From: Egicoccus sp. AB-alg2
Lineage (GTDB): Bacteria; Actinomycetota; Nitriliruptoria; Nitriliruptorales; Nitriliruptoraceae
DNA: 64,000 nucleotides
Direction of reading: 5' to 3'
Assembly (NCBI RefSeq): GCF_041821065.1
Contig: NZ_JBGUAX010000011.1
Location: 62,001-126,000, forward strand
Below the pieces are notes generated by a model. That model was not told where the DNA came from. It was given only the letters and a program-made list of their open reading frames with translations, and made no database searches. The position numbers and the translations under genes are program-made. This document shows, piece after piece, positions 1 through 64,000 of this stretch. The first letter of the stretch is position 1; every line of letters starts with the position of its first letter.

Positions 1-1371
<1,371 letters not shown>

Positions 1372-1466
1372 CGGCCCTCCTGATTCGCGCCGCATCGTCT
1401 CACGTCCGACGTACGGAACGGAAACCTACAGAACGTTCTGGCCGGGCGCCGCGTCGGCGAACACGT

Positions 1467-1607
1467 TCAGGACGTGCCCATCTTCCGAAGACCGTCGACC
1501 AGGACCTCGATCTCCTCGTCGGTCAGGCGGGCGCCGCGATGCACCAGGGTGAAGCGCCGGGGCGGCATCCCACGACGACCGCTCGGGATGCGGACCACGG
1601 CCAGCAC
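1467..1607 (-). pseudogene. Remnant of a haem-binding-domain protein (C-terminal fragment)
   Basis: A 46-residue reading frame (GTG at 1607) ends with MPPRRFTLVHRGARLTDEEI followed by an amphipathic helix. This resembles the conserved C-terminus of the small haem-binding domain family (MPPW-YTLxHPxAxLSxxE-type ending). The rest of that domain, with its CxxCH haem motif, is absent: the upstream bases code for the diguanylate cyclase, which stops at 1610. I read it as a decayed fragment squeezed between two genes. It could instead be a translated mini-protein or a chance frame; the similarity is by eye. Confidence 0.4.
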
Positions 1608-1609
1608 GC

Positions 1610-3118
1610 TCAGCTGGCGGCCAGAACGCGGTCCTTTCCGGCATGCTTGGCCGCGTACAGCGCACGGTCGGCAGCCTGCAACAGCAGTTCCCCGTCCATC
1701 CCGACGCGCAGCTCGGCGACGCCGACGCTGGTCGTCACCTCGAGTCCGTGCGCGAGTTCCGCCCACCGGCCGTCGTCTCGCACCGCGACCCGGACGTCCT
1801 CGGCGATCCGGTGGGCCTGCACGTGGTCGCAGTCCGCGAGCACGACGACGTACTCCTCACCGCCGTAGCGGGCGCAGGCGTCGGTGGGCCGGACCGATGC
1901 CTGCAGCAGCGTGGCCACGCGCCGCAGCACCTGGTCCCCGACGGCGTGCGAGAACCGGTCGTTGACCTGCTTGAAGTCGTCGAGGTCGAGCAGCAGCAGG
2001 GCGGTCGGTCGCCCGTCGACGCGGCGCCGGACCGCCTCGTCCAACACCTGCTGCAGACCACGCCGGTTGAGCAGGCCGGTCAGCGCGTCGGTGATGCGGT
2101 CACGCTCCAGACGCTCGAGCTGGTAGCGCACCTGCAGGGCCCGCACGCGCTGCTCGGAGGCCGTGTCGAACAGGCTGCGCTCGACCTCGCGCAGGTGCCG
2201 GAGCCAGCGCAGCGCCTCCGTCGGCTTCCCGAGGTCCTCGCAGAGGTCGGCCAGCGCCTCGGCGGACTGGGCGCACTCGCGTGGTAGCCCCAGCCGCTCG
2301 GCATCACCGTGCGCCTGGAGCAGCAGGGACGTGGCGCGCCCGGGCTCGTCGGCGCCGACGAGGCGACCCAGCCGCATGCGGCTCTCCACGGCCCCGTGGA
2401 GGTGTCCCGCCCGCCCGTAGTTGCGCAGGGCCGCCTCGTAACCGCTGCGGGCGTCGGCGAGCGCGCCAGCCACCTCGTCGGCCATCGCGAGGTTGTGCTC
2501 GGTCATCGCGACGCCGCGCCACTCCCCCGCCGCGGCGAAGGCCCGGCGCGCCGTGTGCAGCAACGCCCGTGCCGCGAGGACGTCGCCCTCGGCGGTCGCG
2601 ATCTTCGCGAGGTTGTTGCGCACCCCGGCGGCGGCGACCTCGTCCTGCAGGTCCTCGTGCAACGCGAGGCAGCGTTCGTAGGCCTGACGGGCGTCGGTGA
2701 GATCGCCACGGCTGTAGAACGTCACACCGATACGGTTGAGCGTCGCGGCGGCACCGGCCAGGTCGCCCAGCTGTTCGTACAGCGCCAGGGCATCGAGGAG
2801 CCGCTCCATGCCGGTCGACACCTCACCGAGCACGCATTCGAGATAGCCGTACTCGGCCAGTGCAGGGGCGCGGTCGTCGGCCGACGCCGCCTCGTCGAGG
2901 ATCGCCACCGCCTCGAGCAACGCCCGAAGCGCCGGCATGTAGTCGTTGCGCAACGCGTGGCAGGCGCCCTCGAGCGTGAGCGCCCGGCCGCGCAGCACGT
3001 CGTCGCCGGTCGCGCTGGCCCGGTCGCGCAGCCGCTGCGCCACGTGCAACGCTGTCTGCGGATCCTGCCGTCGCCGTCGCCACGCGGTGTCGAAGTCGTC
3101 GAGTTCCTCGAAGCCCAC
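1610..3118 (-). CDS. TPR-repeat diguanylate cyclase (GGDEF)
   Basis: Predicted cytosolic diguanylate cyclase making c-di-GMP from two GTP. From the GTG at 3118 (GGGGA 4-5 nt upstream) it is 502 residues. Roughly the first 330 are helical TPR-like repeats rich in paired LxxLxxAL patterns, a likely protein-interaction sensor. The C-terminal 165 form a GGDEF domain opening with DALTGLLNRRGL and carrying the active-site motif GGEEY; RPTD five residues before it matches the RxxD inhibitory site, so the enzyme looks active and product-inhibited. It is divergent from the first polysaccharide gene and shares the 3119-3361 intergenic region with it, which holds an operator-like palindrome. A longer frame to 3214 is open but lacks a better start. 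Confidence 0.9.
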   Translation of the reverse strand: MGFEELDDFDTAWRRRRQDPQTALHVAQRLRDRASATGDDVLRGRALTLEGACHALRNDYMPALRALLEAVAILDEAASADDRAPALAEYGYLECVLGEVSTGMERLLDALALYEQLGDLAGAAATLNRIGVTFYSRGDLTDARQAYERCLALHEDLQDEVAAAGVRNNLAKIATAEGDVLAARALLHTARRAFAAAGEWRGVAMTEHNLAMADEVAGALADARSGYEAALRNYGRAGHLHGAVESRMRLGRLVGADEPGRATSLLLQAHGDAERLGLPRECAQSAEALADLCEDLGKPTEALRWLRHLREVERSLFDTASEQRVRALQVRYQLERLERDRITDALTGLLNRRGLQQVLDEAVRRRVDGRPTALLLLDLDDFKQVNDRFSHAVGDQVLRRVATLLQASVRPTDACARYGGEEYVVVLADCDHVQAHRIAEDVRVAVRDDGRWAELAHGLEVTTSVGVAELRVGMDGELLLQAADRALYAAKHAGKDRVLAAS

Positions 3119-3221
3119 TCGGTCCCCAGGTCGTGGACGTCCACTGCCCCACCCGAGTCGTCCCCGCTCGGGTACCGGTCGGGATCCTAGACGCTGACGG
3201 GCCGTGGGCGGCACGGAAGGT

Positions 3222-3235
3222 GGGACACCGGTCCC
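3222..3235. promoter_or_regulatory. Crp-type operator candidate, site 1 (GGGACACCGGTCCC)
   Basis: Near-perfect dyad in the intergenic region between the diguanylate cyclase (start 3118) and the first FemAB gene (start 3362), centred 110 and 133 bp from them. It fits GKGACA-NN-TGTCCC at 11 of 12 positions. Part of the family described in the findings. Confidence 0.45.
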
Positions 3236-3361
3236 TGCCCACCTGGCTCCGGGAGTCCTTCACTGATGGTCCGGTCGGGGGGCCGGACCGGCGGGAGCCG
3301 GGGGCACGACGCGTGAACGGCGCGCCAGGACCAGCCGCGCCGTCGAACCGACGGGGGCGGC

Positions 3362-4525
3362 ATGGGACGGGGCAACGATCGGCCTGCAGGTGCGGCGCAG
3401 GGCGGCCCGGCGGGCACCACACCGGCACAGACGCGCCAGAGCGTGCGGGTCGCCGACGACCTCGACGACCCCGGTTGGGACCAGTTCCTGCGCGCGACCG
3501 GCTACGCCCACCACACGCAGAGCTCGGTGTGGGCACAGACCAAGGTACGCGAGGGCTGGGAGCCCTTGCGTGTGATCGTCGAGCGTGGCGGATGCATCAC
3601 CGCTGGCGCTCAACTGCTGTGCCGGCAGTTCGCCGGCGTCGGCGGCGTGGCGTACCTGCCGCGTGGGCCGGTGGCCGCGGCCGGCGACCCGGCGGCGGCG
3701 GATGCCGTGATGGTCCGGCTGGGTCAGGTGGTGCGCGAAGCCCGCATCCATGCCGTACTGATCGAGCCCGATCCGACCACGGCTACCTCGGTCCGCGGCC
3801 TCGCTGCCGACGGCCTCGTCGCCACCCGCCAGCGACTGTCCCTCGGGGCCACGACGGTCGTCGACCTCACGCGTGACCCGGACGCGTTGCTGGCCGGGAT
3901 GCGCACCAAGACCCGGTACAACATCCGCGTCGCCGAGCGGCGAGGTGTCGAGGTCCGCCACGGCGGCGCGGACGATCTGCCGACCTTCCATCGGTTGCTC
4001 GTGGCGACCGGCCAGCGGCAGGGCTTCGAGGCGCCCTCGCTCGACTACTTCCGACGCTGGTTCGAGCTGCTCGGGGCGCGAGGTCACCTGCAGCTGTTCC
4101 TCGCGGAGTACGGCGGTGAGCCGGTCTCGGGCATGCTCGGCGTCACGTTCGGGTCCACGTTCGTCTACAAGCGCGGCGCCTGGTCCGGCGAGCACAGCGG
4201 GCTGCATCCCAACGAGGCCCTGCACTGGGCCGCCATGCGCTGGGCACGCGACGCCGGCTACCGGCGCTACGACTTCGACGGCATCGAGCGCTCGGTGGCC
4301 GAGCGGGTGGCCGGCGGCCACCCGCTCCCCAAGGAGGCGGTGTCGTCGGTCACCCGCTTCAAGCTCGGCTTCGGCGGCGAGGTGATCCTGTTGCCCTCCA
4401 GCCGGCTCCTGCTGCCCGGCCGGTTCCAGCGGCGGCTGTACCGGCTCGCGGGGCGACGGCTCGAGCGCACACGCGTGCTGCGTCGCCGGTTGCGTGGCGC
4501 CCTGGTCAGCGCCCGGACCGTCTGA
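3362..4525 (+). CDS. FemAB-like aminoacyl/peptidyl transferase 1
   Basis: Member of the FemAB/FemX (double GNAT fold) family that transfers amino acids from aminoacyl-tRNA onto amino groups or related acceptors; 387 residues, the usual length. Residues about 35-190 form the first acetyltransferase-like subdomain (WDQFLRATGYAHHTQSSVWA opening typical of the family), about 190-340 the second, with PNEALHWAAMRWARDAGYRR and YDFDGIE near the C-terminus. ATG at 3362 has a GGGGG stretch just upstream. It opens the left arm of the polysaccharide region. The acceptor is unknown: peptidoglycan cross-bridge is the textbook role, but here a polysaccharide uronic acid is plausible (inference). Confidence 0.85.
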   Translation: MGRGNDRPAGAAQGGPAGTTPAQTRQSVRVADDLDDPGWDQFLRATGYAHHTQSSVWAQTKVREGWEPLRVIVERGGCITAGAQLLCRQFAGVGGVAYLPRGPVAAAGDPAAADAVMVRLGQVVREARIHAVLIEPDPTTATSVRGLAADGLVATRQRLSLGATTVVDLTRDPDALLAGMRTKTRYNIRVAERRGVEVRHGGADDLPTFHRLLVATGQRQGFEAPSLDYFRRWFELLGARGHLQLFLAEYGGEPVSGMLGVTFGSTFVYKRGAWSGEHSGLHPNEALHWAAMRWARDAGYRRYDFDGIERSVAERVAGGHPLPKEAVSSVTRFKLGFGGEVILLPSSRLLLPGRFQRRLYRLAGRRLERTRVLRRRLRGALVSARTV

Positions 4526-4534
4526 CGCGCTGCG

Positions 4535-4548
4535 GGGCAGGTGTCACT
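4535..4548. promoter_or_regulatory. Crp-type operator candidate, site 2 (GGGGCAGGTGTCAC)
   Basis: Lies between the first FemAB gene and the sulfurylase gene, centred 76 bp before the ATG at 4618. Reverse complement GTGACACCTGCCCC fits the consensus at 11 of 12 positions and is almost identical to the site at 30719. Confidence 0.5.
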
Positions 4549-4617
4549 GCCACGACGGCGGTGCTTCGGGCTCACTCGGCGCGCCGGTGAGAACGCCCGT
4601 CGCCCTTCGAGGTAGCC

Positions 4618-6369
4618 ATGACCGAGACGCTCAGCCAACCGCTCGTCACGCCGCACGGAGGCGTCCTGCACGACCTGCGGGTGTCCCCGGAGCGGGCCGA
4701 ACGGCTCGTCCACGCGTCGCGGAACTGGCCGTCGTGGACGCTGACCGATCGGCAGCTGTGCGACCTCGAGCTCCTCGCCACCGGCGGGTTCTCCCCCCTG
4801 ACGGGCTTCCTGCAGCGCAGCGAGTACGAGGCCGTCCGCGACCGCATGCGACTGCCGGCGGGGACCCTGTGGCCGATCCCCGTCACGCTCGACGTCACGG
4901 AGGCCGTCGGCCGCGGCCTGCACCCGGGCGACGACATGGCGCTGCGCGCCCCCGACGGCACGCTGCTGGCCGTGTTGCGGATCCGGGACGTGTGGCGTCC
5001 CGACCTGCGCCGGGAAGCGGCCGCGGTGTACGGCAGCACGGACCCCGCGCACCCAGGCGTGCGTCACCTGCTGGAGCAGACCGGCCCCTGGTACGTCGGA
5101 GGGCCGCTCGAGGTGCTGCGGCCGCCGGCCCACCACGATCATCGCGACCTGCGGCTGACGCCGGCCGAGTTGCGGGCACGGCTGGCCGAGCAGGGGTGGA
5201 CCCGCGTCGTCGCCTTCCAGACCCGCAACCCGATGCACCGCGCCCACGTCGAACTCACCCGGCGGGCGGCACGCGAGGTCGACGCGAAGCTGCTGATCAA
5301 CCCCGTCGTCGGCATGACCAAGCCGGGCGACGTCGACCACCACACGCGCGTCCGGGTCTACCGGGCCGTCCTGGCGCGGTACCCGCAGGGCACGGCGATG
5401 CTGGCGCTGCTGCCTCTGGCCATGCGCATGGCCGGTCCGCGTGAAGCGCTCTGGCACGCGATCATCCGCAAGAACCACGGGATCGACCACCTCATCGTCG
5501 GGCGTGACCACGCCGGACCGGGCGAGGATCCGGACGGCGTGCCGTTCTACGGCCCCTACGACGCCCAGGACCTGCTGCGGGAGCACGACGAGGAGTTGGG
5601 CGTCCGCATGGTGCCGTTCCGGCAGATGGTGTACGTGCAGGACCTCGACGCCTACGCCCCCGTGGACGAGCTGCCGCCGGACGCGACGACCCGGTCGCTG
5701 TCGGGGACCGAGCTGCGGCAGCGGCTGGCGACGGGCGGCGAGATCCCCGACTGGTTCACGTTCCCCGAGGTCGCCGACGAGCTCCGGCGCACCTATCCGC
5801 CGCGCAACCGGCAGGGCCTGGTGATCCTGCTGACCGGGCTCTCCGGCGCCGGCAAGTCGACGATCGCCAACGTCCTCGTCGAACGGTTGCTCGAGCTCGG
5901 CGGACGCCGGGTCACGCTCCTCGACGGCGACCTCGTACGCCGGCACCTGTCCAGCGAGCTCGGGTTCTCCCGCGAGCATCGCGACCTCAACGTGCGGCGC
6001 ATCGGCTTCGTCGCCGCGGAGATCGCGAAGAACGGTGGCGTGGCCATCTGCGCACCCATCGCGCCGTACGACGCCGCCCGTCAGGCCGTGCGGCGCCTGG
6101 TCGAGGACGCCGGCGGCGCGTTCGTCCTCGTCCACGTCGCCACGCCCCTGGAGGTCGCCGAGGCCCGCGACCCGAAGGGGCTGTACGCCAAGGCCAGGGC
6201 GGGGCTGCTCCCGGAGTTCACCGGCGTGTCCGACCCGTACGAGCCGCCACACGACGCCGACGTCGTGCTCGACACCACCGATGGCTACCCCGAGCAGGCG
6301 GCCGACCTGATCCTCCAGCACCTCGAGACCCGTGGCTTCTATCCCGCCGTCGCGTCGTCGCAGGTGTGA
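4618..6369 (+). CDS. sat-cysC: Bifunctional sulfate adenylyltransferase / adenylylsulfate kinase
   Basis: Makes PAPS, the universal sulfonate donor, in two steps: ATP + sulfate to APS, then APS phosphorylation. Residues about 1-390 are a Sat-type ATP sulfurylase with the QTRNPMHRAH nucleotide-binding motif and GRDHAGPGEDPDG; residues about 395-583 are an intact APS kinase with P-loop GLSGAGKST, the DGDLVRRHL substrate motif and RDPKGLYAKARAG. At 583 residues it matches the fused family length. ATG has GAGG 6 nt upstream. It lies among polysaccharide genes rather than assimilatory sulfate-reduction genes, and six sulfotransferases are encoded within 30 kb, so it most likely feeds sulfation. 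It carries its own operator-like site 76 bp upstream. Confidence 0.95.
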   Translation: MTETLSQPLVTPHGGVLHDLRVSPERAERLVHASRNWPSWTLTDRQLCDLELLATGGFSPLTGFLQRSEYEAVRDRMRLPAGTLWPIPVTLDVTEAVGRGLHPGDDMALRAPDGTLLAVLRIRDVWRPDLRREAAAVYGSTDPAHPGVRHLLEQTGPWYVGGPLEVLRPPAHHDHRDLRLTPAELRARLAEQGWTRVVAFQTRNPMHRAHVELTRRAAREVDAKLLINPVVGMTKPGDVDHHTRVRVYRAVLARYPQGTAMLALLPLAMRMAGPREALWHAIIRKNHGIDHLIVGRDHAGPGEDPDGVPFYGPYDAQDLLREHDEELGVRMVPFRQMVYVQDLDAYAPVDELPPDATTRSLSGTELRQRLATGGEIPDWFTFPEVADELRRTYPPRNRQGLVILLTGLSGAGKSTIANVLVERLLELGGRRVTLLDGDLVRRHLSSELGFSREHRDLNVRRIGFVAAEIAKNGGVAICAPIAPYDAARQAVRRLVEDAGGAFVLVHVATPLEVAEARDPKGLYAKARAGLLPEFTGVSDPYEPPHDADVVLDTTDGYPEQAADLILQHLETRGFYPAVASSQV

Positions 6370-6372
6370 CCC

Positions 6373-6386
6373 GGGACAGGAGTCAC
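6373..6386. promoter_or_regulatory. Crp-type operator candidate, site 3 (GGGACAGGAGTCAC)
   Basis: Begins 3 nt after the sat-cysC stop and is centred 63 bp before the cupin gene start at 6443. Reverse complement GTGACTCCTGTCCC fits the consensus at 11 of 12 positions. The surrounding 16 bases (6369-6384) recur exactly at 48545-48560. Confidence 0.45.
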
Positions 6387-6442
6387 TTCACGGGGGCTCG
6401 GCCGCGCCGCAGGCTGCTGCGCGGGGGAACGAGGGGAGGCCC

Positions 6443-6841
6443 ATGAAGGGTGACGTGATGCGGTCGGCGACCAGCACCCGGCCGTGGGGGCGCTACACGA
6501 TCATCGACCACGGCACCGGCTACCAGGTCAAACGCATCGAGGTCCTGCCGGGCCAGCGGCTGAGCTACCAGCGCCACGTCCACCGCGCCGAGCACTGGAC
6601 CATCGTGGACGGCGACGGTTACGTCGTCCTCGACGGCGACCGGTTCGACGTGCGGCCGGGCTCGCGGGTGCACGTCGAGCGCGGGATGGCGCACCGGATC
6701 GCCAATCCGGGTCCGCTGCCGCTCACCTTCATCGAGGTGCAGCTCGGCAGCTACCTCGGCGAGGACGACATCGTCCGGCTCGACGACGACTACGGCCGGC
6801 GCTCCGACACGCCCGCCGCCACGGCCGGGACGGGCGCATGA
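6443..6841 (+). CDS. Mannose-6-phosphate isomerase type II cupin domain protein
   Basis: A 132-residue stand-alone cupin matching the isomerase half of ManC/AlgA-type bifunctional enzymes: RPWGRYTIIDHGTGYQVKRI opening, PGQRLSYQRHVHRAEHW with the metal-binding HxH...E pattern, then VHVERGMAHRIANPG. It should interconvert fructose- and mannose-6-phosphate or act as a related sugar-phosphate isomerase, at the start of GDP-mannose supply; the guanylyltransferase partner is not in this window. ATG at 6443 follows GGGGAGG; the open frame further upstream has no Shine-Dalgarno. Its stop overlaps the next start (ATGA). With the GDP-mannose dehydrogenase downstream this suggests a mannuronate precursor. 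Confidence 0.85.
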   Translation: MKGDVMRSATSTRPWGRYTIIDHGTGYQVKRIEVLPGQRLSYQRHVHRAEHWTIVDGDGYVVLDGDRFDVRPGSRVHVERGMAHRIANPGPLPLTFIEVQLGSYLGEDDIVRLDDDYGRRSDTPAATAGTGA

Positions 6842-7893
6842 CCGGCGTTGCCACGCTGGCGGTCGTCGATCCGGTCGACGACACGGCCTGGGACCAGCTC
6901 GTCCGCCAGCACCCGTTCGGCACGGTGTTCCACTCGCCGCCGTGGCTTCGCGCCCTGCAGGACACCTACGGCTTCCGGTTCCGCGCGAACCTCGCCCTCG
7001 ACGGCGAGGGACGGCCCAGGGCCGGTCTGGTCCACAGCCGCATCGAGGACCCGCTGGGCAGTCGCGTCCTCAGCCTGCCGTTCTCCGACTTCTGCGACCC
7101 GCTCGTGGACGAACCGGCGACCTGGCAGGCGCTGACCCGCGACCTGCTCACCGAGGCGGACCGGGTCCAGCTGCGCTGCCTGCACAACGAGATCCCCCGG
7201 GCCGACGAGCGCTTCGAACTGCTCGACCGGGCCGTGTGGCACCGCGTCGACCTGCGGGGTACGCACGAGGAGGCCTGGGACCGACTGGACGCCTCGGCAC
7301 GGCGGGCGATCCGCCGGGCACGCGACGCGGGCCTGCGGGTCGTCGAGGCGCGCAGCGAGGGCGACCTGCGGCAGTTCTTCGAGCTGCACCTGCAGGTGCG
7401 CAAGCACAAGTACCGGCTGCTGGCCCAGCCCTACCGGTTCTTCCTCGCGTTGTGGGACGAGTTCGTCGGCGCCGGTGACGGCACGCTCCTGCTCGCACGA
7501 CGCGACGCGGACGTCGTCGGCGGCGTGTTCTTCCTCGGCTGGGGCGACACGCTCTACTACAAGTTCAACGCCTCCGACCCGCAGCACCTCGGCGTGCGCC
7601 CCAACGACCTGGTCGTGTGGGAGGCCATGGCGATGGCTCGCGAGCGCGGCTACCGCTTCCTCGACTTCGGGCTGAGCGCGTGGGAGCAGGAAGGGCTGCA
7701 GCGCTTCAAGCGCAAGTACGCCACCGAGGAACGCGACATCGCGCTGCTGCGGCACACGGCCACGGCACCCGGCGCGCACGTCGCCGAGACCCGGCGCCTG
7801 CTGGAGCTGTTCACCGGGTTGGCCGTCGGCGACCGCACCCCGGATCACGTCACGGAGGCCGCGGGGAATGTCCTCTACCGCTACTTCGCCTGA
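6838..7893 (+). CDS. FemAB-like / GNAT (CelD-type) acyltransferase 2
   Basis: A 351-residue double-GNAT-fold protein, more distant from the other three FemAB-like proteins here. It opens with WDQLVRQHPFGTVFHSPPWL and has YKFNASDPQHLGVRPNDLVV plus FLDFGLSAWEQEGLQRFKRK in the C-terminal half, the pattern of the BcsL/CelD and exosortase-associated FemAB relatives. Probably transfers an acyl or aminoacyl group to a cell-envelope glycan. Translationally coupled to the cupin gene by a 4-nt overlap and to the downstream glycosyltransferase by a 26-nt overlap. Confidence 0.82.
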   Translation: MTGVATLAVVDPVDDTAWDQLVRQHPFGTVFHSPPWLRALQDTYGFRFRANLALDGEGRPRAGLVHSRIEDPLGSRVLSLPFSDFCDPLVDEPATWQALTRDLLTEADRVQLRCLHNEIPRADERFELLDRAVWHRVDLRGTHEEAWDRLDASARRAIRRARDAGLRVVEARSEGDLRQFFELHLQVRKHKYRLLAQPYRFFLALWDEFVGAGDGTLLLARRDADVVGGVFFLGWGDTLYYKFNASDPQHLGVRPNDLVVWEAMAMARERGYRFLDFGLSAWEQEGLQRFKRKYATEERDIALLRHTATAPGAHVAETRRLLELFTGLAVGDRTPDHVTEAAGNVLYRYFA

Positions 7894-9193
7894 GCTGCGC
7901 CCGACCGCCGGCACGCCGACGCACGCGGTTGCCACCCCCGGGCCGCGCGGGCGACGGCGTCGCCACTGCATGGTGGTGCACGCCTACTACCCGCTCGGCG
8001 AGACCCGCGTGCAGCGGGAGGCCGAGGCACTGCTGGCCGACGGCTGGGACGTCGACGTACTGTGCCTGCGGGCACCGGGCGAGCGGCAACGGGAGACGGT
8101 CGACGGTGTGCGCGTCCGCCGCCTGCCGGTCCGCCGGCATCGTGGGCAGGGCATGGGGGTGCAACTGCTCGAGTACCTCGCGTTCGCCGCGGTGGCGCTG
8201 GTGCAGGTGAGCCTGCGGCAGGTGTGGCGGCACTACGACGCGGTCCAGGTCCACAACCCGCCGGACCTGCTGGTGTGGTGCGCGCTCGTCCCGAAGGTGC
8301 TGGGCGTCCCCGTGGTGTTGGACGTCCACGACCTGACACCGGAGTTGTTCGCCTCCCGCGCGACGGGCCGGCGGGCCCGGCTGCTCGAACGGCTGGTGGG
8401 TTGGCAGGAACGCCTCGCGTGCCGGTTCGCCGACCACGTCATCACCGTGACGCGGCGGTGGCGCCGGCGACTGGTCGCCCGCGGGGTGCCGCCGGAGGAC
8501 GTCACGGTCACCATGAACGTGGCCGATCCCCGCCACTTCCGCCGCGACGACGCGGCGCCGGTCTCGACGCCGGCGTCCGCGTCGGCCGACGGCGCCTTCC
8601 ACGTCGTCTACCACGGCACGCTGACCGAGCGTTACGGCGTCGACGTGCTGCTCGACGCGGCCGCGCGCCTCCGCGACGACCTGCCGGGCCTGCGCGTGAG
8701 CATCCTCGGCGACGGCGACGCCCGCCCGCAGTTGCTGGCGCAGGCCGACCGCCTCGGGCTGGGCGGCACGGTGACGTTCAGCGCCGGGATGCTGCCGGTG
8801 CAGGACGTCGTCGCGATCCTCCGGACGGCGGACCTCGGCGTCGTCCCGAACCGCCGCAATCGGTTCACGGACGAGATCCTGCCCACCAAGCTGCTGGAGT
8901 ACGCGAGCCTGGGCATCCCGGTCGTCGCCAGCTGGACGCCGGCGCTGGAGGCCGATCTCGACCCGGGCATGGTCGCGTTCTGCACGGCCGACGACGCCGA
9001 CGAGCTCGCGTCCCGCATCCGGGCCCTGCACGACGACGGGCCGCATCGCACCGCGTTGTCGCAGGCCGCCGGCGACTTCGCGCGGCGCCACGACTGGCGT
9101 GCCGTCGGCGCCGCCTACACGGAACTGATCGACGCATTGAGCCGCCGCCGGCGGACGACGGCACCGCACTCCGAGGGGGAGGTCGTGCGATGA
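7868..9193 (+). CDS. Glycosyltransferase family 4
   Basis: GT-B fold glycosyltransferase, 441 residues, probably adding a sugar to the undecaprenyl-linked repeat unit on the inner membrane face. The N-terminal half has VHAYYPLGETRVQREAEAL and the acceptor-side DAVQVHNPPDLLVW; the C-terminal half has VYHGTLTERYGVDVLLDA and the nucleotide-sugar-binding LPTKLLEYASLGIPVV. ATG at 7868 has GGAGG upstream and overlaps the preceding gene; the stop overlaps the dehydrogenase ATG by 4 nt. Donor sugar cannot be read from the sequence. Confidence 0.9.
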   Translation: MSSTATSPELRPTAGTPTHAVATPGPRGRRRRHCMVVHAYYPLGETRVQREAEALLADGWDVDVLCLRAPGERQRETVDGVRVRRLPVRRHRGQGMGVQLLEYLAFAAVALVQVSLRQVWRHYDAVQVHNPPDLLVWCALVPKVLGVPVVLDVHDLTPELFASRATGRRARLLERLVGWQERLACRFADHVITVTRRWRRRLVARGVPPEDVTVTMNVADPRHFRRDDAAPVSTPASASADGAFHVVYHGTLTERYGVDVLLDAAARLRDDLPGLRVSILGDGDARPQLLAQADRLGLGGTVTFSAGMLPVQDVVAILRTADLGVVPNRRNRFTDEILPTKLLEYASLGIPVVASWTPALEADLDPGMVAFCTADDADELASRIRALHDDGPHRTALSQAAGDFARRHDWRAVGAAYTELIDALSRRRRTTAPHSEGEVVR

Positions 9194-10506
9194 CCCGCAT
9201 CGCGGTGTTCGGGCTGGGCTACGTCGGTGTCGTGAGTGCGGCCGTCCTGGCCGACCACGGCCACGACGTCGTAGGCGTGGACACCAACGTCACGAAGGTC
9301 GGGATGGTCACCGAGGGCCGCAGCCCCATCGTGGAGCCCGGCCTGGACGACCTGGTGCACCGCGGTGCCACGAGCGGCCGCCTGCGCGCCACCGTGGACG
9401 CCGAGGAAGCCGTTCGATCCAGCGACCTCAGCCTCGTCTGCGTCGGGACGCCCAGCCATGCCAACGGCTCCCTCGACCTCACCGCCGTGCAGAAGGTGTG
9501 CCACCAGATCGGGGCCACCCTCGGCGAGCAGGCCGAGGGACACGTGGTCGTCGTGCGCAGCACCGTGCTGCCCGGCACGACGCGGGAACTGGTGATCCCC
9601 ACCCTGGAGCAGGCCTCCGGGCGTACCGCCGGACGCGACTTCCACGTGTGCGTGAACCCCGAGTTCCTCCGCGAGGGCAGCGCCATACGCGACTTCCACC
9701 GGCCACCGTTCACGCTGGTCGGCGCGACCGACGCCACCGCGGCGGCCACCGTCACCGGCCTCTACGAGCGGGTCGACGGTGAGCCGCTCGTCACGGCGAT
9801 CGAGGTCGCGGAGACGATCAAGTACGGCTGCAACGCCTGGCACGCGCTCAAGGTCGTGTTCGCCAACGAGCTCGGCAGCATCTGCAAACAACAGGGCGTC
9901 GACAGCCACGACGTCATGGACATCCTCTGCAGCGACACGCGGCTGAACATCTCCAGCGCCTATCTGACGCCGGGGTTCGCCTTCGGCGGCTCCTGCCTGC
10001 CGAAGGACCTGCGCGCCCTGGTCCAGCACGCCCGCAGCCTCGACGTCGAGGCGCCGCTGCTGGGCGCGATCCTGGACAGCAACCAGCGCCACGCCGATCG
10101 CGCCTTCGAACTGGTGCGACAGGCCGGCGGCCGCCGCATCGGCGTGCTGGGACTGAGCTTCAAGGCCGGCACCGACGACCTGCGCGAGTCACCGACGGTC
10201 GCCCTCGTCGAACGGCTGATCGGCAAGGGCTACCAGGTCCGGATCTTCGACCGGAACGTGTCGCTGTCCCGACTGCAGGGCGCCAACCGGGCCTACATCG
10301 AGCAGGAGATCCCCCACATCGGGGCGCTGATGGTCACCGACCCGGCCGAGTTGCTCGAGGAGAGCGACGTGCTCGTGGTGGGCAACGCGGCGTCCGAGTT
10401 CCGCGAGATCATCGCGAAGGCCGGACCCGAGCACCGCATCGTCGACCTGGTCCGCGTCGCCGGCGTCGACGGCGTCGGTGACCACTACGCCGGCATCTGC
10501 TGGTGA
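9190..10506 (+). CDS. GDP-mannose 6-dehydrogenase-like nucleotide-sugar dehydrogenase (AlgD type)
   Basis: NAD-dependent four-electron oxidation of a nucleotide sugar C6 alcohol to a uronic acid. 438 residues: Rossmann GLGYVGVVSAAVLADHG at the N-terminus, the linker helix with EVAETIKYGCNAWHALKVVF, and the catalytic cysteine in FGGSCLPKDLRAL; the C-terminal domain has GLSFKAGTDDLRESP. The run DTRLNISSAYLTPGFAFGG is characteristic of AlgD (GDP-mannose) rather than of UDP-glucose dehydrogenases. With the isomerase cupin two genes upstream it implies GDP-mannuronic acid as a building block. GDP-mannose as substrate is likely, not certain. Confidence 0.9.
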   Translation: MTRIAVFGLGYVGVVSAAVLADHGHDVVGVDTNVTKVGMVTEGRSPIVEPGLDDLVHRGATSGRLRATVDAEEAVRSSDLSLVCVGTPSHANGSLDLTAVQKVCHQIGATLGEQAEGHVVVVRSTVLPGTTRELVIPTLEQASGRTAGRDFHVCVNPEFLREGSAIRDFHRPPFTLVGATDATAAATVTGLYERVDGEPLVTAIEVAETIKYGCNAWHALKVVFANELGSICKQQGVDSHDVMDILCSDTRLNISSAYLTPGFAFGGSCLPKDLRALVQHARSLDVEAPLLGAILDSNQRHADRAFELVRQAGGRRIGVLGLSFKAGTDDLRESPTVALVERLIGKGYQVRIFDRNVSLSRLQGANRAYIEQEIPHIGALMVTDPAELLEESDVLVVGNAASEFREIIAKAGPEHRIVDLVRVAGVDGVGDHYAGICW

Positions 10507-11696
10507 GCGGCCCGGCACCCGCACGCGTCCGCCTCGGCACGCCTGTGCGCACCGTCTCGGCCGCCGTCGAGGAGGGCGGACCGGTCGACTTCGCGACGGC
10601 GGCCCGTGTGGTGACGGCGACGCCCGACACGCGGACCCAGGACACCTGGGACCGGTTCCTCGCGAGGACACCCGACGGAAGCTTTCGTCAGTCGACGGCG
10701 TGGGCGCGCGTGAAGGCCCGGCAGGGTTGGCACGCCAGCCGCGTCGTGCTCCGCCACGGCGACGAGATCCTGGGCGGGGCGCAGGTGCTGTCGAAGCCGC
10801 TGCCCGGTGGCCCGATCACCGGCCGCATCGCCTACTGCAGCCACGCACCACTGCTGCGCGAGCCCGACCCGGTCCTCGCCACCCGCATCCTGGCGCAGCT
10901 ACGGGTCTGGTGTCGCCGTCAGCGGGTACGTGCCCTGGTCGTGCAGCCACCGCGGGGCGACCAGGCGGTCGGCCCGCTCCTCGACGACCTCGGCTGTGTG
11001 CCTTCGCCGGTCCCGGTGGCGCCACGCGCGACCGTTCGTCTCGACCTCGCCCCCGATCTGACCACGATCGAGCAGCGCCTCGGCAAGAGCCTGCGCAAGC
11101 ACCTTCGCCGGGCCGCACGCGCGGGCGTCACCGTCCGCCGGGGTGGCCGCGACGACCTCGCCACGTTCCACCGCCTGCTCGTCGCCGCTGCCGCGCGCCT
11201 CGACTACGCCGTGTTCGGGCGGTCGTACTACGAGGCCCTCTGGGACGAGTTCGGCCACGACGTCGCCATCTTCCTGGCCGAGGTGCATGGTGTGCCGGTG
11301 AGCGCCCAGCTCGCGCTCGTCCACGGCGACACGCTGCACGCCCTCGCGCAGGGGTGGGACGGCTCCCACGGCGAGGCGTACCCGAACGACGTGATCGACT
11401 GGCACGTCGTCGCGCACGCGAAGACGCGTGGGCTGCGGTGGTACGACCTGGAGAACCTGTCGCTCGACGTCGCCGAGCGACTGGTCGCGGGTGTGGGGAC
11501 CGACCGCCTGACGATGAACGGCAGCGACCGGTACAAGCTCAAATGGGGCAACGACGTGGTCGTGTTCCCCCAGCCGCGGCTCTACCTGCCCGATCCGGTC
11601 GTCCGTCGCCTCGGCGGCCGGATCCCGCCCTCGGCCGTCCTCGCCCAGGCCCAGCGGCTCGGCGCGCGGGTCCGGGACCTCAGGGGGAGCGCGTGA
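10503..11696 (+). CDS. FemAB-like aminoacyl transferase 3
   Basis: 397 residues; GTG start overlapping the dehydrogenase stop (GTGA). Same architecture as the protein at 3362: WDRFLARTPDGSFRQSTAWA near residue 50, IEQRLGKSLRKHLRRAARAG at the domain junction, YPNDVIDWHVVAHAKTRGLR and WYDLENLS in the second GNAT subdomain. Pairwise similarity to copies 1 and 4 indicates duplication followed by divergence. Coupling to the uronate-forming dehydrogenase supports a role in decorating the polysaccharide, possibly by amide bonds to uronic acid carboxyls (inference). Confidence 0.84.
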   Translation: MSGPAPARVRLGTPVRTVSAAVEEGGPVDFATAARVVTATPDTRTQDTWDRFLARTPDGSFRQSTAWARVKARQGWHASRVVLRHGDEILGGAQVLSKPLPGGPITGRIAYCSHAPLLREPDPVLATRILAQLRVWCRRQRVRALVVQPPRGDQAVGPLLDDLGCVPSPVPVAPRATVRLDLAPDLTTIEQRLGKSLRKHLRRAARAGVTVRRGGRDDLATFHRLLVAAAARLDYAVFGRSYYEALWDEFGHDVAIFLAEVHGVPVSAQLALVHGDTLHALAQGWDGSHGEAYPNDVIDWHVVAHAKTRGLRWYDLENLSLDVAERLVAGVGTDRLTMNGSDRYKLKWGNDVVVFPQPRLYLPDPVVRRLGGRIPPSAVLAQAQRLGARVRDLRGSA

Positions 11697-12856
11697 GCAC
11701 GCAGGTGACGACGACGGACACGTACACGGTCGCCCTGGACGGCGAGGTCGATGACGCGGCGTGGGACGCCTTCCTCCAGGGCGTCCCGGGCGGCCACTAC
11801 ACCCAGAGCAGCGCGTGGGGCCGGTACAAGGCGACGTCGGACTGGCGCGCGGCACGTGCGGTCGTGCTCGAGCGTGGCGAGGTGGTCGCCGGGACGCAGC
11901 TGCTCGTCCGGCCGCTCCCCGTGCTCGGGGCCGTCGGCCTCGTCCACCACGGGCCGGTCGTGGCGCCGGGCGCCGAGGCGGCCGCGCCGCTCGCGCTGAC
12001 GGCACTGCAGCGGCTGTGCCGCCGCGAGCGGGTCCGCTACGTGGAACTGCAGGCGTCCGAGGGTGCCGCGGTGCCCGAGGCGCTGCTGCACGCCCAGGGG
12101 TTCCGGACCAACGACCGCGCGGGCAGCCCCGGCGCCACCGCCCGGGTCGACCTGCGCCCACAACCGGAGGAGATCCTCGCCCGGATGCGCCGCAGCACCC
12201 GCGCCAACGTCCGCCGCGGGCTGGCCCGTGGGTTGACCGCCCGCCTGGGTGGCGACGGCGACCTGGCAGCCGTGCTGGAGCTGTACGCCCAGGCGGCTCG
12301 CCGCAAGGACTTCGTCACGATGGCCCGCTCACGCTACGAGGCGCTGTGGGACGCGCTCGGCCGTCGTGCGGGTCTGGCACAGCTGTTCCTGGTGGAGACG
12401 GAGGGCGAGTTGGTGTCGGCGCAGCTGGGCGTGCGCTTCGGTGACGGCTTCTACTCCCACCTCATGGCCTGGTCGGGACGGCACGCGGAACGCAAACCCA
12501 ACGAACTGCTCGACTGGACCGCGATGACGTGGGCGCGGGCCAACGGCTGCCGGTTCTACGACTTCGAGGGCATCACGGCCACCGAGCCGGGACCGCTCGA
12601 ACCGGAGGCCGTCCACGCCGACTGCTACGTGTCCGACTACAAGCTGGGCTACGGCGCCGTCGTCGTGCCCCTGCCCGGCCACTACGAGCAGGCACCCAAC
12701 CCGCTGCTGCGCTGGGGACTGCAGACGGCGTTGCCGAAGGTGCAGGGACGACCGGCAGTCCAACGCCTCGAGCGCTACGTCGCCAGCACGGTGTCCGGCC
12801 GTCGTCGTGATGGCAACCTCCTGCGTGACGAGGGACCGGACGCGGCACCCGCCTGA
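11693..12856 (+). CDS. FemAB-like aminoacyl transferase 4
   Basis: 387 residues from the GTG at 11693, preceded by GGGGGAG and overlapping the previous stop. It shares VPGGHYTQSSAWGRYKATSD with the HHTQSSVWAQTK stretch of copy 1, RMRRSTRANVRRGLARGL at the junction, and KPNELLDWTAMTWARANGCR plus FYDFEGI in the second half. Last gene of the plus-strand arm; it ends 6 nt from the convergent glycosyltransferase at 12863. Function as for copy 3. Confidence 0.84.
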   Translation: MSTQVTTTDTYTVALDGEVDDAAWDAFLQGVPGGHYTQSSAWGRYKATSDWRAARAVVLERGEVVAGTQLLVRPLPVLGAVGLVHHGPVVAPGAEAAAPLALTALQRLCRRERVRYVELQASEGAAVPEALLHAQGFRTNDRAGSPGATARVDLRPQPEEILARMRRSTRANVRRGLARGLTARLGGDGDLAAVLELYAQAARRKDFVTMARSRYEALWDALGRRAGLAQLFLVETEGELVSAQLGVRFGDGFYSHLMAWSGRHAERKPNELLDWTAMTWARANGCRFYDFEGITATEPGPLEPEAVHADCYVSDYKLGYGAVVVPLPGHYEQAPNPLLRWGLQTALPKVQGRPAVQRLERYVASTVSGRRRDGNLLRDEGPDAAPA

Positions 12857-12862
12857 GAGACG

Positions 12863-13891
12863 TCACCGCGGCGGCGCGGATCCCTCGACCAGGGCACGCA
12901 GCGCGGCCGACGCCACCCGCCACTCCGCGCGTCGGCGGGAGCGCAACCGTTCGACGCCGGCGCGATACCCGGTGAGGTCGTCCCGTAGCCGCAGGACACC
13001 GTCGCGGATGCCGTCGGCGTCGTTGGTCACGTGAACCGTGCCCTCGTCGAAGTACTCCTGGAGCAGCGGCCACCTCGACGTCACGATCGGCGTACCCAGA
13101 CTCAAGGCCTCGCATGCGCCGCGCTGCATCGTGTGGTCGCGTGTGGTCAGACACAGCACGGCGTCCGACGCGGCCAGCAGCCCGTAGTAGTCCGAATCGG
13201 GCAGGAAGTCCGTGAAGGTGACGTTGGCCGGGACGTCGGCGGGCACACGTCCCGGCGCCCGTCGCAGGGATCCGGTGATGCGTACGTCCACGTCGGGCAA
13301 CCCACGCGCCGCTTCGACGATCTCCTCGAGCGGCTCGTCGGGCGCGAACGTGTTGACCACGGTCAGCAGGAAGCGGTCGTCGCGAACGGGTGCCGGCCCC
13401 GGGCAGAACGCCGTCGGCACGTCGGGCAGCACGATCGCGTCCGCTCCCCAGCCGCGAAGGCGTGCCGCGAAGTGCTCGTTCGTCACCAAGGTCGCGGCGG
13501 CGCGCCGCGAGATCAGGCGATTGAGCCAGTGGGGGCGTGTCCACCAGGGGGTCAGCATCGCGTCGCTGTGGGCGTCGACCACGAAGTGGGCGCCGGTCAG
13601 CGCGGCGTGCGCAGCCACCAGCCAGGCGGCGAAGCTCGGCGGGCTCTGGACGAACACGACACGTGGCCGCCGGCGCACCAGCCGCCAGGCCGTGGCCACC
13701 GCCTGGTAGGTGTACTTGGCCGGCGCGGCCAGCAGTCCGCGACGGCGGACCCGGTGCACGAACCACGGCTCGAGGCCCAGGGCAGCAGCCAGGACCCGGC
13801 TGCGTGGCCCGTGGCTGGGCGGCCCCCAGACCAGGAAGACGCCCGGGGCGCGGGTGGTCGGCTGCTGGTCGGTGCGCGCGGTGGTCGCCAT
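12863..13891 (-). CDS. Glycosyltransferase (GT4/GT-B type)
   Basis: 342 residues from ATG 13891, two bases after the previous stop. N-terminal FLVWGPPSHGPRSRVLAAAL and PRVVFVQSPPSFAAWLVAAH are typical of acceptor-binding domains of beta-1,4-mannosyltransferase-like GT-B enzymes; the C-terminal half has RFLLTVVNTFAPDEPLEEIV and RGACEALSLGTPIVTSRWPL. Likely adds one sugar of the polysaccharide repeat. Third gene of the minus operon that begins with the aminotransferase. Confidence 0.8.
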   Translation of the reverse strand: MATTARTDQQPTTRAPGVFLVWGPPSHGPRSRVLAAALGLEPWFVHRVRRRGLLAAPAKYTYQAVATAWRLVRRRPRVVFVQSPPSFAAWLVAAHAALTGAHFVVDAHSDAMLTPWWTRPHWLNRLISRRAAATLVTNEHFAARLRGWGADAIVLPDVPTAFCPGPAPVRDDRFLLTVVNTFAPDEPLEEIVEAARGLPDVDVRITGSLRRAPGRVPADVPANVTFTDFLPDSDYYGLLAASDAVLCLTTRDHTMQRGACEALSLGTPIVTSRWPLLQEYFDEGTVHVTNDADGIRDGVLRLRDDLTGYRAGVERLRSRRRAEWRVASAALRALVEGSAPPR

Positions 13892-13893
13892 CG

Positions 13894-15186
13894 TCACGCC
13901 ACGAACTGTTCGAGCAGCCGGCGTCCGTTGGCTTCGATGTCGAAGGCCTGCAGCACCGACGCACGGGCTCGCCCGCCCAGACGTCGGCGCAGGTCCGGAT
14001 CGTCCAGCAACCGGGCCACGGCGTCGGTCAGGGCTGCCGTGTCGCCGGGCGGGACCAGGAGCCCGGTGCGTTCGTGCTCGACGGCCTCGGGGATGCCGGA
14101 GTGATGGGTCGAGACCACGGGAAGTTCCATCGCCATGGCCTCCAGCAGTGCGTTGGGGATGCCGTCGCGGTCGCCGTCGGCCGCAGTGACGCACGGCAGC
14201 ACGAACGCGGAGGAACGGGCGTAGCGCTCCACGACCTCCGAGGGCGGCAGCGCACCGGTCAAGGTCACGACGTCCTGGAGGCCGTGCGCTCGGATGCGCG
14301 CGCTGAGGTCCTCGCGAAGCGGCCCCTCCCCCACGATCTCGCACGTGAAGACGTAGCCGCGGCGACGCAGTTCCGCGCAGGCGTCGACGAGGTGGACGAG
14401 GCCCTTCTTCGGCCGCAACTGCGCGACGGACAGCAGGTGTGGTTCCGCGGGGGCACGAGCGGACTGCGGCTGGAACACCCGCAGGTCGAGGCCGTGGTGG
14501 ATGCACACCACCGACGGGCCCGGCGAATCGTCGTCGCGGTCGTCGGTACCGGCGCCATCGGTGTGGCGGCCGTCGGCGACCGTGCCCAGGTGTGCGGCGT
14601 TGTAGGCCGTGCAGGTCGCGACGAACTTGGCCGCCGCCAACTTCTCCGGCAGGAGCACCGGATCGACGTAGATGTCGTTGGCGTGTGCCGTCGCGCTGTA
14701 GGGCACCCCGAGCAGGCGGCTGACGACCATCGCGACGACGGCGGCTCGATCCACGAAGTGCGCGTGCACGTGGTCGACCGCGCCGCCCTGCTGCACCAGA
14801 CGAGCGGCGTGGACGGCCTCGCCGACGTGCAGCAGGGTGCGCCACCGTGCCCGGGCGGAAGGATGCCGCCGTGTCAGCAGGAACACCAGGATCGACACGT
14901 AGGTCACCGGACGGCGAAGGAGGAAGTGCAGGTGGCTGTGCAACAACGCCACCGGCGTGACGGGCAGCACGTAGCGCACGTCCGCCTGCAGTCGACGTTG
15001 CCCCGGCCCCAGCGGATGACGCGGTCGCCGCAACGCCACCACCCGCACCGGGACGCCCCAGCCCCGCAGCACGTGGATCTCGCGGTCGATGAACGTCGTG
15101 GTGAGTGACGGGTAGGTGCCGATCACGTACGCGAGACGCGGCGGGCGCACCTCCGCGGCCTCGGTCGCTTCCGGTCGTCGACTCAT
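13894..15186 (-). CDS. Glycosyltransferase family 4 (WcaL-like)
   Basis: 430-residue GT-B enzyme: YVIGTYPSLTTTFIDREIHV start, DHVHAHFVDRAAVVAM, and the donor-site LLEAMAMELPVVSTHHSGIP-E pattern of colanic-acid-type GT4 enzymes. Start ATG 15186 follows GAGG. It sits 10 nt after the aminotransferase stop and 2 nt before the next gene, so it is co-transcribed with both. Donor sugar unknown. A low-complexity Asp/Gly insertion around residue 215 is unusual but in frame. Confidence 0.87.
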   Translation of the reverse strand: MSRRPEATEAAEVRPPRLAYVIGTYPSLTTTFIDREIHVLRGWGVPVRVVALRRPRHPLGPGQRRLQADVRYVLPVTPVALLHSHLHFLLRRPVTYVSILVFLLTRRHPSARARWRTLLHVGEAVHAARLVQQGGAVDHVHAHFVDRAAVVAMVVSRLLGVPYSATAHANDIYVDPVLLPEKLAAAKFVATCTAYNAAHLGTVADGRHTDGAGTDDRDDDSPGPSVVCIHHGLDLRVFQPQSARAPAEPHLLSVAQLRPKKGLVHLVDACAELRRRGYVFTCEIVGEGPLREDLSARIRAHGLQDVVTLTGALPPSEVVERYARSSAFVLPCVTAADGDRDGIPNALLEAMAMELPVVSTHHSGIPEAVEHERTGLLVPPGDTAALTDAVARLLDDPDLRRRLGGRARASVLQAFDIEANGRRLLEQFVA

Positions 15187-15196
15187 GCCCGTCGCC

Positions 15197-16408
15197 TCAG
15201 AACGCAGCCGCGAGCGCGTCGGCGACGCGGTCCACGTCCCCGTCGGTCAGCGCCGGGTGCATCGGGAGGGACAGGATCTCGCGCGACAACGTCTCCGCGA
15301 CCGGGAAGTCGCCCGGCAGGTAGCCGAGGTCGGCGTGAGCACGTTGCAGGTGGATCGGGACCGGGTAGTGGATGCCGGTCTCCACGCCGGCACCGGTCAG
15401 CAGCGCGCGGACGCGGTCGCGGTCCGGCGCCCGGACCACGTACAGGTGGAAGACGTGCTCGGCCCAGGGGGCGGTGTTCGGCAGGACGACGGGAAGACCG
15501 GCCAGTTGTTGGGCGTAGCGGGCGGCCAGGCGCTGGCGTTGGACGTTGCGATGATCGAGCCACGGCAGCTTCGCCATCAGGACCGCGGCCTGCAGGCCGT
15601 CGAGCCGGCGGTTGTACCCACGGATCTGGTGCTGGTTCGGTTCGGGGGCGCCGAGGTTGCGCAGCAGGCGGAGACGGTCGGCGACCTCTTCGTCGTCCGT
15701 GACCACCATCCCTCCGTCACCGAACGCGCCGAGGTTCTTGCTCGGGTAGAAGCTGAACGCCGCCGCATCGCCCAGCCCGCCCGTACGCCGCCCGCGGTAG
15801 CGACCGCCGTGGGCCTGGCAGGCGTCCTCGAGCACCCGGAGACCGTGGACGTGGGCCAGCTCGACGATCGGGGCCATGTCGGCGGCGTGGCCGTACAGGT
15901 GCACGGGCACGATCGCACGGGTGGCCGGCGTGATGGCGCGCTCGAGGGCGTGGACGTCCAGCGTCGCCGTCTCCGGATCGGCGTCGACCAGCACGGGTGT
16001 GGCACCGCAGCTGATGATGGCAGCGACGGTCGCGTAGAACGTGTTGGCCGCGGTGATGACCTCGTCGCCCGGGCCGACGCCGAACGCCCGTAGAGCGAGT
16101 TCCAGCGCCGAGAAACCGGAGTCCACGCCGACGGCGTGCGCGGTCTCGCAGTAGCGGGCGAAGGCGTTCTCGAACTCGGCCACGGGCCGTCCGAGGACGA
16201 ATTCGGCGCACTGGATCACCTGGGCGAGGGCGGCGTCGATCTCGCCCTGCAGTTCCCGGTACTCCGCCTGCAGGTCGACGAAGCGGACCGGCGGAACGCC
16301 GGTGGCGGCAGCGCGGCCGACGCCCGGCTGCCGCAACGGCATGGCCTCGTCGGGCCGGAAGGGAGCGGGGGTCGCGACGGACTCCGCGCTCCCGGACGAC
16401 ATCGTCAT
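15197..16408 (-). CDS. DegT/DnrJ/EryC1/StrS sugar aminotransferase
   Basis: PLP-dependent aminotransferase that puts an amino group on a nucleotide keto-sugar; 403 residues, the family norm. The Schiff-base lysine is in FYPSKNLGAFGDGG, and VEDACQAHGG-type (here LEDACQAHGGRYRGRRTG) and GYNRRLDGLQAAVL signatures are present. ATG 16408 has GAGG 6-7 nt upstream; a longer frame to 16498 lacks support. The keto-sugar may come from the Gfo/Idh oxidoreductase at 28757, as in 3-amino-sugar pathways (inference). It heads a three-gene minus operon and is divergent from a sulfotransferase gene. Confidence 0.92.
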   Translation of the reverse strand: MTMSSGSAESVATPAPFRPDEAMPLRQPGVGRAAATGVPPVRFVDLQAEYRELQGEIDAALAQVIQCAEFVLGRPVAEFENAFARYCETAHAVGVDSGFSALELALRAFGVGPGDEVITAANTFYATVAAIISCGATPVLVDADPETATLDVHALERAITPATRAIVPVHLYGHAADMAPIVELAHVHGLRVLEDACQAHGGRYRGRRTGGLGDAAAFSFYPSKNLGAFGDGGMVVTDDEEVADRLRLLRNLGAPEPNQHQIRGYNRRLDGLQAAVLMAKLPWLDHRNVQRQRLAARYAQQLAGLPVVLPNTAPWAEHVFHLYVVRAPDRDRVRALLTGAGVETGIHYPVPIHLQRAHADLGYLPGDFPVAETLSREILSLPMHPALTDGDVDRVADALAAAF

Positions 16409-16522
16409 GGATACCTCGTTGCGTTGCTGATCACGGCTCACGAGGCGGTCGGCACACGTGTCCCGCGCGGCCCTCGTCCCCGTCCCCCGCTGCTTCATAC
16501 GGGCCGTCGCCTGGACCCAGTA

Positions 16523-16536
16523 GTGACACCTGTCCC
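16523..16536. promoter_or_regulatory. Crp-type operator candidate, site 4 (GTGACACCTGTCCC)
   Basis: Full match to the GTGACA-NN-TGTCCC consensus, in the 227-bp divergent region between the aminotransferase (16408) and the sulfotransferase (16636). Centred 121 and 106 bp from those starts, and 40 bp from site 5. Confidence 0.5.
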
Positions 16537-16562
16537 CGCCGACGTGGCCGATGGGCGCCGGT

Positions 16563-16576
16563 GTGACGGTTGTCCC
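16563..16576. promoter_or_regulatory. Crp-type operator candidate, site 5 (GTGACGGTTGTCCC)
   Basis: Second copy in the divergent region, centred 66 bp before the sulfotransferase ATG. Fits the consensus at 11 of 12 positions. A GATACC about 15 nt downstream could be a -10-like element; this is weak. Confidence 0.45.
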
Positions 16577-16635
16577 TGCCCCACGTGCTCCGATACCCGC
16601 AGGATGCGACGCGTACGACGAGGGGGCGAGGCGGG

Positions 16636-17625
16636 ATGTCCGTGCACCGTGGCTGCAGTGGTCCGATCCTCATCGCAGGAGCGGACCGCAGCGGCACCAG
16701 CCTGATGTACGCCATGTTGGCCTCGCACCCGGACATCTCGATGGTGCGTCGAACCAACCTGTGGCGGTGGTTCCACGGTCGCTACGGCAGCCTGGCGGAC
16801 GCGTCCAACCTGGATCGGTGCCTGGACGAGTTGCTGCGCTATCCACGTGTCGCCCGGCTGGTGCAGGACCCAGCGGGACTGGTCCGTGAGTTCCGGCACG
16901 GCGAGCCCACCTACGGCCGGTTGTTCGATCTCCTGCACCAGCAGCACGCGCGCGCCACGGGCCGTCCCCGTTGGGGGGACAAGTCGCTGCACACGGAGTT
17001 GTTCGTGCCCACCATCCTGGCGGAGCTGCCGCACGCCCGGGTGGTGCAGATGGTGCGCGATCCCCGGGACCGCTACGCCTCGGTGGTGAAGCGCTACGAC
17101 GACCAGTCCAAGGGCGTGGCCTCGGTGATGGGCAGGTGGCTGCGTTCGACGGCCGCCATCACCCGCAACCAGCGCCTCTTCCCCGCCCACGTGCTGACCG
17201 TCCGGTACGAGGACCTCGCGCGCGCTCCCGAGGCGACCATGCAACAGGTGTGCGACTTCCTCGAGGCGGCGTACACACCGCGACTGCTGGCGATGGGCGA
17301 CGCGCCCGATCACGGGGCCGGTGGCAACAGCTCGTTCGAGCGGTTCGCACCCGGGGTGGTGTCCACCCGCTCCATCGGACGCTTCCGCGAGGTGCTCGAC
17401 CCCCGCGACCTCGCCTTCATCCAGGCGGTCGCCGGTCGCCGCATGCGTGAGCTGGACTACGCTCCGGAACCCGTGCCGTGGTCGCCGCCCGCCGCACGGA
17501 CGAGCTACCTGCTCACGCAGTGGCCGGTGCAGGGCGCACGGCTGGCGGGTTGGCTGGCCAGCACCCGGTTCACCGAGCGACGCCGGTCGGTCCCCGCGGA
17601 GCGGCTCGCGCCGGCACGCGCCTGA
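16636..17625 (+). CDS. PAPS-dependent sulfotransferase 1
   Basis: 329-residue sulfotransferase-fold protein that would move a sulfonate from PAPS to a sugar hydroxyl. The 5'-phosphosulfate loop is AGADRSGTSLMYAMLASHP near the N-terminus and the 3'-phosphate site is VRDPRDRYASVVKRY. WGDKSLHTELF between them recurs in the paralogues at 24751 and 32437. ATG 16636 follows GGGCGAGGCGGG; the frame is open upstream to 16570 without a good start. Transcribed alone, divergent from the aminotransferase operon, with two operator-like sites upstream. Confidence 0.88.
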   Translation: MSVHRGCSGPILIAGADRSGTSLMYAMLASHPDISMVRRTNLWRWFHGRYGSLADASNLDRCLDELLRYPRVARLVQDPAGLVREFRHGEPTYGRLFDLLHQQHARATGRPRWGDKSLHTELFVPTILAELPHARVVQMVRDPRDRYASVVKRYDDQSKGVASVMGRWLRSTAAITRNQRLFPAHVLTVRYEDLARAPEATMQQVCDFLEAAYTPRLLAMGDAPDHGAGGNSSFERFAPGVVSTRSIGRFREVLDPRDLAFIQAVAGRRMRELDYAPEPVPWSPPAARTSYLLTQWPVQGARLAGWLASTRFTERRRSVPAERLAPARA

Positions 17626-17653
17626 GATCCCGGGGAGGATTCGGGCTCGTGCG

Positions 17654-17672
17654 CCGACGGTTCCGGCGTCGG
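17654..17672. terminator. Possible hairpin between convergent genes
   Basis: CCGACG (17654-17659) pairs with CGTCGG (17667-17672) across a 7-nt loop, between the stops of the convergent genes at 17625 and 17704. No U-tract follows, so intrinsic termination is only a guess. Confidence 0.3.
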
Positions 17673-17703
17673 GGCGCCGCGTTCCCCGGCCCCCCGCGCG
17701 ACG

Positions 17704-19194
17704 TCAGAGCCGGTCCCAGACGGCCCGTGCGGCCACCCGCTGTACCTCCTTCAGCGGACGGTCGGCGTCCACGACCACGACGTTCCGCCCGCGCCACGGC
17801 ACCCGGTCGATCTCCTCGGCACGTCGCCGCACGAAGTCACGGTCCTGCTCTGGCCGCCGTTTCAGGGCCACGTCCGGCGACGCGCGCAGCACCAGCAGCA
17901 GGTCCGGTGGCGGCATGCGCCGGTAGTAGCGGGCCTCGGCCCGAGCCAGCCAGCGGGCCAGCGGCCGCCGCTGGAGGTCGGGGATCCGTGCGATCCGCGG
18001 TCCGTCCATGGTCCGCAGCATCGGCAGCGGGTGGCGGTCGCAGACCACCACCTCGCCGGCGGCGACGGCGCGGTGCAGCCGGCGTCGTTCGCGGGCCCGG
18101 TCGCGAGCCGTCAGGACGTGCCACACGAGCGTGCCGTGGCCGGGGAAGGCGCTCGACGGCGTGTCGGGGGTGGTGACGGGCGGCGCACCGCCATCCACCA
18201 GCCGCACCATCCGCCGACCGACCCTGGTCAGCAGCGAGCGGGGAGGCTTGCCCAGGTGCCCCGTCCGGGTCACGAGCACGCCCCCCAACGCGGTCGCGAG
18301 CGTCCCCACGGTGGTGGATTTGCCGGCACCGTCACCGCCGAGGACGGCGACCATCAGGCCACCCGCCGCCGGCCGTCGTCGCGGATCACCACCCGGCAGC
18401 CGCCCGCGGATCGGCCGCCAGGCCCGCTTGCCGACGCGCAGCAGCAGGTCCTGGTGCAGCGGCCGGCGGGCGTAGCCCGCCAACGCGCGCAGCAGCCGTC
18501 GCCCGGCGCGTGCCCGGGTCAGCCGGTCGGCGTCGGGCGCCAGCGCGTGTCGCAGCGAGCGCAGCAGCGCCGGCGAGAGCTCCGGCAGGTGGGTCGCGCG
18601 CAGACGTTCCACCTCGGCAGGGTCGACGTCGGCCTCCAACTGGGCGAGTTCGCGACGCTCCGACGCGGTCGGCCGTCCCTGCCGGACCAGCTGGGAGCTC
18701 ACGGCGCAGTGTTTGAGTCCCATCCGCACCAGCAGCACGAGGTACTCGAACTCGGGGCTCGGCAGCGGCAGCACGCCGTCGTGCCGGCACGAGTCGAGGT
18801 AGGCCGCGACCAGCGGCAGATCGACGTTCTTGGTCATGTCGTCGCCGACGACCAGGCGGAAGTGGGCCTGTGCGTGCACCACCCGACCCGTCGCGTCATC
18901 GAGTCCGAACAGGTCGACGATGCCGGGAACGTGCCGGCCGGGCGGCGGACTCGCGGCGCGGAATCCCAGGCCGTGCAGCACGGCGAGGAAGCGGCCGGCG
19001 TCCTCCGGGGCGACCAGCAGGTCGAGGTCGTTGTCGCCGCTGAGGGAGCGCGCGATGGCCTCGTTGCTCTTCCAGTGGCAGTACCGGACGCCGGCGTCCC
19101 GCAGGCCGGCGGCCAGCTCGGCGACGAGGGCCAAGGCCTGGTGCTCGACGTCAGTGGGTGCCGGGACCGGCTCGAGCGGTCGAACCACCGACAT
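17704..19194 (-). CDS. Nucleotidyltransferase-like / thymidylate-kinase-like P-loop fusion protein
   Basis: 496 residues in two parts. Residues about 25-130 resemble nucleotidyltransferase-fold proteins found in polysaccharide clusters (HWKSNEAIARSLSGDNDLDL, with the paired acidic DNDLDLL). Residues about 295-496 are a thymidylate-kinase-like P-loop domain with GGDGAGKSTTVGTLA and the DRHP motif. It probably phosphorylates or nucleotidylates a small sugar-related substrate rather than dTMP (inference from context). ATG 19194 is 2 nt after the preceding stop. Last gene of the long minus operon; its true substrate is unknown. Confidence 0.72.
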   Translation of the reverse strand: MSVVRPLEPVPAPTDVEHQALALVAELAAGLRDAGVRYCHWKSNEAIARSLSGDNDLDLLVAPEDAGRFLAVLHGLGFRAASPPPGRHVPGIVDLFGLDDATGRVVHAQAHFRLVVGDDMTKNVDLPLVAAYLDSCRHDGVLPLPSPEFEYLVLLVRMGLKHCAVSSQLVRQGRPTASERRELAQLEADVDPAEVERLRATHLPELSPALLRSLRHALAPDADRLTRARAGRRLLRALAGYARRPLHQDLLLRVGKRAWRPIRGRLPGGDPRRRPAAGGLMVAVLGGDGAGKSTTVGTLATALGGVLVTRTGHLGKPPRSLLTRVGRRMVRLVDGGAPPVTTPDTPSSAFPGHGTLVWHVLTARDRARERRRLHRAVAAGEVVVCDRHPLPMLRTMDGPRIARIPDLQRRPLARWLARAEARYYRRMPPPDLLLVLRASPDVALKRRPEQDRDFVRRRAEEIDRVPWRGRNVVVVDADRPLKEVQRVAARAVWDRL

Positions 19195-19196
19195 GT

Positions 19197-20438
19197 TCAG
19201 CGCTCCTCCCCCACCCTCGCGGGCGGTGTCGACGCGGGTACCGATCGGTCATCGGCAGGTGGTGCCACGCGGTCGTAGAGGGCGCGGTAGCGGCCGACCA
19301 CCGTGGCCGTGGAGAACCGCTGTGCCACGGTGCGGCGACCCGCCTCGCCGAGCCGGTGGCGCAGCTCGTGGTCCTCCAGCAGCCGCGCCAGCGCCTCGCC
19401 CAGCACCGGCGCGCTCGTCGCGTCGACGACCAGGCCGTCGTGCTCGTCCGAGACCACGACGCGGTTGCCCGGCAGGTCCGAGACCACCGCCGGCAGTCCC
19501 ACCGACAGCGCCTCCAACAAGGCGTTGGACAGCCCCTCGGCCCGCGACGGCAGCACGAACACGTCCGACCGGGCGAAGGCCGCCAACACGTCGTCGGTCG
19601 GGCCGCAGAACCGCACGACCTCCTCGAGTCCGAGGCTGGTGGCCAGCTCGCGCAGCCGGTCCTCCTCCGGCCCCTGCCCGAGCAGGTCGACCGTGAAGGC
19701 CGGGACCAGCGTCTGCTCACGCAGCCACGCCACTGCGCGCAGCAGGTCGTCGAGCCCCTTGTTGGCGTGCAGGCGGCCGGCGTACACGACCCGCAACCGA
19801 CCGCGGCGGTCCGCGTGCCTTGCGGGGGCGAGATCGACGCCGTTGGGAATGTCGACGATGCGCGCCGGGTCGACGCCCGCCGCCACCAGCTCGTCGCGGA
19901 TGCGTGGGTTGAGGGCGATGAACGCGTCGGCGCGCAGCGCCAGCGGCACGAGCAGGCGCGAGCCGGCCAGCTGGTCGCCGCGCCGCATCCGCGTCAGGTC
20001 GCTGCCGCGGCCGCTGTTGGCGAGCTTCACCACGACGGGCACGCCCAGCAGGTGGCCGGCGAGCACCGCGGCCGCGGTGTGGTAGCTCAGCCCGTGCACG
20101 TGCACGACGCGACACCGGTCGCGGCGGCGCCACAGGGCGGCCAGCAGCGTCAGCATGTAGAGGTAGCCGGAGAAGCGTCGCAGCCCGCGGACACCGCCGA
20201 GGTCCCAGAGCGTCTGGTGGCGGGTGACCTCGACGCCGTCGAGGACCTCGTGGGCGGCCGTGCCGCGGAACCACCGACCGGTGAGGAGCTCGACCGGCAC
20301 CCCGGCGGCAACCATGCCGCGCGCGAGCTTGTGGGCCTGGCGCTCCATGCCACCGACCCACGGGTGGAAGAGCCGCACGACCATGACGACCGTGTCTCGA
20401 CCGGCCGCCGAGCCCCCCGCCTGCGGCGTCATCGCCAT
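19197..20438 (-). CDS. Glycosyltransferase family 4
   Basis: 413-residue GT-B enzyme: VVMVVRLFHPWVGGMERQAH opening, CRVVHVHGLSYHTAAAVLAG, GVDPARIVDIPNGVDLAPAR, and the donor-binding LPSRAEGLSNALLEALSVGL. Start ATG 20438 overlaps the phosphotransferase coding end by 10 bp. It is the only glycosyltransferase inside the long operon and is sandwiched between kinase-like genes. Sugar specificity is not readable. Confidence 0.9.
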   Translation of the reverse strand: MAMTPQAGGSAAGRDTVVMVVRLFHPWVGGMERQAHKLARGMVAAGVPVELLTGRWFRGTAAHEVLDGVEVTRHQTLWDLGGVRGLRRFSGYLYMLTLLAALWRRRDRCRVVHVHGLSYHTAAAVLAGHLLGVPVVVKLANSGRGSDLTRMRRGDQLAGSRLLVPLALRADAFIALNPRIRDELVAAGVDPARIVDIPNGVDLAPARHADRRGRLRVVYAGRLHANKGLDDLLRAVAWLREQTLVPAFTVDLLGQGPEEDRLRELATSLGLEEVVRFCGPTDDVLAAFARSDVFVLPSRAEGLSNALLEALSVGLPAVVSDLPGNRVVVSDEHDGLVVDATSAPVLGEALARLLEDHELRHRLGEAGRRTVAQRFSTATVVGRYRALYDRVAPPADDRSVPASTPPARVGEER

Positions 20439-21508
20439 GGGTCCACCCCCCGTCGCGCCACCCGGTCCGCCTCCAGCAGCCGACGTCGGGCGGTCTCCAG
20501 CCGCTGACGCCCGCCCCAACGCCGATGGTTGTGCCAGGACCGGACCGCACCGCACAGGCGGTAGTGCCGCCACAGGTCGGGGAGCGCCGCCCAGGCCTCG
20601 TCGTCCAGCGGGCGCAGCTCCTGGTAGCCAGCCAGGAAGGCACGCCCGGACCGCACCGACGATCGTGAGAGCACGGCGGCCAGGTCCACGAGCAGCAGGT
20701 CGCGGCGGGCGAGCTCGAGGTCGTGCATGGTGACGTGACCGTCGGAGGCGAATGTCACGTTGTGCAACCCGTAGTCGCCGTGGATGACGCCGCGGTCCAG
20801 GGGGAGCTGCCGCAGCCGCTGGTCGAGGTGCACGAGATCGGCCGCCAGCCGGCCGCCGCGGGCGGCGAGCCAGCGCTCGGCGTCCTCGTCGCGGCGCCCG
20901 ACTCCGGTCCGCACCAGCCAGTCGAGCGTCTGCAGACAGGCCCGCAACCCGCCCGGGGTGACCCGCTCGAGCTCGTCGCCGAGGTGGTGGCGGCCCGCCG
21001 GACGGAAGCCCGCCAATTCGAGGTGGAACCGGGCCAGCAGCCGACCGGCGGTTCGGTGCAGGTCGGCGGCGACGCCGGGCGAGAGCAGGCAGCCGCTGTA
21101 GCTGCGCCCGTCGACGAAGGCGCTCACGCCGTAGCGGGCACCGTCCACCTCGACCCAGCTGTCGCCGGACCGCGTGCGCAGCACCGCGGGAACGGGCACA
21201 CCCCGGCGCCGCGCCTCGTCCGCGATCGCGTGCTCGTGGCGGACCTCCTCCGAGGCCAGGCGTGCGGGGTAGCGCCTGACGACGACACGGCCACGGGCGG
21301 TGTCCACGAGCACCGTGTCGTTGCGACGGCCCAGCGGCAGGGTCGCCGCCTGACCGGTCGGTGCCAGCGCATGGGGCTGTAGCACGGCTCGGGTGGTCGC
21401 CTCGTCCAGCGGAACCGGCCGCCGGCCGACCGTCACCGACCGGGCCAGCCGCCCCGGCTTCGGAACGGCCCAGCGCACCGGAGCGGCGGGTGCCACGGAA
21501 GCGCTCAC
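20429..21508 (-). CDS. Aminoglycoside-phosphotransferase-fold kinase
   Basis: 359-residue protein-kinase-like fold of the APH/choline-kinase type: VVVRRYPARLASEEVRHEHA (ATP-lysine and Glu region), catalytic loop HGDYGLHNVTF (HxDxxxxN), and metal-binding MHDLELA. GTG 21508 overlaps the previous stop as GTGA. In this context it most likely phosphorylates a sugar or lipid-linked intermediate; antibiotic resistance is unlikely given its place inside a polysaccharide operon. Substrate unknown. Confidence 0.75.
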   Translation of the reverse strand: MSASVAPAAPVRWAVPKPGRLARSVTVGRRPVPLDEATTRAVLQPHALAPTGQAATLPLGRRNDTVLVDTARGRVVVRRYPARLASEEVRHEHAIADEARRRGVPVPAVLRTRSGDSWVEVDGARYGVSAFVDGRSYSGCLLSPGVAADLHRTAGRLLARFHLELAGFRPAGRHHLGDELERVTPGGLRACLQTLDWLVRTGVGRRDEDAERWLAARGGRLAADLVHLDQRLRQLPLDRGVIHGDYGLHNVTFASDGHVTMHDLELARRDLLLVDLAAVLSRSSVRSGRAFLAGYQELRPLDDEAWAALPDLWRHYRLCGAVRSWHNHRRWGGRQRLETARRRLLEADRVARRGVDPWR

Positions 21509-22335
21509 GACGCGACCTCCGCCCGGGCCGAGGTCGCCGCCGGCAGGTGCGACGCCACGGCGAACTCCAGGGTCGCGGCGACCGTGCGCGGGTCCACGCC
21601 GTCGTTGTCGATCTCGACCAGCCGCCACCCGCGCTGACGTGCCACGTCCACCGCCAGCGACGCGGCCCGGTGCGCGTTGACGACGAACTGCTCGAGTTCG
21701 TCGCCGTCGGCTGCTCGCAGCCGGGACCAGACGCCACGGGCACGGATCCTGGCGGTGCAGGTCTCGACTGGCGTGCGCACGGCGACGAGCAGGTCCGGGA
21801 CCGGCACCGTCGCGAGGTAGTCCTCGACGTCACGACGTGCGGGTACCTCGACGCCGGAGGCGAACAGCTGCACGACCCGGTGGACGTACCCCTCGTCGAG
21901 CACCAGCACCTCCCCCGGACGACCGTGCCGGCGGAAGTGCGCGGTCGCGGCATGCACGCGACGCAGCCAGTGCAGGACCCGTCGCGTGCCCGCGTCGGCG
22001 GCCGCTGGCCGCCCGAGCTGCGAGCGCACCGCCCGCCAGGCCAGCGGCCAGGTCGAGGGGATCGCGGCCGCGCCCGCCAGCTCCGACTGCAGCCGGTACA
22101 GCGCCCAGGCGAGCTGGCGGCTGCGCCGTCCGCTGCCCCCCGCATGCAAGCGCCGCCCGAGACGGGTCCGGGCCGCCAGCGGACGGGCCGCCTCGACCAC
22201 CGTGAACGGCGTGAGGCCGGCCTGCCGCAGGGCCGCCGCCACGACGGGCAACAGCGTGGTCTTGCCGCCCCCGGGCGGGCCGACGAACTCGACCACCAGC
22301 GGTCGGTCGTGTGGGTCCAGGCGCCGGCCGCTCAT
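21505..22335 (-). CDS. P-loop NTPase/kinase of polysaccharide cluster
   Basis: 276 residues with Walker A VGPPGGGKTTLLPVVAAAL at the N-terminus and a dNK/adenylate-kinase-like layout: LVLDEGYVHRVVQL (Walker B/lid region) and PDLLVAVRTPVETCTARIRA. ATG 22335 overlaps the sulfotransferase stop. It may be a small-molecule kinase. With its neighbours it forms a run of three kinase-like genes and one glycosyltransferase. I do not recognise a named function. Confidence 0.65.
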   Translation of the reverse strand: MSGRRLDPHDRPLVVEFVGPPGGGKTTLLPVVAAALRQAGLTPFTVVEAARPLAARTRLGRRLHAGGSGRRSRQLAWALYRLQSELAGAAAIPSTWPLAWRAVRSQLGRPAAADAGTRRVLHWLRRVHAATAHFRRHGRPGEVLVLDEGYVHRVVQLFASGVEVPARRDVEDYLATVPVPDLLVAVRTPVETCTARIRARGVWSRLRAADGDELEQFVVNAHRAASLAVDVARQRGWRLVEIDNDGVDPRTVAATLEFAVASHLPAATSARAEVAS

Positions 22336-23249
22336 CGCTCGAAGCCGTAGCCGGCGAGGAAGTCCACGTCCGCGATGGTCGCGGCGACGGCCTCGCGCGC
22401 CTCGGCCGGCCACTCGATGCGGTCGCGGTCGCGCACCGGCTCGGGTCGCAGGAGGGCCGCACAGGCGGTCAGCACGTCGGGGTGGAGCGGGAGGCCGAGG
22501 AAGGCGAACACGCCGGACAGTTCGCGTCGCGGGTCGGCGACCAGCCGCTCGTAGCGGACCGTGTGCAGGTCGCCGGGCGGGATCCGGCCGCGCAGGTCCA
22601 GCAGCCGGTGGCACTGGGCCCGGTGGTCGGCGACGGCGGCCGCCAGGGGCCGGCCGCTGCGCCGCACCATGGCCGAAATCGGCTCGTGGGGATTGCGCAC
22701 GACGTGCACGAAGGCGACGCGCACGGGGGCCAGCGCGGCCCGCAGGCCGGTCAACGCCTGCGGGTCGTCGCCGAGCACTCGCGTGGTCGGCCCGCCGCGG
22801 CTGTCCCCGACGACCTGCAGGCGGGCGTGACGCCCCTGCCACTGGCCCTCCACCGCGAGCGAGTACGGCTCGAGGCGCCGGGCGGTGACGCGGCCGTTGC
22901 CGGCCTCGCGGCGCGCGCCCCGGACCAGCAGGTGGAACACCTCGTCGCGCGTGAGCCCGGCGGCCACCTGCGCCGCGACGTCGATCTCGTCGGCGATGGC
23001 GGCGGCCGGGTGGGCGTCGATCATCGCGCCGAGGAGGGAGCCGCCGCTCTTGACGTGACCGAGGAACAGGCAGCAGGTGTGCAGGTCCGTGAAGCGAGCG
23101 GGTTCGCGGCGTGCCTCCGCCCGGGCGGCCGCGTGCCGTCGCTGGGTGAGCGCCCACCGACCGGCCGACGTGCCGACGAGCCAGCGGCCCGGACGCGACT
23201 TGACCAGCCGCCGGGGGGCGAGGCGGACGGGGCGGCCCGGGGCGCTCAC
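22332..23249 (-). CDS. Sulfotransferase family protein 2 (divergent)
   Basis: 305 residues; GTG 23249 overlaps the polymerase stop. The PAPS loop is GHVKSGGSLLGAMIDAHP and the 3'-phosphate site VRNPHEPISAMVRRSGR, both divergent from the RSGTS/RDPRDR pattern of the other copies, but order and spacing are conserved. VRYERLVADPRRELSGVFAF is a common feature of the fold. Probably sulfates a different position or residue of the polysaccharide. Confidence 0.75.
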   Translation of the reverse strand: MSAPGRPVRLAPRRLVKSRPGRWLVGTSAGRWALTQRRHAAARAEARREPARFTDLHTCCLFLGHVKSGGSLLGAMIDAHPAAAIADEIDVAAQVAAGLTRDEVFHLLVRGARREAGNGRVTARRLEPYSLAVEGQWQGRHARLQVVGDSRGGPTTRVLGDDPQALTGLRAALAPVRVAFVHVVRNPHEPISAMVRRSGRPLAAAVADHRAQCHRLLDLRGRIPPGDLHTVRYERLVADPRRELSGVFAFLGLPLHPDVLTACAALLRPEPVRDRDRIEWPAEAREAVAATIADVDFLAGYGFER

Positions 23250-24754
23250 GAGGGGCCCGCGCGCAGCAGGGGTGCCAGCGTCGGCAGCGGCGATCGGGCC
23301 ACGGCCCGGGCCAGGCGGGCACGATCGACGAGCGTCGCGATCAGCGCCAGGCTGACCCACCAGACGCCGAGCCCGAACGCGACCCGCATGTTCGCGAAGT
23401 TGGAGATGATCACGTGGCCGGCGATCACGAGCCACAGGCTCACGGCCAGGCGCCAGTCGGGGCTGCCCGCCCGCCAGATGCCGTAGCGGTGGGACTGGAC
23501 CAGGAGCCACACCGCGGGCACCACGTAGAGCAGGAAGCCCGGCAGCCCCTGTTCGGCCAGGAGCGTGAGATAGAAGTTGTGCGAGGCGTGGTCCTTGTCG
23601 GGCACGTAGAGGCGGTCGATCGGGCGCTGGAACTGGTGGTCGAAGTCGTCGAAGCGCCCGTAACCCCACCCCGTCATCGGTTTGGCCTCGAACATGCCCA
23701 GCGACGCCATCACCACCGGCAGCCGGCTGAGTGCCGACTGCTCCGAGGCGCTCGAATAGAACCGGTCCGAGACGTCGGCGGCATCGACGACCAGCACGTC
23801 GGTCTGCAGCAGCCCGATCACGGCGACGACCGCCACCGTCATCGCGACCAGCGCCGCCCGCAGATGCAGCCGGGCGACGCCGGCGAGCATCACGATCGTC
23901 GCCAACCACGCCGCGCGCGACAGCGTCAGGAAGGCCATGGCGCAGGCCACCACGAGCACCACCGACGGGAGCACGCGCCGACCGAGCCAGCCGCCCGCCC
24001 GCCCGGCGAGATGGAGACACAGCACCGCGGCGAAGAGCAGCGAGATCGCATAGACGTTGGGATGGCGCAGGGACCCGGTCGTCCGGCTCCCGGCACGGTT
24101 GAGCCAGTGGCTCGGCAGCACCTCGGGCGCCACCCAGGAGAGGATCCCGATGGCGGCCTGGCTGAGCACCAGGACGACCAGGACCAGGTACCAGGAGCGC
24201 AGGTCCTGGTCGCTTGGACGTGACAGGCGGATCACGACGTAGAGCAGCATCGGCACGACGATGCGGTCGTAGAGCAGGTAGATGTCGGCGAGCGGCTCCG
24301 GTGACGTGTAGAGCACGGAGACGACCGACGCGACGACGTAGCCGGCCATGCACAGCTCGGGCAGGCCGAGCCGTGGCAGCCGGTCCACGGCCTGCGCCAG
24401 GACGGCGCGCATCAGGATCGCCCCGACCGCCGCCAGCGGCAGGAAGCGGTGCACGAGCCAGAAGACACGGCGACCGCCCCCGCCGCCGTCGACGACCATG
24501 ACCAGCGGTGCCACCAGCAGCCACACCACGATGGCCGAGAACGGCCGCTGGTACATCAGCAACCCGATCGGGACGATCAGGGCGGCCGCCGCGGCGAGCT
24601 GGTAGTTGCCGGCCGTGACCAGCGCCGCCACCGCCGCCGCCGACAGCAGGCCGCCACCGACGAGCGCGACCAGCCCCAGCCGCGTGGGGACGCCCAGGGG
24701 CGAGCCCCCCGGCGGCGAGGCTCCCGGCGGCGCGGTCTCCTCCACGGCGCTCAT
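23246..24754 (-). CDS. O-antigen ligase / Wzy-type polymerase, multipass membrane protein
   Basis: 502 residues with about a dozen hydrophobic segments spread along the chain and a large periplasm-type loop around residues 330-400 containing GRFDDFDHQFQRP and HNFYLTLLAEQG, as in the Wzy_C/O-antigen ligase family. It would polymerise the flipped repeat units or ligate the chain to an acceptor. ATG 24754 overlaps the neighbouring sulfotransferase stop. It is the only polymerase-like gene in the window, which fits a Wzx/Wzy pathway with the flippase at 30876. Confidence 0.87.
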   Translation of the reverse strand: MSAVEETAPPGASPPGGSPLGVPTRLGLVALVGGGLLSAAAVAALVTAGNYQLAAAAALIVPIGLLMYQRPFSAIVVWLLVAPLVMVVDGGGGGRRVFWLVHRFLPLAAVGAILMRAVLAQAVDRLPRLGLPELCMAGYVVASVVSVLYTSPEPLADIYLLYDRIVVPMLLYVVIRLSRPSDQDLRSWYLVLVVLVLSQAAIGILSWVAPEVLPSHWLNRAGSRTTGSLRHPNVYAISLLFAAVLCLHLAGRAGGWLGRRVLPSVVLVVACAMAFLTLSRAAWLATIVMLAGVARLHLRAALVAMTVAVVAVIGLLQTDVLVVDAADVSDRFYSSASEQSALSRLPVVMASLGMFEAKPMTGWGYGRFDDFDHQFQRPIDRLYVPDKDHASHNFYLTLLAEQGLPGFLLYVVPAVWLLVQSHRYGIWRAGSPDWRLAVSLWLVIAGHVIISNFANMRVAFGLGVWWVSLALIATLVDRARLARAVARSPLPTLAPLLRAGPS

Positions 24755-25734
24755 CGTGCGCCGGCCTCGGGCAGCAGCCGGTAGGCGGGCAGCTTCTGGC
24801 CGGTGCGCCCGACGTAGGCCGCACGGGCACGCCAGGCCAGCAGCGCGCCGGTGTTGACGGGCCGGTCGGCGACGGAGAAGCGCAGCCGGTCATGCGGCGT
24901 CAACCGCAACGGCTCGGGCAGATACCCCATCCGCGCCATCGGCGCCGCGGCGACGCGGTCGATGAACGCGATCTGGCGGGGGCTCAGCACCTCGCGATAC
25001 CTGCCGATGGAGTCGGCCGAGATCACCCCGACCGTCCGCGGCCCGTACGAGCTGTTGCCGCCGTCGTCGCGGAAGCGGCTCGCGCCCGCCATGCCGAGCA
25101 TGCCGTCGCGGTAGGGCTCGCCGATGAAGTCGCAGATCTCGCGCAGCGTCCGCTCGGGGGCCTGCACCAGCGTCTCGTACCGGACGATGCGGTACTGCGC
25201 CGGGTAGCGCCGCTGGTGTCGCTCGCCGAGCGCCACCGACGCGAGCCACGCCGCGGTCCCGGCACCGACGTCGCCGCGGCGGGACTTCCAGCGCACCAGC
25301 ACCGAGGCGTAGCGGTCGCGCGGGTCGCGGATCATGTGCAGGATCCGGGCTCCGCGATAGGCGGCCATGATCGGATCGGCGAACCGCTCGGTGTCCAGCG
25401 ACTTGTCGCCCCAGCGCGGCTTGCCCAGTCGATCGGCCACCTGCTGCTCGACGAGCCAGAACAGCCGGGCGTAGGTCGCCTCGCCGCGCAGGAAGTCGCT
25501 GCGCAGACGCTCGCCGTCGACGTCCAGCACCGCGATGCGGCGGTAGCGCAGCAGCATCGTCAGACAGCGCTCGAGGTTGGCCGGGTCGGCGAGATCGCCG
25601 TACTGCCCGTAGAAGTAGCGCCAGAGGTTGGTGCGCCGGGTCATCGCCAGGTTCGGGTGGGAGGCCAGCAGCGCGTACAGCAGGCTGGTGCCGCTGCGTT
25701 CCTGCCCGGCGACGAACACGGGGCCCGGCTGCAT
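24751..25734 (-). CDS. PAPS-dependent sulfotransferase 3
   Basis: 327 residues; ATG 25734 follows GGAGG and comes 1 nt after the previous stop. PAPS 5' loop AGQERSGTSLLYALLASHP, 3'-phosphate site IRDPRDRYASVLVRW, and WGDKSLDTERF. Very similar in layout to the protein at 16636 (shared TRRTNLWR-YF and DxANLERCL stretches), so these two are likely recent paralogues with related acceptors. Confidence 0.88.
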   Translation of the reverse strand: MQPGPVFVAGQERSGTSLLYALLASHPNLAMTRRTNLWRYFYGQYGDLADPANLERCLTMLLRYRRIAVLDVDGERLRSDFLRGEATYARLFWLVEQQVADRLGKPRWGDKSLDTERFADPIMAAYRGARILHMIRDPRDRYASVLVRWKSRRGDVGAGTAAWLASVALGERHQRRYPAQYRIVRYETLVQAPERTLREICDFIGEPYRDGMLGMAGASRFRDDGGNSSYGPRTVGVISADSIGRYREVLSPRQIAFIDRVAAAPMARMGYLPEPLRLTPHDRLRFSVADRPVNTGALLAWRARAAYVGRTGQKLPAYRLLPEAGAR

Positions 25735-25735
25735 C

Positions 25736-26509
25736 TCACACCTCCTGCTGCGAGCGCGGGTAACCGAGGGTGTCCAGATACCGCGCCGCGAACAACGTGA
25801 CGAGTCGTGCTTCTGCGGACCCGGTGGCGGGCCCCGCCTCCGGCTTTCGCAGCCCTCCGTCGGCGCCCACTGCCAGCATCGCGGGCGCGAACGGCGCGTC
25901 CAGGAAGGCGCAGACACGGCGCAGCGTCGTCTCCCGGTCGTCACGCAGCGCCTCGAACCGCACGACCAGGTAGCGGCCCTCGAAGCGGCGCACGTTGTCG
26001 ATGGCCGCCTGCGCCGAGCGCAACCAGCGGGCCGTGGTCCGGCCCACCGCGCCGAGCCGACGTCGGCCACGACCGGCCACGACGCGGCAGTGGGACACCG
26101 GGTCCCGCACGAGGTGGACGATGCGGGCGTCGGGCAGCTGCTCGAACAGGCGCGGGGCCGCCACGTCGGCCATGCCGAACTGCTCGCCCCAGCGGCGCCT
26201 GCCGTTCGACCGCGCGTGCTGGTCGTGGACGGCGCGAAGCACCGTCGCGTACGACGCGCCGTCGGTGGCGACGGCGCGCCGAAGACCCGCCGGGTCGGGG
26301 CGCAGGCGCGCGACGGCGTCGTCGGCCAGCAGGGCGGCCAGGAGCCGCTCGAGGTTCCCCGGATCGGTGAGGTCACCGAACCGGCCGTCGAAGCGTTCCC
26401 ACAGCCGGGTGCCCCGCACCATCACGAAGTCGGGATGCGCGGACAGCATCAGCCGCAACGGGGTCTTGCCGGTGTCGGCGAGGCCGGCCAGGAACACGGG
26501 TCCACTCAC
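25736..26509 (-). CDS. Sulfotransferase-like protein 4 with altered PAPS loop
   Basis: 257 residues, clearly shorter than its neighbours. The 5'-phosphosulfate loop reads AGLADTGKTPLRLMLSAHP, replacing the RSGT-type loop with DTGKT, and the 3' site reads VRDPVSHCRVVAGRG, losing the RDPRDR arginine. The C-terminal third seen in the paralogues is missing. GTG 26509 overlaps the previous stop. It may be catalytically weak, use another nucleotide, or act as a partner of an active paralogue. Confidence 0.7.
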   Translation of the reverse strand: MSGPVFLAGLADTGKTPLRLMLSAHPDFVMVRGTRLWERFDGRFGDLTDPGNLERLLAALLADDAVARLRPDPAGLRRAVATDGASYATVLRAVHDQHARSNGRRRWGEQFGMADVAAPRLFEQLPDARIVHLVRDPVSHCRVVAGRGRRRLGAVGRTTARWLRSAQAAIDNVRRFEGRYLVVRFEALRDDRETTLRRVCAFLDAPFAPAMLAVGADGGLRKPEAGPATGSAEARLVTLFAARYLDTLGYPRSQQEV

Positions 26510-27561
26510 GGCGCCGCCACCCGGTCCGCCGGGGCACCGCCGGTCACCGCCGCGGGCAACGGTTCGTCGACGAGCATCCGGTTGCCCGGCCGCCGTGGCA
26601 CGACCCGCGGGAAGCGCTGCTGGAGCTCCTCGACCAACCGCCAGGCCGCCAGTCGTGCCAGCTGGTCGGGTTGGTCGACCAGCGCGAACCGCAGCCGCTC
26701 CGCCGGCGTCCATCCGAGGGCGTCGGCCTCGTAGCCGTACGCCTGCATGAGGGCACCGGCATGACGCTGGATGAAGGCGAGCTCGGCCTCCGGAACCCGA
26801 CCGCGGTACCGGCCCAGCTGCGTGGTGGAGAACAGGCTCGCCTGCGGGTCACCGCCACCGGCGACCATCTTGGCCACCAACGTCGGCGCCTCGCCCATCT
26901 CCAGCATGGCCGGCAGGTAACGCAGGCCGAGGAAGTCGCACACCTCGCGGACCGTCGCCTCCGGTTCCCGCACCAGGTCCTCGAAGCGCACGACGAGGTA
27001 GCGGCCCGGGTGGTCGGCCACGTGGCGGCGCGCCAGGCTGGTCGAGTAGCGCCAGCGTGCGACCGCGCCTCCGGCCCGTCCGCGCCCGTCGGGCCAGCGC
27101 GACAGCGAGGCCTCGTAGCGGTCCCGCGGGTCCCGCAACAGGTGCACGATGCGCAGGTCCGGGTAGGCGGCGAACAGTTCGTGGGCGTAACGCTCGACGA
27201 GGCCGGTCTGGGCACCCCACCGCGGCTTGCCCCGTCGCTGTGCGTAGTGGATGAGGAACAGCGCGAACAGCCGGGCGTAGCTGGGCTCGCCGGCCCGGAA
27301 CTCGCGCCGGATCCGATCGGGGTCCGGCTCGAGGTAGCGCACGTGCTTGTAGCGCAGCATCGCGGCCAGGCAACGCTCGAAGTTGGCAGGCCGGGCCAGG
27401 TCGCCGTAGCGCCGGTGGAAGTAGGTCCACATGTTGGATCCCACTCCCGGGATGGCGAGATCCGGGTGCGATGACAGGATCGCGCTCATGGTGGTCTTGC
27501 CCGAGCGGTCCAGTCCTGCGACGTAGACCGGGCCGGCCGACCGCCCGGCGGCGTCGCTCAT
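26506..27561 (-). CDS. PAPS-dependent sulfotransferase 5
   Basis: 351 residues with PAPS loop AGLDRSGKTTMSAILSSHP and 3'-phosphate site LRDPRDRYEASLSRW; the central motif is WGAQTGLVERY instead of WGDKS. C-terminal extension of about 60 residues rich in Arg and Pro. ATG 27561 overlaps the Wzz-like gene stop by 4 nt. Same operon as sulfotransferases 2-4, implying several distinct sulfation events per repeat. Confidence 0.85.
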   Translation of the reverse strand: MSDAAGRSAGPVYVAGLDRSGKTTMSAILSSHPDLAIPGVGSNMWTYFHRRYGDLARPANFERCLAAMLRYKHVRYLEPDPDRIRREFRAGEPSYARLFALFLIHYAQRRGKPRWGAQTGLVERYAHELFAAYPDLRIVHLLRDPRDRYEASLSRWPDGRGRAGGAVARWRYSTSLARRHVADHPGRYLVVRFEDLVREPEATVREVCDFLGLRYLPAMLEMGEAPTLVAKMVAGGGDPQASLFSTTQLGRYRGRVPEAELAFIQRHAGALMQAYGYEADALGWTPAERLRFALVDQPDQLARLAAWRLVEELQQRFPRVVPRRPGNRMLVDEPLPAAVTGGAPADRVAAP

Positions 27562-28760
27562 CGTCCCGCCACGGTGGTGGGCAGCCGACGGGGCACGGCG
27601 CCGTTGGGGGTGCTGCCGTCATGGCCGGCGGGCTTCGGTTCGGTGATCTCACGCAGGAAGCCGTCGAGGTCGCTCGGCAGGGGCGGCGCGGCGCGGTCCG
27701 GTCGTCCGACGATCGTGCGGCACGGGATCGGACGCTCGCCGGCTGCGCCCGGCAGACGCAGGCTCGCCAGCCATGCCGACCCGGCCCGTTCGGGAGCGAG
27801 GACCACGAACCGGCCGCCTCCGACGTGCGCGACGACGTCGGTCTCCTCGAGTTGCCGCCGCAGCATCGCGGCGGTGCGCGCCAACTGCTTGTCGGCGACC
27901 AGCCACGCCAGCCAGGCACCCGGTCCGCGCCGACGGCGAGGGACGGCGTCCACGACCGCGACGCTCACGAGGCCACCGTGGCGGTGGATCCTGGCCAGCT
28001 CCTGTCGCAGGCGGATCAGCAGGTAGTCGCCGGTGTGCGCCCCCGTGAGCGGATCGACGATGTCCATGCGGCGCGCCCCGACCAGCGGGAAGGCGATGCC
28101 GCTCACGAGCAGCAGCCCCAGGCCCAGCAGTCCACCGAGGAACGCGCTCAGCATCACGGTCAGACGCACCCGCGGGCCGACCGGCGCGGTGGGCAGCGTC
28201 GGCGGATCGAGTTCGACCAGGCCGAAGGCATTCTGCAGGTCGTCGATGTAGGCCACCGTCTCCGCAGCCACGGCCTCACCGAACGCCTGCGCGAGTTCGG
28301 GATCCTGCGCCGTGGTCCGGATCTCCACGATGTTCGTGCCAGTGACGACCTGACCGGTCGCGTCGAGCCCCTTGGGCTTGCCGTTCCCGAGATCGAGTCG
28401 CTCGAGCGCCCGGTCGGTCACGACCCGGCTGCCCACGACGTTGGCGTACGTCGTGTTGATCTCGACGCCACGGAGCAGCGTGTCCATGGCACGGACGAGC
28501 TGTTCGGCGTTGCCCTCGACCGGGCGAACGACGAAGCTGCTGACCGACTCGTAGGTCTCGGGCAGCGCGCGGACCTGGTTGTAGGCCATCAGGACCGTCG
28601 GGACCAGGCCGACCAGCAGCAGCCACCACCGGTTGCGCAAGAGCCGCAACGTGTACTGGACGCTCAGGTTGGACCCACCCGTCGGCATGGCAGCCGGCGG
28701 GACCGTCCAGGACACCGTGGGCAGCGTGCCCCGGTCGGTCGAGCCGTTCGTGTTCGTCAT
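27558..28760 (-). CDS. Wzz-type chain-length regulator fused to a degenerate GGDEF domain
   Basis: 400 residues. Residues about 30-215 are a polysaccharide co-polymerase (Wzz) domain: a membrane segment near 43-63, a periplasmic region with TYESVSSFVVRPV and the VVEIRTTAQDPELAQ-type core, and a second membrane segment near 200-225. Residues about 230-350 look like a GGDEF domain (MDIVDPLTGAHTGDYLLIRL start) whose signature has become GGGRF and whose RxxD site is lost. Bacterial Wzz proteins usually carry nothing or a tyrosine kinase here. ATG 28760 overlaps the oxidoreductase stop. Catalytic inactivity is inferred; GTP or c-di-GMP sensing is possible. Confidence 0.8.
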   Translation of the reverse strand: MTNTNGSTDRGTLPTVSWTVPPAAMPTGGSNLSVQYTLRLLRNRWWLLLVGLVPTVLMAYNQVRALPETYESVSSFVVRPVEGNAEQLVRAMDTLLRGVEINTTYANVVGSRVVTDRALERLDLGNGKPKGLDATGQVVTGTNIVEIRTTAQDPELAQAFGEAVAAETVAYIDDLQNAFGLVELDPPTLPTAPVGPRVRLTVMLSAFLGGLLGLGLLLVSGIAFPLVGARRMDIVDPLTGAHTGDYLLIRLRQELARIHRHGGLVSVAVVDAVPRRRRGPGAWLAWLVADKQLARTAAMLRRQLEETDVVAHVGGGRFVVLAPERAGSAWLASLRLPGAAGERPIPCRTIVGRPDRAAPPLPSDLDGFLREITEPKPAGHDGSTPNGAVPRRLPTTVAGR

Positions 28761-29854
28761 CCGACGTTGACCACCTCGTTACGCGCCGGGGACGGTCCCC
28801 GGTCGGGTGTGACGTTCTCGACGGCCGGGGCGGCCGCCGTTCCGACCGGGACGCTCGCGCCGCCGTTGGCCAGGGAGCGCTGCGCCGCCTCGATCGTCTC
28901 CACGACGACCAGCCCGTTGCTCGCGTCGGTACGCGGACGTGCCCCGCGCGCGACGCAGTCGGCGAAGTGGAGGCACTCCAGCCGCAACGGCTCCTCGAAC
29001 CGGATGTGCGGGATCACGACGTTGCCGTAGTGGTAGGCGAACTGGAACTCGCCGAAGGTGTCGGTCCTGCGGATCGAGTCGACCCGCTTGTCGTAGATAC
29101 GCAGCTTCTCCAGCGGCTCGACGTCGTCGTAGACCGCCATCTTCTGACTGCCGATGACGGTCGTACGCCGCGTCTTGGACGGATCGAGCCAGCTCAGCCG
29201 GACGTGGTACAGGACGTTGCCGGGGAACGTCAGCGTGAGGTAGGCGACGTCCTCGACGGTCTCGTTGAGGCAGGCGGCCCCGCGTGCCGCCACCGCGACC
29301 GGTGCCGCACCGAGCAGGAACGACGCGATGGAGATGTCGTGCGGCGCCAGGTCCCAGATGACGTTGAGGCGCGGATGGAACAGCCCCAGCCCGGCACGTA
29401 CGGCATCGATGTAGAGCACGTCCCCGAGCTCGCCGTGCACGACGAGGTCGCGCAGGGCGTGCACGGCGGGGTTGTAGAGGAACGTGTGGCCGACCATGAG
29501 GATGCGCTCGTTGCGCTCGGCGACGGCGATCAGCTCTCGTGCCTCGGCGCTGCGGGTGACCAGCGGCTTTTCCACGAGCACGTGCAGGCCGTGCTCGAGG
29601 CAGTCCCTGACGATGTCGTAGTGCGTCTCGGGCGGGGTGCTCACCACCACGGCGTCCAACCCGAGCCCGAACAGATCCCGGTAGTCGTTGGTCAGCGTCC
29701 CGATCTGCGGGTAGCGCTCCCGGACGTGGGCGAGTCGCCCGCCGTCGAGATCCGCGACGCCCAGAACACGCGTGTTCGGGATCTCGATGAAGTTGCGGAT
29801 CAGGTTGGGGCCCCAGTAGCCACAGCCGATCGCGCCGATCCTGGTCCTGGACAT
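28757..29854 (-). CDS. Gfo/Idh/MocA-family nucleotide-sugar oxidoreductase
   Basis: 365 residues: Rossmann GAIGCGYWGPNLIRNF at the N-terminus, the catalytic-lysine motif EKPLV, and WDLAPHDISIASFLLG in the substrate domain, as in WlbA-type UDP-sugar 3-dehydrogenases. It would give a 3-keto sugar that the DegT aminotransferase at 15197 could aminate. ATG 29854 has AAGGA upstream. It lies 11 nt after the initiating transferase gene. Confidence 0.87.
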   Translation of the reverse strand: MSRTRIGAIGCGYWGPNLIRNFIEIPNTRVLGVADLDGGRLAHVRERYPQIGTLTNDYRDLFGLGLDAVVVSTPPETHYDIVRDCLEHGLHVLVEKPLVTRSAEARELIAVAERNERILMVGHTFLYNPAVHALRDLVVHGELGDVLYIDAVRAGLGLFHPRLNVIWDLAPHDISIASFLLGAAPVAVAARGAACLNETVEDVAYLTLTFPGNVLYHVRLSWLDPSKTRRTTVIGSQKMAVYDDVEPLEKLRIYDKRVDSIRRTDTFGEFQFAYHYGNVVIPHIRFEEPLRLECLHFADCVARGARPRTDASNGLVVVETIEAAQRSLANGGASVPVGTAAAPAVENVTPDRGPSPARNEVVNVG

Positions 29855-29865
29855 CCTTGGTTCCT

Positions 29866-30612
29866 TCAGCCGGCGCCGCGCGCGGAGAAGGCTGCAGGCA
29901 GCGTCCGCGCGAGGATCCTGAGGTCGAGCCACAGCGAACGCCGGGCGATGTACTCGAGGTCGAGACGGACCATCTCCTCGAAGCTGGTCTCGCAGCGACC
30001 GTTCACCTGCCACCAGCCGGTCAGACCCGGTGCCGAGGCGAGCCGCTCGAAGTGCCACTCCTCGTACAGGTCCGCCTCGTAGGGCAACGGTGGCCGCGGG
30101 CCGACCAGGCTCATGTCCCCGCGCAGCACGTTGAGGATCTGCGGCAGTTCGTCGAGGCTGAACCGTCGTAGCAACCGGCCGAAGCGGGTCACGCGCGGGT
30201 CACCGACCAGCTTGTAGGAGTCGCCCTTGCCGCCGGACGGACGCAGGGCCGCCATGGCGGCCTCGTCACCGGCGAGGTAGGCCGCCATGTAGCGCCGATG
30301 CAGTTCCTCGTCGCAGGCGGTGTGCATCGTGCGGAACTTGACGATCGTGAAGGTGCGGACCTGCCAGGTCCACCCCCCGCCGGTGCGGACACGGCGGGCG
30401 CCGAGCCGCTCCTGACGGAAGAGTGCGGGTCCGGTGCTCTCCAACCGGACGCCCAGGGCGATGGCCAACAGCAGCGGCGCGAGCACCACCAGGAGCACGA
30501 GGCTCACCAGGACGTCGAACGACCGCTTCACGGCGAAGTAGGCGTCTGAGGTCACCGACCGACACGTGAGCGACCGCTCCGTGTGCGTCGGCACCGCAGG
30601 CATCACCTCCAT
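29866..30612 (-). CDS. Initiating sugar-1-phosphate transferase (bacterial sugar transferase family)
   Basis: 248 residues: one long hydrophobic membrane helix ([20 protein letters not shown]), [12 protein letters not shown], and the family signature [23 protein letters not shown] (residues about 160-182). Short PglC/RfbP-like form that loads the first sugar phosphate onto undecaprenyl phosphate. ATG 30612 follows AAGGGGG. It heads the 12-gene minus operon and is divergent from the flippase gene. It shares its role with the longer protein at 42150. Confidence 0.9.
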
Positions 30613-30718
30613 GGTTCCCCCTTTCCGGCGGCACTCGGCACCAAGTGCCCCGGCGCTCTCCCCCCGAGGCCGGCCGATGTCCCGGGTAGAGAAAACCTGT
30701 CCCTACGGTTACGGCGTA

Positions 30719-30732
30719 GTGACACATGCCCC
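30719..30732. promoter_or_regulatory. Crp-type operator candidate, site 6 (GTGACACATGCCCC)
   Basis: Centred 113 bp from the initiating transferase start and 150 bp from the flippase start. Matches the consensus at 11 of 12 positions. Confidence 0.45.
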
Positions 30733-30784
30733 GACCTGAGATGGCCTCTCTCTCAACCTGTTGATCCGCCACGCCGCCCGCGAT

Positions 30785-30798
30785 GGGACACCTGCCTC
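30785..30798. promoter_or_regulatory. Crp-type operator candidate, site 7 (GGGACACCTGCCTC)
   Basis: Centred 84 bp before the flippase TTG; 10 of 12 consensus positions. It would fall inside the gene if the ATG at 30783 were used, which argues for the later start. Confidence 0.4.
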
Positions 30799-30875
30799 TG
30801 GGGCGCCAAGCCGCCATCTCGTTCGCTGCCCCGGGGCAGACATCCCGACGCTGCCTGTCGAGGTGGAGGTACGCG

Positions 30876-32435
30876 TTGGCCGCGAGTGCCGAACCGCACG
30901 TGCTCCACGCGGCGAAGGGCATCGGCTACCTCACCGCGGGCGGCGGCGTCGGGCAGGTGGTCCGGTTCGTCACCGCGATCCTGTTGGCGCGCGCACTCGG
31001 CGCCGACGGCCTGGGTCAGTACATGCTGGCCCTGACGGTGGCCGGGCTGTGCTCGTCGCTGGCGGCGCTCGGGCTGGACGACGCGATGGTGCGCTACCTC
31101 GCGATCCAGGCCCGTGAGGGCAACCGTTCCGCCGTCGCCGGCACGCTGCAGATCGGCGTCGGCATCTCCACGCTGGTCGGCACGATCACGGGCGTCGGGC
31201 TGTTCGTGGCGGCCGGGGCCGTCGCGGACCGGGTCTTCGACGCCCCCGAGCTGGTGCCGGTGCTGCGCGCATTCGGCGTCATCGTCCCGTTCATGACCCT
31301 GAGCAACGCCTTACTCGGTGTCGCACGCGGCAGCAAGCGCATGGACGTCGCGGCGCTGGCGGAAGAGGTCGTGCAGTCGTTGGTCCGTCTGGCCCTGATC
31401 CTGCCGCTGCTGTTCCTGGGGCTGGAGCCCGTGGCCGCGGCGGTGGTGTTCGGCGTCGGTGACGTGGCGTCGAGTCTCACCATGGTCGCCCTGCTGAGGC
31501 GTCAGCTGCCGCTCCGGGCCGCCTTCGGGCGTGGGGTCCGCCGGGACGTCCGCGGCCTGGTCGGATTCGCCGGTCCATTGTGGCTCGCGGGCGCACTGCG
31601 CAAGTTTCGCCAGAACATCGAGACCCTGCTGCTGGGCTCGCTGACCGCGGTGGCCTCGGTCGGCATCTTCTCCGTGGCCGCGAAGGTCAACCTCGTCGGC
31701 CACACCGTCTACTCGGCCATCATCACGTCGGTGAAGCCGCACCTGGCGGAGCTGCACGGCAGCAGGGACCGCGAGGGGCTGCGGCACCTGTACCGCACGA
31801 CCACCCGCTGGGCACTGCTGTTCGGGCTGCCGTTCTGCCTCGTCACGGTGCTGTACGCGGAACCGATCCTGGCCGTGTTCGGCGACTCCTTCACCGCGGG
31901 GACCACGGCCCTGGTCGTGCTGGCCGCCGGCGAGCTGGTCAACGCCGCCACCGGTGTCTGTGGTTCGGTGCTCGACATGGCCCGCCGCACCGGCGCCAAG
32001 CTGGTCAACGCCGTGCTGTGGCTGGTGCTGATCCTCGGCGCCAACCTGCTGCTCATCCCGCGTTGGGGGGTGCTGGGCGCGGCCGTCGCCTCCGTGCTGG
32101 CGAGCTCGCTGATCAACGTGCTGCGGATCGTGCAGGTCTGGGTGCTGGAGCGCGTGCATCCCTACGACCGCACGTTCCTGAAGCCGGCGGCGGCCGGCGT
32201 CGGTGCGTTCGCGTTCGGCGCTGCCGTCGCCCGGGTCTGGTCGCCGGCCGACCACCCGCTCGTCCTGGCCGTGCAGGCCGGTCTGGTGGTGGCGGTGTAC
32301 GCGCTGCTGGTCGTGCTGCTTCGTCCCGAAGCCGAGGACGCGATGGTCGCCGGCCGGGTCTGGGGTCGTGTCCGCCGGCTGCCGGGACAACTCGGACGCT
32401 CGCTGCGTCCGGCGCGTGCCGCGGAGCGGGTGTGA
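30876..32435 (+). CDS. Oligosaccharide flippase (Wzx/MATE-like)
   Basis: 519 residues from the TTG at 30876, which has GGTGGAGG 6 nt upstream; an in-frame ATG at 30783 would include an operator-like site. About 13-14 hydrophobic segments and the family-typical start GIGYLTAGGGVGQVVRFVTA and FAGPLWLAGALRKFRQNIET. It should flip the undecaprenyl-linked repeat unit to the outer face. The stop is 1 nt from the convergent sulfotransferase stop at 32437. The last 25 residues are Arg-rich and cytosolic. Confidence 0.88.
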   Translation: MAASAEPHVLHAAKGIGYLTAGGGVGQVVRFVTAILLARALGADGLGQYMLALTVAGLCSSLAALGLDDAMVRYLAIQAREGNRSAVAGTLQIGVGISTLVGTITGVGLFVAAGAVADRVFDAPELVPVLRAFGVIVPFMTLSNALLGVARGSKRMDVAALAEEVVQSLVRLALILPLLFLGLEPVAAAVVFGVGDVASSLTMVALLRRQLPLRAAFGRGVRRDVRGLVGFAGPLWLAGALRKFRQNIETLLLGSLTAVASVGIFSVAAKVNLVGHTVYSAIITSVKPHLAELHGSRDREGLRHLYRTTTRWALLFGLPFCLVTVLYAEPILAVFGDSFTAGTTALVVLAAGELVNAATGVCGSVLDMARRTGAKLVNAVLWLVLILGANLLLIPRWGVLGAAVASVLASSLINVLRIVQVWVLERVHPYDRTFLKPAAAGVGAFAFGAAVARVWSPADHPLVLAVQAGLVVAVYALLVVLLRPEAEDAMVAGRVWGRVRRLPGQLGRSLRPARAAERV

Positions 32436-32436
32436 G

Positions 32437-33414
32437 TCACCGCGGCCGCAGCTTCGCCCGCGCCGGGAGGCGGGTGCGCAAGGACCAGGCCAGCATCCCG
32501 GCACCGTGACGGGGGACCTCGGCCAGCGCGAACCGCAACCCACGCACGCGGTCCTGGCCCTTCTCGCCAGTTGGATAGCCGAGCCGGTCAGCCCATGGCC
32601 GGGTCGCGAGCTCCAGGAAGGCGACCTCGCTGGGCTCGAGGTCACGCCGGAACCGGCCGACGGAGCGGTCGTGCAGCGGACCCGGCCCGGCGGCGTCGGC
32701 CTCTGCCGCAGCCAGCGTGGTGGCCGCGGTCGAGGCCGGTTCGCCGAGGAAGGTCACGACCTCGTGCAGCACGCTCGCTGGGTCGCGGACCAGCCGCTCG
32801 TAGTGGACGACGAGGTACCGCTCCGGGTACCGGATCGCGTTGTGGACCGCTCGGCGGGCCGAGTCGCGCCACATCGCCGCGCCGGCGCCCAGCCCGCCGC
32901 GGCCGAGCCCCCGGTGGTACTTCTGGGACGCGAACCGGTCCCGCGGGTCGCGGAGCACCTGGACCATGCGCGCCTCGGGATAGGCGCCCAGGATCTGGTC
33001 CGCGTGGCGCTCGTTGCCGAGGGACTTGTCACCCCACCGGGCACGATCGAGCCGGGCCGCCCGCTGCTCCTGCAGCATGGCGAACAGCCGCACGTAGCTG
33101 GCTTCGTCGCCGGCCAGATCGCGGTCGAGCCGCTGGCGGTCCGGTGTCAGCAGCCGGAGCCGCCGGTCCGCGGCGATTTCGTCCAGGAGCCGGTCGAGGT
33201 TCGGGCGGTGGCGTAGGTCCCCGTACCGGCCCACGACCCGGGTCCAGTAGTCGGTGCGGCGCGTGAGGGCGAACGACGGGTGGTGTTCCAGCAGTTCGCC
33301 GAGCAGCCCGATCCCGCTGCGGTCGGCACCGGCGAGGAAGACCGGACCGCGGCCGGGCGGCGGAGTGCCGGCTGCCGGCCTTGGCTCCGCGGTGGTGTCG
33401 TCCGTGGTGCTCAC
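32437..33414 (-). CDS. PAPS-dependent sulfotransferase 6
   Basis: 325 residues with PAPS loop AGADRSGIGLLGELLEHHP, 3'-phosphate site LRDPRDRFASQKYHRG and WGDKSLGNERH. GTG 33414 overlaps the previous stop as GTGA; a second GTG at 33420 is equally in frame. It is last in a three-gene minus operon behind an APS-kinase-like gene and a giant secreted protein, outside the long operon but of the same family as the other five. Confidence 0.86.
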   Translation of the reverse strand: MSTTDDTTAEPRPAAGTPPPGRGPVFLAGADRSGIGLLGELLEHHPSFALTRRTDYWTRVVGRYGDLRHRPNLDRLLDEIAADRRLRLLTPDRQRLDRDLAGDEASYVRLFAMLQEQRAARLDRARWGDKSLGNERHADQILGAYPEARMVQVLRDPRDRFASQKYHRGLGRGGLGAGAAMWRDSARRAVHNAIRYPERYLVVHYERLVRDPASVLHEVVTFLGEPASTAATTLAAAEADAAGPGPLHDRSVGRFRRDLEPSEVAFLELATRPWADRLGYPTGEKGQDRVRGLRFALAEVPRHGAGMLAWSLRTRLPARAKLRPR

Positions 33415-34067
33415 GCCCACGGCGTTCGCGGGAGATTTCCGCTGGGCAGCAGGCCCCGCGCACGCAGGGCCGCGAGGACGGCCTCTGCACCGACATCGGG
33501 CGCGGTCCGCGAGGTGTCGATCCGGACGTCCGGTGCGTCCGGCGGCTCGTAGGCCAGACCCCGCTTCGCGCCGACGAAGCGGGCGACGCGCTGGCGCAGC
33601 TCGCGGGCGCGGCGACGGAGCGGCACCCGGCGACCACGCGCTGCCCGGCGGGCGGCGGCCACCTCGGCAGGCACGTCGACGTGGACCTCCACGAACCGGT
33701 CGGCACCGACGACCTCGCGTGCCCGCTCGCGCACCTCACGCCGGGCACTGACGGTGACGCAGATCGCGATGCCGCCGTGCCGCGCGATCTCGCCGGCGAC
33801 GAAGGCCTTGCGCAACAGCTTGCCCTCGCTGCTCCGTTCACCCGGCGCCTTGGCCAACAGCGGCACGACGTCGAGCACGCTCACCGTCCGGCCGAGTACT
33901 TCGAGGCGCGGCACCAGCGCGGCCGTGAGCGTCGACTTGCCGGCACCGCTGGGACCCGTCAGCCAGATGCAGGCACCGGCGCGGGACGGCGCGGTGTGGT
34001 CGTGCGCGGCAGTCGCCGCCGTTTCCTCGCCCGCCGCTGGCTGGCCGGCTGCCACCGTCTGCTCCAT
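33411..34067 (-). CDS. APS-kinase-like protein (divergent CysC)
   Basis: 218 residues with P-loop GPSGAGKSTLTAALVPRL and the CysC-type run FVAGEIARHGGIAICVTVSA and FVEVHVDVPAEVAAARRAAR. The DGDxxRxxL substrate motif seen intact in the fused enzyme at 4618 is replaced by SVLDVVPLLAKAPGER, and RDPKGLY is absent. It may be an APS kinase with altered specificity or a kinase for another substrate. ATG 34067 follows AGGAGG. The first 35 residues are a low-complexity tail. It directly precedes a sulfotransferase gene, supporting a sulfation role. Confidence 0.75.
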   Translation of the reverse strand: MEQTVAAGQPAAGEETAATAAHDHTAPSRAGACIWLTGPSGAGKSTLTAALVPRLEVLGRTVSVLDVVPLLAKAPGERSSEGKLLRKAFVAGEIARHGGIAICVTVSARREVRERAREVVGADRFVEVHVDVPAEVAAARRAARGRRVPLRRRARELRQRVARFVGAKRGLAYEPPDAPDVRIDTSRTAPDVGAEAVLAALRARGLLPSGNLPRTPWA

Positions 34068-34076
34068 CGCCGCCTC

Positions 34077-37000
34077 CTACGGTGTCGCCGGCCGCAGCGC
34101 GACCACCTGGCCGACGCTGACGGCCGTGGGACCGCTGGGGACGCTGGCGGTCCGGGTGCCCGTGGCACCGGCCGACGGCCGCACCTCGTCCGCGATCGAG
34201 AGGGCGAGCTTGTCGTTCCCGGAGGACTGCAGCACCTCGGCCTGCTCGATCATGCCCTCGGGCTGATCGATGGTGGTGCTGTTGCGGAAGCCGAAGAACG
34301 CGATCAGCAGCCGGTCCCCACCGGTCGTCGTGACCGACGGGGTCGCGATCGAACGGGACGCGGCGTTGGCCTGTCCACCCGCGACGTCGACCGGCTGGGC
34401 CGCGTCGACACCGCGGTAGGCGACGACGACCACGGTGGCGCTGGTGCGTGTCGACAGCGTCCAGGTGTACGACGCCGCTTCGTTGCTGGCGGCCACCCGC
34501 GAGAAGACCGCCTGACGCATGTTCGTGCCGTTGGCGTCGTTGCGCACGAGGTTCCAGCCGGAGGGGGCCGTGATGTTGGCGTTCCCGTAGACCGTCACGG
34601 CCGCGACCAGGACGTCACCCGCGGCGACCCCGCTCGGCCGCTGCACGGCGGCGGAGGTGAGGTTGCGCCCCGCGGCAGTGGACGCGCCGCGGAAGCCGAT
34701 GGCACGGCGACTGCTCGCGGTCGCGGGTGCCGATTCGAGCCCGTCGGCGTTCAGCGCCGTCACGCGGTAGTGCGACGTGCTGCCGATCGGCGCCGTCTCG
34801 TCCCGGTAGGTCGTCGACGTCTGCGGGTTCGTCGTCAGGCGCGTGTAGGGGCCGCTGGCGCTGGAGGCACGGTAGACGTGGTACCCGGTCACGCCCGAGC
34901 CACCGGTGTTCCAACCGAGGTCCACGCCGATCGAGGTGCTGGTGGCCGTCAGGGCGGTGGGGGCCGGCGGTGGCTGCGCCGGCGCGGTGACCGTCCACGT
35001 GAACGTGTCGGTGGCCGTGGCGTTGCTGGTGTCCCGCACCGTGACGGTCACGGCGTGGGTGCCGGCCGAGCCGGCCGCGAGCGTGCCCGAGATCGCGCCG
35101 GTGGCGCTGTTGATCGAGATGCCGCCGGGCAGACCGGTGGCGCTGTAGGTCAGGTCGTCACCGTCGCGGTCGGTGGCGCCGGAGGCGATCGAGACCGTGG
35201 CTCCCTCGGCGTCGCTGCGGTCGGGCAGATCCTGGCCGAACACCGGCGGGGAATTGACGACCGTGACCGTGGCCGAGGTCACGGCCGGACTTGTCGACGT
35301 GCCGTCCGAGGCCGTGACACGCACCGCGAGCGTGTCACCCTTGTCACCGTTGCCCGCAACACCCAGATCCAGCGTCCGCGACGTCGCCCCGCTCAGCGCC
35401 GTGCCGTTCCTGAGCCACTGGTAGGAGTAGGTCAGCGAACCCGACCCGCCCGACGCGGTCACCTCCGCGGTCAGCGTGCCGTCGGTCCGCGGCGACGTCG
35501 GCGTCACCGTGACCGCGTCCACGACCGGCGGGCCGGGGACGGGGCCACCGCCACCGCCCGTGGTGACCGTCCACCGGAAGGTGTCGGTGACCGCGGCAGG
35601 GTCCGACGGCGGGGCGGTGTCCGCGATCCGGAAGGTCACCAGCGACCCGACCGCGAAGTTCGCGGAGGTGTCCCACGACTCCGAGGTCTGGAACTGTCCG
35701 GTGCTGGACACCACCCGGTCGGCCACGCTGTGCCGGCGAGCCGTGCTCCGCGCCGCGAAGCCCTCCGTCCACTGGTTCGCGAAGGTGCGCGTGCCGTTCA
35801 GGCCGACCCCCGCGACCAGGAGCTGGTCGGCGTGCCGCGTGGTCGCGGTCGTGCCGGTGGACACGCTGGTACCGGACCCGGACTGGCTCACCACCCGGTC
35901 GAGCACCTCGGACTGCACGCCGTGCAGCCCTTCGTACTCGAGGATGGACAGACCCATGAACGTCTCCGTGCCGGAGACCGAGTACGTCACCGTGGCCGGC
36001 TCGTTGGCGCCGGCGACCTTGTAGAAGATCACCGACCGGCCGGCGTCGACCGCTCGGCTCCAGCCGCTCGGGACCGTCGAGGTGCGGCTGGCGCTGTGGG
36101 CGCCGAACGCCACGAGCAGGTTGCCCTGCCTGGGCTGCTGGTCGAACGCCAGCGAGTAGGACGTGCTGTTGTTCTGGTCGCCGGCCTTGCTCTGCACGAG
36201 TCGGACGCCCGTGCCCGGGCTCGGCGGCCCGGAGGTGCCACCGTCGGTCACGCTCACGGTCACGTCGTACGGGCTCGACGCCGCCGCGCCGGCCGCGATC
36301 GTGCCCGACAGACGGCCGGTGCTGGTGTCGATCGACACGCCAGCCGGCAGACCGGCCGCGCTGTAGGTCAGCGTGTCACCGTCCGCATCCGACGCCCCCG
36401 CGACGATGGACACACTCGCCCCTTCGGTATCACTGCGGTTGGGCAGATCCTGGCCGAACACCGGCGGCGAGTTGACGATGGTCACCTGAGAGGAGGTGCG
36501 CTGATCCTCGGCCTGGCCGTCGGAGACGGTCACGCGCACGGAGATCGCGTCGCCGCGGTCACCGTTGCCCGACTTGGACAGGTCGAGCCGATCGCCGGTC
36601 TCGCCCGGCAGCGCCACGCCGTTCTTGCGCCACTGGTACTCGTAGGTCAGCGGGTCACCGTCCGCATCGCTGGCCTGCACGCTGACGGTCAGGGTGTCGT
36701 CGGTTCGCGGCGCCGACTGGTCGATGGTCACCGAGGACAGCACGGGGCCGGTGTTGCCCGTCGCCCCCAGCGTGATCTCGAAGAGCTTGCCGTCGTTCTC
36801 GTTCGGGTCGGCGCCGTTGTCGACGGCCCGGTCGACGATCCAGTAGTTCATCCGGCCGGCGGCGTTGGTCGCGGGCGCCATGGTCAGGCCGGACAGGAAG
36901 GTCAGGTCCGCGATCCGCGAGGCGTCGATGATCCGCACGAGGTCGCCGGTCTTCGTGACCTCGTAGATCCGGCGTTGGCGCCGGTCACCCACCAGCAGCG

Positions 37001-38471
37001 TGTTGCGCGACGGGTCGGATCCGAGGCCTTCCACGTCCAGCGCGCCGTGACGACCGACATCGAAGTGCGTGACGATGTCGTCGCCGTCGAAGAACACCCC
37101 GTTGACCGGGTTCACGCGGTAGACGTTGGTGTTGATGCCGTCGAGGAAGAAGAGGTGCCCGGTGACCGGGTCGAACTCGGGGTCCTCGGTGTCGACGACG
37201 CCGATGGCCGCCGCGTTGAAGAACCGGACGACGTCGTCTGGGGTGCCGAAACGGCCGTCGTTGCCCGGACGGACGGAGAACACGCCCCGGGTCTGACTGG
37301 CGTCCGAGGAGACGAACAGCGTGTTGGTCGCGGCGTCGTAGCCGAGGCCGGTGGGCTCGTTGGTGAAGCCCAACGTGGTACCGGTGTCGGTCACGCCGCC
37401 GGTGCGGGTGGTGGTCCAGAGGTTCACGCCGTGGTAGCCGGCGCCGGTGACCTCGTTGACCTCGGAGTCGGCGACCATCAAACGGTCACTGCCCGGCAGG
37501 TACGTGACGCCGGAGGGGTCGGGGCTGGCCGGCGTCCACTTCGAGGTCTCGATCATGCGCACCAGTGAGGCGGTCTCCACCGGCACGTTCGCGGCCGATA
37601 CTTCGGTGAGCGTGATCTCCGTCACGCCGCCGAGGACCGTCTGACTGCCGGCGTCCGCCACGAAGAGGTTGTACGTCTCGGGGTCGTCGGAGGCATCAGA
37701 ACTGGGGGCGAACACCATCTCCTGCGGGCTCACGAGCGTGACGTCCGAGAGGTCGTAGCTCGCCTGCACCTGCCCGGACTCGTCGAGGGCGTCCAGGCGG
37801 TCGTCGTCAGGACGCAGCACGTAGAGCCGTCCGTCCTGGGGGTTGTACGCGAGCCCGGCGAGCGCGTCGCCTTCGAGCACCGGCAGGGGCGTGCGCTCGG
37901 GCGCCGCGGACGGGTCGTCGGCCGCGACCCGCACCAGGCTCGCGTCGCCGGCATCGAGGAGCAGCAGGTCGCCGCCCTCGTCGACGGTGGCGCCGGCGGC
38001 CCGGCGCAGCCCGAGCTCCGCGAGACGGTCGCTCGTCACCGTCGGGCGGGCGCGACGTAGCTGCGCCGCGTGCACCTGGACCAGCTCGCCGTCGGCGACG
38101 GCCACGAGGTTGCCGTCGTCCGGGTCGGTGGCCATCGTCGCCGGGTCCACGCCCGGCAGGGACGTGGTCCCGAGCAGATCCTCCCCCGGTGACAGCCGGA
38201 TCACGACGGTCTGCTCCTCGGCGGGCCCGGCGACCAGAACCCCTTCCTCAGGTGCCACGGCGATGCCGTGCGGCCGCGGGATGCCGAACTCCGAGGTGTA
38301 GGTCGTGCGCACGTGTCGTGCCTTCTGCGGGCCCTCCTGTGCGAGCGCCACCGACGATGGCGCGACCATGGCGGCCAGCAACGCAGCCGTCACCGCGACC
38401 GTGACAGGCATCCGCCCCCGGCGTCGTCGAAACGGTCGGGCGGTGTGGTCGTGATGCGACATCCGCGTCAT
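34077..38471 (-). CDS. Giant secreted repeat protein (propeller-like, Ig-like and FN3-type domains)
   Basis: About 1464 residues from the ATG at 38471; ATG 38462 and GTG 38489 are alternatives. A signal peptide (hydrophobic core VAVTAALLAAMVAPSSVALA) is followed by some 500 residues of repeated short blades such as TNTLFVSSDASQTRGVFSVR, suggesting a beta-propeller. Then come alternating cadherin/Ig-like domains, two nearly identical (NSPPVFGQDLP-RSD-EGA), two long beta-rich modules with SGWSRAV/SGWNLVR cores, and an FN3-like domain. No sortase or membrane anchor is visible. It heads the operon with an APS-kinase-like gene and a sulfotransferase, so a matrix or polysaccharide-binding role is likely (inference). 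Confidence 0.8.
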   Translation of the reverse strand: MTRMSHHDHTARPFRRRRGRMPVTVAVTAALLAAMVAPSSVALAQEGPQKARHVRTTYTSEFGIPRPHGIAVAPEEGVLVAGPAEEQTVVIRLSPGEDLLGTTSLPGVDPATMATDPDDGNLVAVADGELVQVHAAQLRRARPTVTSDRLAELGLRRAAGATVDEGGDLLLLDAGDASLVRVAADDPSAAPERTPLPVLEGDALAGLAYNPQDGRLYVLRPDDDRLDALDESGQVQASYDLSDVTLVSPQEMVFAPSSDASDDPETYNLFVADAGSQTVLGGVTEITLTEVSAANVPVETASLVRMIETSKWTPASPDPSGVTYLPGSDRLMVADSEVNEVTGAGYHGVNLWTTTRTGGVTDTGTTLGFTNEPTGLGYDAATNTLFVSSDASQTRGVFSVRPGNDGRFGTPDDVVRFFNAAAIGVVDTEDPEFDPVTGHLFFLDGINTNVYRVNPVNGVFFDGDDIVTHFDVGRHGALDVEGLGSDPSRNTLLVGDRRQRRIYEVTKTGDLVRIIDASRIADLTFLSGLTMAPATNAAGRMNYWIVDRAVDNGADPNENDGKLFEITLGATGNTGPVLSSVTIDQSAPRTDDTLTVSVQASDADGDPLTYEYQWRKNGVALPGETGDRLDLSKSGNGDRGDAISVRVTVSDGQAEDQRTSSQVTIVNSPPVFGQDLPNRSDTEGASVSIVAGASDADGDTLTYSAAGLPAGVSIDTSTGRLSGTIAAGAAASSPYDVTVSVTDGGTSGPPSPGTGVRLVQSKAGDQNNSTSYSLAFDQQPRQGNLLVAFGAHSASRTSTVPSGWSRAVDAGRSVIFYKVAGANEPATVTYSVSGTETFMGLSILEYEGLHGVQSEVLDRVVSQSGSGTSVSTGTTATTRHADQLLVAGVGLNGTRTFANQWTEGFAARSTARRHSVADRVVSSTGQFQTSESWDTSANFAVGSLVTFRIADTAPPSDPAAVTDTFRWTVTTGGGGGPVPGPPVVDAVTVTPTSPRTDGTLTAEVTASGGSGSLTYSYQWLRNGTALSGATSRTLDLGVAGNGDKGDTLAVRVTASDGTSTSPAVTSATVTVVNSPPVFGQDLPDRSDAEGATVSIASGATDRDGDDLTYSATGLPGGISINSATGAISGTLAAGSAGTHAVTVTVRDTSNATATDTFTWTVTAPAQPPPAPTALTATSTSIGVDLGWNTGGSGVTGYHVYRASSASGPYTRLTTNPQTSTTYRDETAPIGSTSHYRVTALNADGLESAPATASSRRAIGFRGASTAAGRNLTSAAVQRPSGVAAGDVLVAAVTVYGNANITAPSGWNLVRNDANGTNMRQAVFSRVAASNEAASYTWTLSTRTSATVVVVAYRGVDAAQPVDVAGGQANAASRSIATPSVTTTGGDRLLIAFFGFRNSTTIDQPEGMIEQAEVLQSSGNDKLALSIADEVRPSAGATGTRTASVPSGPTAVSVGQVVALRPATP
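35223..35249. repeat. Intragenic direct repeat, copy 1
   Basis: 27 bases identical to 36441-36467, inside a longer similar stretch (about 35100-35250 versus 36318-36468) coding for duplicated Ig-like domains. The identity at DNA level suggests recent duplication or gene conversion. Confidence 0.75.
36441..36467. repeat. Intragenic direct repeat, copy 2
   Basis: Partner of 35223-35249, 1218 bp away, in the same reading frame of the giant secreted protein. Confidence 0.75.
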
Positions 38472-38489
38472 CCCCAGGCTCGTCTCCAC

Positions 38490-38875
38490 CGGTTCGCGCG
38501 CGCACGCGAACCCGCAGCCCCGACGCTCTCACCACACCTCGCGGCGCGGCGCCCCCACAGGCGGACGTCGCTGCTGTGCCCGCGACGATCCGCGTCAACC
38601 CGACACCCGCACAGGGAGCACTGTCCTGCTCCCGACATTTGGGGTGCCGCCGCCTCACACGTCGGCTCCGAGCGGACCCGGATCGCGAACTCCCAGCGAA
38701 CGCTCCGCGATCGGCCGGTTTCGAGCGGTTCGCTCTGCGCCGAAGGACGCAGATTCAGCACGTCCGCCGACGTGGTCGCCTCCCCGGGCGCGGCGGAGAA
38801 TCGCGCGAGGCGTGAACAGTCACGCGTTGGTCGAGGCGGCTGCCTCGATCCCTCCGGGACAAGGGGGCACTTTCC
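38490..38875. promoter_or_regulatory. Intergenic region between two secreted-protein genes
   Basis: 386 bp with no convincing gene, between divergent starts at 38471 and 38876. It contains a perfect 7-bp inverted repeat GGGAGCA-CTGTCC-TGCTCCC (38614-38633). Bases 38614-38627 also resemble the GGGA-N6-TCCC operator pattern. AAGGGGG just before 38876 is the ribosome-binding site of the plus-strand gene. Confidence 0.4.
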
Positions 38876-39637
38876 ATGCGCACGTCATCGCGGCTCCGGC
38901 CGCTCTACCTGGGCGTCGTCGCCGGTCTGCTGGCCGCGATGCTCGCCAGCACCGCCGCCTTCGCCAGCCCGCCTCATGAAGGCAATTCGGGCGGCAACTG
39001 CGACGCGCCGTCGGAGACCGGTGCCAAGGTCGACTTCTCCGGTGTTGCCGGTGAGGCCTACGAGGAGATCGTCTCGGTCGCCGACACGAACGGCGATTCT
39101 TACGACGTCCGTGTCGTCATCCAGGGCACGAACGTCCAGTTCTACGACGCCGAGACCGGCTACCCGATCACGGTCGAGTTCTGCGTCAAGGCCAGCAACT
39201 CGAACAGCGGGACCGAGACCGGCACCGAGTACGACGTCGACTTCGAGAACAGCGGCGGCCAGTTCCCCGCGATCAGCAACGTCGTCGTGTACCTGATCCT
39301 CGAGCGCATCCCGCCGGAGGGATACCTCGGCGAGTGGTGCTCACCCGGTTACTGGCGCCAGACTCACCACCTCGGCTCGTGGGAAGCAACGGGCATCGCT
39401 CCGTCGGAGACGTACGGCAGCTACTTCGGGGCGATCTCGCTCTCGCCGAAGGCCGTCCGTGACGGGGCGAAGACCGACCCGACGCTGTGGGAGGTGCTCC
39501 AGAGCCCGCAGTGGTACGGCGGCGAGGCGTTCAACAACGTCGGCGACCTGTTGAGCGAGGTGCACCCGGACGTCGACTTCCTGGGTGAGCGCGTCGAGGA
39601 CAGCTGCCCGCTCGGCCGGAATCCTGGCACGACCTGA
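38876..39637 (+). CDS. Secreted protein with CSPGYW motif
   Basis: 253 residues. Signal peptide with hydrophobic core YLGVVAGLLAAMLASTAAFA, cleavage near ASP. The mature part is acidic and beta-rich in its first half; the second half opens with EWCSPGYWRQTHHLGSW, like the CTPGYWK/N-type motif found in many secreted actinobacterial proteins, and contains two more Cys that may form disulfides. ATG 38876 follows AAGGGGG. No enzymatic motif recognised. It is divergent from the giant repeat protein and convergent with the protease. Confidence 0.8.
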   Translation: MRTSSRLRPLYLGVVAGLLAAMLASTAAFASPPHEGNSGGNCDAPSETGAKVDFSGVAGEAYEEIVSVADTNGDSYDVRVVIQGTNVQFYDAETGYPITVEFCVKASNSNSGTETGTEYDVDFENSGGQFPAISNVVVYLILERIPPEGYLGEWCSPGYWRQTHHLGSWEATGIAPSETYGSYFGAISLSPKAVRDGAKTDPTLWEVLQSPQWYGGEAFNNVGDLLSEVHPDVDFLGERVEDSCPLGRNPGTT

Positions 39638-39650
39638 GGGTTCGACATGC

Positions 39651-39678
39651 GTGGGGCCCGGCGATCGCCGGGCCCCAC
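39651..39678. terminator. Bidirectional terminator, perfect 28-bp palindrome
   Basis: GTGGGGCCCGGCGA followed by its exact reverse complement, between the stops of convergent genes at 39637 and 39688. A long GC stem placed this way is the expected shape of a shared terminator. No long U-tract on either side. Confidence 0.7.
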
Positions 39679-39687
39679 GGCCGTTCC

Positions 39688-40998
39688 TCAGCCCTTGCCG
39701 GCGGGCTTGCCGTTCCCCTTGCCGCCGCCGGCGTCCTTGTCCTTGCCGCCGCCACCGTTGCCCTTGCCCGGCTTCGGCGCCGGATCCGTGGGCGCCGGTT
39801 CGCTGGGCGGTGGATCGGTCGGTGTCGGCACTTCACCACCCGTGCCGCCGAGCAGGGCCAACATCGCGGCGGCGTCGATCCGACCGGTCCGCACGCTGGA
39901 CAGTGGCACGGCACCATCCTCGAGCGCGCGCCGGACCTGGGCGGCCGAGGCGCCGGTCGCCAACCCGAGCCCGATCACTCCGGCCGCCGCCGGGGTCGCG
40001 GAGGACGTCCCGGAGTAGCCGACGACGCCGCCGGTCTGGGTCAGCGCCTGGTTGTTGCCGGGGGCGCTGACGTCGACCCAGGCCCCGTGGTTGGACCACG
40101 AGTACAGGGCGTCCGTGCTGGTCGTGCCGGCGACGCCGATCACCTCCGGATACGCCGCCGGGTACCGCGGCGCGTCGGACGAGTAGTTGCCGGCCGCCGC
40201 CACGACGACGACCCCGCGCTCGCTGGCGTAGCGCACGCCGTTCAGCATCGTCGCCGAGGCGTTCGGGCCGCTCATGGACAGCGAGATCACGTCCGCGCCG
40301 TTGTCGGTCGCCCAGACCATGCCCCTGGCAATGTCGGAGACGTACGCCCCCTCGGAGTCGAACACCTTCACCGGCAGGATCGTGCACTGCCAGCAGTAGC
40401 CGGCGATGCCGAGACCGTTGTTCGTCGCGGCCGCCGCGACGCTCGCGGACCGCGTGCCGTGACCGTGGTTGTCGGTCACGTTCGCGGAACCGTCCATCGC
40501 GTTGTGTCCTGACAGGACCTTGCCCTGCAGGTCCGCGCTGACGGTGACGCCGGAGTCGAGCACCGCGATGCGCACGTCCGGGGCGCCCGTCGTGACCGAC
40601 CACGCCGCCGGCGCCTGCACGTGCTTCGGGCCCCACTGGTCGCCCCACGCCGGATCGTTCGGGGTCGCCTCCGGCGTCAGCAGCTGGTCCGCTTCGACAC
40701 TCGCCACGGCAGGGTTGGTGCGCAACTTCGCCAGAGCCCGCGAAGATGCCTGTTCCGGTAGGTGCAGGACCTCGACACCCAGCCGCTCTATGGCGCCTAC
40801 CCAAGACGCGCCGACGGTCGCCCGGGCCGCAGCCTTCGCCCCCTCACCGGTTCCCGGTCGGTAGGTGACCAGGAGCCGCTCGGTCGGTTCCGGGCCCGGC
40901 GTGTGTGCCGTGGCAGCGCCCGTCGGCAGCAGGGTCGCCACCAGCAGCAGGACGACCAGGAGCGATCGTGTCCGGCGTCGGCCGGCGTTCGTGGACAT
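39688..40998 (-). CDS. Secreted subtilisin-like serine protease (S8)
   Basis: 436 residues from ATG 40998 (GAGG upstream); the frame stays open to 41253 without a better start. Signal peptide core SLLVVLLLVATLLPTGAATA, then an I9-type propeptide (RLLVTYRPGTGEGAKAAARA to VASVEADQL), then the peptidase: catalytic Asp in IAVLDSGVTV, His in NHGHGTRSAS, oxyanion Asn in AAAGNYS, Ser in GYSGTSSATPAAAG. The last 60 residues are a Pro then Gly/Lys-rich tail that could bind polyanionic polysaccharide (inference). Exported, probably matrix-associated. Confidence 0.92.
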   Translation of the reverse strand: MSTNAGRRRTRSLLVVLLLVATLLPTGAATAHTPGPEPTERLLVTYRPGTGEGAKAAARATVGASWVGAIERLGVEVLHLPEQASSRALAKLRTNPAVASVEADQLLTPEATPNDPAWGDQWGPKHVQAPAAWSVTTGAPDVRIAVLDSGVTVSADLQGKVLSGHNAMDGSANVTDNHGHGTRSASVAAAATNNGLGIAGYCWQCTILPVKVFDSEGAYVSDIARGMVWATDNGADVISLSMSGPNASATMLNGVRYASERGVVVVAAAGNYSSDAPRYPAAYPEVIGVAGTTSTDALYSWSNHGAWVDVSAPGNNQALTQTGGVVGYSGTSSATPAAAGVIGLGLATGASAAQVRRALEDGAVPLSSVRTGRIDAAAMLALLGGTGGEVPTPTDPPPSEPAPTDPAPKPGKGNGGGGKDKDAGGGKGNGKPAGKG

Positions 40999-41306
40999 GG
41001 CACACCTCGCGATGGCCGAGCCGCGATCCGTCGCGTCGGCGACGGGTCCCTCGCGGTTCGGGTCCCCACCGGGAGATCGGGCGGCGCTGGCCGCAGGTTG
41101 AGCGGCCGAACGGCCGCCGACGGCGTCCGTCGGTCCGCCGATGCCCACCACGTGCCCGGTTCGCCGGGATGTTCGCGCCAGCAACCCGGCAGCCCGGGCG
41201 CGCAACGCACGTCGTCGCCGTGATCGAATGTTGTGCATCGCCAACCGGCGCACAATCCGGTCTCCGCTGTCACGCTGCGGAGCTGCTTCGGGGGCCAGGA
41301 GTACGG
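40999..41306. promoter_or_regulatory. Divergent intergenic region, protease / Crp-family regulator
   Basis: 308 bp between starts at 40998 and 41307. No gene or strong palindrome seen. A half-site CTGTCAC (41267-41273) lies about 40 bp before the regulator start and could indicate autoregulation; this is weak. Confidence 0.3.
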
Positions 41307-42098
41307 ATGCACGCAGGGGTCGCGTCGGGCCGGTGGCGGCAGCCCGACGTCGTCGCGGCCGCCCGGGCCTCGGCGCTGCTCGGGAGCCTCTCGCGCGACG
41401 ACCTGGCGCTGGTGCTCGGGGTGGCGCAGGCGGCCGACCACGCCCGTGGCTCGCTGGTCCTGCGCGAGTCCGACGACGACGTGGTCGTGGTGCTGCGCGG
41501 TGCCGCGAAGGAGCACCGTTCCAACCTCGACGGTGTCGACGTCGTCACGGCGCTGCTCGGCCCGGGCGACACGGCCGGGCTGCCCGCCGCACTGGGCCAT
41601 CCCGGTGCGGCGCGGGTGACGACCCTGGAGCCGGCGACCCTGCTGGTGCTGCCGGGTCGGGAACTGCGACCCCTCGTCGAGGCGCATCCGGCCGTGGCGG
41701 CCGCGTGCCTCCACGCCGTCGGTGCGCAGCTCGGCGAGCTGCGCGACCGTCAGGTCAGCTTCGCCGGCACCTCGACGCGCGAGCGGTTGGTGCACCGGCT
41801 GCTGGAGCTCGCCACGCGCTGGGGACAGCAGGTCGACGACGTCGTGATGGTGCGCCTGCACCTGACGCAGGAGGAACTGGCGTCATGGGCCGGCGTGTCG
41901 CGGGAGTCGGCGGCGAAGGTCCTGGCCGACCTGCGACGCACCGGCATCGTCCACACCGGTCGCCGTGAGCTGATCGTCCGTGACCTCGCAGCCCTCGAGA
42001 CACGGCTGACGCCCCGGCGCCACTCGTCGCCCAGCGCCACCGCTCTGCTGCTCGGTCACCTCGATACCACAGCCGAGGAAACCCCCACCTCGGCCTGA
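41307..42098 (+). CDS. Crp/Fnr-family transcriptional regulator
   Basis: 263 residues; ATG 41307 has AGGAG 6 nt upstream. Residues about 20-130 form a cyclic-nucleotide-binding-like beta roll, but the phosphate-binding cassette (GE-L...RSA in cAMP-binding Crp proteins) reads GDTAGLPAALGHPGAARVTT, so cAMP binding is unlikely. The C-terminal winged helix has LTQEELASWAGVSRESAAKV, retaining the Arg-Glu of the Crp recognition helix with Lys at the third contact. This predicts GTGA-N6-TCAC-like sites, the geometry of the palindromes found upstream of the polysaccharide operons. No Fe-S cysteines. The C-terminal 25 residues are an extension. Confidence 0.85.
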   Translation: MHAGVASGRWRQPDVVAAARASALLGSLSRDDLALVLGVAQAADHARGSLVLRESDDDVVVVLRGAAKEHRSNLDGVDVVTALLGPGDTAGLPAALGHPGAARVTTLEPATLLVLPGRELRPLVEAHPAVAAACLHAVGAQLGELRDRQVSFAGTSTRERLVHRLLELATRWGQQVDDVVMVRLHLTQEELASWAGVSRESAAKVLADLRRTGIVHTGRRELIVRDLAALETRLTPRRHSSPSATALLLGHLDTTAEETPTSA

Positions 42099-42149
42099 TC
42101 CCACCGCGGCCTGATCACCTCCCGCCGACGCGACGGTGCCGGGGCGACG

Positions 42150-43673
42150 TCAGCCTCCGGTCCGGAACGACCGCAGCGTCCGGAACAGGATCACGAAGTC
42201 GAGCCACAACGACCAGTTCTCGATGTAGTAGTTGTCGAAGCGGACGCGCTGCTCGATGGAGGTGTCCCCGCGCAGGCCATGGATCTGCGCCCAGCCTGTC
42301 ACGCCCACGGGAACCCGGTGTCGGTCGGTATATCCGGGTATGCCAGAACCGAACTTGTAGACGAAATGAGGACGCTCTGGACGTGGACCGACGAGCGACA
42401 TGTCTCCACGCAGGACATTGAACAACTGTGGAAGTTCATCCAACGATGACTTGCGGAGAAAGGCGCCAACAGGCGTCAATCTCGGGTCACCGGCAACCGA
42501 CCACGTGATGGCCGAATCGTCATTGACGTACATGGTGCGGAACTTGAGCATCTCGAACTCGCGGCCGGACTGTCCGATCCGGACCTGGCGGAAGAGGATC
42601 GGCCCGGGACTCGAGGCGTGGACGAGAGCCGCCAGCACGGCCATCGGGGCGGCGGCCACCAGCAGCGCCGCTGCCGACAGCAACAGGTCGACAGCCCGTT
42701 TCACGACCCGGGCGTGCGGCCGCAACGCGGCCCGCCGGTGCCGCACGAGTGGGATGCCCCAGACGTCGTCGTGCTCCAGCGCGTCCGGCAGTGCGCCCAA
42801 CTCGAAGAAGCGCGGGACGTGGTAGACGGTCACGTCGTGGGCGTCGCACGCGCGCAGGATCGCGACCATCTGTGAGGCGCGGCGGGCCCCGAATGCCACG
42901 ACGACGCGCCGGACCGCCAGTTCCCGCAGCGCCCGCGACAGTTCCTCGGGACTCGCGACGACCTGGTTCGCCACGTGGGCGGGCGGGTCACCGTCGACGT
43001 AGCCGACCAGGCGCAATCCATACTCCGGATGGTCGCGCAGGACATGACCGAGCTCTTGGCCGACGACTCCGGTCCCGACGACGAGCGTGTTGGAGAGCAG
43101 CAGCCCGCGGGTATGCAATCGCCGCAACCCTGCGTAGGTCACGGCCCGGGCGGCGACGACCAGGACCGTCGCCTCGACGAAGACCAGCATCAGCCGCCCG
43201 GCCTGCAGGCGGAGCACGGCCCACGGCCCAAACACGACCAGCGTCAGAGCAAGCCGCTTGACGAGCCAACCGCCGTCCTCGCTCACCCGAGGACTGAGCC
43301 GCCGGTGACCGGGTTCCCCGACGAACAGCACCAGCCATGCGCAGGTCACGTAGCCGACCGTGACCGTCGAACCCCGGAACGGGAAGAGGGTGACGGCCAA
43401 CGCCACGGCGTCCGACGTCGGCGTCGAGATGAGCCGGCGCAGGACGGCCTCGCCGAGCAGCCCCCGCTTGCGGCGATCCGGAAGGCTCGGAGCCTCGAAG
43501 GCGGCCGCCCGAGCGGACGACTGCGACAGCGGCGTCGCGGCCGCTACGTCGGGAACTGCCCTGGAACCGACACTCGCTTGCTTGCTATTGCGTCGCACTT
43601 CCGCACTGCCCGTCACCGACTCCCCCCGACTATTGATCTCAAGAGATCCAACCGATACGGGCTGGTTTTTCAT
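42150..43673 (-). CDS. WcaJ-type undecaprenyl-phosphate sugar phosphotransferase
   Basis: 507 residues: several membrane helices in residues about 85-185, a Rossmann-like CoA-binding-type domain (VVGTGVVGQELGHVLRDHPE), a further helix near 330-350, and a C-terminal bacterial sugar transferase domain with KFRTMYVNDDS and [20 protein letters not shown]. Long form of the same enzyme class as the 248-residue protein at 29866. It transcribes alone, 51 bp from the convergent regulator stop, with an operator-like site 68 bp upstream of its start. May start a second polymer or be the main initiator. Confidence 0.9.
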   Translation of the reverse strand: MKNQPVSVGSLEINSRGESVTGSAEVRRNSKQASVGSRAVPDVAAATPLSQSSARAAAFEAPSLPDRRKRGLLGEAVLRRLISTPTSDAVALAVTLFPFRGSTVTVGYVTCAWLVLFVGEPGHRRLSPRVSEDGGWLVKRLALTLVVFGPWAVLRLQAGRLMLVFVEATVLVVAARAVTYAGLRRLHTRGLLLSNTLVVGTGVVGQELGHVLRDHPEYGLRLVGYVDGDPPAHVANQVVASPEELSRALRELAVRRVVVAFGARRASQMVAILRACDAHDVTVYHVPRFFELGALPDALEHDDVWGIPLVRHRRAALRPHARVVKRAVDLLLSAAALLVAAAPMAVLAALVHASSPGPILFRQVRIGQSGREFEMLKFRTMYVNDDSAITWSVAGDPRLTPVGAFLRKSSLDELPQLFNVLRGDMSLVGPRPERPHFVYKFGSGIPGYTDRHRVPVGVTGWAQIHGLRGDTSIEQRVRFDNYYIENWSLWLDFVILFRTLRSFRTGG

Positions 43674-45936
<2,263 letters not shown>

Positions 45937-45960
45937 ACCCGCTCGCTTCGCTCGCTGACT

Positions 45961-45980
45961 GTGGGGGGCTCCGCCCCCAC
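45961..45980. other. GC hairpin between topoisomerase subunit genes
   Basis: GTGGGGG pairs with CCCCCAC around a GCTCCG loop, 25 nt after the B-subunit stop and 36 nt before the A-subunit start, preceded by the direct repeat GCTCGC-TTC-GCTCGC (45941-45955). It could attenuate read-through, protect mRNA ends, or be a dispersed small repeat. Confidence 0.5.
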
Positions 45981-46015
45981 ACACCCGCGACACCCCATCT
46001 TCGGAGCAATCCCCG

Positions 46016-48418
<2,403 letters not shown>

Positions 48419-48544
48419 AACGCCGCCGGGCGGCTTCGGCGTCCATCTCGAACGGGCCGGCGCGCCGACGGTCGCTGTCGCCGATCGCCCGAAGTTCCCG
48501 ACTCGGACCTTCCGGGCGCTCCCCGTACGGACGACCACGCAAAT

Positions 48545-48566
48545 ACCCGGGACAGGAGTCCCGGGT
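48545..48566. terminator. Perfect 9-bp hairpin after the topoisomerase genes, overlapping an operator-like site
   Basis: ACCCGGGAC-AGGA-GTCCCGGGT, about 127 bp after the A-subunit stop and 60 bp before the cold-shock gene. No U-tract. The core GGGACAGGAGTCCC (48549-48562; reverse complement fits the polysaccharide operator consensus at 11 of 12) is centred 70 bp before the cold-shock start, so it could be an operator instead. Confidence 0.5.
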
Positions 48567-48625
48567 CCGTAGTCTCTCGACGGCGATCAGCCGAGGCTCG
48601 CTTCCGCCCCTCCAGGAGCCCACAC

Positions 48626-48880
48626 GTGCAGTCCGACCTGCAGCAGTTCACCACCGAGATCCCGATCCAGACCGACCGCCTCGGCGGCGAGGTCCGCTGG
48701 TACAACGAGGAGAAGGGCTACGGCTTCATCGCCCCGGACGACGGCGGCGACGACGTCTTCGTCCGTTACTCGTCCATCTCCGGCGACGGGTTCCGGTGCC
48801 TGCAGGCGGGTCAGCGCGTGACGTTCGAACGCAGCGACGACGGTCGCGGACCACGCGCCCTCGACGTCCACACGACCTGA
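48626..48880 (+). CDS. Cold-shock-domain protein
   Basis: 84 residues: a 17-residue N-terminal extension, then an OB-fold cold-shock domain with GEVRWYNEEKGYGFIAPDDG (RNP1 KGYGFI) and DVFVRYSSI (RNP2, with Arg for the usual His). Binds single-stranded RNA/DNA as a chaperone or antiterminator. GTG 48626 follows AGGAG with 7-nt spacing. Longer than the 67-residue typical Csp because of the extension. An operator-like hairpin lies 60 bp upstream. Confidence 0.92.
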   Translation: MQSDLQQFTTEIPIQTDRLGGEVRWYNEEKGYGFIAPDDGGDDVFVRYSSISGDGFRCLQAGQRVTFERSDDGRGPRALDVHTT

Positions 48881-48895
48881 CCGACGCCTCGGAGA

Positions 48896-48922
48896 GCGAC
48901 GGGCCACAGCGGCCCCGGTCGC
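48896..48922. terminator. Hairpin between convergent cold-shock and MFS genes
   Basis: GCGAC-GGGCC pairs with GGCCC-(CG)-GTCGC around ACAGC, with one small bulge. It lies between the stops at 48880 and 48942 and is suited to a bidirectional terminator. Confidence 0.5.
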
Positions 48923-48941
48923 CGTCCACGACGACCGGCCG

Positions 48942-50687
48942 TCAGCCGTCGCGGGCCGATCGCTGCGCCTCCGTCGCCGCCGGGGTGGTCCCCTCCTCAT
49001 CCAGCGGCAAGCTGCCGTCGCTGCGATGCGCCTCGGCATGGATGGTGAGCAGTTGCTCGTCCACGGTCGGTGCCGACGGGTCGAGGACGTCCAGTCCAGC
49101 AAGGTGCCGGGTCACCGGCCCGTCGCCGCGATCGAACGCCCGCGCCCGTGCCAGGGTGTCGGCCACCTCGAGGTCCATGCGGGCGTGCTGGGCGAGGTGC
49201 TCCTCCCAGTCGTGCACGACGAAGAACTCGGTGATGCGGGTGGGCCGGTCCGCGTCGCGGTACAGCGACCACCGGTGTGCCCCCGTGCGGAAGCGCTGCC
49301 GGCGCAGTTCGCGCATGACGTCGAAGAACGCCTCCGCGTCGTCGCGGTCGATCTCCCAGGTGTTGGCCACCAGCACCGGTGAGCCCGCGACGTGCTGGGC
49401 GTGGCGGGGCACGTGCCAGTCGTCGGGGGCCGACGGCTCGTCGAACTCGCCCAGGACCGGCAGTCCGAGCCGGAACGCGGCGGCGCCCAACGCAACGGTG
49501 CCGAGGTTGAACACGGCGACCGCGGTGCCGGCGCCGACACCCTCGGCCAGGGCACCGGCGGCGAACGCGCCGACCGGCTGCAGTCCGATCGCCAGCACGT
49601 AGAGCGAGACCACCCGGCTGCGCACCCAGCGTGGTGCCAGCAACTGCACCGTGGCGTTCATGGTGACCAGGGTGAACACCCAGCACAGGCCGTTGACCGC
49701 CAGCGCCGCGGCGGCCACCACCGGGTGTGGGGCGAACCCGAAGACGACCCCTGACAGCCCGAACACCAGCACCGCGCCGGGCAGCATGCGCCGCCCGAAG
49801 CGCACGCGGGCCCGTTCGCGGGTCAGCACGCCGACCAGGGCGCCGACCCCGAACAGGCCGTAGAGCACGCCGAAGCCGGTCCCGCCGAGCCCGAGCTCCC
49901 GGGAGACCACCGGCAGCAGCGACTGGATGCTGGCGGTGGTGAGCGCGAAGAGTGCCGTGACGCCCAACAGCACGCGGATCGGGCGGGTGAACCGGGCGTA
50001 GCGCACCCCCATGGCGGTGGAGCGCCACAGCGTCTGACGACGCGTGTCCTCGACCTTGGCCTTCGGGAACGTCAGCAGCACGCCGACGATCGCGAGGTAC
50101 GACGCCGCGTTGGCCCCGAACGCCGTGCTCGCCAGGCCGGCACCCACGATCACGCCGCCGATGGCCGGCCCGATCGCGCGGGCCACGTTGAAGGCGCCCG
50201 AGTTCAGCGTGATCGCCTGCGCCATCATGCGGCGCGGTACCAGGTCGGGGATCAGGGTCTGGAAGGCCGGAAGGCCGATCGCGTTGCCGACGCCCAGCAC
50301 GAACGACAGACCCAGCAGCCAGTAGGGCGTGAGCGTGCCCGTGGCCGTCAGCACCGCCATGACCGCGACGGAGATGGCGCTGGTGAACTGGCCGATCAGC
50401 ATCAGGGTGCGGCGGTCGACCACGTCGGCGAGCGCGCCGGCGGGAAGGGTCAGCAGCAACCTCGGCAGGGTCAGCGAGGTGGTGACCAGCGCCACGAGCA
50501 GCGGCGAGTCGGTCATCTCCTGCATGACCCACGGACCGGCGGTCAACTGCAGGAAGGTGCCGAGGTGGCTGACCAGCGCGGCCGCCCAGATGCGGCGGTA
50601 CTCGGGCACCTGCAGGGGTGCGAACGTCGGCACCGGCGCCTGAGGCGCCGGTGGCCGGGGAGTCAGTTTGGCGGGGTCGGTGGTCAC
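48942..50687 (-). CDS. MFS exporter with C-terminal dimeric alpha-beta-barrel-like domain
   Basis: 581 residues. Residues about 25-430 hold around 12 hydrophobic segments of an EntS-like (MFS_3) major facilitator, with TFLQLTAGPWVMQEMTDSPL and LPAGALADVVDRRTLM. Residues about 445-560 are soluble and resemble the small monooxygenase-type ferredoxin-like domain fused to this MFS subgroup (ANTWEIDRDDAEAFFDVMRE and TRITEFFVVHDWEEHLAQHA). Start is GTG 50687. Substrate unknown; probably drug or siderophore-like efflux. Downstream of the 83-residue Rho_N protein gene on the same strand. Confidence 0.85.
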   Translation of the reverse strand: MTTDPAKLTPRPPAPQAPVPTFAPLQVPEYRRIWAAALVSHLGTFLQLTAGPWVMQEMTDSPLLVALVTTSLTLPRLLLTLPAGALADVVDRRTLMLIGQFTSAISVAVMAVLTATGTLTPYWLLGLSFVLGVGNAIGLPAFQTLIPDLVPRRMMAQAITLNSGAFNVARAIGPAIGGVIVGAGLASTAFGANAASYLAIVGVLLTFPKAKVEDTRRQTLWRSTAMGVRYARFTRPIRVLLGVTALFALTTASIQSLLPVVSRELGLGGTGFGVLYGLFGVGALVGVLTRERARVRFGRRMLPGAVLVFGLSGVVFGFAPHPVVAAAALAVNGLCWVFTLVTMNATVQLLAPRWVRSRVVSLYVLAIGLQPVGAFAAGALAEGVGAGTAVAVFNLGTVALGAAAFRLGLPVLGEFDEPSAPDDWHVPRHAQHVAGSPVLVANTWEIDRDDAEAFFDVMRELRRQRFRTGAHRWSLYRDADRPTRITEFFVVHDWEEHLAQHARMDLEVADTLARARAFDRGDGPVTRHLAGLDVLDPSAPTVDEQLLTIHAEAHRSDGSLPLDEEGTTPAATEAQRSARDG

Positions 50688-50752
50688 GTCACGCAGTCAA
50701 GCCGATGCGGCCGGCGGCGTGCACCACGCCCCGGCCGCGTCACGGTCGGCGG

Positions 50753-51004
50753 TCAGCGGTTGCGAAGGGCCTCGATCAGTTCGGACTTGTTCATGTCCGA
50801 GCGGCCCTCGACGTCGAGCTCGGCGGCCCGCTCGCGCAGGTCGTCGACGCTCCAGTCGTCGTAGGAGGGGTTCTCGCCGCCCTTCTTCGACGAGTCGTTG
50901 CCGCTGTTCGCGATCCGGGCGGCGGCCTCCTTGCCGTACCCCTCGTCGCGCAGGGCCTCGTACTGCTCGTCGTTCTTGACGGACGGTCCGTGGTCCTTGG
51001 CCAT
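50753..51004 (-). CDS. Small Rho_N/KGG-like stress protein
   Basis: 83 residues. The first half, MAKDHGPSVKNDEQYEALRD then GKEAAARIANS, is a conserved actinobacterial small-protein motif; the second half, DDWSVDDLRERAAELDVEGR and NKSELIEALRNR, looks like a Rho-termination-factor N-terminal/SAP-like helical motif that can bind nucleic acid. ATG 51004 has AAGGAG 6 nt upstream. Function not known; seen near DNA-repair and stress genes here. Confidence 0.82.
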   Translation of the reverse strand: MAKDHGPSVKNDEQYEALRDEGYGKEAAARIANSGNDSSKKGGENPSYDDWSVDDLRERAAELDVEGRSDMNKSELIEALRNR

Positions 51005-51025
51005 GTCGTGCTCCTTCGTCGATCC

Positions 51026-52174
51026 TCAGACGCGCGCACGCAGCCGGGGGTCGTCGGCCGGCACGTGCAGCAGGTCCTGACCGGGGGCCGGACCGGTGAC
51101 GTCGAGCTCGCCGCGCAGCGACGACTCGCCCCGGTCCCAGGCGCCCAGCATGTGTTCGGTCAGCTTGGCCTCCAACTTGCACAGCGCCAAGGCCCCGAAG
51201 ACCACCTCGTCCAGACGCTTCGGGTCCTGCTCGACCAACCCGCCGGCCAGGTCCGTGGCGGCCACCGTCTGGTGGTGGGCATCGGCGACGACGTGGGTGT
51301 CGAAGAACAGGCACGTCCACGGGTCGAAGCGCAGCCGGCGCAGGGCCGTGGCGAACCGGGCCATGGTGGTCACCGAGGACATCTCGAAGACGGCGAGGTG
51401 CCCGACGACGGCGCCGAGCCAGCGGCGGTGCAGCCCGAACATGGACACGAGGTTGACCGTCGCCAGCGTGACCCCGGGCAGCAGGTCGAGGTAGTGGTTG
51501 GGCCGCGAGGACAGCCCGAGGCGCTCCATGGTCAGGGCATACAGCTCGGCGTGGACGTCCTGGTCGACGCCGTCGCCGTACTCGTCGGCCTGGATCTCGA
51601 CCAGCGCCGCCTTCGGCTTGCCGCCCAGCCGCGGGATGGCCCAGCTGTGCGGGTCGGCCTCCTTGAGCTGCCAGGCCGTGCGGTGGACCGCCTGCTCGCG
51701 GAACTGGTGCAGGTCGCCGTCGGACGCGATGAACTTGGAGATCGAGCGCCCGTCGCTGTCGTCGGTGGTCAGGTCCTGCAGGAACTCGGTGACGTCGTCC
51801 ACGTCGGGCAGGTCGCCGACCAGGTCGATCAGGGCGGCCTCGAAGCGATCCTCGAGCTGGCCGCGCAGTCGGATCAGGTCGGGGTGCCACTCCCAGCGCT
51901 CGTCCACGCCCTCGACCCCGCGGTACGCGAGCTCGTAGACGAGGTACAGCGCGAGATGGGTGTCGTCGCCCGTGAGGGGGTCGTCCTCGGCCGTCGGCCA
52001 GACGGGGAGGTCGTGCGGCGTGCGGGTGAGGTGCTCCACGAGGAAGCTGCTGACGGGCCCGCGCGGTGTCGGCAACGGGCACGGCAGGTGCCGGCCCGGC
52101 GTCTGCACCGGGCGGGGCACTCCTTCTCCGACGGGCGATGCCGACGGCTGCGGCGTGGTGGCGATGGCGTCCAC
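51026..52174 (-). CDS. Iron-containing redox enzyme (haem-oxygenase-like diiron fold)
   Basis: 382 residues from GTG 52174, with GGAGG about 11 nt upstream; the frame is open further but Pro/Arg-rich. Helical protein of the haem-oxygenase-like diiron oxidase type: potential metal ligands in VEIQADEYGDGVDQDVHAEL, FEMSSVTTMARF and FFDTHVVADAHHQTVAA, giving the E-x(6-7)-D/H-x-E-D-x-x-H style set. Family members oxidise or fragment small organic acids. First gene of a minus run with the Rho_N protein and the MFS exporter; substrate unknown. Confidence 0.78.
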   Translation of the reverse strand: MDAIATTPQPSASPVGEGVPRPVQTPGRHLPCPLPTPRGPVSSFLVEHLTRTPHDLPVWPTAEDDPLTGDDTHLALYLVYELAYRGVEGVDERWEWHPDLIRLRGQLEDRFEAALIDLVGDLPDVDDVTEFLQDLTTDDSDGRSISKFIASDGDLHQFREQAVHRTAWQLKEADPHSWAIPRLGGKPKAALVEIQADEYGDGVDQDVHAELYALTMERLGLSSRPNHYLDLLPGVTLATVNLVSMFGLHRRWLGAVVGHLAVFEMSSVTTMARFATALRRLRFDPWTCLFFDTHVVADAHHQTVAATDLAGGLVEQDPKRLDEVVFGALALCKLEAKLTEHMLGAWDRGESSLRGELDVTGPAPGQDLLHVPADDPRLRARV

Positions 52175-52409
52175 AGGTGTTCGTCCTCCAGCGGGGCGCC
52201 CCACGGGTCCAGGAAAGCGAGCGGGGCTGGTCACGTGACCGTCACCGGACGGTACGAAGCTGCCGCTCGCGTGCCGGGCGTCCCACGCCGACCGGCCGAC
52301 CATGACCGCGGCGCGAGTTCGGCCGTACGGGCGACCGACCCTGTCCGATGGCTGAAGGACTCGCCCGGACGTCGGTGGCACACCACGAGATGGCATGGCA
52401 CGCAGCCGG

Positions 52410-53423
52410 TCACCCGAGCCGGGGCAGCTCCTGCGCCAACTCCTCCACGGGTGCGAACAGGTCACCGTGCCGTTCGACCCGCTCGAGCACGTCGTCCATC
52501 TCGAACCTCAGGTCGTCGGCGTCGCCGCCCTCGGCGGCGTCCGCGACCTCGTCCCAGGTGAGCGGGGTGGACACCGTCGGGCGCTCGCGGGCGCGCGGCG
52601 AGTAGACGCACACCGTCGTCTTGGTCAGCGTGTTCTGGTACCAGTCGATCAGGACCCTGCCGACCCGCTCGGTCTTCGTCTGGGTCGACACGACCAGCTC
52701 GGGGTGCACGCGCTCGAGCAGCTGGGCGACGTCGCGGGAGAAGTCGCTGGTGTCGTCGTAGGTGGTCCCGTCCTGGTTGACCGGCACGTACAGCTGCAGG
52801 CCCTTGCCGCCGGAGGTCTTTGGGACCGCGGTCAGCGACAACCGGTCGAACACCTCACGCAACCGCATGGCGACCTGCGCGCACGTGATCACGTCGGCGG
52901 GGGCGCCGGGATCCAGGTCGAACACCACCGCCCGGGGATTGTCGGGGCGAGGTGCCTTGCCCATCGTGACGTGCAGTTCGATGGCGCCGAGGTTGCCCGC
53001 CCACACGAGCGCGGCCGTGTCGGTGAGGTTGCAGTGCTCCACGAGGTCCTCTCGCTCCCCGGGGCGCGGCTTGCGGCGCTCCTCCTCGGGGATCGGTCGG
53101 CCCCAGCGGCCCGTCCCCCGCTTGGGCAGCGTGGTGGTGGTCAGCCAGTCCGGCTTGTGGGGTGGGCAGCGCTTCTCGAAGAAGCTGCCGCCCTCGACGC
53201 CTTCCGGATAGCGCTTGAGGGTCACGGGCCGGCCGGCGAGGTGCGGCAGCATCACGGGCGCGACGGCGACGAGGTAGTTGAGGAACGCCGCCTTGGTCGT
53301 GCCGGTGTGCGGCCAGTAGACCTTGTCGAGGTTGGACACCGACAGCTGGCGGACCACCGGCTCGCCGTCGGCAGCGACACCGGGGACCTGGACGGTCTGC
53401 CGCTTGGACTCGGTCTTGGCCAT
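52410..53423 (-). CDS. ligD: LigD-type primase-polymerase domain (non-homologous end joining)
   Basis: 337 residues: the stand-alone AEP polymerase domain of LigD, with TKAAFLNYLVAVAPVMLPHL, the catalytic acidic pair in VFDLDPG, and the histidine/serine phosphate site TSGGKGLQLYVPV. It fills or extends ends held by Ku. ATG 53423 shares a base with the Ku stop (TGATG). The 3'-phosphoesterase and ligase domains are not fused here; the ligase is encoded separately at 54382. The C-terminal region contains TPLTWDEVADAAEGGDADDL. Confidence 0.9.
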   Translation of the reverse strand: MAKTESKRQTVQVPGVAADGEPVVRQLSVSNLDKVYWPHTGTTKAAFLNYLVAVAPVMLPHLAGRPVTLKRYPEGVEGGSFFEKRCPPHKPDWLTTTTLPKRGTGRWGRPIPEEERRKPRPGEREDLVEHCNLTDTAALVWAGNLGAIELHVTMGKAPRPDNPRAVVFDLDPGAPADVITCAQVAMRLREVFDRLSLTAVPKTSGGKGLQLYVPVNQDGTTYDDTSDFSRDVAQLLERVHPELVVSTQTKTERVGRVLIDWYQNTLTKTTVCVYSPRARERPTVSTPLTWDEVADAAEGGDADDLRFEMDDVLERVERHGDLFAPVEELAQELPRLG

Positions 53424-54235
53424 CACGCGGTGTCGCGCTGGCCGCCACCCTTGCCCTCGGACTTGGCGGCGGACAGCGAGGCCTCGAGGGCCGCCATGAG
53501 GTCGACGACGTCGCCCGCCTCGCGCTCCTGCTCCGGCACGGTCGCGAGGTCCTCGCCCTCGGCCTTGCGCTCGATGAGCTCCAGGACGCGCTGACGGTGC
53601 TCGTCGTGGTAGCGCGACGGGTCCCACTCCGTGGTCATCGACTCGATCAGGCTGGAGGCCATCGTGAGCTCACGGTCGGCGACCTCGACGTCCTCGGGCA
53701 GCCCGTCGAGCTGCTCGGGCTTGATGACCTCGTCGTCGTAGAGCAGCGTGGAAACGGCCAGCGCGTTGCCGACCGGGCGCAGGACCGCGAGGTACTGGCG
53801 GCTGCGCAGCGTGAAGCGGGCCACGCCGGCCTTGCCGGTCTCCTCCATCGCCCGGCGCAACAACTCGTACGACTTGCTGCCCATGTCCCCCGGTAGCAGG
53901 TAATAGGAGGACTCGTACTGCAACGGCTCGATCTCGGCCAGGTCGACGAAGTCCTCGATGTCGATGGCACGCGAGCGCTGCGGGTCGAGCGCCCGCAGCT
54001 CCTCGGGATCGAGCACGACGTACCGGTCGGGGCCGATCTCGTAGCCCTTGACGATCTCGTCCTGGGTGACCTCCTCGCCGTCGGCGGCCGCGACCTTGCG
54101 GTGCCGGATGCGGGAGTTGTCGCCGCGACGGATCTCGCGGAAGCTCACCTTCTTCGACTGGGTGGCCGTGACGAGCTTCACGGGGATGTTGACCAGCCCG
54201 AAGCTGATCGCGCCGTTCCAGATCGCGCGTGGCAT
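53423..54235 (-). CDS. ku: Ku DNA-end-binding protein
   Basis: 270 residues: core Ku barrel start MPRAIWNGAISFGLVNIPVK, then RDxxR-type RGDNSRIRHRKVAAADGEEV and the dimerisation region with IDIEDFVDLAEIEPLQYESS. Forms the homodimer ring that recruits LigD. The C-terminus is a Lys/Glu-rich tail. ATG 54235 has AGGAGG upstream. Coupled to the polymerase gene; together with 54382 it gives a complete but split NHEJ set. Confidence 0.95.
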   Translation of the reverse strand: MPRAIWNGAISFGLVNIPVKLVTATQSKKVSFREIRRGDNSRIRHRKVAAADGEEVTQDEIVKGYEIGPDRYVVLDPEELRALDPQRSRAIDIEDFVDLAEIEPLQYESSYYLLPGDMGSKSYELLRRAMEETGKAGVARFTLRSRQYLAVLRPVGNALAVSTLLYDDEVIKPEQLDGLPEDVEVADRELTMASSLIESMTTEWDPSRYHDEHRQRVLELIERKAEGEDLATVPEQEREAGDVVDLMAALEASLSAAKSEGKGGGQRDTA

Positions 54236-54381
54236 CGCGATGCCTCCTGGTGCCGCTTCCCGACGACTGACGGTGCCCTCGTGCCGGACTCGTGCGGGAA
54301 GACGACGTCGCCGGTCGCGACGTCGCGCCCCGCGGGCGGTGCGCGCACGTGCCGCACCGTACCGCCAAGACGCGGACGCGG

Positions 54382-55329
54382 TCAGGCCTCGCGGACGACG
54401 TCCGTCGGGGACTTGTCGTTGCGCCTGCCGAGGTAGACCGGGTGCCGCAGCCGGCCGTCGGGCGTCCACTCGCTGAAGCGCACGTCGACGACCAGATCGG
54501 GATCGGCGAAGCGGGCGTCGCGGTGCTCGACCGGGTCGACGAAAGGACTGTCCGGCCGTGGCCGCAGGGTGGCCTCCAGCGCCGCGATCTCGCGTTCGCT
54601 CAGCCCCGAGCCGACGCCCCCGGCGTAGCGCAGGCCGGTGTCGTCGTAGACGCCGACGAGCAGGGAGCCGATGCGCCCGGAGCGGTGCCCCTTGCCGGGG
54701 CGCCAGCCACCGACCACCACCTCCTGGCGCCGCTCGAGCCGCAGCTTGATCCAGGCGTTCGAGCGCACACCGGGGCGGTAGGGCGCGTCCTGGCGCTTGG
54801 CGACGACGCCCTCGAGGCCGCGCTGCTCGGCGATCGCCGTCGCCGCGGCGAGGTCGTCGGTGTCGGGCGGGATCGACCACGGTCCCGTGCCGGCCACCTC
54901 CAACGCCTGCAGGGCCGCCCGACGGCGCGCCTGCGGCCACGACATCCGGTCGTCGCCGTCCAGCGAGAGCAGGTCGAACAGCAGCAGCGCGACCGGGCGG
55001 GTCGCGGCGGCCTTGGCGGCCCGTGCCGGGTCGGCGAGGTGCATCCGTGGCTGCAGGGCGGAGAACGAGGGGCGACCGTGGTCGTCGAACGCGACGATCT
55101 CGCCGTCGAGGACGGCGGGCCGCCCGATCGCCTGGGCCAGCGGCGCGAGCTCCGGATACCGCGCGGTGATGTCGACCCCGTTGCGGCTGCGCAGGCGCAG
55201 TTGCCCCTCGGGCGTCACCGCGACCAGGGCACGCACCCCGTCCCACTTGAACTCGAAGCGATGACCGTGGCCGACGTCGGCGGCGCGTCCCGGGACCGCC
55301 AGCATGGGCTTCAGCGTCGCGAACTCCAT
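54382..55329 (-). CDS. ATP-dependent DNA ligase (LigD ligase-domain type)
   Basis: 315 residues. Adenylation domain with the lysine nucleophile in FEFKWDGVRALV, motif III FDLLSLDG, motif IV EGVVAKRQDAPYRPG, motif V WIKLRLERRQEVVVGG; then an OB domain ending RHPVYLGRRNDKSP. Seals ends in NHEJ with Ku and the polymerase. ATG 55329. It is 146 bp upstream of Ku on the same strand, so it may have its own promoter. Confidence 0.92.
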   Translation of the reverse strand: MEFATLKPMLAVPGRAADVGHGHRFEFKWDGVRALVAVTPEGQLRLRSRNGVDITARYPELAPLAQAIGRPAVLDGEIVAFDDHGRPSFSALQPRMHLADPARAAKAAATRPVALLLFDLLSLDGDDRMSWPQARRRAALQALEVAGTGPWSIPPDTDDLAAATAIAEQRGLEGVVAKRQDAPYRPGVRSNAWIKLRLERRQEVVVGGWRPGKGHRSGRIGSLLVGVYDDTGLRYAGGVGSGLSEREIAALEATLRPRPDSPFVDPVEHRDARFADPDLVVDVRFSEWTPDGRLRHPVYLGRRNDKSPTDVVREA

Positions 55330-55405
55330 CGATCTCCCGTGCGTGGTCGGGGGCGGTCCGGGATGGCCGGTAGCGTGCCGCGGCCGGACGTACCAGGGGT
55401 GGTTG

Positions 55406-56464
55406 GTGGTGAACGAGCGTCTGCTGCTTCGACCGGTCCGCGACGACGACGGCCCGCAACTGGTCGCGCTCATCGGTGCCGCCTACGACGAGTACCCGGG
55501 TTGTGTACTCGACCTGCCCGACCTGGACGACGACCTGCCCACGCCGGCGACCACCGCCGCCCGGCGTGGCGGCCGCTGGTGGGTCCTGGAGGACGACGGT
55601 GCGGTGGTCGCCAGTGTCGGCACCGGCGCATTGGACGACGACTGCCGGGTCGAGCTCAAACGCCTCTACGTGGCCGACTCGCACCGGCGGCGAGGCCTGG
55701 CGAGCCTGCTGGTCGAGCGGGTCCGGGCCCACGCGGCCGGCGTCGGTGCCACCCACGTCGTGCTGTGGTCGGACACCCGGTTCGTCGACGCGCACCGCCT
55801 CTACGAACGCCACGGGTTCGTCGACACCGGTCGGCGGCGCGACCTGCACGACCCGTCGGACACCACCGAGATCCAGTTCGAGCAGCCGGTCGACGCGCCG
55901 GCCGAGGCACGCCGCGCCTGGTCGTGGGACGGCCCGTTCGGGGTCGAGCACGTGCGCTGGGTCGATCTGCCCGACGGCGCCGTGTTCTTCGGCGAAATCA
56001 CCGACACGGGTGAGGAGCGGCTCGGCGGCCCCCTCGTCTACAGCGTCGAGGTGGACGCGGACTGGCGGACGCGCCGCGTCCTGGTCGCCGGGCCGACCGG
56101 GGTGCGGGTGCTCAGCAGCGACGGGGCCGGCCGCTGGTGGCGGGACGGCCGGCCGGCCGAGGAACTCGAGGGCTGCCTCGACGTCGACATCGAGGCCACG
56201 CCGCTGACCAACACCCTGCCGATCCGGCGGGCCGGCGCCGGGCCGGTCACCGCGGCCTGGGTGCGCGTCCCGGACCCGGCCGTGGAGCCGCTGCACCAGG
56301 CCTACGAGGCCGACGGCGACGGCCGGTGGACCTACCGGTCGGCCGGCGGGTTCGTCGGTGGGCTGACCGTCGACGACCAAGGGCTCGTGATCGACTACCT
56401 CCAGCAGCACGACGACGGCTCGACGACGCCCATCTGGACCCGCGTCGCGCGGGATCACAGGTAG
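55406..56464 (+). CDS. GNAT acetyltransferase fused to a putative glycolipid-binding domain
   Basis: 352 residues. Residues about 5-165 are a GNAT domain with acetyl-CoA loop SHRRRGLASLLVERVRAHAA and LYERHGFVDTGR. Residues about 175-350 match the putative glycolipid-binding family, best in LDVDIEATPLTNTLPIRRA and VTAAWVRVPDPAVEPLHQAY. The second part is a pleated beta domain of unproven function. GTG 55406 has AGGGG 6 nt upstream; 55409 is also possible. The stop overlaps the convergent HepT gene by 10 bp. Confidence 0.82.
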   Translation: MVNERLLLRPVRDDDGPQLVALIGAAYDEYPGCVLDLPDLDDDLPTPATTAARRGGRWWVLEDDGAVVASVGTGALDDDCRVELKRLYVADSHRRRGLASLLVERVRAHAAGVGATHVVLWSDTRFVDAHRLYERHGFVDTGRRRDLHDPSDTTEIQFEQPVDAPAEARRAWSWDGPFGVEHVRWVDLPDGAVFFGEITDTGEERLGGPLVYSVEVDADWRTRRVLVAGPTGVRVLSSDGAGRWWRDGRPAEELEGCLDVDIEATPLTNTLPIRRAGAGPVTAAWVRVPDPAVEPLHQAYEADGDGRWTYRSAGGFVGGLTVDDQGLVIDYLQQHDDGSTTPIWTRVARDHR

Positions 56465-56862
56465 CGCGCGGTCACCTGGCCGACGAACGCCTCGAGCACG
56501 TCGAGTTCGGTGAGTTGCTCGACCACCAGTGCGTCGTCGACGTCCGCATAGCGGTCCACGAGCACGTTGCGGAAGCCGACCGCCCGAGCCATGCCCTCGC
56601 CGGTCGCCCGTTCGAGGACGTCGTGCTGGAGCAGCCGGCGCATGGCGTCGGTATTGGTGGCCGGAGTCTGGAATCCCTCGGCCGCACACACGTGCTGCGC
56701 GACGTCGATCGCCGCCTCGATCGCCGTGACGAAGCGGTACTTGACGTGATCGAGCACGACCTCGTCGGCAACCAGTCCCGGAGCGCCCGAGGCATCGCGA
56801 AGGCGCCCGACGTCGTCGGTCACCCGGCGGAGCAGTCGTGCCAGGCGCTCGACGTCAACCAC
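56455..56862 (-). CDS. hepT: HepT-like HEPN ribonuclease toxin with altered active site
   Basis: 135-residue helical HEPN protein of the HepT/DUF86 type: VLDHVKYRFVTAIEAAIDVA and LVVEQLTELDVLEAFV. The catalytic RX4HXY motif reads R-NVLV-D-R-Y: Arg and the AMPylation-target Tyr remain, but the catalytic His is Asp (codon GAC where CAC/CAT is expected). It may be nuclease-dead or altered. GTG 56862 overlaps the MntA gene end by 8 bp. Confidence 0.85.
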   Translation of the reverse strand: MVDVERLARLLRRVTDDVGRLRDASGAPGLVADEVVLDHVKYRFVTAIEAAIDVAQHVCAAEGFQTPATNTDAMRRLLQHDVLERATGEGMARAVGFRNVLVDRYADVDDALVVEQLTELDVLEAFVGQVTARYL

Positions 56863-57238
56863 GGTGCGTGTCCGCGAAATCCCGGCGGGCCCGCTCGATG
56901 CGGTAACGCTCGTCCGCGAAGATCTTGCGCATGGTCGCCTGCCACGCGACGCGGGCGGGCCGATCGGCGTCGAGGATCACCTCCCCGTGCATCGCGACGC
57001 GGCCGGCCAGTTCCAGCGGTGCGTTGTCGAGCACCAACAGGTCCACGTGCTCGGGGAGACGGCTGCGTAGCTCCAATTCGTCGACGTCGGCGCCCAACCA
57101 GGCGGCCACGTCCAGATCCGAGCCCGCGCGGCTGGTCCCCGCCGCCCGGCTGCCGTGCAGGAACGCGAAGGGAACACCGGCGTCACGCAACAGCGTGACG
57201 ACGTCCACATCCGAGCCATGCGAGATCATGCTGCGCAT
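56855..57238 (-). CDS. mntA: MntA-like minimal nucleotidyltransferase antitoxin
   Basis: 127 residues. The minimal nucleotidyltransferase signature GSX10DXD is intact in FLHGSRAAGTSRAGSDLDVA. MntA proteins AMPylate the Tyr next to the HepT active site to silence it; that Tyr is present in the partner. Start taken as ATG 57238 (57229 also possible; no strong Shine-Dalgarno). First gene of the two-gene operon, divergent from the DUF87 ATPase. Confidence 0.87.
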   Translation of the reverse strand: MRSMISHGSDVDVVTLLRDAGVPFAFLHGSRAAGTSRAGSDLDVAAWLGADVDELELRSRLPEHVDLLVLDNAPLELAGRVAMHGEVILDADRPARVAWQATMRKIFADERYRIERARRDFADTHRG

Positions 57239-57426
57239 CGTGCCACGTCGCCACCCGTCCGGCGTGTCGGGCGGTCGACACGGCAGCCGGCGGGTCGCGA
57301 CGAAGTCGCGGCCCGCGAGCAACGCCCGCCGGCATCGAATCCGCGCACCGAGCGGCCCGCAGCGCGTCCGAGGCCCCACGGTGCCTCACGTGTCACGGGG
57401 CGGTCATAGGCTGGGCGTCGTTCGAA

Positions 57427-57475
57427 GCGTCTCCGCGGAGGCGCGACGTCGCGGGCGCGTCTCGGCGGAGGCGCG
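57427..57475. repeat. Tandem direct repeat upstream of the DUF87 ATPase gene
   Basis: Two 19-mers GCGTCTCcGCGGAGGCGCG (57427-57445) and GCGTCTCgGCGGAGGCGCG (57457-57475), 18 of 19 identical, offset 30 bp. The first contains the palindrome CTCCGCGGAG. Position 25-70 bp before the start suits an operator pair. Confidence 0.55.
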
Positions 57476-57500
57476 CCACCGATCGCCGGAGGTCATGTCC

Positions 57501-59240
<1,740 letters not shown>

Positions 59241-59344
59241 TCGCCCCCGCGACGGTCCTGCGCGGACGACCGGACGGGCACACGGTCGTCGCTCCACGCG
59301 GGCCGGACCACTAGCGTCCGCGTCCGGCAGGAGGGCCGCCCGTC

Positions 59345-61306
59345 GTGTCGTGCAACCGCGTCGCACTCGCGCGTCGCTGCGTGCTCGCCGTCCTCGTGGG
59401 GGCGCTGGCCGCCTGTACGGGCGCGGACTCGGCCGCGCCCGAGGAACCCACCACGACGGACCGGCCTCCGGGGGACGAGGCGGATCCCGCCGAAGCGGAT
59501 CCGGACCAGGAAGCGAGCGCGGAGCCGGCGCGCGACTGTGCCGCGGACGGACCACCCGACGCCCTCACCGACCTCACCGGCGACGACCCCGCTGCCGTCG
59601 CGCGCGCCGTCAGCGACATGACGCACCGCTGCGCCGACGTCGTGGTCGTGGCCGCCGCGGGCGACGCCTGGGCGCCGACGCTGGCCGCTCCCCTGGCGGC
59701 CGCAGCGGAGGCTCCGCTGCTGCTGGTGGACGACGACGTCGCGACGGTGGTCGAAGCCCTGCACGCGCTCGAGCCGACCCGGATCGTGACGGTCGGCCTG
59801 GGCCCGGAGGTACTGGCTGGCACGGACCTGCCGGCCGAGGTCGCCGCCGTCGGCGCCGAGCCGCGCAGCGTCGACGGATCAGACGCGGAGACCGACGACG
59901 CGTCGGAGGACGCCGACACCGCCGACACCGGCGACACGGCGACCGATGGCTCCGACCCGGACGCCGACACGGCGGACGCCGGGAGCGAGGCGGCTGCGCT
60001 GGCGCTGGCGGTCCTGACCGACCTCGACAGCGGCCACGTGCTCGCGTTCGACGCCGGGCATGCCGGCGCACGGGCGGCCGCCCTCTCCCGCGCGGACGAG
60101 GGACTGCCGCTGCTGCCACTACCGACCGACGACGAGGCGCTGCAGGCCACCGTCACCGAACTGCCCGCTTCCGTACGACTGGAGACGCTCGGGCGCAACC
60201 AGGACGACGCGCAGGCGTTGGCCGACCGGCTGGTCGACCTCGGCGTGGACGCGGAGGCGGCGACGGCCCCCCGCTTCGCCACCGACCCCAGCGAGGTGGC
60301 CTGGTTGGCCGATCCCGGCGACACCGCCTCCTACGCCGTCGCGGCTGCGGCCGCCGGAGCCCGCGGCGAGGTGCTGCTGCCGATCGACGGCGCGGCGCCC
60401 TGGCGCGGAGCGGCGCGCACGGCGCGGCTGCGCACGGTCGCTCCCGACCGGATCGCGCTGCTCGGGTCCGTGGACCCCGAAGCCGCGGCGTGGCAGCTGC
60501 CGATCGTGCTCGCCGGGCCGCCGCTGCCCGGTGGCGGCTACACCCTCTTCGAGGGTGAACGGATGGTGGCGCTGTACGGCACGCCCGGTTCCACGGCGCT
60601 GGGCGCGCTCGGCGAGCAGGACCTCCCCGCGACCATCGACCGGCTGCGCGAGGTGGCCGAACCCTACGGCGCCGACGGTCACGCGGTCCTGCCCGCGTTC
60701 GAGATCATCACGACGGTCGCGTCCGCCGCCGCCGAGCCGACCGGCGACTACTCGCGCCGGATCGATCCGGAGACCCTGCGGCCGTGGATCGAGCGCGCCG
60801 CCGAGGAGGGCATCTACGTCATCCTCGACCTCCAGCCGGGACGCACCGACTTCCTCGACCAGGCGAGGGAGTACGAGGACCTGCTGCGCCTGCCCCACGT
60901 CGGCCTGGCGCTCGACCCCGAGTGGCGGCTCGAGGACGACGAGGTGCACCTGCGCCAGATCGGCTCGGTCGAGGCCGCCGAGGTGCAGCGGGTCGCGGAC
61001 TGGCTGGCCGAACTCGTCCGCGACGAACAGTTGCCCCAGAAGCTGCTGCTCCTGCACCAGTTCCGGTTCTCCATGCTCCCGGACCGGGACACGATCGAGG
61101 TCGGCCCCGAGCTGGCCGGGGTCGTGCACATGGACGGCCAGGGGCCGCTGGGCACCAAGTACGAGACCTACGACGCCATCACCGCCGGCGCCGAGGACCG
61201 CTGGCTGTGGGGTTGGAAGAACTTCTACGACGAGGACTCCCCGACCGCCACGCCGGCGCAGGTCCTCGACCTCGACCCGCTGCCCGTGTTCGTCTCGTAC
61301 CAGTGA
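59345..61306 (+). CDS. Lipoprotein with cell-wall-binding-repeat-like domain
   Basis: 653 residues. Lipobox LAAC in AVLVGALAACTG near residue 23, then an acidic Pro/Thr/Asp linker. Residues about 70-165 and 215-310 resemble cell-wall-binding repeat 2 units (CADVVVVAAAGDAWAPTLAA, LEPTRIVTVGLGPEVL), split by a low-complexity Asp/Thr insert around 180-205. The C-terminal 250 residues form a conserved-looking domain (EEGIYVILDLQPGRTDFLDQ, LLLLHQFRFSMLPDRDTIE) with a TIM-barrel-like pattern of strands. GTG 59345 follows AGGAGG. Exported, membrane-anchored; activity unknown. Confidence 0.78.
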   Translation: MSCNRVALARRCVLAVLVGALAACTGADSAAPEEPTTTDRPPGDEADPAEADPDQEASAEPARDCAADGPPDALTDLTGDDPAAVARAVSDMTHRCADVVVVAAAGDAWAPTLAAPLAAAAEAPLLLVDDDVATVVEALHALEPTRIVTVGLGPEVLAGTDLPAEVAAVGAEPRSVDGSDAETDDASEDADTADTGDTATDGSDPDADTADAGSEAAALALAVLTDLDSGHVLAFDAGHAGARAAALSRADEGLPLLPLPTDDEALQATVTELPASVRLETLGRNQDDAQALADRLVDLGVDAEAATAPRFATDPSEVAWLADPGDTASYAVAAAAAGARGEVLLPIDGAAPWRGAARTARLRTVAPDRIALLGSVDPEAAAWQLPIVLAGPPLPGGGYTLFEGERMVALYGTPGSTALGALGEQDLPATIDRLREVAEPYGADGHAVLPAFEIITTVASAAAEPTGDYSRRIDPETLRPWIERAAEEGIYVILDLQPGRTDFLDQAREYEDLLRLPHVGLALDPEWRLEDDEVHLRQIGSVEAAEVQRVADWLAELVRDEQLPQKLLLLHQFRFSMLPDRDTIEVGPELAGVVHMDGQGPLGTKYETYDAITAGAEDRWLWGWKNFYDEDSPTATPAQVLDLDPLPVFVSYQ

Positions 61307-61338
61307 GCCATGCGGCCCCCGAGCCGGTTCGCGCCCGG

Positions 61339-61980
61339 TCAGGCGTCGACCGGCACGCTGTACACCACGACGTTGTCGACGTAGTGGCGGGTGCTTCGAT
61401 CGAACTCGCCGCCACACGTGATGAGGGTCAGACGGCGCTCGCTGGTGACCGGCCAGATGTCGTCGACCGGCAACTCGTCCTTCGGGGTGCGCGCGGACGA
61501 CTCGACCACGAACTCCGCCACGTCGCCGCTGTCGTAGTGGACGAGGATCCGGTCACCGGCGGCCAGGTCCCGCAGCCGGTAGAACACGTCCGGTCCCGCC
61601 CGCGAGTCGACGTGCGCGGCGATGGCCGCCGGCCCGGGATGTCCGGGCTTGGGGCCTTCCGCGTACCAGCCCGCGAGCCCGAAGTCGGGCACCTCCATGG
61701 CGCCATCGGCCTCGAGCCCGAGCTCGACCAGTCGGGCGTCCACGTCGATCGCCGGGACCTCGACACGGATCGGTTCGCCCTGCGGCACGGCGGCCTCGGG
61801 TGTCGGGTCCGGCGTCGGTGACGGGGTGGGCGTCGCGCGGGGCGACGGCGAGGCGACCGGTGCCGCCGGCTGTGGCGGCGACGCCGCGGGCGCACCGCCG
61901 CAGCCGGTCACCAGCGTCAGGCACAGGACCGCCGCCGCGGCCACGAGGCCACGGCGGCGGTCCGCGCGATCAAGCGCCAT
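61339..61980 (-). CDS. Class F sortase
   Basis: 213 residues. N-terminal hydrophobic segment with lipobox-like TGC, a Pro/Ala/Ser-rich spacer, then the sortase barrel: catalytic His in AAIAAHVDSRAGPD, Cys in LTLITCGGEFD and Arg in STRHYVDNVVVY. Actinobacterial class F enzymes attach surface proteins to the cell wall. ATG 61980 lies 3 nt after the putative substrate gene, so the two form an operon. Confidence 0.9.
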   Translation of the reverse strand: MALDRADRRRGLVAAAAVLCLTLVTGCGGAPAASPPQPAAPVASPSPRATPTPSPTPDPTPEAAVPQGEPIRVEVPAIDVDARLVELGLEADGAMEVPDFGLAGWYAEGPKPGHPGPAAIAAHVDSRAGPDVFYRLRDLAAGDRILVHYDSGDVAEFVVESSARTPKDELPVDDIWPVTSERRLTLITCGGEFDRSTRHYVDNVVVYSVPVDA

Positions 61981-61983
61981 GCG

Positions 61984-63204
61984 TCAGCGGCCGGCGAGGC
62001 GGCGGCGCAGCAGCAGCCCGCCGACGCCTGCGAGACCGGCCAGGGCGATCAGGCCCGCACCGCCGTCGGCCGGAGCGGCGCCACCGGCGCCGGCCTCCAC
62101 CCGGTTGGGACGCGGGACCGCGACCGGCTTCGGGCTGCCCGTGGACGGGGTGCCGCCGGTGTTGCCGCCGCCGACCGCGGCCGGGACGATCTCACCGGCG
62201 CTCACGGCGACGTAACCGCCGTCCTGGAAGGCGAGCGACACGTAGAAGTCGAGCGCCCGGTTGGCCGGGACGGTGAACGCGAAGCTGCCCACGCCGTCCT
62301 CACCGGCCTCGCCGGCACCCACGACGTCGGGCTCGCCGAACGGCAGGTCCTCGAGCAGCAGGTCCTCGTCCAGCGTGCCGTCGAGGTCCTCGAGGAGGTC
62401 CTCGAGGTCACGGATGTAGTCGACGATCTCACGGACGCTGAAGAACTGGACGCCGTAGACGAACTCGCCCGGCTCCATCTCCTGGGCCGTGCAGGTCGCG
62501 ACGCTGCCGGCCGTGACCGGGTCCGGGCAGTCCATCGACCCGATCGTGAACTCGAAGTCGCCCAGGGCGAAGCCCTCGAACTCGACGAGATAGGTCTCCG
62601 CGCCCGGCTCGCCCTGCGCGACGACGCCGTACACCTCGGCGTAGACGACCTCGCCCGGGATGGCGAAGTCGAACGCGATCGTGCCGTCCTCGGCGGGCGT
62701 CACGGTCGCGCCGTAGACCTCGCTCGGCTCCTCGAACGCGGCGTCGTCCTCGAGGTCCCCCAACGTGACGCCGAAGATCTCCACGCCCCATTCCGCGTCG
62801 ACGGCGGGGTCGAGCCCCTCGGCGACGCAGGAGACGGCCTGGCCCGGCTCGAACCAGTAGAACTCGTCGCCGTCGTCGGTGATGAGTTCGGCGTCGCAGA
62901 CCACCGCGGGGTCCGCGGCAACGTCGTCTTCCTCGTCGGTGGGCTCGCCGTCGGTGGGCTCACCATCGGTCGGCTCGCCGTCGGTCGGTTCGGGCGAGCC
63001 CTCGCCCGCGCCGTCATCCTCGTCGGCAGGGTCGTCCTCGCCCCCGCCCAGGTCGTCTTCGTCCTCCTCGGCGACCTGCTCGGTCGGCTCTTCCGTCTCC
63101 TGTGCCCACGCACCAGCCGGCGCCACCGCGGCGACGGCGAGCGCGCCCGCCATGGCGGCGGCGACCAGGGTGCCGTTCCTACGGCACCGCGCAACGAACT
63201 GCAT
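61984..63204 (-). CDS. Surface protein, probable sortase substrate
   Basis: 406 residues: signal peptide (LVAAAMAGALAVAAVAPAGA), an extremely acidic Glu/Asp stretch with PTDGE repeats, beta-rich middle with paired Cys, and a C-terminal RVEAGAGGAAPADGGAGLIA followed by a hydrophobic helix and RRRLAGR. That is the shape of a sorting signal, but no LPXTG is present. The class F sortase gene is immediately downstream, so VEAGAGG is a candidate recognition motif (inference). Confidence 0.8.
   Translation of the reverse strand: MQFVARCRRNGTLVAAAMAGALAVAAVAPAGAWAQETEEPTEQVAEEDEDDLGGGEDDPADEDDGAGEGSPEPTDGEPTDGEPTDGEPTDEEDDVAADPAVVCDAELITDDGDEFYWFEPGQAVSCVAEGLDPAVDAEWGVEIFGVTLGDLEDDAAFEEPSEVYGATVTPAEDGTIAFDFAIPGEVVYAEVYGVVAQGEPGAETYLVEFEGFALGDFEFTIGSMDCPDPVTAGSVATCTAQEMEPGEFVYGVQFFSVREIVDYIRDLEDLLEDLDGTLDEDLLLEDLPFGEPDVVGAGEAGEDGVGSFAFTVPANRALDFYVSLAFQDGGYVAVSAGEIVPAAVGGGNTGGTPSTGSPKPVAVPRPNRVEAGAGGAAPADGGAGLIALAGLAGVGGLLLRRRLAGR
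62944..62988. repeat. Tandem 15-bp repeats coding PTDGE
   Basis: Three contiguous 15-mers (62944-62958, 62959-62973, 62974-62988) with a fourth degenerate unit to the left, inside the surface-protein gene. They encode acidic PTDGE pentapeptides and are a likely site of length variation. Confidence 0.8.
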
Positions 63205-63394
63205 GATCTCGTCCCCCTCGACGACGCGTCCCCGTTAGCCCCTGCGGCCGGATCGCGGGCGCGGACGATACGCGGTGCCCACCTCGGACAGGTGCACCTG
63301 GCCGCCGCTGAGCGTTCAGCGCATCTTCAAGGGTGGAGCGGCGGGTTTCGCTGGAGTCGACGCTCCGCCGGCCGGCCTTGCACGGCGAGCTGGC

Positions 63395-64000
63395 TCAGGC
63401 GTCCGCCACCAGGCGGAAGCGGTGCTCGGGCCGACCGGTCGTGCCGTAGCGCATGCGACGCTCGACCTGTCCCGTCTCCACCAGGTGCTCCAGGTAGCGA
63501 CGCGCGGTGGCGCGGCTGACGCCGCTCTCGGCGGCGATCTCGGACGCCGATGCGGCGCCGTCGAGGTCGCGCAACGCCGTCACCACCAGCTCGAGGGTCG
63601 GGCCCGCCACGCCCTTGGGCGGGTCGGGAGGCACCGGCCGCAGGGCGCCGAGCAGCCGGTCGACGGTCGCCTGGTCGGCCTGGGCCGTCACCGGCAGCTG
63701 GGCACGCCAGTCGCGGTACTGGGCCAGCTTGTCGCGGAAGGTCGCGAAGGTGAAGGGCTTGACGAGGTAGTGCAACGCACCGCCACGGATCGCGATCCGC
63801 ACGGTCTGCACGTCGCGGGCCGCGGTCACGAAGAACAGGTCCGGCTGCGGTTCGGGCAGCGTGCGGATGGCCTTCGCCACCTCCAGCCCGGACCGGTCGG
63901 GGAGGTAGACGTCCAGCAGGACCAGGTCGGGCCGCAGCTGCTGGACCTGTTCGATCGCGGCGGCGCCGGTCAGCGCACTGCCGACGGCCTCGAAGCCCGC
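63395..64000 (-). CDS. Response regulator (CitB/DcuR type), 5' end beyond window
   Basis: At least 201 codons visible; the frame continues past 64000, so the first acidic pocket is missing. Phosphoacceptor Asp in PDLVLLDVYLPDRSGLEVAK, Thr and Lys in FVTAARDVQTV and YLVKPFTFATF. The C-terminal winged helix has SASEIAAESGVSRATARRYL and GRPEHRFRLVADA, as in regulators of dicarboxylate/citrate sensing. The cognate histidine kinase is probably to the right. Confidence 0.9.
   Translation of the reverse strand, partial: AGFEAVGSALTGAAAIEQVQQLRPDLVLLDVYLPDRSGLEVAKAIRTLPEPQPDLFFVTAARDVQTVRIAIRGGALHYLVKPFTFATFRDKLAQYRDWRAQLPVTAQADQATVDRLLGALRPVPPDPPKGVAGPTLELVVTALRDLDGAASASEIAAESGVSRATARRYLEHLVETGQVERRMRYGTTGRPEHRFRLVADA

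Follow-up and report, generated by a model that had tools for sequence, protein, structure and literature searches.

A Wzz-type co-polymerase joined to a degenerate GGDEF-fold domain in an exopolysaccharide locus of Egicoccus sp. AB-alg2

Introduction

In the synthesis of cellulose, alginate and Pel, c-di-GMP is established as a direct, post-translational regulator (PMC8461298). PelD and BcsE contain dead GGDEF domains that bind c-di-GMP (PMC8461298, PMC7439463): in PelD the binding is carried by R367, D370 and R402 (PMC8461298), and in BcsE it is lost upon mutation of the I-site, although the mutant still binds BcsQ, which amounts to c-di-GMP-independent docking by a dead GGDEF domain (PMC7439463). 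In Wzc, control is exerted differently: autophosphorylation of the cytosolic part governs assembly of the octamer (PMC8285477). Wzz and Wzy are nowhere mentioned in the review PMC8461298, and a search of the open-licence literature returned no description of a fusion between Wzz and GGDEF.

Here we describe such a fusion from a little-known actinobacterium: a membrane protein that would determine how long a secreted sugar polymer grows has, in the place of the kinase or short tail of its relatives, a defunct version of the domain that produces c-di-GMP. The gene lies in a 64,000-nucleotide stretch of the Egicoccus sp. AB-alg2 genome (the window). Like PelD and BcsE, its product has a dead GGDEF-fold domain that serves an exopolysaccharide machine; however, PelD and BcsE keep the RxxD I-site, bind c-di-GMP and are not Wzz-type co-polymerases, whereas the window protein lacks the arginine (EETD). 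RxxD is present in a second fusion, from Leptolinea, described below. Like co-polymerases of the Wzc and CpsCD type, the window protein is a two-helix membrane protein with a cytosolic domain behind helix 2, but those proteins carry a BY-kinase and neither this protein nor its locus has one. An architecture of this kind, found in two phyla, offers a compact test of whether Wzx/Wzy assembly is wired to the c-di-GMP network, and of what stands in for the tyrosine kinase in kinase-less co-polymerases.

Results

The reading frame and its co-polymerase half

An earlier note, made from the letters of this DNA, had described a frame encoding a chain-length regulator that continues into a degenerate GGDEF domain. 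The frame is present as described (Table 1), and profile matches, fold and the intact frame agree that a co-polymerase is joined to a degenerate GGDEF-fold domain. Third-position GC is 0.91 in the first half of the frame and 0.87 in the second, similar to that of the neighboring genes, and both ends of the gene share an ATGA overlap with the adjoining genes, upstream and downstream, a pattern typical of a translationally coupled operon. Given the high third-position GC in both halves and the overlaps, translation very probably runs on through the C-terminal half of the protein. Codon-position GC led us to reject the possibility that this half is a non-coding tail, an antisense gene or a read-through artefact; a frameshifted, otherwise normal GGDEF gene was rejected because the missing GGDEF part is absent from all other frames. 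A scan of the fusion-gene region for promoters and terminators found none.

Table 1. Features of the fusion gene and its locus (positions in the window).
Feature	Position	Strand	Basis or remark
Wzz/PCP-type co-polymerase with degenerate GGDEF-fold domain, whole gene (P0001)	27558..28760	-	400 aa, ATG start
First transmembrane helix, ~residues 44-62	28575..28631	-	hydrophobic stretch by eye; helix 30-65 in single-sequence model
Extracytoplasmic co-polymerase domain, residues 63-198	28167..28574	-	profile matches, identity to syntenic protein, weak structural matches
Second transmembrane helix, ~residues 199-227	28080..28166	-	hydrophobic stretch by eye; helix 195-230 in single-sequence model
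Degenerate GGDEF-fold domain, ~residues 231-376	27633..28070	-	profile, PDB sequence, AlphaFold, Foldseek, VIA-align
I-site position EETD, residues 305-308 (RxxD expected)	27837..27848	-	alignment
Signature position GGGRF, residues 314-318 (GG(D/E)EF expected)	27807..27821	-	sequence and alignment
Gfo/Idh/MocA oxidoreductase	28757..30058	-	overlaps fusion-gene start codon by ATGA; 65% identical to neighbor in syntenic locus
Initiating sugar transferase (Bac_transf)	29866..30612	-	profile match
Wzx-type flippase (Polysacc_synt)	30783..32435	+	profile match
Sulfotransferase	26506..27561	-	overlaps fusion-gene stop codon by ATGA
Sulfotransferase	25736..26713	-	
ORF with further sulfotransferase in C-terminal part (residues 219-424)	24751..26376	-	
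Wzy/O-antigen-ligase-type polymerase (Wzy_C)	23246..24754	-	
Sulfotransferase	32437..33420	-	
APS kinase (step to sulfate donor PAPS)	33411..34067	-	

The co-polymerase part spans residues ~30-228. Its profile matches all fall below the respective cut-offs: TIGR01006 at E=4e-7 (under the cut-off of that subfamily), PF02706 at 17.3 bits (E=0.006; cut-off 25.5 bits) and GNVR at 16.1 bits (E=0.011; under the curated cut-off). Sequence and model nevertheless agree on the layout of a PCP protein, with an extracytoplasmic domain that lies between two membrane helices and closes in a Pro-rich motif, PPTLPTAPVGP, just ahead of the second, and the locus supplies the context, encoding both Wzx and Wzy. 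When the single-sequence model of the whole chain was compared to the PDB, the first matches were to KpsE, with Wzc also found, at weak E-values of 0.003-0.03. Beyond the sub-cut-off profiles, then, the assignment draws on the helix and Pro-rich layout, on 38% identity to a syntenic protein and collinearity with the Leptolinea fusion (both below), and on the KpsE and Wzc matches; together these make the N-terminal half a well supported co-polymerase, which would presumably act as such.

The GGDEF-fold half

On single-sequence searches the C-terminal half matches NCBIfam diguanylate cyclases (E=1e-7), TIGR00254 (E=1e-5) and, among PDB sequences, DgcR 6zxm (E=4e-6); against PF00990 it scores 22.4 bits, 1.4 below the cut-off of 23.8. 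These E-values are independent support for the GGDEF fold. AlphaFold, run on the full protein from its single sequence, gave pLDDT below 50 over this half and is uninformative there. Residues 220-400 were therefore modelled with an alignment of 22 GGDEF domains from related genomes, which placed the core at pLDDT above 90 with helices and strands in the expected order as far as the signature. The final third is shortened and poorly predicted (pLDDT below 60 in places). All 50 of the 50 Foldseek matches listed for this model are GGDEF structures, as are all VIA-align matches listed (Z up to 12.8). Because the alignment rows were picked according to the hypothesis they favor that fold, and the model lends it support without being a blind test. 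The earlier note had proposed that a structure prediction unlike GGDEF would overturn its reading; the AlphaFold, Foldseek and VIA-align results leave that reading standing.

To define what the domain has lost, we used 40 hallmark positions, at each of which one residue occurs in at least 80% of 22 comparison GGDEF domains; their roles we take to be those assigned after the PleD structure. The window domain retains 21 of the 40, compared to 29-40 of 40-41 in every one of the comparison domains. Kept are the D-x-L-T opening, the first metal Asp (D271), D290, D308, the GG pair and the core hydrophobics. The residues lost are the N (T243), the second Asp (V273), F-K (R275, R276), N-D (G279, P280), G-H (A285, W286), a G (A289), the I-site Arg (E305), an R (H312) and the signature acid (R317). 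Losses are concentrated at nucleotide positions and the core is retained. The GGGRF signature reported in the earlier note is confirmed. Its claim that RxxD is missing holds for the arginine, which is replaced by glutamate, but not for the whole site, since the aspartate (D308) and the aligned second I-site arginine (R335) persist.

Judged by its residues, the domain is ruled out as a diguanylate cyclase, both by the GGGRF signature and by the lost GTP-site residues. Canonical binding of either GTP or c-di-GMP is, on the same grounds, unlikely: with the substrate residues (K, N, second D, G-H, signature E) and the I-site Arg absent, the earlier suggestion that the window protein senses GTP or c-di-GMP directly finds no support.

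The locus

Besides the genes in Table 1, the locus has glycosyltransferases and a DegT aminotransferase, and its initiating sugar transferases number two. Within this one exopolysaccharide locus (window 22332-34067) an APS kinase accompanies five sulfotransferase domains. Together with Wzx, Wzy and the transferases, these make a sulfated Wzx/Wzy polymer the likely product. A profile search found no kinase domain within P0001, which in this respect is not of the Wzc type, and contig C11, which holds the window, is free of AAA_31/BY-kinase matches; a separate Wzc-like gene lies on contig C10 of the same genome. Elsewhere in the genome, 14 GGDEF domain matches exceed the Pfam cut-off, so that the organism probably makes c-di-GMP. 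A TPR-GGDEF protein with a 134.7-bit GGDEF match is encoded ~24 kb from the fusion gene (window 1610-3214, reverse strand).

Relatives and the survey of co-polymerases

The Nitriliruptorales bacterium Ww637 (a metagenome-assembled genome of the same class) has a syntenic locus, in which sulfotransferases, Wzy, Gfo/Idh and Bac_transf genes follow the same order with overlapping gene ends. Its co-polymerase (262 aa; L046:8559-9347) is 38% identical to the window protein over the co-polymerase part and passes the GNVR cut-off (28.4 versus 27.7), but ends in a short basic tail and has no GGDEF domain. This locus shows that the GGDEF domain has been added to a co-polymerase that is complete without it. 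Across 66 genomes of the class there is no close match besides that in the Ww637 locus; the idea that close relatives share the fusion was rejected (0 of 66), and a fusion of the window type is known from one draft genome.

A survey of 396 Actinomycetota genomes, together with the class search, yielded 118 distinct co-polymerase ORFs. By their tails, 49 are short, 54 are kinase-type (with a Walker-motif pattern), 14 have other long tails and just one, that of the window, is a GGDEF fusion. By eye, 12 of the 14 other long tails resemble the kinase type, and the remaining two are PAS-PAS. With a two-domain profile, only the window protein spans both halves among the candidates scored in the Actinomycetota sample, at most four per genome. 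A search of genome contigs with P0001 found no relative, a search of the same kind of contigs with the co-polymerase alignment found the Nitriliruptorales record only, and no relative of the fusion was found among viral contigs.

A second fusion in Leptolinea

The single plasmid match to the window protein is BCY19478.1 of Leptolinea sp. HRD-7 (Chloroflexota), a 383-aa protein annotated 'hypothetical protein' (L171:2887-4038, that is, AP024711.1 46526-47677). It is a second Wzz fusion to a degenerate GGDEF domain: PF02706 (37.8 bits) and PF00990 (50.7 bits) both match above cut-off, and its BLASTP alignment with the window protein (86 bits, 26% identity, residues 32-382) is collinear across both domains. 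The two share the spacing from helix 2 to the GGDEF domain, a dead signature (DKTQL in Leptolinea) and a Wzx/Wzy locus, here with WbaP. They differ in that BCY19478.1 keeps RxxD and the second I-site Arg but has lost the two Asps that the window domain keeps.

The GGDEF halves of the two fusions align locally with a score of 60, compared to 88-146 for the window domain against ordinary GGDEF domains. The halves thus show no special kinship, which favors separate origins over common descent, though only tentatively, as both domains evolve fast and both have T in place of N at position 243. A second fusion in an unrelated phylum points to repeated use of this wiring. By its residues, the Leptolinea domain plausibly is a c-di-GMP receptor of the PelD/BcsE type, and its full R..D..R set makes a link to c-di-GMP plausible for the architecture as such. 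Downstream of BCY19478.1, beside the Wzx/Wzy locus, lie two BcsB-like (cellulose synthase subunit) genes (L172:11923-16400 of AP024711.1), none of whose neighbors is annotated as a cellulose synthase.

Discussion

What might the GGDEF-fold domain do? We place about even confidence in a kinase-less co-polymerase of a Wzx/Wzy pathway, probably for a sulfated exopolysaccharide, in which the domain is a docking or oligomerisation module. The outer part would act as Wzz and Wzc do, oligomerising around or beside Wzy and setting the amount or chain length of the polymer. The GGDEF-fold domain, unable by its sequence to make c-di-GMP, occupies the place that the tyrosine kinase has in Wzc, directly after helix 2, and would serve as a protein-protein module that joins subunits, recruits a partner from the cytosol (candidates are a sulfotransferase, an initiating transferase or a further GGDEF protein), or both; it may thereby take over the control of ring assembly exerted elsewhere by the kinase. 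Since both nucleotide sites are lost by sequence and the core is kept, we take a structural or docking role to be likelier than any other, and BcsE sets the precedent, its dead GGDEF domain docking BcsQ independently of c-di-GMP (PMC7439463).

The same precedents can be turned to a different account, in which a modified I-site still lets the domain act as a receptor and tie the level of c-di-GMP to polymer length, much as PelD and BcsE do for their own polymers. PelD and BcsE are dead GGDEF domains that do bind the nucleotide (PMC8461298, PMC7439463), the genome probably makes it, D308 and R335 are retained, and the Leptolinea domain has the R, D and second R of the I-site despite its DKTQL signature. 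Yet the first I-site Arg is Glu in the window domain, and binding in PelD depends on R367, D370 and R402 just as the BcsE I-site mutant loses it (PMC8461298, PMC7439463), which leaves a receptor unlikely here. We give the same low credence to the notion of a vestige: the co-polymerase would have picked up a GGDEF tail by chance, and the tail would now be drifting, needing only to leave the rest of the protein undisturbed. Presence in one genome, absence from close relatives and the shortened, badly predicted last third are what a vestige would leave; an intact frame with codon usage matching that of the neighbors, losses that look non-random (nucleotide positions gone, core retained) and a fusion of the same layout in another phylum are not. 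Some degenerate GGDEF domains bind GTP, and the window domain keeps the acidic site residues D271 and D290, so that it might sense GTP (or ppGpp) at the former active site without cyclising it; with N (G279), K (R276), F (R275), the second D (V273), G-H (A285-W286) and the signature acid (R317) gone, this is very improbable.

A broader possibility is that fusion to a dead GGDEF domain is a recurrent, independently invented means by which a second messenger, or the enzymes of c-di-GMP, could directly control Wzx/Wzy polymer assembly. We advance this tentatively, as doubtful: if true, the layer of control seen for cellulose, alginate and Pel would extend to Wzz proteins, for which we found none described.

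Degenerate GGDEF domains in two phyla and PAS-PAS tails in one group suggest that co-polymerases lacking a kinase have acquired cytosolic domains of the signalling type on repeated occasions. The two PAS-PAS proteins of Actinomycetota (L139:121-2178 in G135 and L160:386-2200 in G114) combine Wzz with two PAS domains and a coiled coil; like the window protein they are co-polymerases in which a sensory-type cytosolic domain replaces the kinase, but that domain is PAS with a coiled coil and not GGDEF.
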